From a virus, in the IMG/VR virus record IMGVR_UViG_3300023117_001807, positions 1-39,068 of that record: a stretch of DNA of 39,068 nt, one strand, 5' to 3'. The notes beneath the pieces are model-generated. The model made no database searches. It had not been told where the DNA came from and saw only the letters and a program-made list of their open reading frames with translations. Of the stretch, positions 1 to 39,068 are shown piece after piece (positions within the stretch are counted from its first letter, which is position 1; every line of letters begins with the position of its first letter). A program made the translations under genes and the position numbers.

Positions 1-480
1 AGAATGGTGGGCGAGCCAGATCGGCACAGTGGTAACAGTTGGTAGACCAAACCTAATCTGCCAATGGGTTTCGCACCGCGAGCACAGATCTTGGTAAGGG
101 TTGGTAAGCCTCCTGCCTTCTGGGTCAAACCCTACCGTGTGAGACCTTTACCAACCTTTACCACCGCGAAGAAGGAGACTAGGGATTGATCAGAGTGTAG
201 CAGGCATCCAGCACCAAGTGGCCGGATGGGCCAGCATGGTTGCCACATGGGCAGTCGGGCGAAGGGTGGCCAGGGTTATACACAGTCGGAATGGTGACGC
301 ACAGTGGAGAACACTCAAGGAGAGTCAGAACGGTGGGTGGTCGGCATCGAAAACTTTTTCAGAAAAAATATTTCTTGGTCGGCATGCCGTTTAAACCCCA
401 TGGTGGTAAAACTGGTAGGGCAATGATAAAATACCCCCTATATAAAAAAAATGCACAGCGGAAAAACACCCTCGCATACC
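1..480. other. Non-coding left region
   Basis: I see no convincing gene in the first 480 bases. The reading frames that cross it have no promoter, no ribosome binding site and an unlikely composition. It contains GGTTGGTA-type repeats, one imperfect inverted repeat (listed separately) and a T/A-rich dyad near 353-368. It ends at a strong promoter at 486-514. It could be the end of an upstream transcription unit, a structured RNA or an origin-like region; the sequence does not decide. Confidence 0.5.
92..163. repeat. Imperfect inverted repeat
   Basis: The arms at 92-108 (GGTAAGGGTTGGTAAG core) and 146-163 (complementary CTTTACCAACCTTTACC core) pair with about one mismatch, around a loop of roughly 37 bases. 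Related GTTGGTAGACCAAAC, itself a small palindrome, lies at about 38-52. It could fold as RNA or bind a protein dimer. No function is claimed. Confidence 0.5.
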
Positions 481-485
481 CAGGT

Positions 486-514
486 TTGACAACCGTGTCG
501 TTTGACCGTATAAT
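486..514 (+). promoter_or_regulatory. Sigma-70 consensus promoter
   Basis: TTGACA at 486-491, a 17-base spacer and TATAAT at 509-514 form a perfect sigma-70 promoter. Only six bases (515-520) separate the -10 box from an ATG at 521, so the usual start point falls on the start codon. The transcript is predicted to be leaderless. This looks like an early promoter read by host RNA polymerase. Confidence 0.85.
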
Positions 515-520
515 AAACCT

Positions 521-703
521 ATGCCTTACTACTATGTTCTAGCATACAAGGGATCACAATGCCATCGTCACTATGTGCAGTTGGACCCAGCGTCTGCTGA
601 TATATTACACGACTCATTACAACAACGCCATGATCTAGTGCAAGTGTGCGAGGTCAGACACTCAGAGATCGAATCACACCTACTCATCACACCCGCACCT
701 TAA
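521..703 (+). CDS. Small hypothetical protein, leaderless start
   Basis: This gene encodes 60 residues with a Tyr/His-rich composition and no motif I recognise. The start is chosen because the ATG sits exactly where transcription from the consensus promoter at 486-514 should begin; there is no ribosome binding site. The end overlaps the late promoter octamer of the next gene. It is probably an early gene, perhaps an inhibitor of host functions as many small early phage proteins are, but that is a guess. Confidence 0.55.
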   Translation: MPYYYVLAYKGSQCHRHYVQLDPASADILHDSLQQRHDLVQVCEVRHSEIESHLLITPAP

Positions 704-706
704 ATA
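699..706 (+). promoter_or_regulatory. Late promoter CTTAAATA
   Basis: CTTAAATA resembles the T4 late octamer TATAAATA. It ends five bases before the ATG at 712, and in T4 late promoters the octamer also ends five bases before the transcription start, so the mRNA would begin at the A of the start codon. Confidence 0.6.
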
Positions 707-711
707 CCCGT

Positions 712-975
712 ATGCTCGTGCGTACAGTCATACTATATGTCGCAATGACTGTGTGTGCAGTCGCTTTCCATGAGAACACGTTCGCTGTTTTCGAGTTGCG
801 TGAGCAGTTGCAGATGCTGTACATCAACATGTGGGAGTTGCTACAACAATTGGAGTACGTGGAACCACATCAGCGTGTGATAGTGTATGAGGAGATCCAA
901 CACATACGAGAACAGATACAGCACACCATAGATCAGTTGGTCCAGCACGATCAACAGCAACACCCTCGAAACTAA
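712..975 (+). CDS. Small secreted protein with signal peptide
   Basis: The 87-residue product has an N-terminal hydrophobic segment (about residues 2-20, with Arg at residue 4), which looks like a signal peptide or anchor. A Gln/His/Glu-rich, probably helical or coiled-coil body follows. I place the start at 712, not at the in-frame codon at 646, because the late octamer at 699-706 sits five bases before it and the hydrophobic segment then lies at the N terminus. Late expression and export suggest an envelope or lysis role. No family is recognised. Confidence 0.6.
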   Translation: MLVRTVILYVAMTVCAVAFHENTFAVFELREQLQMLYINMWELLQQLEYVEPHQRVIVYEEIQHIREQIQHTIDQLVQHDQQQHPRN

Positions 976-1033
976 AAAGCACAAAATGTGCACCAAGATC
1001 GCTATGTGCCCACGGGATCGCACTGCGACGCAC

Positions 1034-1041
1034 CGTAAATA
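1034..1041 (+). promoter_or_regulatory. Possible late promoter CGTAAATA
   Basis: CGTAAATA is a weaker match to the T4-type octamer. It lies seven bases before a TTG at 1049 that is in frame with the small membrane protein whose ATG is at 1130. Confidence 0.4.
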
Positions 1042-1129
1042 GATCTAGTTGGCGTACGCCCGCGGCATTGTGGTCCAGACACTCTTTATCACCCCTTCGA
1101 TCCAGTGCCACGGGGCATATATACTTTAT

Positions 1130-1270
1130 ATGAAGACCGCACTGATCGTCACGGCCATACTGGTGTCGCCCGGCATCATCATGGGTCTGATCAGCAGTTA
1201 CAGGGCGGGCCAAAGACCCCACAGGGACCTGTACCGGCAGTTGCAAAAATTTACGCACAGGAAAAAATAA
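1130..1270 (+). CDS. Small single-helix membrane protein
   Basis: The 46-residue product has one hydrophobic helix (about residues 3-22) followed by a basic tail rich in Arg, Gln and Lys, so it is probably an inner-membrane protein with a cytoplasmic basic end. The ATG at 1130 is the conservative start. An in-frame TTG at 1049, seven bases after a late-like octamer, would add 27 residues. It sits in a run of tiny membrane proteins. No family is recognised. Confidence 0.5.
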   Translation: MKTALIVTAILVSPGIIMGLISSYRAGQRPHRDLYRQLQKFTHRKK

Positions 1271-1307
1271 CGGTAGCATACCCGGTTCGGGGCATGTTAT
1301 AATTGCC

Positions 1308-1424
1308 GTGTATCGGATACGTGGCAACTATGGGATCGTGAAGCGAGAGTGGGTCGATCCCAACGCCATGCCGCATAGCACCTATGTCATTATAACACTA
1401 GTTTCTTCAGACACGATCAGATAA
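1308..1424 (+). CDS. Possible 38-residue ORF with GTG start
   Basis: The frame starts with GTG five bases after TATAAT at 1298-1303 and runs 38 codons to TAA. There is no good -35 box and no ribosome binding site. It repeats the local pattern of a start codon just after a -10 box, but it may be chance. The product is basic and unrecognised. Confidence 0.25.
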   Translation: MYRIRGNYGIVKREWVDPNAMPHSTYVIITLVSSDTIR

Positions 1425-1448
1425 AATAAAGCAAAAACAGAGGACGAA

Positions 1449-1661
1449 ATGTTACCATACACAGACAAAGAACAGGAATGGTTATCCGACAAACGACCAC
1501 GGACCTACAAGAAATCAAACACCAACCGGCAACGTCGAGTTGAAGAAACAGAATGGGACTGCCAGGGCGGTCACTGGTTCATCAACCCCACACGTGCTTG
1601 GGGCATGAAGACAACGATAGAAGTGGACGGCCGGGAATATGTCGTTCCGGTACAGTTATAA
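1449..1661 (+). CDS. Small hypothetical soluble protein
   Basis: The product has 70 residues and is rich in charged residues, Trp and Arg, with no membrane segment and no recognised domain. An AGAGGACG purine run just before the ATG can serve as a ribosome binding site, unlike many neighbours. The next gene starts 28 bases after its stop, so the two are probably in one operon. Confidence 0.55.
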   Translation: MLPYTDKEQEWLSDKRPRTYKKSNTNRQRRVEETEWDCQGGHWFINPTRAWGMKTTIEVDGREYVVPVQL

Positions 1662-1689
1662 TGGAATACACAGAAAGGCACATAATATA

Positions 1690-1806
1690 ATGAGTGAGAA
1701 AGAACTTACGGAACAGTTCAACCGAGTGGAACGAACAAAAGCAGATACCTGGGCATTCGTGGCATTCGCCGTGATCATGAGCCTGGTCAGTTGGATCAAC
1801 GCATAA
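1690..1806 (+). CDS. Tiny membrane protein (38 residues)
   Basis: A charged N-terminal half (about residues 1-19, Glu/Arg/Lys-rich) is followed by a hydrophobic helix (about residues 20-37). Its TAA overlaps the ATG of the next small gene as TAATG, which implies coupled translation. The AGAAAGG sequence upstream could be a weak ribosome binding site. No family is recognised. Confidence 0.5.
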   Translation: MSEKELTEQFNRVERTKADTWAFVAFAVIMSLVSWINA

Positions 1807-1874
1807 TGCCCACACTGGCGGCATTCATGCTGATATTCGCGGTCAGCACAGCACTGAACTACCTGGTGCTGTAA
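1806..1874 (+). CDS. Micro-membrane protein (22 residues)
   Basis: This 22-residue frame is almost entirely hydrophobic (a single helix with Thr/Ala/Leu/Phe) and begins at the ATG embedded in the TAATG that ends the previous gene. It is too short for homology. The tight coupling and membrane character fit its neighbours, but chance is possible. Confidence 0.35.
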   Translation: MPTLAAFMLIFAVSTALNYLVL

Positions 1875-1893
1875 TAACAGCCGATATTCCAGG

Positions 1894-1922
1894 TTGACCT
1901 ATACAGGGTTATAGTGTATTAT
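1894..1922 (+). promoter_or_regulatory. Sigma-70 promoter of clpP
   Basis: TTGACC at 1894-1899, 17 bases, and TATTAT at 1917-1922, followed by six bases and the ATG of clpP at 1929. This is the same geometry as the promoter at 486-514, so a leaderless clpP mRNA is predicted. TTATAGTGTA at 1909-1918 recurs in the tRNA promoter at 4492-4501. Confidence 0.7.
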
Positions 1923-1928
1923 AACACT

Positions 1929-2531
1929 ATGCCACTTACACCAATAGTGATAGAACAGACATCCAAAGGCGAGAGAAGTTACGACATTTTCAGTAGGCTT
2001 CTGAAGGACAGGATAATCATGTTGGAAGGACCGATAGAGGAACACACCGCTTCAGTGCTGTGTGCTCAACTGTTATTCTTGGAATCACAAGATGCCCAGA
2101 AGGATATAACCCTTTATATCAATTCTCCGGGCGGACTGGTAACGGCAGGCATGGCCATATACGACACCATGCAGTATGTGAGGTCTGACATACAGACCAT
2201 AGTGGTGGGCCAGGCTTGTAGCATGGGCTCACTCCTGGCAAGTGCGGGTACGAAGGGCAAGCGAATGATGTTGCCACACGCACGACACATGATACACCAA
2301 CCCCTGGGTGGTGCGTCAGGACAGGCCACTGATGTGGAGATCAGGGCCAACGAACTCTTACGTTGGAAACGGGAACTCACGGAGATATACCAGAAGACCA
2401 CGGGACAACCACTGGACAAGCTCAAAGCGGACATGGAAAGAGACAAGTTCATGAATGCCGAGGAGGCTGTGGCATATGGACTGGTGGATCGGATAGTTTC
2501 CAGCAGGGCCGAAGACGATCAAACTAATTAA
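1929..2531 (+). CDS. clpP: ClpP serine protease (ATP-dependent Clp proteolytic subunit)
   Basis: ClpP forms a double-heptamer barrel that degrades unfolded proteins fed by ClpX or ClpA. The 200-residue product is full length and keeps the catalytic triad: Ser98 in QACSMGS, His123 in MIHQPLGG and Asp172 in ERDKF. It also keeps the oxyanion-side SPGG at 66-69. It has only a short N-terminal extension. I choose ATG 1929 over the in-frame GTG at 1914 because it lies six bases after the TATTAT box and the ClpP N terminus then starts normally. No Clp ATPase gene is present here, so it presumably uses the host unfoldase, perhaps altering which host proteins are degraded. The sequence resembles alphaproteobacterial ClpP. 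Confidence 0.95.
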
Positions 2532-2537
2532 CAGTAT

Positions 2538-2654
2538 ATGTTTTACATCTGGCACACACTCTTAATCGCCACGTTCATAGCGGTGGCCTACTACATGGGA
2601 TATCATCATGGCGGCAAAAAAGCCCAAGTCAAAGAAACCATACGTAAAAGTTAG
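2538..2654 (+). CDS. Possible small membrane protein overlapping L33
   Basis: This 38-codon frame has one hydrophobic helix (about residues 3-20) and a basic tail. It overlaps the start of the L33 gene by 47 bases in another frame. It starts six bases after the clpP stop. It matches the local abundance of one-helix microproteins and could couple translation of clpP to L33, but the overlap makes it uncertain. Confidence 0.35.
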   Translation: MFYIWHTLLIATFIAVAYYMGYHHGGKKAQVKETIRKS

Positions 2655-2823
2655 ACTGGTACCCGAGGACTCCAACATGAAGGATCACGGGTTCTACTAC
2701 TACGCCATGAAACCCGGCAAGGGCGAGAAGCAGAACCAGAAACTGCGACTTCGCAAGTTCGACCCCATCACGCAGAAGCACATATGGTGGGTGGAGAAGA
2801 AACTGCCACCACATTCCAAGTAG
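2608..2823 (+). CDS. rpmG: Ribosomal protein bL33 homologue
   Basis: bL33 is a small protein of the large ribosomal subunit near the E site. The 71-residue product has the L33 signature: a basic N terminus, VKVRLVPE strand, HGFYYYAMKPG (family G-F-Y-x-x-x-K), then KLRLRKFDPITQKHIWWVEKKL (family K-L-x-x-R-K-Y-D-P-x-x-x-K-H). It lacks the zinc-binding cysteines, as do many alphaproteobacterial L33 proteins. It is about 15 residues longer than typical L33 at both ends. It lies directly downstream of clpP. It may replace or compete with host L33 on ribosomes. Confidence 0.85.
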   Translation: MAAKKPKSKKPYVKVRLVPEDSNMKDHGFYYYAMKPGKGEKQNQKLRLRKFDPITQKHIWWVEKKLPPHSK

Positions 2824-2838
2824 CCACGATCACACACC

Positions 2839-2846
2839 TATAAGTA
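2839..2846 (+). promoter_or_regulatory. Late promoter TATAAGTA
   Basis: TATAAGTA is one base from the T4 late consensus. Unlike many late promoters here it leaves a leader of about 32 bases containing an AGGAG site ahead of the ATG at 2884. A GCGAATAATAACTATTCGC hairpin-capable dyad lies in that leader at about 2850-2868. Confidence 0.6.
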
Positions 2847-2883
2847 CTTGCGAATAATAACTATTCGCAACTAGGAGAAACAT

Positions 2884-3030
2884 ATGAGTTTTATACTACA
2901 TGAACTAATGGAATTGGGACTGTTGATCAGTGCAGTGGCGGTCACCTGGGCAGTTCCGAGACCAGAGTGGGTGTCCAAGTTATACACCAGGATCGCCAGA
3001 TTCTTTGGATCACAGAAGACGTTCAATTAA
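2884..3030 (+). CDS. Small membrane protein (48 residues)
   Basis: The product has a hydrophobic helix (about residues 8-24) and a basic, aromatic C-terminal half. A strong AGGAGAAACAT site directly precedes the ATG, and a late promoter lies at 2839-2846. It is probably a late membrane protein; a holin-like or lysis-accessory role is possible but not shown. Confidence 0.55.
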   Translation: MSFILHELMELGLLISAVAVTWAVPRPEWVSKLYTRIARFFGSQKTFN

Positions 3031-3057
3031 AACAGCACATATCTTGCGTTGATCCGT

Positions 3058-3065
3058 TGTAAGTA
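3058..3065 (+). promoter_or_regulatory. Late promoter TGTAAGTA
   Basis: This octamer variant ends exactly five bases before the ATG at 3071, predicting a leaderless late mRNA. Confidence 0.5.
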
Positions 3066-3070
3066 CTTTT

Positions 3071-3316
3071 ATGTACACAGTGGAGAAACGCAAGATGATC
3101 TACATCATCAGCAGGAAGCCAACCTGGTTCCACACGCATTGCCTCATTCCCACACCCGGCATGCCGTTATGGCATGATCCCACGTGGGTCATCGGTGACT
3201 GTGAACTGTGTAGGATGGACATAGACAACCAGGACTGGTGGAACAACTGTTCCTACAATCAGTCGCAGAGGAAGTTCTATGATACCATAGACAAGGAACT
3301 GAAGGTCTGGATTTGA
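3071..3316 (+). CDS. Hypothetical late protein
   Basis: The 81-residue product is rich in Trp, His, Cys and Tyr. It contains CELC (about residues 45-48) and further Cys/His residues, which could bind a metal ion, although no named zinc fold is recognised. The start follows a late octamer by five bases with no ribosome binding site. It is convergent with the minus-strand small genes. Confidence 0.5.
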   Translation: MYTVEKRKMIYIISRKPTWFHTHCLIPTPGMPLWHDPTWVIGDCELCRMDIDNQDWWNNCSYNQSQRKFYDTIDKELKVWI

Positions 3317-3333
3317 TTATTTGATTATTTGAT
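3312..3333. repeat. Short tandem repeat between convergent genes
   Basis: TTTGATTA is repeated tandemly between the stop codons of the convergent genes at 3316 and 3325. It includes stop codons for both strands and could be a shared termination region. No clear hairpin is present. Confidence 0.35.
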
Positions 3334-3486
3334 ATAAGGACCTTTTGCTTTTGACGTGGTCCTCAGGCGTTTGACTTTGACGTATTTCTTGTTGCCAAGT
3401 TTGTAGACAGTGGGCTTAGGTGGATCATAGGCGTCGACCAAATTTTTGATGTAAGCATCGATCCATCTTCTGATGTGTCTGAACAT
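3325..3486 (-). CDS. Small basic protein (53 residues)
   Basis: The product is strongly basic, with Lys/Arg throughout and no membrane segment. A GGAGGGC ribosome binding site lies upstream of the ATG. It is the last of three consecutive tiny minus-strand genes (3754, 3619, 3486). It may bind nucleic acid, by composition only. Confidence 0.5.
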   Translation of the reverse strand: MFRHIRRWIDAYIKNLVDAYDPPKPTVYKLGNKKYVKVKRLRTTSKAKGPYIK

Positions 3487-3508
3487 ACTAAGCCCTCCGT
3501 CATTGTCA

Positions 3509-3619
3509 TTATTTCTTGAACCACTTGATGGGATTGATCTTCTCGCCCAGGTTCTCTACTTTCTCGTTAACCCACCAGCCTGCGATGAATCCAACGATAA
3601 ATCCAATTGTTAAAAACAT
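3509..3619 (-). CDS. Tiny membrane protein (36 residues)
   Basis: One glycine-rich hydrophobic helix (about residues 2-16) is followed by WW and a charged tail. AAGGAGACC is a good ribosome binding site just before the ATG. Similar short one-helix proteins are common in T4-like marine phages; the function is unknown. It is part of a three-gene set expressed from the late octamer at 3781-3788. Confidence 0.6.
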   Translation of the reverse strand: MFLTIGFIVGFIAGWWVNEKVENLGEKINPIKWFKK

Positions 3620-3631
3620 TTGGTCTCCTTG

Positions 3632-3754
3632 TTAACCTTCCACCGGTGGTGTAGGTTCGTTTGTGATCATGAACCAAGCACCTATCACGATGATGATAGC
3701 AATACCGATCATTATCTTCTTGTGCTTCTTCATTTCTTCTATTACTTTTTTCAT
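3632..3754 (-). CDS. Tiny membrane protein (40 residues)
   Basis: A Lys/Glu-rich N terminus (residues 1-13) precedes an Ile-rich hydrophobic helix (about 14-30) and a short Pro-rich tail. A strong AAGGAGGGC site is upstream, and a GATAAATA late octamer lies 26 bases before the start. It is followed by the 36-residue gene 12 bases downstream. It could be a holin-like or spanin-like accessory protein. Confidence 0.6.
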   Translation of the reverse strand: MKKVIEEMKKHKKIMIGIAIIIVIGAWFMITNEPTPPVEG

Positions 3755-3780
3755 TGTACGCCCTCCTTAAAGGTTATCCA

Positions 3781-3788
3781 TATTTATC
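3781..3788 (-). promoter_or_regulatory. Late promoter GATAAATA (minus strand)
   Basis: Seven of eight bases match TATAAATA. It leaves a leader with a consensus ribosome binding site before the gene starting at 3754. Confidence 0.65.
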
Positions 3789-3792
3789 GTAT

Positions 3793-4083
3793 CTACCGAT
3801 CCATTTTCTGCTCTTCTTTTCTTTTCTTCAACGGACAATCGTCTGGTGCAAACATGCAACCCAGTGCGTCCACTATGCCCACGAAGTTGGTGGGTCCGTC
3901 GTTCTCCCCCATGGCTCGCTCTCGGTCCATGGCATCCATGTCTTTGGTTATGGAGTCATTCATCTCTTGCTCGGTCTCGTGTGGTGGTTGCTTGTCTGGG
4001 TGTGGGTTTGGACCACACGCGGAAAGGCCTATCAGGATCACGGTCAGTAATATGATTATGCACCATTCTAATTTTTTATTCAT
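3793..4083 (-). CDS. Lipoprotein (candidate outer-membrane spanin)
   Basis: The 96-residue product has a lipoprotein signal peptide: basic start, hydrophobic core and the lipobox LSAC at residues 20-23, so Cys23 should be lipidated after cleavage. The mature part begins with a Pro-rich stretch and continues strongly charged and probably helical. Size, lipobox and late expression fit an outer-membrane spanin used in the last step of lysis. No inner-membrane partner is proven, although several one-helix proteins are adjacent. A TGTAAATA late octamer ends six bases before the ATG. Confidence 0.7.
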   Translation of the reverse strand: MNKKLEWCIIILLTVILIGLSACGPNPHPDKQPPHETEQEMNDSITKDMDAMDRERAMGENDGPTNFVGIVDALGCMFAPDDCPLKKRKEEQKMDR

Positions 4084-4089
4084 ACCGAT

Positions 4090-4097
4090 TATTTACA
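4090..4097 (-). promoter_or_regulatory. Late promoter TGTAAATA (minus strand)
   Basis: The octamer ends six bases before the ATG of the lipoprotein gene at 4083, so the late transcript would be leaderless or nearly so. Confidence 0.55.
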
Positions 4098-4130
4098 CCA
4101 ACGCGAAGAACTATAGTGTGGTGTTAGATG

Positions 4131-4313
4131 TTACTGGAACTTGTTGGCGTCTGTGGCAACCTTGCCAGAGTTCACGCCGTTCTTGATCACATACTTCTGT
4201 GTGCCGTTGGCACCAGCATTGACCTCCTTACGCAGGTCCTTGAACAGCAATTTCTGTTTGGCCTCACGCAAGAGCTTCTGTGCATATGATGTTAATAGTT
4301 TTGTGTCTCTCAT
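4131..4313 (-). CDS. Small basic hypothetical protein
   Basis: The product has 60 residues, is Lys/Arg-rich and probably helical in its first half, with no membrane segment. A CATAAATA octamer at 4331-4338 lies 17 bases before the ATG. No ribosome binding site is evident. No family is recognised. Confidence 0.5.
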   Translation of the reverse strand: MRDTKLLTSYAQKLLREAKQKLLFKDLRKEVNAGANGTQKYVIKNGVNSGKVATDANKFQ

Positions 4314-4330
4314 AACTTTATTATATAGAT

Positions 4331-4338
4331 TATTTATG
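4331..4338 (-). promoter_or_regulatory. Late promoter CATAAATA (minus strand)
   Basis: Seven of eight bases match the T4 late octamer. It would drive the gene at 4131-4313 with a leader of about 12 bases. Confidence 0.5.
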
Positions 4339-4476
4339 TGTTGTCAACATACCAGATATGCGTATAGAACATACTGCGTCTACAGTGCTTTTAAATGCTT
4401 GTAATGGGCCAGATGTACAACTTATCCTGGATGGCCTTTACCATGCGTGTGTGTGCTTCTGTGTGCGTTTAACAGG

Positions 4477-4508
4477 TAGACTTAAGGTGGTTTATAGTGT
4501 AGTATAAT
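4477..4508 (+). promoter_or_regulatory. Promoter of the tRNA cluster
   Basis: TAGACT at 4477-4482 with TAGTAT at 4500-4505 (17-base spacer) or TATAAT at 4503-4508 precede the first tRNA by about ten bases. The block TTATAGTGTA at 4492-4501 is identical to the one in the clpP promoter, so the two promoters are probably related. Confidence 0.5.
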
Positions 4509-4517
4509 AATTGTGAT

Positions 4518-4593
4518 GCCGCTTTAGCTCAGTTGGTAGAGCAACTGATTTGTAATCAGTAGGTCCGCGGTTCGAATCCGTGAAGCGGCACCA
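4518..4593 (+). tRNA. tRNA-Thr (UGU)
   Basis: A complete 76-base cloverleaf with GCCGCTT/AAGCGGC acceptor stem, anticodon stem ACTGA/TCAGT with loop TTTGTAA (anticodon TGT), GTTCGAA T loop and an encoded CCA end. Confidence 0.95.
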
Positions 4594-4664
4594 GATAAAC
4601 CAAACATGCCAATATTACCATTAATACCAAAAAACTCAATGGTCTTGCATGTGATGGTGTATTT

Positions 4665-4738
4665 GGGGGATTGGTGAAGTGGGATCACGCATCCATGGCA
4701 TGGATGAGTCAGGAGTTCGACTCTCCTATCCTCCACCA
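4665..4738 (+). tRNA. tRNA-Ala (GGC)
   Basis: The acceptor stem GGGGGAT/ATCCTCC contains a G3-U70 wobble pair, the main alanine identity element. The D stem is GTGA/TCAC, the anticodon stem CATCC/GGATG with loop ATGGCAT (anticodon GGC), the T stem AGGAG/CTCCT, and CCA is encoded. The variable loop has four bases (AGTC), and loop position 32 is A, both slightly unusual. Confidence 0.85.
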
Positions 4739-4746
4739 ACAAAAAT

Positions 4747-4823
4747 GTGCCCGTAGTTCAGTTGGATAGAATACGAGTTTCCTAAACTTGGGGTCGGAGG
4801 TTCGAATCCTTCCGGGCACACCA
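4747..4823 (+). tRNA. tRNA-Arg (CCU)
   Basis: A complete 77-base cloverleaf with acceptor GTGCCCG/CGGGCAC, anticodon stem CGAGT/ACTTG and loop TTCCTAA (anticodon CCT), a GTTCGAA T loop and encoded CCA. It reads the AGG codon, which is frequent in the phage genes here. Confidence 0.93.
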
Positions 4824-4843
4824 AAAACACAATAATTAATTGT

Positions 4844-5146
4844 GTGAAGAAGTTCTATTCAATCAAGTTGAAACAGTTCAAGGAGAACATACCACCCGCA
4901 CTGGCGGAGACCATGTTGTTGGACGAATCCAAACTGGTCAAGTACCTATGGAAACACAAAGCGTTGGAGTTCAGGTATCCCAAACACAAAGGAAGATTGG
5001 ACCTATACGCTGACGAGAAATACCTCATGATGGGCAAGTTGAAGTACCCCACCATGTTCGGCAACAGGAAAAGGATGGGCTTCATGGAACTTTACATTGT
5101 ACACAGGATCAACCAGAGAATGATGAATGCGAAAGGATCCACGTAA
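4844..5146 (+). CDS. Hypothetical basic protein
   Basis: The 100-residue product is Lys/Arg-rich, without membrane segments or recognised motifs. It starts with GTG 20 bases after the tRNA-Arg, and its stop overlaps the next start (TAATG). It is first in a four-gene coupled set ending at 7423. Its codon use is like that of the core phage genes, less A/T-rich than the next two genes. Confidence 0.6.
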   Translation: MKKFYSIKLKQFKENIPPALAETMLLDESKLVKYLWKHKALEFRYPKHKGRLDLYADEKYLMMGKLKYPTMFGNRKRMGFMELYIVHRINQRMMNAKGST

Positions 5147-5694
5147 TGACGAATAACAAACTAATATTTGGTCACCAAATACCAATAGAAGTATCAGCAG
5201 AGTGTGACACATCTGTGCAAGTATTAGTGAACGACAGACCAGTTTGGGAAAACAAATACAAAAAAGGTCTCAAGCATAACGAAGTGATCGAGTTCGATGA
5301 AGACTATAAAGATGCAAAAAAAAATAAACTTACTTTTCTATTTTCTGGGACAGACGAGGTTGAAAAAAAATATCTAAAAATTTTCCAGATCACAATGAAC
5401 AAACAAATTTTTAATTTATATAATGCAGAATACTTTCCTAATATAAATCGAGAATGGTGGGAACAGCTCACTCCAGATCAGAAAGATTATTACAACCAAG
5501 TAATTTACGGCAAGACAGGATCTGAGTACGGGTGGTACGGAGAGATAAATTTTTACTATTGCACGGGATTTGACTTCAGATCAAAAACACGCTATAATCA
5601 AAACACGACAGACAAGCATATACTACTCGGAGAAAAACAAAATTGGATATACCTAGACCAAGATAGCAATGGGGTACACAACAAAACAAAATGA
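5146..5694 (+). CDS. Hypothetical protein upstream of amidinotransferase
   Basis: The product has 182 residues. Residues 1-85 look like a beta-rich domain; the rest is rich in Tyr, Trp and Asn. I recognise no family. Its stop overlaps the start of the amidinotransferase gene by four bases, so the proteins are probably made together. It is visibly more A/T-rich than its neighbours, suggesting separate origin. It may be an acceptor or binding partner for the enzyme. Confidence 0.55.
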   Translation: MTNNKLIFGHQIPIEVSAECDTSVQVLVNDRPVWENKYKKGLKHNEVIEFDEDYKDAKKNKLTFLFSGTDEVEKKYLKIFQITMNKQIFNLYNAEYFPNINREWWEQLTPDQKDYYNQVIYGKTGSEYGWYGEINFYYCTGFDFRSKTRYNQNTTDKHILLGEKQNWIYLDQDSNGVHNKTK

Positions 5695-6704
5695 TTAATG
5701 CACACAACACATTCGATCCGTTAAAGGAAATAATAATAGGTGATGTCGATCTTGCATCTATAAAAATAGACGACCCGAGGAAGCAAAAAAGGATAGAGTA
5801 CATATTCCATAAGACTAAAAACGAACTCAACCACTTTCAGACAGTTCTCGAATCTCGTAACATAAAAGTTCACAGACCTTCGTTGATAAAAAACACAGAA
5901 ATAAAAACTCCGTTTTGGTCTAGCCCAGGCACAAAGATACCACTCACCCCCAGGGATCTATTCCTGGTGTTAGGCAATACGATAATCGAATCTGCAATGT
6001 GCGAGCAAGAACGTTTCTTTGAGTCATTTTATTACAGAGATATTATTATAGAGCAATTCAAGAATGGAGCAAAATGGATAGCCATGCCGGCACCAAGGCA
6101 CGACTACAACAATTACGAAATTGATATAAGCGATGACATACCTAACCAAGATCCTATTATGGATGCCCCCGCATGTTTAAAATATGGAAAAGATATTTTT
6201 GTAAACACACACGGTGCCGGCAATCGACTGGGTCTGGAATGGCTTCGATCCGCATTTGATGACAGTTACACATTCCACGAGATCAATCAACCAGAGATCG
6301 TTGGTCACCTAGATTCACAATTCACAATACTAAGACCAGGACTTTTACTTACATATCATGAAAGAGAGATATTACCCGAGTACTTTAAAGATTGGGAAAT
6401 AATTAATGTAAATCCCACGCAAGACAGAAGCAAGGCAAACGCACATACCTTGATAGATTCTAGGATACAGGACACGGATCCAGAAAATACTGTACTAGTC
6501 GTAAATTGCCTCAGCATAGATAGAAACACAGTTGTGATGTGGGAACATTATAACACACAGACAGAGATGCTGAAGGAATTTGAAAAACATGATATAGAAG
6601 TTTTATTTGTGCCGTTCACTTATTCTCACTTTTTTAACCAAGGTGTAACATGCCTAACACTTGATCTCGATAGACATACACCAGAAGGATTAGTGAAGTA
6701 CTGA
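5691..6704 (+). CDS. Arginine:glycine amidinotransferase-like enzyme
   Basis: Enzymes of this family move the amidino group from arginine to an amine via a covalent Cys intermediate. The 337-residue protein follows the family along its length: TPRDLFLVLGN (about 86-96), a catalytic Asp in IMDAP (Asp158), GLEWLR (181-186), GHLDSQF with catalytic His206 and Asp208, and the nucleophile region NQGVTCLTLDLDR with Cys321. Glycine amidinotransferase has the same D, H, C order. The length matches bacterial members. The acceptor is unknown: glycine, an amino sugar or another amine are all possible. It is coupled to the genes before and after it. Confidence 0.85.
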   Translation: MINAHNTFDPLKEIIIGDVDLASIKIDDPRKQKRIEYIFHKTKNELNHFQTVLESRNIKVHRPSLIKNTEIKTPFWSSPGTKIPLTPRDLFLVLGNTIIESAMCEQERFFESFYYRDIIIEQFKNGAKWIAMPAPRHDYNNYEIDISDDIPNQDPIMDAPACLKYGKDIFVNTHGAGNRLGLEWLRSAFDDSYTFHEINQPEIVGHLDSQFTILRPGLLLTYHEREILPEYFKDWEIINVNPTQDRSKANAHTLIDSRIQDTDPENTVLVVNCLSIDRNTVVMWEHYNTQTEMLKEFEKHDIEVLFVPFTYSHFFNQGVTCLTLDLDRHTPEGLVKY

Positions 6705-7423
6705 TGAAGTTTGGATATTACGCAGACAATGAACTGCCAGTGAGCGTGGCACTGGATCGGTCACCATTGAAAGACTACAAGGTCAACTCTTACGGATACA
6801 GATGCCCCGAGTGGACACCAATGCCTGATGGCAAGAAGAACGTGGTGGTGCTGGGTTGCAGTCACACGTTCGGGCAAGGCAATGCAGACAACGAACACTG
6901 GGTACATTTCTTATCACAACACAACACAGATAGACTGCGTTACTGGAATCTTGGCCAGCCCGGTGCCAGTGCTGACAAGGTTGTCAGGATCCTGTACGGA
7001 TGTGAAAAAGTGATCGATCCTAGGATAGTGATAGTGTGCTGGCCTTTCTGGAGTCGCAGGGAAAAGTTACACAGTTATGCACAGAGTCTTATGAGTTATG
7101 ATGAGGAACTAAAGCACGAGACAGACGACTCAGACAAGAACAACTTCCTTAAAAATGTTTTCCTTGTGGAGAAGTATGCGGAGAAGAACAACTGCAAGAC
7201 CTTTCATTGCTTCGCCCAGGACTCATACCATGAACACATAAAAGGGCTTAATGTTTTACAAGATTACACCTTGAAAAACTGTTGGCCTTACTGGGACAAA
7301 AGAGAGCAACCCATTCAATACACAGACCCAAGTCTAGCAAGAGACGGAGTTCATTACGGCACAGAACATCACAAACGGTTTGCAAAATTGTTTCTGGATC
7401 AATTTTCATCGAAATTGAAGTAA
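6704..7423 (+). CDS. SGNH/GDSL-type hydrolase-like protein
   Basis: SGNH hydrolases include esterases and O-acyltransferase partners that add or remove acyl groups on glycans. The 239-residue protein has block I GCSHTFGQG (nucleophile Ser53), NLGQPGAS (83-89, block II-like) and block V DGVH (Asp214, His217). No signal peptide is seen, so it acts in the cytoplasm. It is last in the coupled operon 4844-7423. Its stop overlaps the convergent radical SAM gene by 25 bases. Two further SGNH-type proteins occur in this window. Confidence 0.7.
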   Translation: MKFGYYADNELPVSVALDRSPLKDYKVNSYGYRCPEWTPMPDGKKNVVVLGCSHTFGQGNADNEHWVHFLSQHNTDRLRYWNLGQPGASADKVVRILYGCEKVIDPRIVIVCWPFWSRREKLHSYAQSLMSYDEELKHETDDSDKNNFLKNVFLVEKYAEKNNCKTFHCFAQDSYHEHIKGLNVLQDYTLKNCWPYWDKREQPIQYTDPSLARDGVHYGTEHHKRFAKLFLDQFSSKLK

Positions 7424-8394
7424 TCGTTTACATCTATGTTACGCAAGGCATCCTGCCTGCCGATAAAATCTTCTAACTCTTTATCATTGTTTCTGTCCAC
7501 TGCTATTTCTTTTGGAGACATAATTTTTGCCAATCTTGTAAACTTATTATCGTACTTTACGCTCAACACACTTGGTTGTTCCAGGAACGCCCAATCGTGT
7601 GGTATGTTCTTGTTCTTAGCAAAGTTTACTATGTCGGGCAGTGTTTTGATGTTCAGACAGCTCACTGTAGTCCAGAAATCTAGTTGCAATAGTTTGTATT
7701 GTTTCTGCAGAGCAAGATAGGCATCTAAAGTTTTCTTGTAGTTGTTCCACTTGATAGGCCAACGTGCATAGTCATGAACTTGACCGATTCCATCCAAGCT
7801 CATTGTCACTATGACCATTATGTTTCTCTTCAACACCTCCTCTATCTCTGGGATCATTCTTGATCCGTTGGTATTCATCCTTACTATCTTCACGTTCTCC
7901 GGGAGTGCCTTTAATACCTTTTTGTAGTTCTTGCTGGCAGTGGGCTCACCGCCGTTCACATCAAATTCAATAATCCTTTCCTGAGGTAACTTCTTAAACA
8001 ATTCGTAATTGTCAACACGTGGATAGTCTTTAGATTCCAGGCTTCCTATCTTTGTGCTGAGTCCGGCATGGCACGACTGACAGGCACTGTTGCACACATT
8101 ATCCAACACACCTCCCACTATTAGGTAGTCTTTGCGTATAGGATGTAACATCTTGTGTCTGGCTATGCTGTTGGTCCGTATGCTTTCGCCCTTGACCTTC
8201 TCCGACCTCTGACACCTGAAACATTCCATAGGCCATTGCCCTTGTTCCATTGTGGCACGGACGTTTGCCATCCAGTCGCTCTGTTCAAGTTCCTCGTGAC
8301 TGCTAAACCCTTTTGCATGAATCATGTGTCCACACTTGCCCACAGAACCGTCTTGGTTAAGTCTTACAAAGTGATCTAATCTAGGACAAAACAT
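7399..8394 (-). CDS. Radical SAM protein with N-terminal Cys region
   Basis: Radical SAM enzymes use a 4Fe-4S cluster and S-adenosylmethionine to make a radical. The 331-residue protein has the motif C101-x3-C105-x2-C108 and the GGEP motif (148-151) that binds SAM. Before it lie Cys3, Cys21, Cys58 and Cys61, which could hold an auxiliary cluster, an arrangement that puts a SPASM/twitch-like part at the N terminus. The substrate is unknown; peptide and sugar modifications are known for the family. It is last in the four-gene operon 9420 to 7399, overlapping the gene before it by 14 bases. Confidence 0.85.
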   Translation of the reverse strand: MFCPRLDHFVRLNQDGSVGKCGHMIHAKGFSSHEELEQSDWMANVRATMEQGQWPMECFRCQRSEKVKGESIRTNSIARHKMLHPIRKDYLIVGGVLDNVCNSACQSCHAGLSTKIGSLESKDYPRVDNYELFKKLPQERIIEFDVNGGEPTASKNYKKVLKALPENVKIVRMNTNGSRMIPEIEEVLKRNIMVIVTMSLDGIGQVHDYARWPIKWNNYKKTLDAYLALQKQYKLLQLDFWTTVSCLNIKTLPDIVNFAKNKNIPHDWAFLEQPSVLSVKYDNKFTRLAKIMSPKEIAVDRNNDKELEDFIGRQDALRNIDVNDYFNFDEN

Positions 8395-8911
8395 TTTTAT
8401 ATTTCCTTATGATGTGTCCTAGTTCAACAGTCTGTCCTAACTGTGTCATTAGTTCATAATCGATATCGACAAACCTTTTTATTGGAGCGACCTCAATTTT
8501 AGGCATCCAGGCCAGTTCTGCTCTTTTGATGTCTGTAATTCTTTTAATGTCTTTAAACGGTAGCAAAGTCACCTTACCCCTGTAGAATTTAAACAGGTGC
8601 AATAGCCAAACGAATTGCGGACAGAAATGTCTGTCATTCACTTTTTCTTGTTCCACCAAGGACCATGTTCTCCTCACGTCGAGGGCGTTCTGCCGACAAT
8701 ACTCGTTGATGCCTGAAACAAATCGGATGGCAGGATCTCTCAACAGAATCTGTATGTTCTTACAATTCTTTATTTGATTGTTGGTGTAGATTATATCGGC
8801 CGCGTCTCTTAATGACGACGATCCATTCCTGAATATTGGATAGACAGTTTGTCTTCCGATGCCAACGACCTCGCAATCTGCATCGAGTAGTTTGATCCAC
8901 GCAGTCGGCAT
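8381..8911 (-). CDS. Sulfotransferase-like protein
   Basis: Sulfotransferases move sulfate from PAPS to sugars or other acceptors. The 176-residue protein has PIFRNGSSSL (25-34), matching the 5'-phosphosulfate loop of membrane-type and heparan-type sulfotransferases, and LLRDPAIRFVSGINEY (56-71), matching the 3'-phosphate motif (Arg58, Ser66). It is shorter than typical (about 250 or more), so it may be a minimal form. It starts in a TAATG overlap with the SDR gene. A kinase-like P-loop protein is the main alternative, less likely given the second motif. Confidence 0.7.
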   Translation of the reverse strand: MPTAWIKLLDADCEVVGIGRQTVYPIFRNGSSSLRDAADIIYTNNQIKNCKNIQILLRDPAIRFVSGINEYCRQNALDVRRTWSLVEQEKVNDRHFCPQFVWLLHLFKFYRGKVTLLPFKDIKRITDIKRAELAWMPKIEVAPIKRFVDIDYELMTQLGQTVELGHIIRKYKNVLS

Positions 8912-9420
8912 TATATCAATTCCTGTTCTGTTAAAACCCTAGCAACGTATTCCTCAGCGGATATGCTATCAGGATCACTAAATGTTTGTGTGTTGACACT
9001 ACCGGGCCTGATAAGTTCCATTTTGATTTTGCTAGATTGTGCCCTCAGTTGTGCGTGGGCCAGTTCTAATGCCATCTTCTGATTGCGGTATTCCATGACC
9101 TGTCTCATTGTTAGGCCGTTGATATGTTTGTCCTCTTTCCACATACACACCTGGGTTGATATGTTCCAAATGTGATGCACTTGCTCGCTGTTCTGCCATC
9201 TGTGCCACACCTCAAACAACAATTCGGTTTGGGCATACATGCTTATGGCATTGTTTATGAACATGTCACAGGGTTCAATCATAGATGCCGTGTGTGATGT
9301 CCTACGAATATTCTCGCCGTCGCTTCTCGATATACCAACTATACTGTGTCCTTTTTTGATCAGTTGCTCGGCGAATGCTTTACCGATTCCTTTTTTATGT
9401 CCTGTGATCGCAATTTTCAT
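8911..9420 (-). CDS. Short-chain dehydrogenase/reductase
   Basis: SDR enzymes oxidise or reduce sugars and other alcohols with NAD(P). The 169-residue protein has TGHKKGIG (6-13, dinucleotide-binding TGxxxGxG), NNA (56-58), a Ser near residue 88 and Y111-x3-K115. It is shorter than the usual 250 residues. The N-terminal SRS after the second strand suggests NADP preference. A GTTAAATA late octamer ends six bases before its ATG, with no ribosome binding site, so it heads a late operon with the sulfotransferase-like and radical SAM genes. Confidence 0.8.
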   Translation of the reverse strand: MKIAITGHKKGIGKAFAEQLIKKGHSIVGISRSDGENIRRTSHTASMIEPCDMFINNAISMYAQTELLFEVWHRWQNSEQVHHIWNISTQVCMWKEDKHINGLTMRQVMEYRNQKMALELAHAQLRAQSSKIKMELIRPGSVNTQTFSDPDSISAEEYVARVLTEQELI

Positions 9421-9426
9421 TTTTAA

Positions 9427-9434
9427 TATTTAAC
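9427..9434 (-). promoter_or_regulatory. Late promoter GTTAAATA (minus strand)
   Basis: The octamer ends six bases before the ATG at 9420. Together with the plus-strand octamer at 9448-9455 it forms a divergent late promoter pair. Confidence 0.65.
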
Positions 9435-9447
9435 GGTGCCCTGTGGT

Positions 9448-9455
9448 AATAAGTA
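9448..9455 (+). promoter_or_regulatory. Late promoter AATAAGTA
   Basis: A two-mismatch version of TATAAATA, eight bases before the ATG at 9464. It is divergent to the minus-strand octamer at 9427-9434. Confidence 0.5.
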
Positions 9456-9463
9456 TTTTTTGT

Positions 9464-10084
9464 ATGATAGATTACCTAGGCGATCAAACCAAATTCAAGG
9501 CATGCCATGAGCTTCCTGTGTTTAACTTGAAAGACATCAAAAGCCAGGTCATGGAATGGATACAAAACAACACAGACTTCTTGCAGGACAAAACAAGCAA
9601 AGGGTTTTGGATGAAAATTGATTACAAGGATCTCGGCAGGTCTGCTCCAGCATTAATTGAATATTTTAGACACGTCAGAATACCTATACAGGAAATTACA
9701 GTAGGAGTATTAACAGAAGCCATGACCGACGGATTTGAAATGCATCACGGATCACCCGGGAGAAATTTTAAGATAAATTTTCCAATTCACAATACCGAGG
9801 ATGTTTACACAGAATGGTATGACATTCCGGATGATAAGTTGAAAGAGTTTCCCTTGATTACAAACAAACACACCCGAGAATTTTGTTACAATTTAGGTTC
9901 CATACATGATACCGTGGATAAACTTTATCCTCTGCGTGTTGCTTATAATATGCATGAATGTCCGATAGTGTTCAACAGTTATCTGCCTCACAGAGTCATG
10001 CCCGGTGCAAATGCAAAATACCCTAGAATAATGTTAGCGACAATGCCAGTCAGAGATCCCTTTGACCTAATGCAGTTGTCTTAA
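9464..10084 (+). CDS. Possible 2OG-Fe(II) oxygenase-like protein
   Basis: The 206-residue product resembles the double-stranded beta-helix region of phage oxygenases in layout: MHHGSPGRNFKINFPI (about 93-108), then VFNSYLPHRV with His176, and basic residues (Arg178, Arg188) where 2-oxoglutarate would be bound. A clear HxD is missing, so it may be inactive or a different cupin-like protein. I place the start at 9464, eight bases after a late octamer, rather than at the upstream in-frame GTG at 9443, which lies inside the promoter. Its end overlaps the convergent radical SAM gene by 18 bases. Confidence 0.5.
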   Translation: MIDYLGDQTKFKACHELPVFNLKDIKSQVMEWIQNNTDFLQDKTSKGFWMKIDYKDLGRSAPALIEYFRHVRIPIQEITVGVLTEAMTDGFEMHHGSPGRNFKINFPIHNTEDVYTEWYDIPDDKLKEFPLITNKHTREFCYNLGSIHDTVDKLYPLRVAYNMHECPIVFNSYLPHRVMPGANAKYPRIMLATMPVRDPFDLMQLS

Positions 10085-11086
10085 GGTCGCTTCCTCGACT
10101 ATTTTACTTTCTCTCTTCACAAGTTTATCTAGATGTGTTCTGTAGTCACTGTGCTGTGGATGTTGTACATCAAATATGTTGTGTTCCGAGAAATTGTCCC
10201 ATGTGTTCCAGTCTTGTATCCTGCTGAACCAAACCCTGTCGGCGTTGTACTTTTCTCCCAACATCACAATGTCTTCCATCTCGTGGTAATTGTCTTTTTG
10301 CACAACATAGTGCATTATAAACCTAAATCCGTGTTTGTCCTTTAGTTCAGAGATGTATTGTAGATTCTCATTTATTTTTTCCCATCTACCGCCTAGTCGC
10401 AGTTTCTCATAGGTCTCTTTCGTGGCACCGTCTATGCTCACGCCCAACTCGTTCAAGTTCCTTATGATGTAGGGCACACGAGGTGCGAAGTCCTTTAACA
10501 TTAGGGCATTGGTCAGTATAGAGTACTTTATGTTATCCCGCTCTGGTGTCTGCTCCATAAAATGCCTGTACACGTGTGAGGCAAACGGATCCCCATCGGA
10601 ACCTATGTGCACCTGTATTGGATGTTTGCAGTAATACAACCATTCATTTATTTTGTCCGCAAGTCTTAGGCCCAGATTGTAGGCCGATCCTTCTTTGTGG
10701 AATACCAGACTCTTACGACAACTGGGACATCTCAAATTGCAACTTTCATCGATGGCAAGTCTCAGATGCTGTATGCGATCCGGCCGGCCATGCAATACAG
10801 CATTTGACTTTATGTATGAGCACTGGTGTTCATTGCAATAACGATAGGTACCATCTGTGATGGAACTCTGCAAGTGTTGGTGCATGTCACTGCCAATAAT
10901 TTCCTCCAGTGATTTTATCTGTAAGTTGCCTACGCTCTGTGGCAACCATGACTGACATTCACAGGCATAGCACGAGCCCTGCTTGTCGATCAGTATGGTG
11001 TCCCATGGACGTGGACATAGATTCTTTATCTTGAGATCCTTGGTGGTATCGACACCATACTGATCGAATATTCGTTGATTGATCAT
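10067..11086 (-). CDS. Radical SAM protein with N-terminal SPASM-like domain
   Basis: The 339-residue enzyme has the cluster motif C116-x3-C120-x2-C123 preceded by LRLAIDESCNLRC. Residues 24-60 hold C24-PRPWDTILID, then C39, C42, C44 and GNL, which is the pattern of a SPASM auxiliary-cluster domain; C84 and C89 follow. In most SPASM enzymes that domain is C-terminal, so the order here is inverted, as in the other radical SAM protein at 7399-8394. The substrate is unknown. It begins four bases inside the end of the 55-residue gene upstream. Confidence 0.85.
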   Translation of the reverse strand: MINQRIFDQYGVDTTKDLKIKNLCPRPWDTILIDKQGSCYACECQSWLPQSVGNLQIKSLEEIIGSDMHQHLQSSITDGTYRYCNEHQCSYIKSNAVLHGRPDRIQHLRLAIDESCNLRCPSCRKSLVFHKEGSAYNLGLRLADKINEWLYYCKHPIQVHIGSDGDPFASHVYRHFMEQTPERDNIKYSILTNALMLKDFAPRVPYIIRNLNELGVSIDGATKETYEKLRLGGRWEKINENLQYISELKDKHGFRFIMHYVVQKDNYHEMEDIVMLGEKYNADRVWFSRIQDWNTWDNFSEHNIFDVQHPQHSDYRTHLDKLVKRESKIVEEATLRQLH

Positions 11087-11250
11087 TTGTCGGGGTCCGT
11101 GATCATGTCCATGGTCAGGGGTTTGGATTCGTCTGACTTCTGCTCCGGCATCTGCTGTGCCTTCTTCCTCCGCCTCCGCTGTTCCCGTTCATGCTGTTTC
11201 TGTAATTTCTTGGCGCCTCTGGTGTTCTTGTAGTCGTAGTGTATGCCCAT
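11083..11250 (-). CDS. Small very basic protein
   Basis: The 55-residue product is rich in Lys, Arg and Gln in its centre (about residues 10-40) and acidic at its end, with no membrane segment. An AAGGAGG site lies just before the ATG. A sigma-70 promoter precedes it. Its stop overlaps the start of the radical SAM gene (ATGA), so the two are translated together; it might be a partner or peptide substrate, which is speculative. Confidence 0.65.
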   Translation of the reverse strand: MGIHYDYKNTRGAKKLQKQHEREQRRRRKKAQQMPEQKSDESKPLTMDMITDPDK

Positions 11251-11274
11251 TGTGAACCTCCTTTGCTACCCGTA

Positions 11275-11303
11275 ATTATACACTACAACAATGGTGTTGT
11301 AAA
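11275..11303 (-). promoter_or_regulatory. Sigma-70 promoter with operator-like palindrome (minus strand)
   Basis: On the minus strand TTTACA (complement of 11298-11303) and TATAAT (complement of 11275-11280) are 17 bases apart. The spacer and the edge of the -35 box hold the perfect palindrome ACAACA-ATGG-TGTTGT (11285-11300), which looks like a repressor site. It drives the small gene at 11250 and the radical SAM gene. Confidence 0.6.
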
Positions 11304-11344
11304 CTATTTTGGTAATAAAAGTTGCACTTAATGGTTGCAATTCT

Positions 11345-11352
11345 GATAAATA
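11345..11352 (+). promoter_or_regulatory. Late promoter GATAAATA for the porin
   Basis: Seven of eight bases match the late octamer. It leaves a leader of about 70 bases before the porin ATG at 11428, with a GGGAG ribosome binding site. This is one of the few late genes here with a real leader. Confidence 0.65.
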
Positions 11353-11427
11353 TGCCTTACAATCCAGAGCGGTCAATAGGCCATTGATCGCATTACAATC
11401 ATAATAGATACGGGAGAAAAACAATCT

Positions 11428-12366
11428 ATGAAAATGACAAAGAAAAAGGCGGCTATTGGTGTGGCGATTATCATCGCACTAGTGGCTATTTGGTCGGTTA
11501 TGAAACCGGCACCGGCTGAAGCGGCCGAGATGAAGGTGTATGGTTCACTGAACTACATGCTGTCAAACAACGAGAATGCTTCAGGCGTGGCAACATCAAA
11601 AGCGGAGAACAACGGTTCAGCGATTGGTGTTGACTTCAATAGCAACATCGCAGAGGGAATCGACGGCTTCGCCAAGTTAGAAGTGGACATCGACGCGGAT
11701 GACTCTGGTTCATCACCATTTGACTCTAAACTGGCTTACGCTGGTATTGACATGGGTGACGCGGGTGTGCTATCAGCAGGAAGACAGAACTCTGTGTTCA
11801 AGGGTGCTGTTACATCTAAGACAGATGTGTTCCCAGAATTCGGCGGAAGTGCCGCACAGAAATTGTTCAGCAGGGACTCACACACTGTTGTGTACTCGAA
11901 CAGTTTGGGTGCAATCCAGATCGACAACTTGGTAAAAGTTGACGGTTCAACTGGTAAATCAGGCGTTGACGTGTACGAGACTGCGGCTTCCATGGACATC
12001 TCTGACTCACTGAACATCGGTGTTGCATACACGGATGACAAGGTGAACTCAGTTGAGTACATGGGTGCGGGTATCACATTCGACCTTTCTGATGCTACAA
12101 CAATCGGTTACAACCACACAATCAAGGAAGTGGAATCTACTAGTTTAGAGACCTCTGCCAATGAAGTAGTTGCTTCACACCTGATCGGTGCGACGACTTT
12201 CTCAGTTGGTTATGGTGAGATCGAGGATGGCAACAAATACACTACGGTTGGCGCTGAGAAGAAATTCGGCGAGAACTTCAGCATGTATGGTGCTTATCAG
12301 ATGACGGATGTGCCAACAGGTACAGACACAAACGACATGGCGGCTGGAATCAAGTTCACATTCTAG
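11428..12366 (+). CDS. Outer-membrane porin
   Basis: The 312-residue protein has a basic start, a hydrophobic core (about 9-24) and an AEA cleavage region near residues 30-32. The mature part begins EMKVYGSLNYML, the usual first strand of Gram-negative general porins. It shows alternating beta strands, DSKLAYAGIDMGDAGVLSAGRQ typical of the family, and ends in Phe (KFTF), the outer-membrane insertion signal. It should form a trimeric pore in the host outer membrane. It has its own late promoter, leader and terminator. Base composition and codon use are even and rich, as in highly expressed genes. Confidence 0.9.
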   Translation: MKMTKKKAAIGVAIIIALVAIWSVMKPAPAEAAEMKVYGSLNYMLSNNENASGVATSKAENNGSAIGVDFNSNIAEGIDGFAKLEVDIDADDSGSSPFDSKLAYAGIDMGDAGVLSAGRQNSVFKGAVTSKTDVFPEFGGSAAQKLFSRDSHTVVYSNSLGAIQIDNLVKVDGSTGKSGVDVYETAASMDISDSLNIGVAYTDDKVNSVEYMGAGITFDLSDATTIGYNHTIKEVESTSLETSANEVVASHLIGATTFSVGYGEIEDGNKYTTVGAEKKFGENFSMYGAYQMTDVPTGTDTNDMAAGIKFTF

Positions 12367-12426
12367 TTCCCAAACACTGTGGAGTCGGTCTAGATCCAAA
12401 AGGTCAAGGCCGGCTTTACGCTTTTA

Positions 12427-12444
12427 AACGCTTCGCGTTATTTC
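12427..12444 (+). terminator. Hairpin after the porin gene
   Basis: AACGC-TTC-GCGTT (12427-12439) forms a tight five-pair stem followed by ATTTCT. It lies 60 bases after the porin stop. The stem is short and the T run is interrupted, so it is a modest terminator. Further AACGC and CGCTCCGCTCC elements follow before the next late promoter. Confidence 0.45.
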
Positions 12445-12486
12445 TAAAAAACGCATTTCCTAAAATTTAACGCTTCCGCTCCGCTC

Positions 12487-12494
12487 CTTAAATA
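12487..12494 (+). promoter_or_regulatory. Late promoter CTTAAATA
   Basis: Identical to the octamer at 699-706. It ends five bases before the ATG at 12500, so the operon transcript should be leaderless. Confidence 0.65.
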
Positions 12495-12499
12495 TCCCT

Positions 12500-13402
12500 A
12501 TGCGAGTCGCAGTAGTAGAAGATACAGCCAACTACCCACAGTTCAAGGATGTCTTACACTCGTTTGCCAAAGGGTGTGGAGGGAACATTACCAATAGTGA
12601 TGACATCAAAGGTTATGATTGTGCGGTGATTTATGGCAGTCACAAACAAACAAGAGGTAGTTCAGCGCAACAAGGCAAGAGAAAGATCATCGATAGCGGA
12701 ATACCCTACATTCAACTTGAAACGCAGTTGATAGGTAGGCCAATTCACACACCTTTCCTGACGGAATTCAGGGTCGGGGTCAACGGTTTCCTTTGGGATG
12801 ATGCCAAGTGGGGTTTTGAACACATACACACTGACAGATCCCAAAAGGTATTTGAACGTAACGGTTATGATCCCGAGTTACCATGGAAAACTGATGGCGA
12901 TTACATCTTACTGTGTATGCAGAAAGTGGGTGACGCCAGTCTGCGTGGTACAGATATTTTCTCTTGGACAGAGCAAACTGTAAAGGAAATAAGACAAACA
13001 ACAGAGAGACAGATAATTGTGAGGCCTCATCCGCTGTATAGAAGAAAAACACAACACACAAATTGCAAAAACATCGTGAGTGGATATTTCAACGTGCAAT
13101 GGCAAGAAGCCGATGTCACACAAAAAGGATTTGTGCCTATACAAGAGCAATTACAAAATGCATGGTGTACGGTCACTTACAGTTCAGGCACAGGCATAGA
13201 TGCTGTGATCAATGGAGTACCTAACATCGCATGCGACACAGGTAGCATGGTGTATGATGTCAGCAGTAAAAATGTTTCTGAAATCGAGAATCCCTTCAGA
13301 GGAGACAAGAAAGAATGGACAAATAAGATCGCACACTGCCAGTGGAGCATAGAAGAATTTGAGTCTGGAGAATGTTGGGAACATGTAAGTAAGAGTATAT
13401 GA
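12500..13402 (+). CDS. Glycosyltransferase-like protein, paralogue 1 of 5
   Basis: The 300-residue protein belongs to a family with five members in this window. Shared features are VRPHP (about residues 174-178), an acidic/aromatic middle, a nucleotide-binding-like SSGTGIDAVINGVP segment (about 228-241) and an ending of DIEN/TP then W...L. The pattern resembles the C-terminal lobe of GT-B and capsule Kdo-transferase (KpsC/KpsS) proteins. It probably transfers a sugar to a glycan in the cytoplasm; donor and acceptor are unknown. It heads a late operon and overlaps the SGNH gene (ATGA). Confidence 0.6.
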   Translation: MRVAVVEDTANYPQFKDVLHSFAKGCGGNITNSDDIKGYDCAVIYGSHKQTRGSSAQQGKRKIIDSGIPYIQLETQLIGRPIHTPFLTEFRVGVNGFLWDDAKWGFEHIHTDRSQKVFERNGYDPELPWKTDGDYILLCMQKVGDASLRGTDIFSWTEQTVKEIRQTTERQIIVRPHPLYRRKTQHTNCKNIVSGYFNVQWQEADVTQKGFVPIQEQLQNAWCTVTYSSGTGIDAVINGVPNIACDTGSMVYDVSSKNVSEIENPFRGDKKEWTNKIAHCQWSIEEFESGECWEHVSKSI

Positions 13403-14196
13403 AGTATCATCTAAGCAACGGTTGTAGTTTCAGCACAAGGAAAAAGTTTGACAGTTGTCATCAACGTCTGGGAAAGTTGTTGAACATTGACGAACCCACG
13501 ATCAGCATGGCCAAGGGTGGCAGGGGAAACGACAGGATAGTGAACACAACGATGCATTGGTTCTTCAAGAACCCTGACAAGATAAAGGACACATTCGTCA
13601 GCATAGGGTGGACCACAGGATACAGATGGGATTATGTAAGTAGTACGATGACTCCAGCAGTCAAACAGGGAGGGATCAAAGGAGAATTACTGAAGTTTGA
13701 TTATCAATGGGGAACGTGGCAACTGCACCAACATGATTTCTTTATGAGGAATGAGGATTTTGATGTTGAACTTGCAAGTGCGGTAAAACTTTATACTAAT
13801 ATTTTATCTTTACAGTATTTCCTAAAATATCATAACATACCGTATGTGTTCTATCATGCACTCACGAATGATCTTCCAGAGACAGAGGTTGATGGGAAAC
13901 CTAGACCAGATTTGAAATTATTAAAAGATCAAATAGACAGGAAGCACTTCTATAATTTTGAGAGCAGTGAGAACTCCAAAGAGAATGTGGAAATACAAAG
14001 AAATAATAGATCATCACCTGAACATAAAGCCCGAGTCAAAAAAACCAAATATGTGCAAAGTCATTTCGAATATGTTGCTATGAATGGGTGGACTAAATCT
14101 GCAAATGATGGGCACCCTAGTGAACGAGGACATCATGCATGGGCACAGAATCTAGCACAGTTTGTGCAACAAAATCAGTTATGTCCAAAAAAGTAA
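13399..14196 (+). CDS. SGNH-like protein paired with glycosyltransferase
   Basis: The 265-residue protein has NGCSFS (block I, nucleophile Ser10), GGRGNDRIV (40-48, block II-like) and DGHPSERGHHAW (Asp237, His239, block V). It resembles the protein at 31450-32139 in all three blocks, and that one is also next to a paralogous glycosyltransferase. It probably adds or removes an acyl group on a sugar. It has no signal peptide. Confidence 0.65.
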   Translation: MKYHLSNGCSFSTRKKFDSCHQRLGKLLNIDEPTISMAKGGRGNDRIVNTTMHWFFKNPDKIKDTFVSIGWTTGYRWDYVSSTMTPAVKQGGIKGELLKFDYQWGTWQLHQHDFFMRNEDFDVELASAVKLYTNILSLQYFLKYHNIPYVFYHALTNDLPETEVDGKPRPDLKLLKDQIDRKHFYNFESSENSKENVEIQRNNRSSPEHKARVKKTKYVQSHFEYVAMNGWTKSANDGHPSERGHHAWAQNLAQFVQQNQLCPKK

Positions 14197-14762
14197 TCGT
14201 AATCAGTCAGCCAAAAGCAGGCACTTATCTTTGTGCCAATGTGCTTCAAGAACTTGGATTAAGATTTGATGGTTATCACTTGGGAGAAAAGAAATATGAA
14301 AAATACCCACCCCCAAGTGCTCCGCATTATCAAGCGGCCATACGTGATCCTAAAACAGTTGAAACTAGACAACGTCTGCATCAATCTATCAAATTGATTG
14401 AACCGGGTGCATTTGCAGTCAGTCACTTGTTGTACACTATTGAAAATGAATTATTGCTCACAGATTATCACAAAATATGTGTCACAAGGCCCGAAACAGA
14501 AATTATCGACAGTTTGAAAAGATGGGAACAGTTCAGTGGTAGAAAACCCACAAACATAACACCCACTCTAGCAAGAATACGCAGTGTGGCCAAATGGATT
14601 GGCCGTCCGGGAGTGTTTCACCTCACATTCAATAACATGAAATCCGCTGACGCAACAAGAATTGATCAGTTACAGCAGTTTCTTGGTATTCAAGATCGTG
14701 TTGACAGCAGTCAATTGTGTGCCCGTGCTTTACAGCGTGGAAGCAAAACTAAAGTTACGTGA
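14181..14762 (+). CDS. Sulfotransferase-like protein
   Basis: The 193-residue product has ISQPKAGTYLCANVL (8-22), a 5'-phosphosulfate-binding loop, and KICVTRPETEIIDSLKRW (98-115), a 3'-phosphate motif with Arg103. I choose ATG 14181 over the in-frame ATG at 14139 because the P-loop strand then starts directly, as in the family, and overlap with the SGNH gene is small. It would use PAPS made by the host. A kinase is the alternative. Its end overlaps the convergent methyltransferase gene by eight bases. Confidence 0.65.
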   Translation: MSKKVIVISQPKAGTYLCANVLQELGLRFDGYHLGEKKYEKYPPPSAPHYQAAIRDPKTVETRQRLHQSIKLIEPGAFAVSHLLYTIENELLLTDYHKICVTRPETEIIDSLKRWEQFSGRKPTNITPTLARIRSVAKWIGRPGVFHLTFNNMKSADATRIDQLQQFLGIQDRVDSSQLCARALQRGSKTKVT

Positions 14763-15447
14763 CCACAATACAACTTGCTTGGTAGGCCCAGTTCCTATTT
14801 AACGGCTTGACTTTTCTTTTACATTCGTCCAGCCACTCGATCAATGCCAGGAACTCGTGATCCTGCCATTTGCTCATTTTGCCACTCAGTCGAAAGTTAC
14901 AGAACTCGTCGAAGGTGATCACCGTTCCTGCTACGATCTGATCATTCAATGCTGTCAAAACTTCTTTAGTGGATGAATAGATATCTGCATCCATGTGCAA
15001 GAACGCGATTGGTCCTGTGTTGTGCTGTTTCCATATGGGTAGTGTATCCTTGAACCAACCTTTGTGTAGTTGGATGTGATCAGGTACAGTGGGAGGATCG
15101 CAACTCATGTCGTTTACTTTACCTGTGCCGTGATCCCAATCTTCAGGTAATCCTTGCCAAGAATCAAATGCGTGTATCACTTGCGAGGGATATCGGTCTA
15201 TAAGCCACTTGAGGCTCCTGCCTTCCCTCACACCAAACTCACACCAGTGACCTTGTAGTGTCACATGTTCCGTTGATTCTATCAGGTGCACGTGTATGCT
15301 CTCTCTGTAGTTGGCAGATGTGCTCTTACCAACATATATGGGATCCAAAGCGATCCAGTCTTCCAACAGTGTTTTGCCTTTCTCAACTCCTGAAAGCAAA
15401 GATTGTAATTGTGATTTAGATTTTACTGTCTTAATTGCTTTTGACAC
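14755..15447 (-). CDS. TylF/macrocin-type O-methyltransferase
   Basis: TylF-family enzymes add methyl groups from SAM to sugar hydroxyls with a divalent metal. The 230-residue protein shows EFGVREGRS (70-78, SAM site), FDSWQGLPE (94-102), HMDADIYSST (151-160) and a metal/SAM-side TFDEF (178-182). The length matches the family. It starts with GTG a few bases after the gp41 stop, so it may be read through from the replication operon. In this setting it probably methylates glycans. Confidence 0.85.
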   Translation of the reverse strand: MSKAIKTVKSKSQLQSLLSGVEKGKTLLEDWIALDPIYVGKSTSANYRESIHVHLIESTEHVTLQGHWCEFGVREGRSLKWLIDRYPSQVIHAFDSWQGLPEDWDHGTGKVNDMSCDPPTVPDHIQLHKGWFKDTLPIWKQHNTGPIAFLHMDADIYSSTKEVLTALNDQIVAGTVITFDEFCNFRLSGKMSKWQDHEFLALIEWLDECKRKVKPLNRNWAYQASCIVVT

Positions 15448-15449
15448 AT

Positions 15450-16925
15450 TTACTGTTCTTCGTCTGAGTGTAGTTCGTTTAACAGTTGTCTCAGTTTGCC
15501 ACCCTCTACCGTGGCCTTGACTTTGACCCCTAGTGCATCACCCTTACGTGGATCCGGCACTTCCGGTCTCGCATCTGTGGATGCATCTCCACCCGTAACT
15601 TTGGATGTTTGTTTTAGTGAATCATAAATTTTGTTCTTGCCCTGTTGATTGTAGCTCTGTGACTCGTCTTCATCCAGGCTTCTGATTCTCAAACTGTCCA
15701 CGTCAAACTCAAGATCCACTTTCTGTCCAACACCAGAACTTGATCTTGTTTTCATGAACTGTATCTGATACCTGCCACGTTCCTTCATTGCTCGGCTTGT
15801 GAATATACCTATCACGTTGTCTGCTGTCTGTATCTTAGATAGTCCGCCTGATATGTGAGAATGATCAAACTCAATCTCTTCAACCGATGCCCTGTTCAAC
15901 TGTGATGCTGTGGCCAACACACACTGTTTCTCAACGACCAAGTTCCTTAGTTCCTCACTCACATACTTGTCTTTGATAAACAAGTCTGCTGGTGATATCC
16001 TTTTGCTCTTAGGCATCATGAGATCCAAGTAGTCAATCAGTATGCAGTCTATTTTCTTCTTGTTCTTGAGTTCTAGTTCCTTCAGATATGTCCTCACATC
16101 CAACACGTTGCTACCACTGGGCAAGTATTTGATCTGCAGGTTACCTGACTTCTTCTTCAACATCTTGACCTTCATCTCAACGTTTTCTATTTCAGGAAAC
16201 ACTCTCCTGGTCGGGATATTGGTCATCATGGCATCTAGTCTCATGGCAGTAAGTTGTTCGCTCAATTCAAAAGATATGTAACATACATTCAATCCTGCCT
16301 GTGCCCAGTTCACTGCAAGATTCTGCAAGAACAAACTCTTACCTGCACCTGATCCGCCTGCAAAGATGTTCAGTTCGCCTCGGTTGAACCCTCCAAACAG
16401 TTTCTTGTCTAGGTTCGCCCATCCTGTACTGATCTGTCCGTTGTTGTCTTTGAGTGCTTCGAGTCTTCCTTTTGGATCTTCGAAGTAGTCCGTGCCGAGA
16501 TCTCTTGTGAGCCCAACCTGTACTGCTTCCTTGACCATGTCCTCGACTGGACCATAGTCACCTCTCTCTAATAGATCAGCAGACGACAGTATTGCTTGTT
16601 CAAGTGCTTTGTGTCTACAAAATGTTTCAAACTCGTCCAGCAACCAATTGAAATGGCTTGGATCCAGATCCTTCGCTGTTTTTAATTTTATATCGTGTGA
16701 TGCATTAACTATGTCAACTTCCGGCATAACCTTGTACTCGTCCATGTAGTCTTTGACGAACTTGGCAATTGGTTGCAGTTTACGATCGAATGAATTAGGA
16801 TTGAATATATTCTGTGCTCTAGCAAATGATTCAGCATCCGCCAACAACATCTCTATGTACAATTTCTGCACATCAAAAGAATAGTTCTTAGCCTGGTGTT
16901 GTTCGTTGTTATTATAATCAGCCAT
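15450..16925 (-). CDS. 41: DnaB-type replicative helicase gp41
   Basis: gp41 is the hexameric 5'-3' helicase that opens the fork and works with the primase. The 491-residue protein has Walker A GGSGAGKS (190-197), the CILIDYLDLM Walker B strand and the DnaB-type arginine-finger and SQLNRAS region. T4 gp41 is 475 residues. Its start overlaps the end of the primase C-terminal frame by eight bases, as in T4-like genomes where 61 and 41 are adjacent. The C terminus carries about 60 extra residues of low complexity. Confidence 0.95.
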   Translation of the reverse strand: MADYNNNEQHQAKNYSFDVQKLYIEMLLADAESFARAQNIFNPNSFDRKLQPIAKFVKDYMDEYKVMPEVDIVNASHDIKLKTAKDLDPSHFNWLLDEFETFCRHKALEQAILSSADLLERGDYGPVEDMVKEAVQVGLTRDLGTDYFEDPKGRLEALKDNNGQISTGWANLDKKLFGGFNRGELNIFAGGSGAGKSLFLQNLAVNWAQAGLNVCYISFELSEQLTAMRLDAMMTNIPTRRVFPEIENVEMKVKMLKKKSGNLQIKYLPSGSNVLDVRTYLKELELKNKKKIDCILIDYLDLMMPKSKRISPADLFIKDKYVSEELRNLVVEKQCVLATASQLNRASVEEIEFDHSHISGGLSKIQTADNVIGIFTSRAMKERGRYQIQFMKTRSSSGVGQKVDLEFDVDSLRIRSLDEDESQSYNQQGKNKIYDSLKQTSKVTGGDASTDARPEVPDPRKGDALGVKVKATVEGGKLRQLLNELHSDEEQ

Positions 16926-17544
16926 ACATCTTTCTCTTCAAATCTATTTTCAGTTTACTGGACTCAGTTGTTTTCAGTATCGATTGTATAGTAAACAGTC
17001 TACCATATTTTAACACAGCATCCGCCACATCGCCAACCGTTTTGTCCCATTCTGGAAATGCCACACTCCATCCAAATTCTGTTGCTTGGTCTACCAATTT
17101 CTGTCCTGGAGCATCTCTGTCCGGCACTACAATCACCTGTCTGCCAAGTCCATCAATCAACTCTCGCTGTGTGTCATTTATCTCCGATCCCAGTATGCTC
17201 ACACCAGATACGGCTATGGCGTCGAATGGTCCTTCTGTGACTATGACAAACTTCCTGGTCCAGTCCTGTGCGTCCATGTTGAACACGTATCCAGGCCACA
17301 CGTCTGTGTAATACTTCACGCTATCTGATTCCTCGAACATCCTGCCTGTGAATCCTACAATCTCTCCTCGCCAGTAGAATGGTATTAGCAATCTTTGGTG
17401 CACGTCCCAGATCTTATCAGGTGAGTACATGAAGTCATACCAGTCTGCACCAATTCCTCGGCTCTCCAAATACTTTAGTAGTCCATCTATCTTCTTCCAT
17501 TGTGGTTCAGTGAGATCATTGCCCACATACTTCTCCAGCCACAC
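16918..17544 (-). CDS. 61: Primase gp61, C-terminal part (Toprim)
   Basis: This 208-codon frame begins with GTG and holds the catalytic Toprim part: FVIVTEGPFDAIAV (acidic Glu), GSEINDTQRELID and VIVVPDRDAPGQ with the DxD pair. It lacks the zinc-binding part, which is in the frame at 17487-17930. In its own frame the sequence continues upstream of the GTG, matching the other fragment after a one-base shift. The joined product would be 337 residues, close to T4 gp61 (342). See the finding on the frameshift. Confidence 0.85.
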   Translation of the reverse strand: MWLEKYVGNDLTEPQWKKIDGLLKYLESRGIGADWYDFMYSPDKIWDVHQRLLIPFYWRGEIVGFTGRMFEESDSVKYYTDVWPGYVFNMDAQDWTRKFVIVTEGPFDAIAVSGVSILGSEINDTQRELIDGLGRQVIVVPDRDAPGQKLVDQATEFGWSVAFPEWDKTVGDVADAVLKYGRLFTIQSILKTTESSKLKIDLKRKMYG

Positions 17545-17930
17545 ATCCAGTTGTGTGTGTTCTTGGGCAGTGTCTTGTTCTTGAATGACACGAATTTCTT
17601 CTTCTCATACTTCACATCTCCTTCCTCCTCACGCATGGCCTCTATGGCCAACTTACGTATGGTGTCCTCCGGTATACCTATGTAGCCCATGAACTGTCTC
17701 ATCTTGTAGGTCAGTTTACGTCCTATCACATAACTGGCCTTGAAGCCACAGTTGAAGCAGTGGTAACTCACAGTGCCATCCGCACTGGTCATCAGTCCGC
17801 CACGCTTCTTTTTGTCAGCAGTCTCCCCGTTGTAAACACAACAGGGTGCGTTGAAACTGATCCATCCGCTTGGTGTTTTCTTTCTGTTTGCAGGCAGGCT
17901 AGTCAGAATTGTATTCTGTATAAGATTCAT
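17487..17930 (-). CDS. 61: Primase gp61, N-terminal part (zinc-binding)
   Basis: The 147-codon frame carries the primase zinc module: APCCVYNG...KKKRGG (about 28-45) and SYHCFNCGFKASY (about 54-66). The true primase reading leaves this frame near 17551-17567, after LPK; the remaining codons of the frame are an out-of-frame tail. A single extra A in the CCCAAG run would restore one continuous primase. It may be a natural programmed shift, a mutation or a sequence error. Confidence 0.85.
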   Translation of the reverse strand: MNLIQNTILTSLPANRKKTPSGWISFNAPCCVYNGETADKKKRGGLMTSADGTVSYHCFNCGFKASYVIGRKLTYKMRQFMGYIGIPEDTIRKLAIEAMREEEGDVKYEKKKFVSFKNKTLPKNTHNWMCGWRSMWAMISLNHNGRR

Positions 17931-17943
17931 AATCTATACTATT

Positions 17944-18747
17944 TTACTGTCTATATAGGATTTTGTCAATCACACCAGTGTTACCACTGTCGTTGCCCCA
18001 ACTGAATCTCACACTGTGGTACACACCCGTGAAGTTGAAGTTGGTAACTGTTGTCGAGTTAGAGAAAGTATTCGCTGTGGATCCTGCACCTTCCATGGTA
18101 ATATCAAAGTAGTCTGTGTTGCTCGGTGAAGCACTCATTGTACCTTGCACTCTCAACGCACCTGAGAAATTTTTTGTGTACACAGCAATCGTGTGTAAAG
18201 CCTTGTTGTTATTGATTCCTGGTCTAGAATCTATTGATCCTGATGTGTATGCCAGTGGACCACCTGATGCTGTGAAACTCGAAACACTTGTACTCGCTAC
18301 GAATTCTGGATAAGCACCATCCAGTAGTTCTACTGTGCCAGCGGCCGCATAACCAGTGTCTGCGTATGTGATCTCTCTGCTACCATCTGATTTTACCTCT
18401 CTTACTGAGAAGTTATAGAACTTGGCATCCAGCGGTAATAGGTCTCCCTCCGTTATCGTGCAACTGGCATCACCCTTGGTGCTCACAGTTGAGCCATCAT
18501 CCAGTATGGTTAGTGTCTTTGTCAGCACCGCTTTCTTGCTCTCAGAATCGATCATGTTGAACTCGTAGGTCTTGCTTGTTATGTCCTGTGCCTTCTGATC
18601 CTCGTTCTTGAACGTGAATGAGACTGGGTTTGATACCCCTCTGTGCAGTGTTAGGCGTCTATCGTACACTTTTGAGTTCCTTCCGTGATAACCACTTACG
18701 TAGGCTATTACCAACTGATTTATTAAATACCTTTGTACTGTTTGCAT
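17944..18747 (-). CDS. Late virion-type protein, possibly tail or baseplate
   Basis: The 267-residue protein is rich in Ser, Thr, Gly and Asn. Residues 25-140 resemble the N-terminal module of phage baseplate or receptor-binding upper proteins: LHRGVSNPVSFTFKN, then TLTILDDG. A jelly-roll-like beta region follows. A pair of late octamers lies upstream, the nearer ending six bases before the ATG. A structural role is likely. It sits alone among replication genes. Confidence 0.55.
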   Translation of the reverse strand: MQTVQRYLINQLVIAYVSGYHGRNSKVYDRRLTLHRGVSNPVSFTFKNEDQKAQDITSKTYEFNMIDSESKKAVLTKTLTILDDGSTVSTKGDASCTITEGDLLPLDAKFYNFSVREVKSDGSREITYADTGYAAAGTVELLDGAYPEFVASTSVSSFTASGGPLAYTSGSIDSRPGINNNKALHTIAVYTKNFSGALRVQGTMSASPSNTDYFDITMEGAGSTANTFSNSTTVTNFNFTGVYHSVRFSWGNDSGNTGVIDKILYRQ

Positions 18748-18753
18748 AATACA

Positions 18754-18771
18754 TATTTAACAGTATTTATA
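18754..18771 (-). promoter_or_regulatory. Tandem late promoters (minus strand)
   Basis: On the minus strand a perfect TATAAATA (complement of 18764-18771) is followed ten bases later by GTTAAATA (complement of 18754-18761). The second ends six bases before the ATG at 18747, and the first gives a leader of about ten bases. Confidence 0.75.
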
Positions 18772-18779
18772 GATATAGA

Positions 18780-19154
18780 ATGAACGAGATTTTTAACACA
18801 CTGAGGGACAAGTTCCCATTCCTTAGCCTGATCAGAAAGGGTGATTTGGAGTACGTGGGCATAGTACAGAACGAGGATGCCAACGTAATCAGTTTTTATG
18901 ATTATGGAAGGCTCATGATGCCACAAGACAAGATGAAGTTCCTTAAATGTGGAGAGACCTGGTGGCACGAATCCAATCGTAAATTACCAATCAACATATT
19001 CCTCAAGGGTGAGTTCAGATATTTCCGTTCCACGTTGGTAACTCTAAATTCGAAAGACATAGAGATAGTGCATGGTCCTACAGTTAAACTTTCTGAAATT
19101 TCAAAGAAACGGGTCAAAAGAAGAACTATCCAATTAGTTAGAAGACCTACTTAA
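18780..19154 (+). CDS. Conserved-type phage hypothetical protein
   Basis: The 124-residue basic protein has no motif I can name. It starts with ATG in a divergent region shared with the late gene at 18747. No plus-strand late octamer or ribosome binding site is evident, and TATAGATATAG is the only -10-like element. Its end overlaps the stop of the small minus-strand gene 19147-19314 by eight bases. Confidence 0.6.
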   Translation: MNEIFNTLRDKFPFLSLIRKGDLEYVGIVQNEDANVISFYDYGRLMMPQDKMKFLKCGETWWHESNRKLPINIFLKGEFRYFRSTLVTLNSKDIEIVHGPTVKLSEISKKRVKRRTIQLVRRPT

Positions 19155-19314
19155 TTTTAGTAGGTTCGGTCGAATTTATTCCACACACTTTTTCAACATA
19201 CTTCGTCAACGGATTATTGGCCTGGTAGGAGTCTAGTTCTGATGTTAATGATGAAGCGGTATTGGATCTCTTACGTTTTTTAATGATTATTTTTTTATGT
19301 TTTTGATGGTGCAT
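19147..19314 (-). CDS. Small hypothetical protein (55 residues)
   Basis: The product starts in frame at ATG 19314, overlapping the end of the DnaE-like gene by 20 bases. The N terminus is very basic (Lys/Arg-rich, His at 2-3); the second half is more ordinary, with LDSYQANNPLTKYVEKVCGI. I believe it is real because the overlap style and strand match the operon, and short proteins of this C-terminal type recur in T4-like marine phages. Confidence 0.6.
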   Translation of the reverse strand: MHHQKHKKIIIKKRKRSNTASSLTSELDSYQANNPLTKYVEKVCGINSTEPTKIK

Positions 19315-19885
19315 CAAAACTATATTTAGCTCTGTTTATCAGATTCATCTGCACCACTATGGCCTGTGCATATGCCACTGCGTGTGATTTCTTGAAGAAG
19401 TAACTGCCATCTGTGGGTTTGATCCAAACTTCTTTCATGATGTCTACCCAGTCCTTGTGCATTAGTTGTCTTTTGGCAGGACGTATTATGGCCAACACAG
19501 CCGCAAGTTGTTCTATGGTACGTGGTTCAAGTTTTGACACTATGTTGTAGTGGCCATTTAGGTGGAAAAGGTTTTCCACGATCTTTGGATCTTTCAGCAT
19601 GTCCCAGTCTGGTTCTTGGATCATGAGCTCGACAAGTTCCTGTTCTGATTTAACGTCCTTGTATATGTTCACGTTAAGGCAGTCTATCTTGAAGTATCCT
19701 CTGTCTTCCGCTTGTTTGTAATCTAAACTTGCGTGTCCTGTCACAGGGTGTTCTGGTACTGCATGGAAGTAAACTCCCGTCTTGTGTTTCTCACTCTTGC
19801 CATCTTTGATCATTGATGCCGGAGTGTGTTTGAATAACTTCAATGTGTTGTCTCTGTCAAAAAAATCTATGTCTACATCAGGCAT
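19295..19885 (-). CDS. DnaE-like polymerase palm, strongly shortened
   Basis: The 196-residue protein matches landmarks of bacterial DNA polymerase III alpha in the right order: PDVDIDF at 2-8 (catalytic Asp pair Asp5/Asp7), GVYFHAVPEHPVTGH then GYFKIDCLNV with Asp68 (third catalytic Asp), IEQLAAVLAIIRPAKRQL (123-140) and SHAVAYA (167-173). DnaE is about 1100 residues, so the PHP, fingers, clamp-binding and tau-binding parts are gone or very reduced. It lies in an operon with other small conserved genes downstream of uvsW. It may bind DNA or nucleotides, or interfere with host polymerase. Confidence 0.7.
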   Translation of the reverse strand: MPDVDIDFFDRDNTLKLFKHTPASMIKDGKSEKHKTGVYFHAVPEHPVTGHASLDYKQAEDRGYFKIDCLNVNIYKDVKSEQELVELMIQEPDWDMLKDPKIVENLFHLNGHYNIVSKLEPRTIEQLAAVLAIIRPAKRQLMHKDWVDIMKEVWIKPTDGSYFFKKSHAVAYAQAIVVQMNLINRAKYSFDAPSKT

Positions 19886-20118
19886 TAGTGTACACTCCCT
19901 TTGTCTTTCTCTGCATGTTGTATCATCTTATCACGTGATCCAGGTTGTAACACTTCCAACACGTCAAGCAGTTTCCTGTATCCTTCTGTTTTCAATATGT
20001 CCTTGTTGACTTTTGGCATTATCACTCTTCCTATGGATCCGTCCTCTTTGATTATCACTGCACAATCTCCGTCATCAAACTCCAAATTGTCAGACACTTC
20101 TAGATCTATCTTAGACAA
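19885..20118 (-). CDS. Small acidic protein upstream of DnaE-like gene
   Basis: The 77-residue protein is acidic, with a likely beta hairpin (DGDCAVIIKEDGSIGRVIMP) and a helical end. It is coupled to the DnaE-like gene (TAATG) and overlaps the previous gene by eight bases. I recognise no named family; the setting suggests a replication-linked role. Confidence 0.6.
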   Translation of the reverse strand: MSKIDLEVSDNLEFDDGDCAVIIKEDGSIGRVIMPKVNKDILKTEGYRKLLDVLEVLQPGSRDKMIQHAEKDKGSVH

Positions 20119-20794
20119 TCTTGGCCTCCCTTGCTGTGTCCTGTACCAGCATGTGATCAGCGGGATAGCTCTTCAACTTGCTTGGCCAGAAACTTGGGTT
20201 TATGAATCTTTCAATCATCTGTAATTGTTCGTCGTTGAATGATTTTAACATCCTTTTGCCTGCGTTGCAACCTAGCAACAACCAAGGACTTATCTTGCCT
20301 TGCTGTATGTGTTGTACCGCCCTGTTCTTGTTCACCAGTCTGAAGTAGTCTGACCACTGTGCGTTCTGTTCTGTGGCCCAGTCCATCATTGTGGCTATGC
20401 TCCTCTGTAGTGCGGCCTCCACGGGCTCTGACTTCAAAGCCTCAATCAAGTACATCTCATATAGGTCGTCTCTAGCCCAATGATCCAGTTTCACTTTTGA
20501 CTGTAACACATAGTCTATATACTTCTCAGGATACAAAGGGTTGATGTGCATTATGAATCTTCCAAACTTGACGAATGCGTTGTAGTATGAACTCTTGACG
20601 AAATCGTCGTATGTTTTTGTTTTTGAATTGTGTTGGTGTATCTGATAGAATCTCTGGAACACCATGAACGCATTGACCACCCACTTCTCATCTCTTTGTA
20701 GGTATCTCCTCTTAGGTTCACACAGGTGAACTTGCAGTGTACGTTCTTTGGCAAATTCCTTGCCACAGTATGTGCATTTATTTGTCGATGCCAT
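20111..20794 (-). CDS. Protein with N-terminal C2H2-like zinc finger
   Basis: The 227-residue protein begins with CTYCGKEF-AKERTLQVHLC (C7, C10, H23, C25), a zinc-finger knuckle, followed by a helical domain rich in Trp and Tyr. Proteins of this build are common in T4-like marine phages with no assigned function. Nucleic-acid binding is likely from the zinc finger. It overlaps the gene before and after. Confidence 0.7.
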   Translation of the reverse strand: MASTNKCTYCGKEFAKERTLQVHLCEPKRRYLQRDEKWVVNAFMVFQRFYQIHQHNSKTKTYDDFVKSSYYNAFVKFGRFIMHINPLYPEKYIDYVLQSKVKLDHWARDDLYEMYLIEALKSEPVEAALQRSIATMMDWATEQNAQWSDYFRLVNKNRAVQHIQQGKISPWLLLGCNAGKRMLKSFNDEQLQMIERFINPSFWPSKLKSYPADHMLVQDTAREAKIV

Positions 20795-21230
20795 GGGCCT
20801 CCATCAATTCCTCTAGTTCTCTGTCTGTGATCACTTTGTCCAATGTCTCTAGGTCTGTTTCCTTCCATGTGGGATATATTGCCTGCAGTTTTTTCAGACT
20901 CTTGTTTGGCACACGCTTCATGGGTTTCAGCCATGGATGGAATTGCTGTATCTCTGCTCCGCACATGGCGGTCAGTATCCATAACAGTTTCTTGTGTTTG
21001 CCCAGTGTGAAGCAGTGCTTGTTCACACACTCGTTGACCATCTCCACGTAGTGTTCCACGTAGAAAGGATCCTTGGATGAAACATTGGAAACGTATCTCA
21101 TCAGCGTGTAGGGAGAGTACAATGACTTCTCCTTGTCATCGATCCTGTCGAAGTAGTCCTTGTTCCTGAAGTCCACGGCCTTCAGTCCGTTCCTTAGATC
21201 AAAGAATTTTCTATTTTTTTCTGCTGGCAT
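20778..21230 (-). CDS. Possible clamp-loader small subunit gp62
   Basis: The 150-residue helical protein has a short N-terminal charged region, then YSPYTLMRYVSNV and MVNECVNKH, which resembles the gp62-type layout where a fixed-surface helix region is followed by an asparagine/cysteine helix. The similarity is weak and no gp44 or gp45 gene is nearby. It could equally be an unrelated conserved phage protein. Confidence 0.4.
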   Translation of the reverse strand: MPAEKNRKFFDLRNGLKAVDFRNKDYFDRIDDKEKSLYSPYTLMRYVSNVSSKDPFYVEHYVEMVNECVNKHCFTLGKHKKLLWILTAMCGAEIQQFHPWLKPMKRVPNKSLKKLQAIYPTWKETDLETLDKVITDRELEELMEAHGIDK

Positions 21231-21444
21231 ATTTTAGTGCGAACATCGTACAATCTTTCGCTGTTGCAAATGTTAATTTTAGTTTCTTGTTTTTGTGTTG
21301 TAAACCTGAAAATTGGAATTTGTGTTTCCGCATGAAGTCAAAGAAATTGTGCATCCAGTCTTCATCCATCCACACAGCAATCTTGTTGCTGGTTATCAGG
21401 ATTGGTGCGTCAATTGTTATTGTTTTCCTACCAGACGGAGCCAT
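21211..21444 (-). CDS. Small conserved-type phage protein
   Basis: The 77-residue product (start chosen at ATG 21444 inside the previous gene's end) carries IDAPILITSNKIAVWM then DEDWMHNFFDFMRKHKF, a short alpha/beta protein. The longer in-frame start at 21459 would overlap the previous gene more. Function unknown; it sits between the UvsW-linked gene and the possible gp62 gene. Confidence 0.55.
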   Translation of the reverse strand: MAPSGRKTITIDAPILITSNKIAVWMDEDWMHNFFDFMRKHKFQFSGLQHKNKKLKLTFATAKDCTMFALKYASRKK

Positions 21445-21931
21445 AGTCCACCTGTTCACACTGTCTCGAGATGTCTTTTACGAAGTAGGCACACATGGGT
21501 TTTGGACCATTGTTCAACGGCACAGCCAACATCTGTCCTGACTTTATCTTAGGGAAATACCATTTCACTTCTGTGTAGATGTCTACCACGTCTATTGGAT
21601 GGAAGTCGGGTTTTGGACTTGACAACGGATTGAATGTGAAAGCATCGAACCCTCTGTCGTTGAGACTTGTTATTGGTAAAACATGCATCTCTGATTGTCC
21701 CGCCTCACCGATCAACATCTTCCAGTCCAGTGGCATCTTTATCTTGTGTGGTCCAATCTCTAGAACCGCCGCTGGTGCATTGAAACTTTCCAAGAAGATC
21801 AAAGGTATGTAGAAGAAATCCGGATTGGTAGGATCTGAATTGTCCAGCACAGCGAATCTCAACTTCTCGTCCACCCACTCGGGTATCTTCTCTAATGTGT
21901 ATGTTCTGTTATCCAGTGTAAGGATTTTCAT
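21428..21931 (-). CDS. Conserved protein downstream of uvsW
   Basis: The 167-residue protein contains FDAFTFNPLSSPKPDFHPIDVVDIYTEVKWYFPK-type sequence near residues 95-130, rich in Pro and Phe, and MCAYFVKDISR near its end. This kind of protein is found next to uvsW in T4-like marine phages, with no known function. Its start overlaps the uvsW end by 23 bases. Confidence 0.65.
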   Translation of the reverse strand: MKILTLDNRTYTLEKIPEWVDEKLRFAVLDNSDPTNPDFFYIPLIFLESFNAPAAVLEIGPHKIKMPLDWKMLIGEAGQSEMHVLPITSLNDRGFDAFTFNPLSSPKPDFHPIDVVDIYTEVKWYFPKIKSGQMLAVPLNNGPKPMCAYFVKDISRQCEQVDYGSVW

Positions 21932-23375
21932 AATTTATCTTTTCTATATTATACGGGTAATTGGCCTCTTTGTAAAACTTTTTCCTTGCCCCCAGATGTC
22001 TTTTCGCAAACTTGCAACTGCTGGTGATGTCCCAGATCTGCACACTGTCCTTGTCTTCTGCTTTCCTGATCCCACGTCCAATACTCTGTATTACCCGCAC
22101 GAAAGACTTGCCTGGTTCTATGAGAACAAGATTAAAAATCCTAGGAATATTAATACCAACAGCGGCAACTCCATATGTGGCGATAATAACTTTATTTGTT
22201 GCAGTAGATATTTCATCATATTGTTCCTTCCTGTCTGTGTTTTTGGTTGATCCGGACACGAACACCGCATCCTCGATCTGCTCTTCCAAGATCTCCCCCG
22301 CGGATATCCTGTCCACAAGTATCAGTGTGTTACCTGAACTTGATATGTCCTTGATTGTGTTGGCCACCCATTTCATCCTGTTCTTGTCTGTTGTAAGCCA
22401 TTTCAGTTCCTCTCCGTATGTCTTAAATTGTGGATGATCCTGTGTCTGTAGAACGTTGACATGGCAGTTCGCCAATACACCCTTGTCTTGCAGTTCGCTG
22501 GCCTGTATCCTGTTAGACACATCACCTATGCTACATTTCAAACCCATGAACTCGTAATCTGCTTTGGGTACTGTGCCTGTCAGTCCCCAACGTATTCCAC
22601 AGTGTGCGAATGGACCGGTCAGCAATCTCTTCAGCACATCTGCCTTGGCCATGTGCACCTCATCGATAATCACTGTGTTGATGCCTTGTATGGCTTCTAA
22701 GAAATCCGTCGTGTGTTCGTCCTTGCTTTTCTTTTCAAGCACGTTCAGTGATTGCCATGTTGCTATTGTGTTGAAACGTCCCAGTTCTTTCCTGTCACCG
22801 TAATACACGCCCACGTCTAGGTTACAAGCAAGGAAGTCTTCCTCGGTCTGTGTCACAAGACTCTTGTTTGGTACTATAGTAAGTGTACGACCATATGGTT
22901 CGACCAATTGGCACAAGGCCGCTGTGATTATGGTCTTGCCCGCACCAGTGGCGATTTCCTGTATGCTCTGTGGATGTTCTATGAACTTGTTGATTGTTTC
23001 CACTTGGTAGTCTCTTAATTCGATTGGTTGTCCCGCGGCTGGATGATTCTCTGGCCATGTTATGTGTGATAGGTAATTCTTATCTACTTGTTTAAATTCA
23101 AAATTGTGTTGCTCCCTTCTGTCCTCAACATCTATGTAAACTCCGCCCTCATCGAGTATGGGAAGTATTTGGTCAACTAGGTTTAGATATGTTGTCCCAC
23201 CCAACCCAAAAAACGACACCTTGCCGTCCCACCTACCTAACTTCACTGCTGGTAGATGCCTTGCGTATGGTATCTCATATTTGAATTTGTTGGAAAGTCT
23301 CTTACGCCATTCGAGGCTTAGGTTCTCGAACTTCACGTTCACTTCATCTTTTATTACTAGTTTACAACTGCTCAT
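21909..23375 (-). CDS. uvsW: UvsW RNA-DNA and branch-migration helicase
   Basis: UvsW unwinds R-loops and moves branched DNA, helping switch from origin to recombination-driven replication. The 488-residue protein shows superfamily 2 motifs: Q-motif region RDYQ (121-124), ATGAGKTII (142-150), DEVH (238-241), GLTGT and the C-terminal QSIGRGIRK. The N-terminal 100 residues resemble the UvsW DNA-binding part. Its length is close to T4 UvsW. Confidence 0.95.
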   Translation of the reverse strand: MSSCKLVIKDEVNVKFENLSLEWRKRLSNKFKYEIPYARHLPAVKLGRWDGKVSFFGLGGTTYLNLVDQILPILDEGGVYIDVEDRREQHNFEFKQVDKNYLSHITWPENHPAAGQPIELRDYQVETINKFIEHPQSIQEIATGAGKTIITAALCQLVEPYGRTLTIVPNKSLVTQTEEDFLACNLDVGVYYGDRKELGRFNTIATWQSLNVLEKKSKDEHTTDFLEAIQGINTVIIDEVHMAKADVLKRLLTGPFAHCGIRWGLTGTVPKADYEFMGLKCSIGDVSNRIQASELQDKGVLANCHVNVLQTQDHPQFKTYGEELKWLTTDKNRMKWVANTIKDISSSGNTLILVDRISAGEILEEQIEDAVFVSGSTKNTDRKEQYDEISTATNKVIIATYGVAAVGINIPRIFNLVLIEPGKSFVRVIQSIGRGIRKAEDKDSVQIWDITSSCKFAKRHLGARKKFYKEANYPYNIEKINYENPYTG

Positions 23376-23376
23376 T

Positions 23377-24726
23377 CTAAAGTTTTACTATTATGTGATC
23401 ATGCCAATCCCAACTACTCGGTTGGTGATCACTATAATACAACTTTTTTGGAAGATTTTCAAGCATTCTTTTCAGGTTGTCCGTGCCCGTGGCATAATAA
23501 CCACCGCCTATTCCAACCAGTGATGCTTTTGGTTTGACTTTGCTCTTGATCAACGCCCTTGGTATTCTGTTTCTAACGAAGATGATTTTGGTTTGTTCGT
23601 TGATCAATTTGAACTGTTTGCTCATTTGATGCAACTCGTATAGGTTCTCAAAGAACTCTTCTGATTTTTGATTATCTAAAAGATAAGTCCTTTCGTTGTT
23701 GAAACGTTCTAGGTCTTTCTTGTATATGGGTTCCTTGACATCGAATCCCCAACTGCATTCATTCAACAGATCAACACCGTGTGCCTTGAACGCATTCATC
23801 CACTCCCAGAAATCCTTTACATCGTCTTCCATGTGTATGTCACCACTCACTGGCATGATCAATGGAAAACAGTTTAATTCGATGAGACCTTTGACTACCT
23901 CGTTCTTTGAAAAGCCTTTGGAATCAATCCATAACTTGTGGTAATTGTTGTGTGCTATCTTGTGACCTATCATGGTCTCTGTTGGTATATTGATTCCTTT
24001 GGTCGATATATCAAAGTTCTTCAATGAGTCTACTTGTGTTAATGCTGACTTGCCCTTTAGGTTTTCGTTCCAGTATTCCTGTAGAGATTCCGGTGCATTG
24101 TCCAATATCACCTGGCCGGCGACCAATCGTGCTGTGGGTTTGCGATGTCCTATCACTTGTTTTTTGATATTCTCGTAGTCGTCGAGCAGACTGTCGTCTG
24201 TGAATTTGAAATCGTATCTCACAGCGATCAAGGTCAGATAGTAAGCAGTAACATCACTGTGTCGGAAGGTCCACTTCTTCTTCTCGCCGTCGTATAAGGC
24301 ATACATTCCAGGCAAGTCACGTGTATCTTTCAAGCAACGTATCAGTTGTATCACTTTCTTGTTGTAGGGAAATCTCATCTCTATCCTATCGATATTATCG
24401 TCGTCTGTGTACTTCTCGATGACCTTGTCAAAACTGATAACCCGGAAGTCTTCCTCATATTGTGGATTGTCTAACAATTTCTTGATATCCATTCCGTGTG
24501 CTTGGAACTTGGTCAGGTACCTTTTCAGTATCACCAATGCTAGTCTGGCCTGTTTCTCCGTCCAGGCATATTGTGACTCTGCCAAGGATCTCACAGTCTC
24601 GTAATCTTTAGGGTGTGGCTTGATTACGGCTGTATTTCCTATCATCGAAGGATTTGCCCAGAAATAATCGTTATATGCTAGTATTTTAAGTGCTTCGTTA
24701 ATTGTTTTTGGCAAATCTGTGTGCAT
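23377..24726 (-). CDS. Unknown protein in replication block, upstream of uvsW
   Basis: The 449-residue protein is helical and basic, without motifs I can name. The end is WDWHDHIIVKL. It ends two bases before the uvsW start, so both are in one operon. I take ATG 24726 rather than the TTG two codons upstream. A TATAAT-like element lies upstream. It may be a helicase accessory protein, but this is based only on its position. Confidence 0.7.
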   Translation of the reverse strand: MHTDLPKTINEALKILAYNDYFWANPSMIGNTAVIKPHPKDYETVRSLAESQYAWTEKQARLALVILKRYLTKFQAHGMDIKKLLDNPQYEEDFRVISFDKVIEKYTDDDNIDRIEMRFPYNKKVIQLIRCLKDTRDLPGMYALYDGEKKKWTFRHSDVTAYYLTLIAVRYDFKFTDDSLLDDYENIKKQVIGHRKPTARLVAGQVILDNAPESLQEYWNENLKGKSALTQVDSLKNFDISTKGINIPTETMIGHKIAHNNYHKLWIDSKGFSKNEVVKGLIELNCFPLIMPVSGDIHMEDDVKDFWEWMNAFKAHGVDLLNECSWGFDVKEPIYKKDLERFNNERTYLLDNQKSEEFFENLYELHQMSKQFKLINEQTKIIFVRNRIPRALIKSKVKPKASLVGIGGGYYATGTDNLKRMLENLPKKLYYSDHQPSSWDWHDHIIVKL

Positions 24727-24791
24727 TTTCAAACCTGGTAATATTGATAATTATTAGTATATTATAGCATACTTGGTAATATAGTCAACCT

Positions 24792-25274
24792 ATGAAAAAG
24801 ACCAGTAAGAAGACTGTCACAGTCAGGAAACAATTAAAGATCAGGTTGGAAAATACTCTGACTATGCGGAAGAACACCAGGAATTTCAAACCCACACATT
24901 CTATAGCAGTAAATTGGTTCAAGCATCTCAACAAGGGATTGTTTGGTAATAAGTTACCTGCAGTACCATTGTACTTGGTAAGGATGACCAATGACTGGGG
25001 CAGATGTTGGGCCAATTGGGACAACAGGAAATGTAGGAAGGGCACATATGATCAGAGTGTGATACCCTATGACAAGACTGACGTCACTTTCGCAATAGAG
25101 ATACACACCAAGTATCCAACGTTCAGAGACTTCATAGAAACACTGGCACACGAGATGGTGCACCTATACCAGATGACCGTGATCAAAGATCCTTACAGCA
25201 ATCACAACGCCAACTTCTATGCATTCAAGAACAAATTCAAAAGTGCTGGACTGACCTTATCAAGAACTGGCTAA
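24792..25274 (+). CDS. SprT-like zinc metallopeptidase
   Basis: SprT-like proteins are zinc-dependent peptidases related to the DNA-protein crosslink protease SPRTN. The 160-residue protein has H120-E-M-V-H124 with Leu-Tyr-Gln following, plus a later His138 (NHNANF) that would be the third ligand. It has a basic N terminus. No signal peptide is seen, so it acts in the cytoplasm, possibly on DNA-bound proteins. It overlaps the next convergent gene by 15 bases. Confidence 0.85.
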   Translation: MKKTSKKTVTVRKQLKIRLENTLTMRKNTRNFKPTHSIAVNWFKHLNKGLFGNKLPAVPLYLVRMTNDWGRCWANWDNRKCRKGTYDQSVIPYDKTDVTFAIEIHTKYPTFRDFIETLAHEMVHLYQMTVIKDPYSNHNANFYAFKNKFKSAGLTLSRTG

Positions 25275-26009
25275 CACGGTATCCTCAAACTCTTTGTAAC
25301 TCATAATTCGACTGTTTCCTAGGTCTGTGCCTGTCTGTAAATGATTTAAATATTCCGGTGGATCATCATGCACCACTGTGTAGTTGACATATGGCCTCAT
25401 CTTTAACATATCACGAAACTGTTTCAACCAACCTTCGAATATACTATCGTTGTTACGTTCGCCATAACAATCTGTTCCTTGGTACATGTTGTTCAGTTCG
25501 CCCTTGCCGTACTCCCTGAAATCAAAACCAATGAGGTAGATGTTCTTGTGTCCATGCACACCCGCAGTCCAAAAAGCGGCGTTGCCAGATATCCAATGTG
25601 GGTTGTTGGGTATGAGATTTATCATGCCCTTGCTCTGTTTCCTGTTGACTTCTAAAGCAGGTCCGTAGTGTATGGTCTTCAAACCCACTTCGTCCTCCAC
25701 CATCTGCATTGACATCTTGGTGTCCACGGAGAATATGAAGTCAGGCATGAAGTCCCTGTACAGTGCATTACAACCGTACGTCTGTCCTGTTGCTTTTAGT
25801 TTTGTAAGATCAAAACCTTTACGTGAAGGACCGTTACCTATGCAGTAGGCGTTGCCTCGAGGTACCGCCTTGACTTTGTCTTCAAAGAACCTGATGTCTT
25901 GTATTCGTTTGCCTTGCCTGATTGTAGTGTTTACGATTACATCCTCTCCCTCATATTTTTTCCATATGATAGGCTCGATTTCTTTTTTGCCGATGTTTAT
26001 AGTTTGCAT
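25260..26009 (-). CDS. DUF115-like glycosyltransferase-type protein
   Basis: The 249-residue protein has CIGNGPSRKGFDLTKL (56-71) and YGCNALYRDFMPDFIFSVD (78-96), a Rossmann-like pattern typical of phage and flagellin-glycosylation proteins of the DUF115 type. It is probably a nucleotide-sugar-using transferase; the substrate is unknown. I take ATG 26009, since it overlaps the previous stop as TAATG and a GGAG site precedes it. It is last in the seven-gene operon from 31417. Confidence 0.65.
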   Translation of the reverse strand: MQTINIGKKEIEPIIWKKYEGEDVIVNTTIRQGKRIQDIRFFEDKVKAVPRGNAYCIGNGPSRKGFDLTKLKATGQTYGCNALYRDFMPDFIFSVDTKMSMQMVEDEVGLKTIHYGPALEVNRKQSKGMINLIPNNPHWISGNAAFWTAGVHGHKNIYLIGFDFREYGKGELNNMYQGTDCYGERNNDSIFEGWLKQFRDMLKMRPYVNYTVVHDDPPEYLNHLQTGTDLGNSRIMSYKEFEDTVLASS

Positions 26010-26878
26010 TATATATATTTCTCCTGTAGCCTTGCCCTGATCCTTGCCCATGGTAGTCCTTGTTCTATCTCGTCCTCAAACCATTCCGTGTACGCTAGTT
26101 TGTTTGCCCACGTTACCCGGTTGGGCATGGCCGGTGTGTTGATGTCTGTTAACTTAATGTTACCCACATCATGGCACAGACTTGATTCCGATACGAACAC
26201 AGGTATGCCTTTCATCACTGCTTCCATGGCTGGATTGCTGGAATGATTGATCACTGCCCAAGTTCTTTCAAGTGTTGCTTTAAAATCTGTGTCGTCATAG
26301 GTCCTGAAATCTCGTTTTGGTAATCTTACCTTCACATTTTTGAATTTGTTCTCATCGAATGTAATCGTGTTACGAGGATGAGGCCTTACCAAGACAGGCC
26401 TTGTGGTGTATTTCCTTATTTCATTTATCTGTTGTTCGATCCAGTTGGACATCTTAGGTAATCCTTTCCATTGCTCTGATGTGTCATGCTGACCACATAT
26501 GACAATCAAGTCTCCGGTTGGATTCCATGGTCGCAATTCATGTTTGAAGAGTGGCCATCGTGCATCATCAAAATCTTGGTTGGCGAAGTCGGCATCTCTG
26601 TTTATTCCGTTTATTCCAATTTTGAAACTGAGATTCCTACGAAGTCCTCCCACCTCAATGACAATCACAGGTTTGCCTTGGCTCCTGTAACGATCCCATA
26701 TCTTTTTGTAATTCTGCATCCTGCCACGCCATAACACACTCCAGATCACTGCAACGTCACCGTTGGTTTCTTTGTTCACATGTACCTGGTCTCCTGTTTT
26801 CTGCATAGATTTTATGAATTTTGCAAAGATGTCTTTGCTGTTCAATGGACCATGCATGGGCCATGCTTCTATCCTCAT
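26009..26878 (-). CDS. Glycosyltransferase-like protein, paralogue 2 of 5
   Basis: The 289-residue protein carries VLVRPHPRN (about 170-178), VINHSSNPAMEAVMKGIPVF (about 211-230), then DINTP and W.NKLAY near the end, the features shared by all five paralogues. Its N-terminal half is divergent, as expected for acceptor-binding lobes. It overlaps neighbours at both ends. Confidence 0.65.
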   Translation of the reverse strand: MRIEAWPMHGPLNSKDIFAKFIKSMQKTGDQVHVNKETNGDVAVIWSVLWRGRMQNYKKIWDRYRSQGKPVIVIEVGGLRRNLSFKIGINGINRDADFANQDFDDARWPLFKHELRPWNPTGDLIVICGQHDTSEQWKGLPKMSNWIEQQINEIRKYTTRPVLVRPHPRNTITFDENKFKNVKVRLPKRDFRTYDDTDFKATLERTWAVINHSSNPAMEAVMKGIPVFVSESSLCHDVGNIKLTDINTPAMPNRVTWANKLAYTEWFEDEIEQGLPWARIRARLQEKYI

Positions 26879-27798
26879 CAGTTGCCCTGCTTCCCTTTGG
26901 CCACCTTGCTCACTATGTCGTCAGCCTGTTTGGGATCGAACTTCACACCACCAAAAGGATCGTAGTTCTCCACGTTCTTCCAGTAGTCCTCGTTCCTGTC
27001 ACCACGCAAGTCGCTCTTGCTACTTTTCCCTTGCACTTTCCTTTTGCCTTTCATGTGATCCACGTATGCTCCCAACACGCTGTTGATGAACACGTGATGT
27101 CCCTTCGCACCCGCACCTTTTCCTATGTCTACTCCGTCGTTGGGTGCGATCCTTTTCACACACTGCCAGAACAGGTAACTGTCATGCCATTCCAACTCTT
27201 TGAATATGGTGTCTTTGATGTACAGGTCTGTCCAGTACCGCATAAACTCTGTGATTTTTGAATGCTTCTTGTTGTAGCACACCCATCCGCATTCGGGATA
27301 CTTTTCGCCCCTGCCCAGGAAGTTCACGAGCTTGTCTTGGGGCAGTAGTCCTGTGACGAACTCCCTTGTGATTGGTCTGAATGTGTATGTGTCAGCATCT
27401 AGCCACAGAACATAGTCTGTATCTATTGTTTTGATTGCATGATCCACTGCAAAGGTCTTGTGTGCAAACCTAACAGCGTCCCATAGGTAAGATCCTTTGC
27501 CCTTGTCATTTTTGCCTGCGTTGGGATCTCGCCTTACACCACCTGGTATCTCATCCACTTCGCCGTTGGCCACAGGATCGTCCTTGTGTCTTTGCTTGAA
27601 TTTGAGCAATTCGGGATTGGCATCTTCGATGTTTATGAATTTAATCTTTGGATGTTCCAGAGTTGGCTTCTCACCTTCATGATATGCGTACAAGGTAACA
27701 TCGTCAGGCCAGAATTGTATATGGCTCTCCAACATCCTTTTCGCATATGCTGTCCATCTGTTTGGCGGGAAGGTTGTAACTACAGACAATGATGTCAT
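26878..27798 (-). CDS. GT-A type glycosyltransferase
   Basis: The 306-residue protein starts MTSLSVVTTFPPNRW and has a DAD motif (134-136) in YVLWLDADTYTF, the metal-binding site of GT-A sugar transferases. A conserved H-D-S-Y-L-F segment follows. I take ATG 27798, which overlaps the upstream stop as TAATG; the longer frame starts inside the previous gene. It lies between two GT-B-like paralogues. Confidence 0.75.
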   Translation of the reverse strand: MTSLSVVTTFPPNRWTAYAKRMLESHIQFWPDDVTLYAYHEGEKPTLEHPKIKFINIEDANPELLKFKQRHKDDPVANGEVDEIPGGVRRDPNAGKNDKGKGSYLWDAVRFAHKTFAVDHAIKTIDTDYVLWLDADTYTFRPITREFVTGLLPQDKLVNFLGRGEKYPECGWVCYNKKHSKITEFMRYWTDLYIKDTIFKELEWHDSYLFWQCVKRIAPNDGVDIGKGAGAKGHHVFINSVLGAYVDHMKGKRKVQGKSSKSDLRGDRNEDYWKNVENYDPFGGVKFDPKQADDIVSKVAKGKQGN

Positions 27799-28781
27799 TA
27801 TAAACCTAACCTCTGTTTGAATCTTTTGTACACTGTTCCGTCTCTTATTTCTTTTATGCTCCATAACTTGTAACCTAGGTCATTGACCCACTGTGTCCTG
27901 TCTGGTGTCTTTGGTGTTTCTATATCGTTGAGGTCCTTGTTACACACGTCCCAACACAGTGCTAGATCCGATGTGCAGAACGTTGGTATTCCTCGTATGC
28001 AACTGTCAACACTGGCAGTAGAGTTGTGTGTGACCACGGCGTGTGCATTCGCTATCGCTTCCTGGAAATGGAATCTGTAGAATTTCTTTTCATCGCCTGC
28101 GAAGTGTTGTTGTGTGTATTGCAGTTCCACGTCCTCAGGCAAGTCGCCTTTACGTGCCACAATAGATGCCACGTGGTTTGGATGTGGTCGGACTATGAAC
28201 TTCCTGTCTGTGGCAGGCCTTAGTCTTTCATAAACTCCATTGAACCATTCTATGGGATCCAGTTCGTTCATGCTCCAGTTGTCCTTGGGTTGCAGTACAA
28301 ATATTATGGGATCGTCTTGGTTAGACTTACGCCATGGTTCGTACTTCACTTTGAATTTTTTCACCATCATGTCCCAACGATCGCTTGGACTGTTGTCTGA
28401 CAGGAAGTCGCCATCGTTCATGGGGGTGTACAACGAAACCCTGAAATGATGATCAGGTGATGTTGATACATTACCAAAACTAGATAAAAGTCCCCCATCA
28501 AATGTTATCAGCGGAATCTTTTTGTCTCTGCAATTATTTGCAAGTTCCCTACGTCTGCCTTTGGTGTGATGCATCTGTCGGTCACCGCCATATCCAAACA
28601 TTGCCGCCATGGGTGCAGTGGGAGTCATCTCCCCTTCCACGGTTGGACCGGACCTGTTCTCATTGACTATGATCGCTTCATCACCCGCGGCCTCTATGCC
28701 TTCTTTGAGATGGTAAAGCAATTCGTAACTGTTTCCACGTTTACGATCCTTTACCGTCCTTCTGAATATCTCAACTTTCAT
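27798..28781 (-). CDS. Glycosyltransferase-like protein, paralogue 3 of 5
   Basis: The 327-residue protein contains FIVRPHPNH (about 198-206) and VVTHNSTASVDSCIRGIPTF (about 238-257), then a CWDV segment, DIETP and W.NDLGY..W. This is the clearest member for the KpsC/KpsS-like pattern of a His-Asn-Ser-Thr loop. An unusual start sequence with basic residues precedes it. It overlaps the gene upstream by 11 bases. Confidence 0.65.
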   Translation of the reverse strand: MKVEIFRRTVKDRKRGNSYELLYHLKEGIEAAGDEAIIVNENRSGPTVEGEMTPTAPMAAMFGYGGDRQMHHTKGRRRELANNCRDKKIPLITFDGGLLSSFGNVSTSPDHHFRVSLYTPMNDGDFLSDNSPSDRWDMMVKKFKVKYEPWRKSNQDDPIIFVLQPKDNWSMNELDPIEWFNGVYERLRPATDRKFIVRPHPNHVASIVARKGDLPEDVELQYTQQHFAGDEKKFYRFHFQEAIANAHAVVTHNSTASVDSCIRGIPTFCTSDLALCWDVCNKDLNDIETPKTPDRTQWVNDLGYKLWSIKEIRDGTVYKRFKQRLGL

Positions 28782-29580
28782 TTAACATCCTCCATGCTGT
28801 GCCGTTGGCCATTTCTTGTAGTGTCCAATTATTATACGCTAGACTGCTGAACAATGCAATCCTGTCTCCGTATTTAGGTGTTTCTATCTTGCTGAAATCT
28901 GTTTCCGATATGGGTGCCGCCGCACTGTTTTTGGGATCACAGAATACTGGCACACCGTTGACCAGGCTGGCCACCATGGTGTTGGAGTTGTAGGTCACTG
29001 TTGCATGGTAATCTGCCCAATTGATATTGCCTTTGTGGACAGTAGGCCTATCAACCTTTACAGTGGCACCCACGTGATCAATTTCGATTGTTGGGTTGTA
29101 TGGTTTTTCCCTTATATCTATATCTCTGTCAGTGTTCTGTTCGAGAATCTTCAATGTGTTAGACAGCCAGTCAGAGGCATCGAAGAAGTTCGCTATTGCA
29201 TTAGTTGGCGGTAGGACAAGAATTTTCTTACCCTTGTTCCAAGGTTTGATGTCTTGCCTGAAATGTTTTTCATACCTGTCTGCTGACCTCTGTTGTAGTA
29301 CGTTCTGGCAGTGTTTGTTCTTGGTTATACGCAACCAATGTGGACTGTCATGTGCATTTGTGAAATAACCATGATCCATAAAATAGAAATCTCTGTGTTC
29401 CTTCTCACACCATTTGTAAACCTCGCCTGACCCGGCTAATATACCGTACATGGTCAGATTCTCTTTGGGTAATGATTTTAAATCTCTGAATTGATATATC
29501 TTGCCCTGACCAGATCCACGAACGAAAGCATCCACATAACGCTGTGTCCGTGGTTTGGTCGTGTGTATTCCTGACAACAT
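28771..29580 (-). CDS. Glycosyltransferase-like protein, paralogue 4 of 5
   Basis: The 269-residue member has IDIREKP (in place of VRPHP), TVTYNSNTMVASLVNGVPVF (about 187-206), then KIETPKYGDR and LAYNNW near the end. It is one of the shorter forms and has lost the second His of the RPHP motif, so its donor may differ. Confidence 0.6.
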   Translation of the reverse strand: MLSGIHTTKPRTQRYVDAFVRGSGQGKIYQFRDLKSLPKENLTMYGILAGSGEVYKWCEKEHRDFYFMDHGYFTNAHDSPHWLRITKNKHCQNVLQQRSADRYEKHFRQDIKPWNKGKKILVLPPTNAIANFFDASDWLSNTLKILEQNTDRDIDIREKPYNPTIEIDHVGATVKVDRPTVHKGNINWADYHATVTYNSNTMVASLVNGVPVFCDPKNSAAAPISETDFSKIETPKYGDRIALFSSLAYNNWTLQEMANGTAWRMLNES

Positions 29581-30329
29581 TATTTTCTGTTTTCCTTCAC
29601 TTCAAACATCTTACGGCCGGCCGCCCTATTGAATTCTGCAATTATGTTTACACTCCTCCTGTTTAGCACGGCATTTTTCCTAGCGGATACGCTGTGTACA
29701 CACCTTGTTGAATTGTTACAGAATACAACCAGTGTGTTTGCTTTGTAGGGGATTGTCTTCACAATTTTGCCCGCCTTCTCTTTTACTTCTCTACCGCCGT
29801 TTTTATTCACTTCTGAAATGGTATCATGTGTTTCGTGTATCTGGAATTCTCCACCTGTGCTTTGATCCTCTTTGTATGGCATGTAAAGTAAGGCCGCGTA
29901 TATCTCCCTAGGATTGTCTATGTGTGCAGTCCTTGAACTGTAGGTGATGGGCTTGTGCATCACTGTCTGACAGTCGGTTCCTATCTTGTCATGGCCTGTG
30001 TCCCATCCTCTTGGACTTAATGTTAGGTCTTCCACGTGGGGGACCAAATCGCCAAACACTCCGGTCATTTGTTTGTAAAATTCCATTGATGTGTGGTACT
30101 CGGTAAATTCTTTCCATATATTGGAAACTTTTCCCGGCTTCAACATCTCGTCTGCTTTTAACCTATAACATATACCTGAATCAAATGGCTCCGTGGATAG
30201 CAGTTGTTCTTTGGGCCACTCCTTGTCGAGTTGTTCGTACACATCTTGGGGCAGTGCATCCTCGATCACGAAATGTGGATAAGGCTCTAGTACAAGTTCA
30301 GGTTTCTTCTGTAGCACTGATAGGTTCAT
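29580..30329 (-). CDS. 2OG-Fe(II) oxygenase
   Basis: These enzymes hydroxylate substrates with iron, oxygen and 2-oxoglutarate. The 249-residue protein has the iron triad HID (His136, Asp138) and His212, plus Arg224/225 for 2-oxoglutarate, and the GGEFQIH strand (159-165). The architecture matches prolyl-hydroxylase-like phage enzymes. In a glycan operon it could hydroxylate a sugar or a protein acceptor. Confidence 0.85.
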   Translation of the reverse strand: MNLSVLQKKPELVLEPYPHFVIEDALPQDVYEQLDKEWPKEQLLSTEPFDSGICYRLKADEMLKPGKVSNIWKEFTEYHTSMEFYKQMTGVFGDLVPHVEDLTLSPRGWDTGHDKIGTDCQTVMHKPITYSSRTAHIDNPREIYAALLYMPYKEDQSTGGEFQIHETHDTISEVNKNGGREVKEKAGKIVKTIPYKANTLVVFCNNSTRCVHSVSARKNAVLNRRSVNIIAEFNRAAGRKMFEVKENRK

Positions 30330-31417
30330 TCTAGGTGCTCCATGATTTCGGGTATGTTGATTTTGAATTTTATCATGTCACTAAACCTCTTGATGCCTTG
30401 GGGTTTCCTCCCATTTTCTCTGGGTATGGGTACCACATCTGCTAGATATAATTTGTGTTCTAAGTTTAGGTTGTGCGACAGTAATGGATAAACTTTCTTG
30501 TGTAGCATACTTCTGTCTTGTATCTCTAATACTTTTGTTCCAGGTTGACACCATAACAGATTTGTTAATCCTGCACCATGGGCCGCCACAACATGTGAAG
30601 CCTCGGCGAATGTTTTCATTTGTTCTTGGATGGACAATTTTTCCAATACTACAGTCTCCCAACCTTTGAGGTTCAGCATCAACTCGTCAGAGTTTTGTAT
30701 TCTTCTACTTACAGCACCCGGCCTTAGCACAACTATTTTCCTGTGTGGTTTTACTCCTTTCAAATTTTTCAATCCTTTGAAATGTCTCAGCCACGGAGCC
30801 ATCGGTGGCACAATTATTCCATCTTGTGTGTTGCTCGCACTTGGTACAATCAAATGTTTGAACTGCCATGTCTCGTTTTTGGGCATGACGATAATCTTAA
30901 CGTCAGGAAAAAGAGCCTTACAAACTTTTTCGAAATAACGACTATGGTTCGCCAATACAAAACAAAATCTAGAAAAATTAGTTGCCCATCTTTTTTCAAG
31001 TAGGCGAAATTTTGATATGACGTCAATCCAGATGTGCCATGGATTTTCAACACTATATTCATCAATTGGGAGCCACACGTATGTGTTGGTCTCGTTGAAT
31101 GATTCTTTTACTGTTGGCAATGTAAGATCAACTGTTTCATCCCATTCTGTCCAAAGCCTGTGACTCTTGTGTGGCTTGTGTCTGCTTTTGTGGGTAAGTT
31201 TCCACAAGTGTTCTGTTATTAATTTGTTTTCTCTGGTCAGCAATAATGGGCAGGTATGTATCTTGCAGTCATGGAATTCCGCAACGAAAGTTGGTAAACT
31301 TGTAAAATTAGGATTGATCGAATCATGATAGGGCACGGTGTAATTGTATTCTGGATCTACCACCTCCCACCGATCGAGGAAATACTTCATTGAACCTATG
31401 TTTTTTACAGTTTGCAT
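30326..31417 (-). CDS. GT61-type glycosyltransferase (DUF563)
   Basis: The 363-residue protein has the GT61 hallmark HGAGLTNLLWCQPG (about 280-293) and RKIVVLRPGAVSRRI (about 226-240), as in EOGT-like and plant arabinosyl/xylosyl transferases. I take ATG 31417 over the upstream start at 31459; ATG 31390 is also possible. It heads the seven-gene minus-strand operon down to 25260 and faces the gene at 31450 divergently. Confidence 0.8.
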   Translation of the reverse strand: MQTVKNIGSMKYFLDRWEVVDPEYNYTVPYHDSINPNFTSLPTFVAEFHDCKIHTCPLLLTRENKLITEHLWKLTHKSRHKPHKSHRLWTEWDETVDLTLPTVKESFNETNTYVWLPIDEYSVENPWHIWIDVISKFRLLEKRWATNFSRFCFVLANHSRYFEKVCKALFPDVKIIVMPKNETWQFKHLIVPSASNTQDGIIVPPMAPWLRHFKGLKNLKGVKPHRKIVVLRPGAVSRRIQNSDELMLNLKGWETVVLEKLSIQEQMKTFAEASHVVAAHGAGLTNLLWCQPGTKVLEIQDRSMLHKKVYPLLSHNLNLEHKLYLADVVPIPRENGRKPQGIKRFSDMIKFKINIPEIMEHLE

Positions 31418-31423
31418 ATCATG

Positions 31424-31446
31424 AATAAGTAGTATATAATTATAAT
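31424..31446 (+). promoter_or_regulatory. Probable promoter region for 31450 operon
   Basis: AATAAGTA (31425-31432) resembles a late octamer and TATAATTATAAT (31436-31446) holds overlapping -10 boxes ending three to eight bases before the ATG at 31450. No good -35 box was found. The element with a leaderless geometry is the TATAAT at 31436-31441. Confidence 0.4.
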
Positions 31447-31449
31447 CAC

Positions 31450-32139
31450 ATGCCAACAAAAATGTTCATAAATGGTTGTTCATTCTTGACAACCAGACCC
31501 AAGTGTGGAGTCCACACACACTGTGGCGAGGAATTATCCAGAATGATGGATTTACCAATTGCTGAGAATCTAGCAGGCGGCGGACGTGGAAACAAAAGAC
31601 TGATGTGGACAACTAGGGTCTGGTGTGAAAAATTCCCAAACATAGCAAAGGATTGTTTTTTCGTGATAGGATCTAGTGGCGGAAATAGATTTGATTACCC
31701 CACTGGTGATGGATTCAAAAAAGCAAAGTTTCCAACAATGGAGACCACATGGAAAACATGGGATCCAAATCGTGATAGCAGTACAGAATCATTTTTCAAA
31801 TATCTTTTTAACAAAGGTCTAGACATAGAACAGGCAACGCAGATAGAGTCTCTATTAGCAATACATGACTTACAGGACTTCCTTAAATTTAGGAAATATC
31901 CATACGTGATGTACAACACCCTATCAGATGCAGAAATTACAAATCCGGATATCAAATTAATGTTTGACAAGATAGATAGGACAAGATTCTTCAGACCAGA
32001 AACAAGCCATATAGATTACACGGTAGAGAATAAACAACATTGTGTACCTGGTGATCCACATCCTAGCACAGAAGGACACAAAGAGTGGGCGGAACACTTA
32101 TTAAAATTTATAGATGCTAACGATCTACGCACCATTTAG
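31450..32139 (+). CDS. SGNH-like protein paired with glycosyltransferase
   Basis: The 229-residue protein shows NGCSFL (block I, Ser11), GGGRGNKR (43-50) and GDPHPSTEGH (Asp202, His204). It is a paralogue of the protein at 13399-14196 in all blocks. Its end overlaps the next glycosyltransferase by 26 bases. Probable role: acyl addition to or removal from a sugar. Confidence 0.65.
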   Translation: MPTKMFINGCSFLTTRPKCGVHTHCGEELSRMMDLPIAENLAGGGRGNKRLMWTTRVWCEKFPNIAKDCFFVIGSSGGNRFDYPTGDGFKKAKFPTMETTWKTWDPNRDSSTESFFKYLFNKGLDIEQATQIESLLAIHDLQDFLKFRKYPYVMYNTLSDAEITNPDIKLMFDKIDRTRFFRPETSHIDYTVENKQHCVPGDPHPSTEGHKEWAEHLLKFIDANDLRTI

Positions 32140-32926
32140 CAACAAGAAAAGCAAGGCATGGGAGGTATTCAACGGTGTTGAGAAGTCATGGCCAGACCAG
32201 ATTACCAAGTTAGACAATGCTGTGGAAACAGATCCAGTCAGCAACAGCATGTTCTGGGGATTCGTCGGCAACAACAGAGAGATGGTCAAGAAGTTGGAAG
32301 CACGTAATCACAACTACTGGTTCACAGACACACCTTACTTTGGAAGATTTGACAACAACAATCTGAAACCTGACAATCATTATTGGCGTGTGTGTAAGAA
32401 TGCCATACACGTGCCTTACATAAAAAATTGCAAAGCAGATAGATTTGAGAAGTTTGGAATGAAGATCAAGGCACCAAACTTCGCTGGCAAGTATGTTTTG
32501 GTATGTCCTAGTAGCACAGGCATACACAACTATCTTGGCCGACCCAATTGGACGAACGAGACCGTCGAACAGATCAAGAGATACACTGACAGACCTATCC
32601 GACTTCGACACAAGCCTAGGGGCAGGGGTACATCAGGACCAAGTGAGGCAACTGTACCCCTATCCGAGGACCTCAAGGAGGCCTGGTGCGTGGTCACAAG
32701 TTGTAGTATTGCGGCAGTGGAGGCCATGTGTGAGGGCATACCTGTGTTCTGTGATGACAAGAGTTTTGCTGTAGACGTGGGCAACGTGGAACTAGCAGAC
32801 ATAGAGAATCCCTACTACGGTGGTCCTGAGCCTTGGTTGTACAGTCTAGCCTACCAACAGTTCACACCGGAAGAACTAGAGGACGGTACGGCGGTGGAGA
32901 TATTGATGGACAAGGGAATACTGTGA
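32114..32926 (+). CDS. Glycosyltransferase-like protein, paralogue 5 of 5
   Basis: The 270-residue protein has IRLRHKP (about 160-166), VVTSCSIAAVEAMCEGIPVF (about 192-211), then VDVGNVELADIENP and W.YSLAYQQF at its end. It sits directly after an SGNH gene, as paralogue 1 sits directly before one. Confidence 0.65.
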   Translation: MLTIYAPFSNKKSKAWEVFNGVEKSWPDQITKLDNAVETDPVSNSMFWGFVGNNREMVKKLEARNHNYWFTDTPYFGRFDNNNLKPDNHYWRVCKNAIHVPYIKNCKADRFEKFGMKIKAPNFAGKYVLVCPSSTGIHNYLGRPNWTNETVEQIKRYTDRPIRLRHKPRGRGTSGPSEATVPLSEDLKEAWCVVTSCSIAAVEAMCEGIPVFCDDKSFAVDVGNVELADIENPYYGGPEPWLYSLAYQQFTPEELEDGTAVEILMDKGIL

Positions 32927-33564
32927 AGATAGAAAAATTGAGTGGAGGGATATGGGTACCGTCCGCAGACGCCCAGATAGAGCAATGGCGCGAAGCAGGA
33001 AATCCTCACATGCAGGACACCTGTCTCGATAAATTTCTCGAATGGTGCAAGATACAGAATAAGAAATTCAATTTCATAATCGACATAGGGGCATGGTGTG
33101 GAACATGGTCTATGGCAATGCAACAGTATGCAAAGAACATTCATTGTTATGAACCTAACAAGTTGCACTATGAATGTCTAACAAGGAACATGAGTGCTCA
33201 CAGTCATGTTAGATTGTACAATCAAGCAATAGGCAATGATGATGGATTTGTGAAGTTGACCGAGGAAAGTGCCACACAAAACACTAGGGTGTTGTTGGAA
33301 AAAGGTGAAACCAAGATCAACAAGTTAGATTCTTTAGATTTACAAGGGGTGGATTTCATAAAGATAGATGTCGAGGGATTGGAGATGGAAGTGCTCAAGG
33401 GTGCGGGAAAAACTCTAGAAAACGTTGAATACTTGATGATTGAGTTGAACGGCAACAGTGAGAAATACGGTAGCAGTAAGAGAGATATCAAGGAGCATTT
33501 AAAATCCTTGGGATTCAAAGTCTTGATCAAAACTTGGCCAGATATAATCTATTACAAAGCATGA
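32923..33564 (+). CDS. FkbM-type methyltransferase
   Basis: The 213-residue protein has DIGAWCGTW (54-62, SAM site), CYEPN (75-79) and FIKIDVEGLEMEVLKGA (the FkbM signature). FkbM enzymes methylate hydroxyls of glycans and polyketides. I take the GTG at 32923, which overlaps the previous stop as GTGA; the longer frame extends inside the glycosyltransferase. Confidence 0.85.
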   Translation: MKIEKLSGGIWVPSADAQIEQWREAGNPHMQDTCLDKFLEWCKIQNKKFNFIIDIGAWCGTWSMAMQQYAKNIHCYEPNKLHYECLTRNMSAHSHVRLYNQAIGNDDGFVKLTEESATQNTRVLLEKGETKINKLDSLDLQGVDFIKIDVEGLEMEVLKGAGKTLENVEYLMIELNGNSEKYGSSKRDIKEHLKSLGFKVLIKTWPDIIYYKA

Positions 33565-34166
33565 TGTACGAATATTTGAAAGGATTGAAATCAAAACAAG
33601 AGTTCATGCCTTCGCGGATACTGGATATAGGTGCGTGGAATGGATTCTGGACCAAAAACGTCAAACCCATTTGGCCCGATGCTCATTACACCTGCATTGA
33701 AGCAGGACAAAAACACGAGAAAAGATTAAAAGAAGTGACGGACGATTATCATATCGCTGTGCTTGGTGACAGTGACAGGGAAATAAAAATGTACCTGCGT
33801 GAAATTGACAAGGGAAACAGGAAGAAGGTCACATACACAAAAGGCTCAACAGTGTTTGGTATTTTCAAAGATTATGAGATCAGGCAGATGAAAACGTTGG
33901 ACCAATTAGTAGGTAAGGATGCCCAGTATGACTTGATCAAACAAGATGTTCAGGGTGCTGAGATAATGGTCATGAACGGTGCCCCAGATATATTCACACG
34001 TGCCAAATACGTGATACAAGAAGTCAACCTACACAAGGATAAGCAGTTTCCAGATATGCCATCTGAAAATGAAATGGACGAATACATGTTCCAACTAGGA
34101 TTCAATAACAGTGAGATAATAGAACAAAAACCAAACGGCGATCAGATAGACAAGATTTATTTTTGA
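33561..34166 (+). CDS. FkbM-type methyltransferase
   Basis: The 201-residue protein has DIGAWNGFW (22-30), CIEAGQ (45-50) and LIKQDVQGAEIMVMNGA near residues 132-148. The start overlaps the previous stop (ATGA). It is a divergent neighbour of the preceding enzyme, with Gln replacing Glu in DVxG, and probably methylates another position. Confidence 0.8.
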   Translation: MMYEYLKGLKSKQEFMPSRILDIGAWNGFWTKNVKPIWPDAHYTCIEAGQKHEKRLKEVTDDYHIAVLGDSDREIKMYLREIDKGNRKKVTYTKGSTVFGIFKDYEIRQMKTLDQLVGKDAQYDLIKQDVQGAEIMVMNGAPDIFTRAKYVIQEVNLHKDKQFPDMPSENEMDEYMFQLGFNNSEIIEQKPNGDQIDKIYF

Positions 34167-34168
34167 TT

Positions 34169-34843
34169 TTACGAACTGAAAAGATTTATTAGTTCCTTCT
34201 TCCAGTCATCTGCATATTCACAATCTCGGTAACCATCAAACCATGGACCACCTTCCGTGTAGTGTAATACTTTCGGTGTGCCGTCCCTTGGCTCCTTGTA
34301 CCAACCTACCAACCAGTTGTATTCCGCGGGCATTGAACCTATCTCGTTGTCATCTAACCAACTGAACCTGTGTAGGAACTTTGGTGATTCTTCGTTCAAT
34401 AGTTCTGGTGTGAGGATTTTGTTCTTGGGGTGTTCGCAATTCCATAACACCATGCTTGACCAATTCTTCCTGGGATAAGATGTCTGTACCTGTCCGTCCA
34501 TCTTGGTTGTTTCTTTTGGTGCATAGTCGTGTTGTACAACCACAACCGCTTTGCTTGGATCACAGTATTTCACAAGTTCATGGCTTGGAATCTTCCAAAG
34601 GAAATCACAATCACAGAACACTGCCCAACCCTTGAAGTCATTCATGTATGGTACGAAGAACCTTGTGAACGTGAATTCAGTTGATGCCAATTTGTCCACA
34701 GGCCTGGTGTACAGTCCTTGGTCTCGCATCTGTTTTTGCTTGAGGGGGATGACTTCTGCTGACGGATCTCTTCTTTTTATAGAATGCTCACAGACTTGGT
34801 AAGCAATGTCTTCTCTGCTGTCGTGCCCTACGTATATTTTCAC
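34169..34843 (-). CDS. GT-A glycosyltransferase (GT8-like)
   Basis: The 224-residue protein starts KIYVGHDSRED and has DCD (78-80) in AVFCDCDFLW, the metal and sugar-nucleotide motif. HYTEGGPWF near the end resembles the GT8 C-terminal HxxGxxKPW. It starts with GTG five bases after a GTTAAATA late octamer, the only GTG among the leaderless late starts. Confidence 0.8.
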   Translation of the reverse strand: MKIYVGHDSREDIAYQVCEHSIKRRDPSAEVIPLKQKQMRDQGLYTRPVDKLASTEFTFTRFFVPYMNDFKGWAVFCDCDFLWKIPSHELVKYCDPSKAVVVVQHDYAPKETTKMDGQVQTSYPRKNWSSMVLWNCEHPKNKILTPELLNEESPKFLHRFSWLDDNEIGSMPAEYNWLVGWYKEPRDGTPKVLHYTEGGPWFDGYRDCEYADDWKKELINLFSS

Positions 34844-34848
34844 ATCAA

Positions 34849-34864
34849 TATTTAACTATAAATA
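34849..34864. promoter_or_regulatory. Bidirectional late promoter
   Basis: The 16-base block TATTTAACTATAAATA holds a minus-strand GTTAAATA (complement of 34849-34856) and a perfect plus-strand TATAAATA (34857-34864) back to back. It serves the GTG at 34843 (five bases) and the ATG at 34872 (seven bases). Confidence 0.8.
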
Positions 34865-34871
34865 TTTCAGT

Positions 34872-35564
34872 ATGCAGATTTCACAACGTTGCCGAGAGTA
34901 CGAAAGCAGGTTTACTCTATCGCCCAGTGGTGGTGTAGTTAATCAACAAGGATGGACACGGTACAAACAATATAGCACACCCGATCATGTTAGAAAAAAC
35001 GCAAAAATGTTTTGGAACTTTGGAGTTTCCAGGGAAATTAGGTACGAAGTCAATTGCAGGAAAGATAATCGCACAGCAAAGATCTTGACCTTTGATCCAA
35101 CTCCGCTATCAAAACAGACCACAGACAGTGCCAATAGAGGTGATTATAAAATTATTCATACTAGCAAAGCCTATGACACAGTTGCAGGGCAGACAATGAA
35201 GTTTTACGACGTCGCTGGCGATGGCAAATGTTTCCAATTAGATAAGCCGGAGAAATATGAGAATGTGATAGAAGTCCAAACAACAAATTTAAAAGAGATC
35301 GCTGATCAGCACGGCCCTGAAGTGGATATCATAAAATTAGATGTGGAAGGACGATGGTATGAGATGCTGAATGAAATACTGGATTTGTCTTTGCCGGCAA
35401 AAGTGATCCTGTGTGAATGCGAAATGGATATAGGCAACACAGACGTAAACTTTAATAGATTAGACGAGATAGTGGAAAAATATCAAACCAGTGGATATAA
35501 GATTTGGACAAACAGAATTGGTAAAAAACACAACATCGAACTCATCTTTACTAAAAATATTTAG
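34872..35564 (+). CDS. FkbM-type methyltransferase
   Basis: The 230-residue protein has the FkbM signature DIIKLDVEGRWYEML (about 157-171) and a following LCECEMD strand. The SAM-binding region is weaker than in the other two FkbM proteins. I start at 34872, seven bases after the perfect late octamer, not at the upstream in-frame codon at 34806, which lies before the promoter. Confidence 0.75.
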   Translation: MQISQRCREYESRFTLSPSGGVVNQQGWTRYKQYSTPDHVRKNAKMFWNFGVSREIRYEVNCRKDNRTAKILTFDPTPLSKQTTDSANRGDYKIIHTSKAYDTVAGQTMKFYDVAGDGKCFQLDKPEKYENVIEVQTTNLKEIADQHGPEVDIIKLDVEGRWYEMLNEILDLSLPAKVILCECEMDIGNTDVNFNRLDEIVEKYQTSGYKIWTNRIGKKHNIELIFTKNI

Positions 35565-35568
35565 ATTG

Positions 35569-36195
35569 TTATTTTCTTCCTGAAACTATTTGGTGTATTT
35601 CTTTCCAATTATTCACACGTATTACATCAGGATGATCGAAGTCTTTATTGTATGGATGGTCTATTAATATAGGCTTTAAACCGTATTTGAGCCCGGCTAC
35701 AGCGTTGTTTGGCTTGTCCTCGACCCAATACAGCCCGGTATTGTGAAACTCGGCTAAAGCACTGTCTTTGTCAGCACCCGTGCCTAGTATGTGGTAATTT
35801 GTGAACACATGATCCCCAAAAAGTTCGCCTAATCTTTTCTTACGTAACTGTTGTGCAGGTATGTCAGATGTCTGTGATGTGATTGGTATGAAGGTCCACC
35901 CCTCTGCCGCTAACAGTTTGACCCATGTCTGTGACTCCAGCATAGGCCTCTGTGTACCCATCCAAGCACTCCTGTTGAACTCTCTTATGTGTTTTCTAAT
36001 TTCGTCTTTTGTCACACCAAAACGTTCTGCCATCTCGTATGTGTTCTGTTTGTCTGGTAGTAGTCTGTGTGGGTGATACCTGGCACCTTTCTCATCAAAT
36101 AATGTTTTCTGCAACATCCATTTGGTGAAGTGGTGTTCCCACTCTAGTAGCACACCGTCTACGTCCGTGAGTATTATTCTATTTGATGTCTGCAT
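35569..36195 (-). CDS. HAD-like phosphatase
   Basis: The 208-residue protein has DVDGVLLEW (about 11-19, nucleophile and acid Asp pair), ITSQTSD (about 99-105, motif II Thr/Ser) and WVEDKPNNA (motif IV acidic residues). A helical cap lies between the first two motifs. It fits a 5'-nucleotidase-like or sugar phosphatase. It overlaps the uvsY end by 17 bases. Confidence 0.8.
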   Translation of the reverse strand: MQTSNRIILTDVDGVLLEWEHHFTKWMLQKTLFDEKGARYHPHRLLPDKQNTYEMAERFGVTKDEIRKHIREFNRSAWMGTQRPMLESQTWVKLLAAEGWTFIPITSQTSDIPAQQLRKKRLGELFGDHVFTNYHILGTGADKDSALAEFHNTGLYWVEDKPNNAVAGLKYGLKPILIDHPYNKDFDHPDVIRVNNWKEIHQIVSGRK

Positions 36196-36640
36196 CTTCC
36201 ATTCCTGCTACCCTCAGTTTTACGATGTTTGTTATCTGCCATTGTTTTTGATCCAGTCCCTTTGTGATGCCCAGCCATTGATTCCTTATCAGTGCGAAGT
36301 CGTTAATGATCTTGTCCATGTCGACAACATCGTCCTCACCATCCACATACTTCTCTGCATCTCTGCTTGACAACGCCCTGTTGTAATTTTCCAAGTATTT
36401 CCTGAAGGTCTTTGATCTCAATCTCCGCAACTCGATGTTTAGGTATTCCAATATGGCTTCCAGTTGTTGCAGTTGACTGAATCTCTCTTCCACTATGCCC
36501 GGTAGTGCCGCACTGGCTCTCTCCAAGTTACCGTAGATCTTGCACTGCTTCTTGGCCTCGATCAATTCCTTGTCGAAGTATGCCACGCAGTCTGGTATCT
36601 TTGCTAGGTTCCTGCTGACTTCGTTGTACCAATTAATCAT
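36179..36640 (-). CDS. uvsY: UvsY recombination mediator
   Basis: UvsY loads the UvsX recombinase onto gp32-coated single-stranded DNA. The 153-residue helical protein has the central RRLRSKTFRKYLENYNRALSSRD-type basic helix (about 72-94) and the C-terminal NQWLGITKGLDQKQWQITNI region typical of phage UvsY (T4 UvsY has 137 residues). It lies between UvsX-linked genes, with overlap on both sides. Confidence 0.85.
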   Translation of the reverse strand: MINWYNEVSRNLAKIPDCVAYFDKELIEAKKQCKIYGNLERASAALPGIVEERFSQLQQLEAILEYLNIELRRLRSKTFRKYLENYNRALSSRDAEKYVDGEDDVVDMDKIINDFALIRNQWLGITKGLDQKQWQITNIVKLRVAGMEDADIK

Positions 36641-36866
36641 CTTCGCCGTATCCGTCTGACTCTTCGTCTTCCTCGAACACAGTGTTGATCGCTTCTTCTA
36701 ACTTGGGATCGTATTCAGCAGACGCCTTGATCTCGTCGTGCTCTACTCCTATGTCCTCTAGGCTTTTGATGAAGTCTATGGCACAGTCCAGTTTCTGTCT
36801 CTCTGGAACGTAGTGTGTTATGGAGTTCCATAACCTTTCGATATCCTCGTGTGTAAAGTCTATCAT
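36633..36866 (-). CDS. Small acidic protein between uvsX and uvsY
   Basis: The 77-residue protein is acidic, ending EEDEESDGYGEDD. Its ATG overlaps the uvsX stop (TAATG) and its end overlaps the uvsY start. No named family; an acidic tail like this often contacts DNA-binding proteins, so it may tune UvsX or UvsY. Confidence 0.65.
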   Translation of the reverse strand: MIDFTHEDIERLWNSITHYVPERQKLDCAIDFIKSLEDIGVEHDEIKASAEYDPKLEEAINTVFEEDEESDGYGEDD

Positions 36867-37969
36867 TATTCTTCTTTTTTACTCTTTGCTTTTGGTTTTG
36901 TTTCTGTTTCAACTTCGATAGGGGCATCTGTGTCTTCCACTTCTTTGGGTGCTTCCTCTTTAAACTCTGCCATTATCATGTCTAATTTATCGCCAGTCCA
37001 TGCTTTCCTGAAGTCTATGTGTTCCTTACCTGCTTTATCAACATACTTCAGTCTGTTTCCTGTTTGAACCAATAGACCTTTTTTCTCGAACAGGTCAACT
37101 AATCCACTGTAGGGATCCATGCCTGTGTCATAAGGAATCTTGACCTGTACACCTTCAAATGGTTTAGCGTACCTTGTCTTCATTACCTTACAAGCGGCCC
37201 TGATACCTCTCACTTCTGATATCTTGTTGCCTTTCTCGTCTTCCTTAAGTTTTAATTTCTTCATCGCGATAACGATAGAACTTGCGTAGATGAAACCTTG
37301 ACCACCTGATATCTTGTCATCTGGATCAAACATGTCCTGTGATGCGTATGTGTGGTTGGTTGCTATAAGTCCCACGTTCCAACTACCAAACATGTTCACA
37401 CAGTTCCTAACGAGTGCCGTCAGGGCCTTGGGTTTCCTACCCAAGTCACCTTTCATGTCTCCTGCTTCGAACTGGTTTACGTCTGTTGGTGTAAGCATCA
37501 TGCCCAGACTGTCTATGACGAAAAGTACTTTAGGTGCACCTTCTTTGTTGTCTGCATGTTGTTCTCTGTAACCCTTCATGAACTCTGATATGGTCTTAGC
37601 CACATCATCTACCATGGACATGCTTAATTTCAATAATTTTTCTTCTGATGTGTCTACATTCAATGCCTGTAGCCACTGTTCGTCTAGTGCGTTCTCTGTG
37701 TCTATCAGGATAACGAATATGCCTTGTTCCTGTGCGTTCTTGATAATGTTTCCTGATGCTATGTAACTCTTACCCGCTCCTGATTCTCCTGCGAGTACAG
37801 TTACCTTGCCTAGTGGAATTCCTTTGTTAAAATCACTGGTCATTAGATAGTTCAATGCGTAATTTCCTGTCGAGATCCAATCTGTGGGATCGCTGAATCC
37901 TATGCCTAAGCCTTGTATAGACTTTGTGATACTCTTTCTAAATTTTGTTGCGTCAAATACTTTTGTCAT
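36866..37969 (-). CDS. uvsX: UvsX RecA-like recombinase
   Basis: UvsX forms filaments on single-stranded DNA for strand invasion and repair. The 367-residue protein has Walker A GESGAGKS (61-68), a Walker B VLFVIDSLGMM, and the GLIATNHTYAS segment. I start at ATG 37969, since it has a GGAC site and the N terminus then fits the family; the longer frame begins at 38020 inside the promoter. T4 UvsX has 391 residues. Confidence 0.97.
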   Translation of the reverse strand: MTKVFDATKFRKSITKSIQGLGIGFSDPTDWISTGNYALNYLMTSDFNKGIPLGKVTVLAGESGAGKSYIASGNIIKNAQEQGIFVILIDTENALDEQWLQALNVDTSEEKLLKLSMSMVDDVAKTISEFMKGYREQHADNKEGAPKVLFVIDSLGMMLTPTDVNQFEAGDMKGDLGRKPKALTALVRNCVNMFGSWNVGLIATNHTYASQDMFDPDDKISGGQGFIYASSIVIAMKKLKLKEDEKGNKISEVRGIRAACKVMKTRYAKPFEGVQVKIPYDTGMDPYSGLVDLFEKKGLLVQTGNRLKYVDKAGKEHIDFRKAWTGDKLDMIMAEFKEEAPKEVEDTDAPIEVETETKPKAKSKKEE

Positions 37970-37991
37970 AATTTTGTCCTTTGTGTCATCT

Positions 37992-38020
37992 ATTTTAGCA
38001 TACCTAGGCCCTAACGTCAA
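37992..38020 (-). promoter_or_regulatory. Sigma-70 promoter of uvsX, within a hairpin
   Basis: On the minus strand TTGACG (complement of 38015-38020), 17 bases, then TAAAAT (complement of 37992-37997). The -35 box lies in the loop of the hairpin listed at 38006-38031. Confidence 0.65.
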
Positions 38021-38031
38021 TATTAGGGCCT
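38006..38031. terminator. Hairpin between gp32 and uvsX
   Basis: AGGCCCTAA and TTAGGGCCT pair over nine bases around an eight-base loop. It lies directly after the gp32 gene and could end or slow its transcript; the T run after it on the minus strand is poor, so termination may be partial. Confidence 0.55.
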
Positions 38032-38046
38032 TGGTAAAATGTCAGA

Positions 38047-39042
38047 TTATTTTGCTTGTCTTGATCTAATCAACTTCAAGATGTCTTCCGCTCTCTTGGC
38101 ACTGTCGCCCGCCGGAGCCGCCGTCGCCGGAGCCGCCTCGGGTTGTGGTGCTGGTGCACTTTCAGTCACAGGTGCCGCTGTTGGAGCCGCCTCTGCCACT
38201 GGTGTCGCCGCTGGAGCCGATGCTGTTGGTACTGCTACCTGTGGTTTACCTTGGTAAGCCACGCCCGCCGGTCTGAAGTACTGTCCATACTGCTCGAGAT
38301 CATAAGCCTCACCTTCCACAGATTTCGCAAATAGTTCTGCGATTATTTTAACCTCTGCTTCTGTTGGTTCTTTTGGTCTGAAGTCACCTAGGTTGTGCAA
38401 CCCATGTGTGTCGATCGCGGCTCTCTCTGCCTCGTCCAACGGTCTTTCTCTTCTTGACCATTTTGATGTTGAGTAGTCAGCATAACCACCTTTAGTTGTC
38501 TTGGTGATCCTGAAGTCCACACCCTTCAAGTAATCAGTTGGCATTTCCTCCATCTCTGGATCCATGAGTGCTCCTCTGATTATGTTGAAGATCTGAGGTC
38601 CAATGATGAATCTTCTGATTGGATTCTCAGGTGTTGAGTCTTCTGCTAGTGGATTCGTTGTGACAAAACCCTGGAAAATGTAACTTTTCTTCTTCCAGTA
38701 TTTTCTGCCCATGTCTTCCATGCTCTTGTCTTTGAACCACGGTCTCACCTCTGTGAGTACTGGACAAGTCTTCCCATACATTTCCATGCACGGTACTTGC
38801 ACTGTCACTGGTCTAGAATCAGTCTGACCTTTGATACCTGCGAATGGTAACTTGATCATGTTTCTCTCAGTCCAGAAGAATGTGTTGGTCTCGTCCTTGT
38901 CTGGTAAGAACCTGACCACTGCTTCAGAACCTTCTGCGATATTCCAGTGTGGGTAGATGGCGTTGTCTCCGCCTGTGTTGGAAGTGGAGCGATTCACTTC
39001 TTGAGATTTCAACTTCGCTCTTATTTCAGCCAATGATGCCAT
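38047..39042 (-). CDS. 32: Single-stranded DNA-binding protein gp32
   Basis: gp32 coats single-stranded DNA during replication and repair. The 331-residue protein has an N-terminal RAKLKSQ basic segment (8-14, LAST-like), an OB-fold core with aromatic and basic residues, Cys85 and Cys93 of a reduced zinc site, and an Ala/Pro-rich linker (about 268-312). It ends basic (RSRQAK) rather than with the acidic tip of T4 gp32. An AAAGGAGG site precedes the ATG. Confidence 0.95.
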   Translation of the reverse strand: MASLAEIRAKLKSQEVNRSTSNTGGDNAIYPHWNIAEGSEAVVRFLPDKDETNTFFWTERNMIKLPFAGIKGQTDSRPVTVQVPCMEMYGKTCPVLTEVRPWFKDKSMEDMGRKYWKKKSYIFQGFVTTNPLAEDSTPENPIRRFIIGPQIFNIIRGALMDPEMEEMPTDYLKGVDFRITKTTKGGYADYSTSKWSRRERPLDEAERAAIDTHGLHNLGDFRPKEPTEAEVKIIAELFAKSVEGEAYDLEQYGQYFRPAGVAYQGKPQVAVPTASAPAATPVAEAAPTAAPVTESAPAPQPEAAPATAAPAGDSAKRAEDILKLIRSRQAK

Positions 39043-39068
39043 AATGTAAGCCTCCTTTATTGTGCCTA

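Follow-up and report, generated by a model that had tools for sequence, protein, structure and literature searches.

The locus and its phage

The window analysed here is 39,068 bases long, stems from the IMG/VR virus collection and carries T4-like replication genes. It encodes a UvsX protein whose nearest counterparts belong to jumbo phages of 350-490 kb (Sinorhizobium phage Phosso, 69%; Atu_ph07, XaC1, CBB and GAP32). The window is a fragment, probably of a jumbo T4-like phage, a large, uncultured virus of a bacterial host, and since it probably covers only about one tenth of the genome, the lack of a given gene within it says little. A near-identity DNA search of the phage collection with the window returned matches in tRNA genes only. 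Slightly upstream of the tRNA cluster lies a gene for a ClpP-type protease (1914-2531, Pfam 6.7e-82).

The enzyme gene sits in a tight run of genes (Table 1). The first-pass annotation had grouped it into a single operon with the genes of an unknown protein and of an SGNH protein, and this arrangement is real: besides the 4-base overlap upstream, the SGNH gene begins on the last base of the amidinotransferase gene. Homologs of the SGNH protein, 62-63% identical, follow the enzyme in two related contigs (L001 and L075), and both motif blocks are conserved in L001. Since the SGNH gene follows the enzyme only in the window, L001 and L075/L076, it is a local companion, while the beta-sandwich protein encoded upstream is the constant one. 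The order of the radical SAM, SDR and radical SAM/SPASM genes that follow (7399..11086) is the same in L075 as in the window.

Table 1 Features of the amidinotransferase locus and examples of a second paralog type.
Feature	Position	Strand	Basis or remark
100-aa ORF at the head of the gene run, no family	4844..5146	+	shares one base with the partner gene
Partner protein, 182 aa, N-terminal beta-sandwich, unknown family	5146..5694	+	overlaps amidinotransferase gene by 4 bases
AGAT/StrB-family amidinotransferase, 337 aa	5691..6704	+	open frame; sequence, profile and Foldseek matches
Arg88-Asp89 (human R169-D170), guanidinium site	5952..5957	+	invariant in alignments
Asp158 (human D254), predicted partner of the catalytic His	6162..6164	+	alignment
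Gly205-His206-Leu-Asp208 (human M302-H303-x-D305): predicted catalytic His, guanidinium Asp, Gly at the acceptor-lid Met	6303..6314	+	alignment
Arg225 (human R322), putative arginine carboxylate site; Lys in L008/L009/L077/L079	6363..6365	+	alignment
Asn266 at human S355, clade signature	6486..6488	+	alignment
Thr320-Cys321 (human H406-C407), with Cys321 as the predicted nucleophile that would form the amidino-thioester	6648..6653	+	alignment
SGNH/GDSL-like protein, 239 aa, motifs GCSHTFG and DGVHYG	6704..7423	+	Pfam Lipase_GDSL match below cut-off
Radical SAM	7399-8394		order conserved in L075
176-aa protein	8381-8911		order conserved in L075
SDR	8911-9420		order conserved in L075
Radical SAM/SPASM	10067-11086		order conserved in L075
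Second-type AGAT-fold paralogs (examples)	L092 12362-13390 (contig IMGVR_UViG_3300020166_001048); L094, L095, L097-L101

Genes of glycan type are numerous in the window (GT61, three FkbM methyltransferases, TylF). Between 25260 and 36195 glycosyltransferase-like genes (GT61 and others) are packed together with genes for a DUF6071 protein, a 2OG enzyme and three methyltransferases of the FkbM type, a run that suggests elaborate glycan construction. The window also encodes an outer-membrane porin with an apparent signal sequence (11428-12366, Pfam Porin_1 1.2e-11); L008 carries a porin-like protein (14143-14961) for which Pfam gave no match.

Family, fold and active site of the enzyme

In phmmer comparisons with solved structures, the 337-residue protein matched StrB1 (1bwd) at E=5.7e-41, HsvA at 3.6e-33, SxtG at 2.5e-32 and human AGAT at ~1e-24, far beyond chance, and a five-sequence profile raised these matches to 3e-66 for StrB1 (1bwd), 2e-55 for HsvA and 8e-51 for human AGAT. 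Scans with Pfam and NCBIfam gave no meaningful match, and PHROG 25854, whose listed function is unknown, matches the enzyme over its length at 5.4e-28. An AlphaFold2 model (pLDDT 75, pTM 0.80) adopts the five-bladed alpha/beta propeller (pentein) fold and lies nearest AGAT/StrB1; in Foldseek its best matches were 1bwd (1.3e-24), 6u1r, 5wpi and 1jdw (2.2e-22), that is, StrB1, SxtG, HsvA and human AGAT at 1e-24 to 2e-22, with DDAH next at 1e-11. By family and predicted fold, the gene thus encodes an AGAT/StrB-type amidinotransferase, which bears out the phage AGAT-family enzyme proposed at first. A failed active-site geometry in a structure model had been named as the refuting finding; the model addresses this in part, in that AGAT-family structures are its best matches. 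The gene is under purifying selection: dN/dS is ~0.08 for L008 against L077, two closely related members of the clade.

The catalytic-site residues of the family are Cys407, His303 and Asp254 (PMC3684758). The TPRD motif of the phage enzyme ends at R88-D89, and D89, D158, H206, D208 and C321 align with human AGAT D170, D254, H303, D305 and C407, so that the equivalents of the catalytic triad (C321, H206, D158) and of the guanidinium-binding aspartates (D89, D208) are all present. Arg225, which had gone unnamed at first, is kept as well; it aligns with human R322, which we take to be the arginine-carboxylate residue. Every window-clade member with sequence there keeps the core residues, and the R322 position is Arg or Lys. 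The description of the catalytic residues as intact therefore holds for TPRD, D158, H206/D208 and C321, which lie where the first-pass annotation put them, but not for the equivalents of S355, H406 and M302, which are changed. Ser355 and His406 belong to the active-site shell and are conserved in solved enzymes, although they are not strictly family-defining; asparagine (N266) and threonine (T320) replace them across the whole window clade, which is alone in this among the canonical sequences of a 94-sequence alignment and has, besides, Gly at M302. The active site, as read from the alignments, is not wholly family-standard, and the effect that S355N and H406T may have on the enzyme counts against a confident reading.

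The 300-flap also departs from that of GATM proper: Asn300 and Met302 are replaced by I203 and G205, and position 300 is Phe in several window-clade members. M302 lies in this flap, which shapes acceptor binding, and in AmtA the M246S change abolished transfer while traces of ornithine were still released from arginine (PMC4887976). CyrA/AoaA, however, has Ser at 302 and Phe at 300 and yet uses glycine as acceptor (PMC3684758), so the acceptor is not readable from position 302. We accordingly dropped Gly205 as proof of a large acceptor; the residue would be compatible with glycine.

A phage clade with a linked partner

Phage amidinotransferases as such are already known. A 'possible glycine amidinotransferase' was reported in 2010 for Campylobacter phages CP220 and CPt10 (PMC2853527), a K00613 gene has been tabulated for gypsum-karst-lake phage contigs (PMC8226683), and Synechococcus phage S-SCSM2R (PQ898602) carries an annotated 'inosamine amidinotransferase'. 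One scan found relatives of the window enzyme on 57 IMG/VR contigs, and a second scan added more. A maximum-likelihood tree unites the window with L001, L008, L075, L077 and L078 in a clade of 100/100 support, set by a long branch (0.92) away from StrB1, AGAT/HsvA and every other phage group: AGAT, HsvA and Pseudomonas sequences unite elsewhere (100/99), and StrB1 pairs with a Pseudonocardiales protein (99/97). The tree with known family members, suggested with the original assignment, thus does not group the enzyme with AGAT. What is new here, as far as the sequences tell, is a well-supported phage-only clade of amidinotransferases.

The closest known system is StrB1, the Streptomyces inosamine-phosphate amidinotransferase (1bwd): it is the best match in sequence and fold, has the same core residues and is of similar length (348 residues against 337). 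The two differ in that they are only ~28% identical and fall in different clades, T302, S355 and H406 of StrB1 are G, N and T in the phage enzyme, and the latter has no adjoining aminotransferase. Human AGAT (GATM), SxtG, HsvA, AmtA and CyrA/AoaA share the family fold and D170/D254/H303/D305/C407; they differ in the 300-flap and S355/H406, and the window enzyme is a phage gene with an obligate neighbour. Among phage enzymes, that of CP220/CPt10 is likewise encoded amid radical SAM genes, but it is ~28% identical, lies on a distant branch, does not align at R322 (Ser) and has no beta-sandwich partner that we could find. The S-SCSM2R enzyme, with glycosyltransferases and radical SAM nearby, is ~25% identical, keeps S355 and H406 and sits in a cluster of short DegT, radical SAM, 2OG and GT genes.

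A second novelty is the strict linkage of the enzyme to the partner, which is present in single copy directly upstream in 9/9 contigs of the clade (including L001, whose partner gene is truncated at the end of the contig). A collection scan with the partner recovered only enzyme-bearing contigs plus one contig that ends inside the partner, and none of the isolate phages searched carries it. The AlphaFold2 model (pLDDT 70.5) predicts a beta-sandwich with a helical tail and found no match at E<0.001 among PDB folds, with only weak resemblance to C2, C1q and CBM60; one uncharacterised phage protein matches at 2.7e-6, and a KRAB match was dismissed as chance. The partner alignment contains one invariant lysine column (K78), and the C-terminus is poorly conserved. 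In L077, small sandwich-like proteins also stand directly before a NodU/TobZ carbamoyltransferase (4489-5082) and an Asp/Arg-hydroxylase-like 2OG enzyme (9612-10121). Jackhmmer did not join them to the window partner by detectable homology, and a 'sandwich plus enzyme' pattern there would be an impression only.

The contigs of the relatives also revealed several AGAT-fold genes per genome (three in L008, four each in L077 and L061). Most of these paralogs are of a second type, in which RD, HxD and Cys are retained but R322 is lost, and in nearly all members of this type D254 is replaced by Cys, Asn, Ser, Lys, Gln or Trp. The type is very common in IMG/VR (at least 554 confirmed among the first 600 candidates listed) and occurs in 3 of 50,697 records of the phage collection; one L008 copy lies within a DegT sugar cluster. 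The several paralogs per genome, this abundant phage family among them, are a third novelty. The wealth of paralogs supports a broad, unexplored use of the AGAT fold by phages, and the window enzyme is part of an extensive viral radiation of the amidinotransferase family that has for the most part not been studied.

Gene neighbourhoods and candidate acceptors

Because the 39-kb window holds no aminotransferase, we infer the acceptor from the genomic company of relatives; these neighbour data come mostly from clades other than the window's, with shared ancestry among them. In the L010 group a 2OG-like enzyme, a short DegT aminotransferase, the amidinotransferase and a carbamoyltransferase are tightly packed in this order, with the StrS/DegT aminotransferase ~60 bp from the enzyme. 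On cyanophage-like contigs a short DegT, usually the sole one on the contig, lies 0-2.7 kb away; on single long contigs, a gene pair this close would arise by chance with a probability of 0.005 for L016, 0.024 for S-SCSM2R and ~0.04 for three 75-kb contigs, several of the contigs in this statistic being related to each other. A 2OG-oxygenase-like gene (so called from its motif and the annotation of S-SCSM2R and of related cyanophage genes, with no Pfam match) stands directly upstream of the enzyme in L018, L024, L061 and S-SCSM2R and one gene farther in L010 and L016, the latter two having a carbamoyltransferase directly downstream. Genes resembling UDP-glucose/GDP-mannose dehydrogenases and 2OG enzymes precede the amidinotransferase in L018, L024 and L061, and in Firehammer-type Campylobacter phages it is surrounded by radical SAM genes, an aminotransferase gene being close by. 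The logic of streptomycin synthesis runs from keto to amino to guanidino group, and the StrS-type aminotransferase and sugar-tailoring neighbours of these other phage lineages appear to follow a similar one.

For the window clade itself the evidence is weaker. A full-length DegT (E ~1e-104) is encoded by L008 and L079, and in L008 its gene is flanked by those of an SDR epimerase and a Gfo/Idh reductase. In L008, L077 and L079, however, 17-18 kb separate the aminotransferase from the enzyme, a distance that does not beat chance (0.21-0.48), and linkage of the two in this clade was dropped as an argument.

Some features of these contigs stand apart. The phage DegT aminotransferases at 678-1394 of L010 and 5293-5880 of L003 are only ~195-240 aa long (the canonical model has 360 positions), and in L040, L029, L033 and L054 a plus-strand short DegT and the amidinotransferase are split by minus-strand genes, at least some of them SGNH-like. 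RuBisCO large-subunit-like proteins occur on two amidinotransferase contigs, L001 (6265-7455, minus strand) and L016 (1136-2272, plus strand; Pfam RuBisCO_large 1.2e-42 and 4.2e-35); the gene in L001 adjoins a nucleotidyltransferase-like gene.

The reading that we favour, with moderate confidence, is a phage L-arginine:amine amidinotransferase of the AGAT/StrB family whose acceptor is not glycine but an amino group that a sugar or glycan made by the phage would offer. L-arginine would be bound by Asp89, Asp208 and Arg225 and attacked at its guanidino carbon by Cys321, with His206 and Asp158 serving as acid and base; ornithine would leave an amidino-Cys321 thioester behind, and the amidino group would then be handed to a primary amine to give a guanidino product. 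The amine most likely belongs to a sugar or glycan from the phage's own tailoring genes, and the likely task of the beta-sandwich partner is to bind or position either the acceptor or the enzyme. Of the roles that the first-pass annotation had offered, transfer of a guanidino group to a small molecule or an amino sugar remains the best reading given the company of the relatives, and consumption of host arginine would be a side effect only.

Context favours a sugar or glycan amine, then a protein (perhaps the partner), then glycine and then a polyamine. That lysines or the N-terminus of the partner or a virion protein are amidinated, changing their charge, is suggested by the partner being the sole invariant companion, always upstream and overlapping, and by the other sandwich-like small proteins before the carbamoyltransferase and 2OG enzyme of related phages. 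We nevertheless think it rather unlikely: K78 is the only invariant lysine column of a partner with a poorly conserved C-terminus, and we know of no AGAT-family enzyme that acts on protein.

An auxiliary arginine:glycine amidinotransferase feeding guanidinoacetate and creatine precursors, as the K00613 annotation implies, belongs to the same family; CyrA/AoaA, with its small residue at 302 and the Phe 300 also seen in several clade members, uses glycine, and creatine genes have been proposed for viruses (PMC11360552). The neighbours of the relatives are sugar-tailoring genes, however, S355N and H406T are specific to the clade, and StrB1, SxtG and HsvA stand nearer than AGAT in sequence and fold. 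With Gly at M302 as well, the name 'arginine:glycine' is not supported, and we consider glycine unlikely as the acceptor. The creatine pathway was set aside, as no guanidinoacetate methyltransferase or other gene of that pathway was recognised in the window.

An HsvA-like polyamine amidinotransferase, whose guanidinylated putrescine or spermidine would help to package the genome or decorate the DNA, is suggested by HsvA being among the nearest solved relatives but appears improbable, as HsvA falls in the branch of bacterial enzymes and AGAT, away from the window clade, and no polyamine gene was recognised in the window. An arginine hydrolase or deiminase-like activity depleting host arginine would fit the shared pentein superfamily, the Thr-Cys dipeptide unusual for AGAT and the slow arginine cleavage left in AmtA M246S after its 300-flap Met change; it is very unlikely, since AGAT types are matched far better than DDAH or ADI (E 1e-24 vs 1e-11) and simple depletion would not predict strict partner linkage in a tailoring-gene setting. 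Least probable is a dead or regulatory pentein retained for binding, which S355N, H406T and the paralogs without D254 and R322 in the same phages might suggest, because the clade keeps the equivalents of C407, H303, D305, D254 and D170 under purifying selection.

Overall, the window adds to a known enzyme family a new phage clade whose members have an obligate partner of a kind not seen before in solved structures. The K00613 label, glycine amidinotransferase, under which the viral enzymes are catalogued leads to their being interpreted as part of arginine or creatine metabolism, whereas the evidence here points to the tailoring of sugars or amines, with a streptomycin-like pairing of aminotransferase and amidinotransferase in several phage lineages. 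The strict partner offers a simple two-protein system for testing, and the paralogs without D254, which are frequent among jumbo phages from metagenomes and hardly occur in records of isolates, constitute an open enzyme family. More tentatively, jumbo T4-like phages could use the AGAT fold as a toolkit, in which canonical enzymes, the window type with its sandwich partner and the abundant D254/R322-less type would modify an aminoglycoside-like glycan that the phage makes for the virion, the DNA or the host surface, adding guanidino groups or others to it. To our knowledge, decoration with guanidino-sugars has not been described for viruses; if the favoured reading is true, phages make such sugars, and with them a positively charged decoration.
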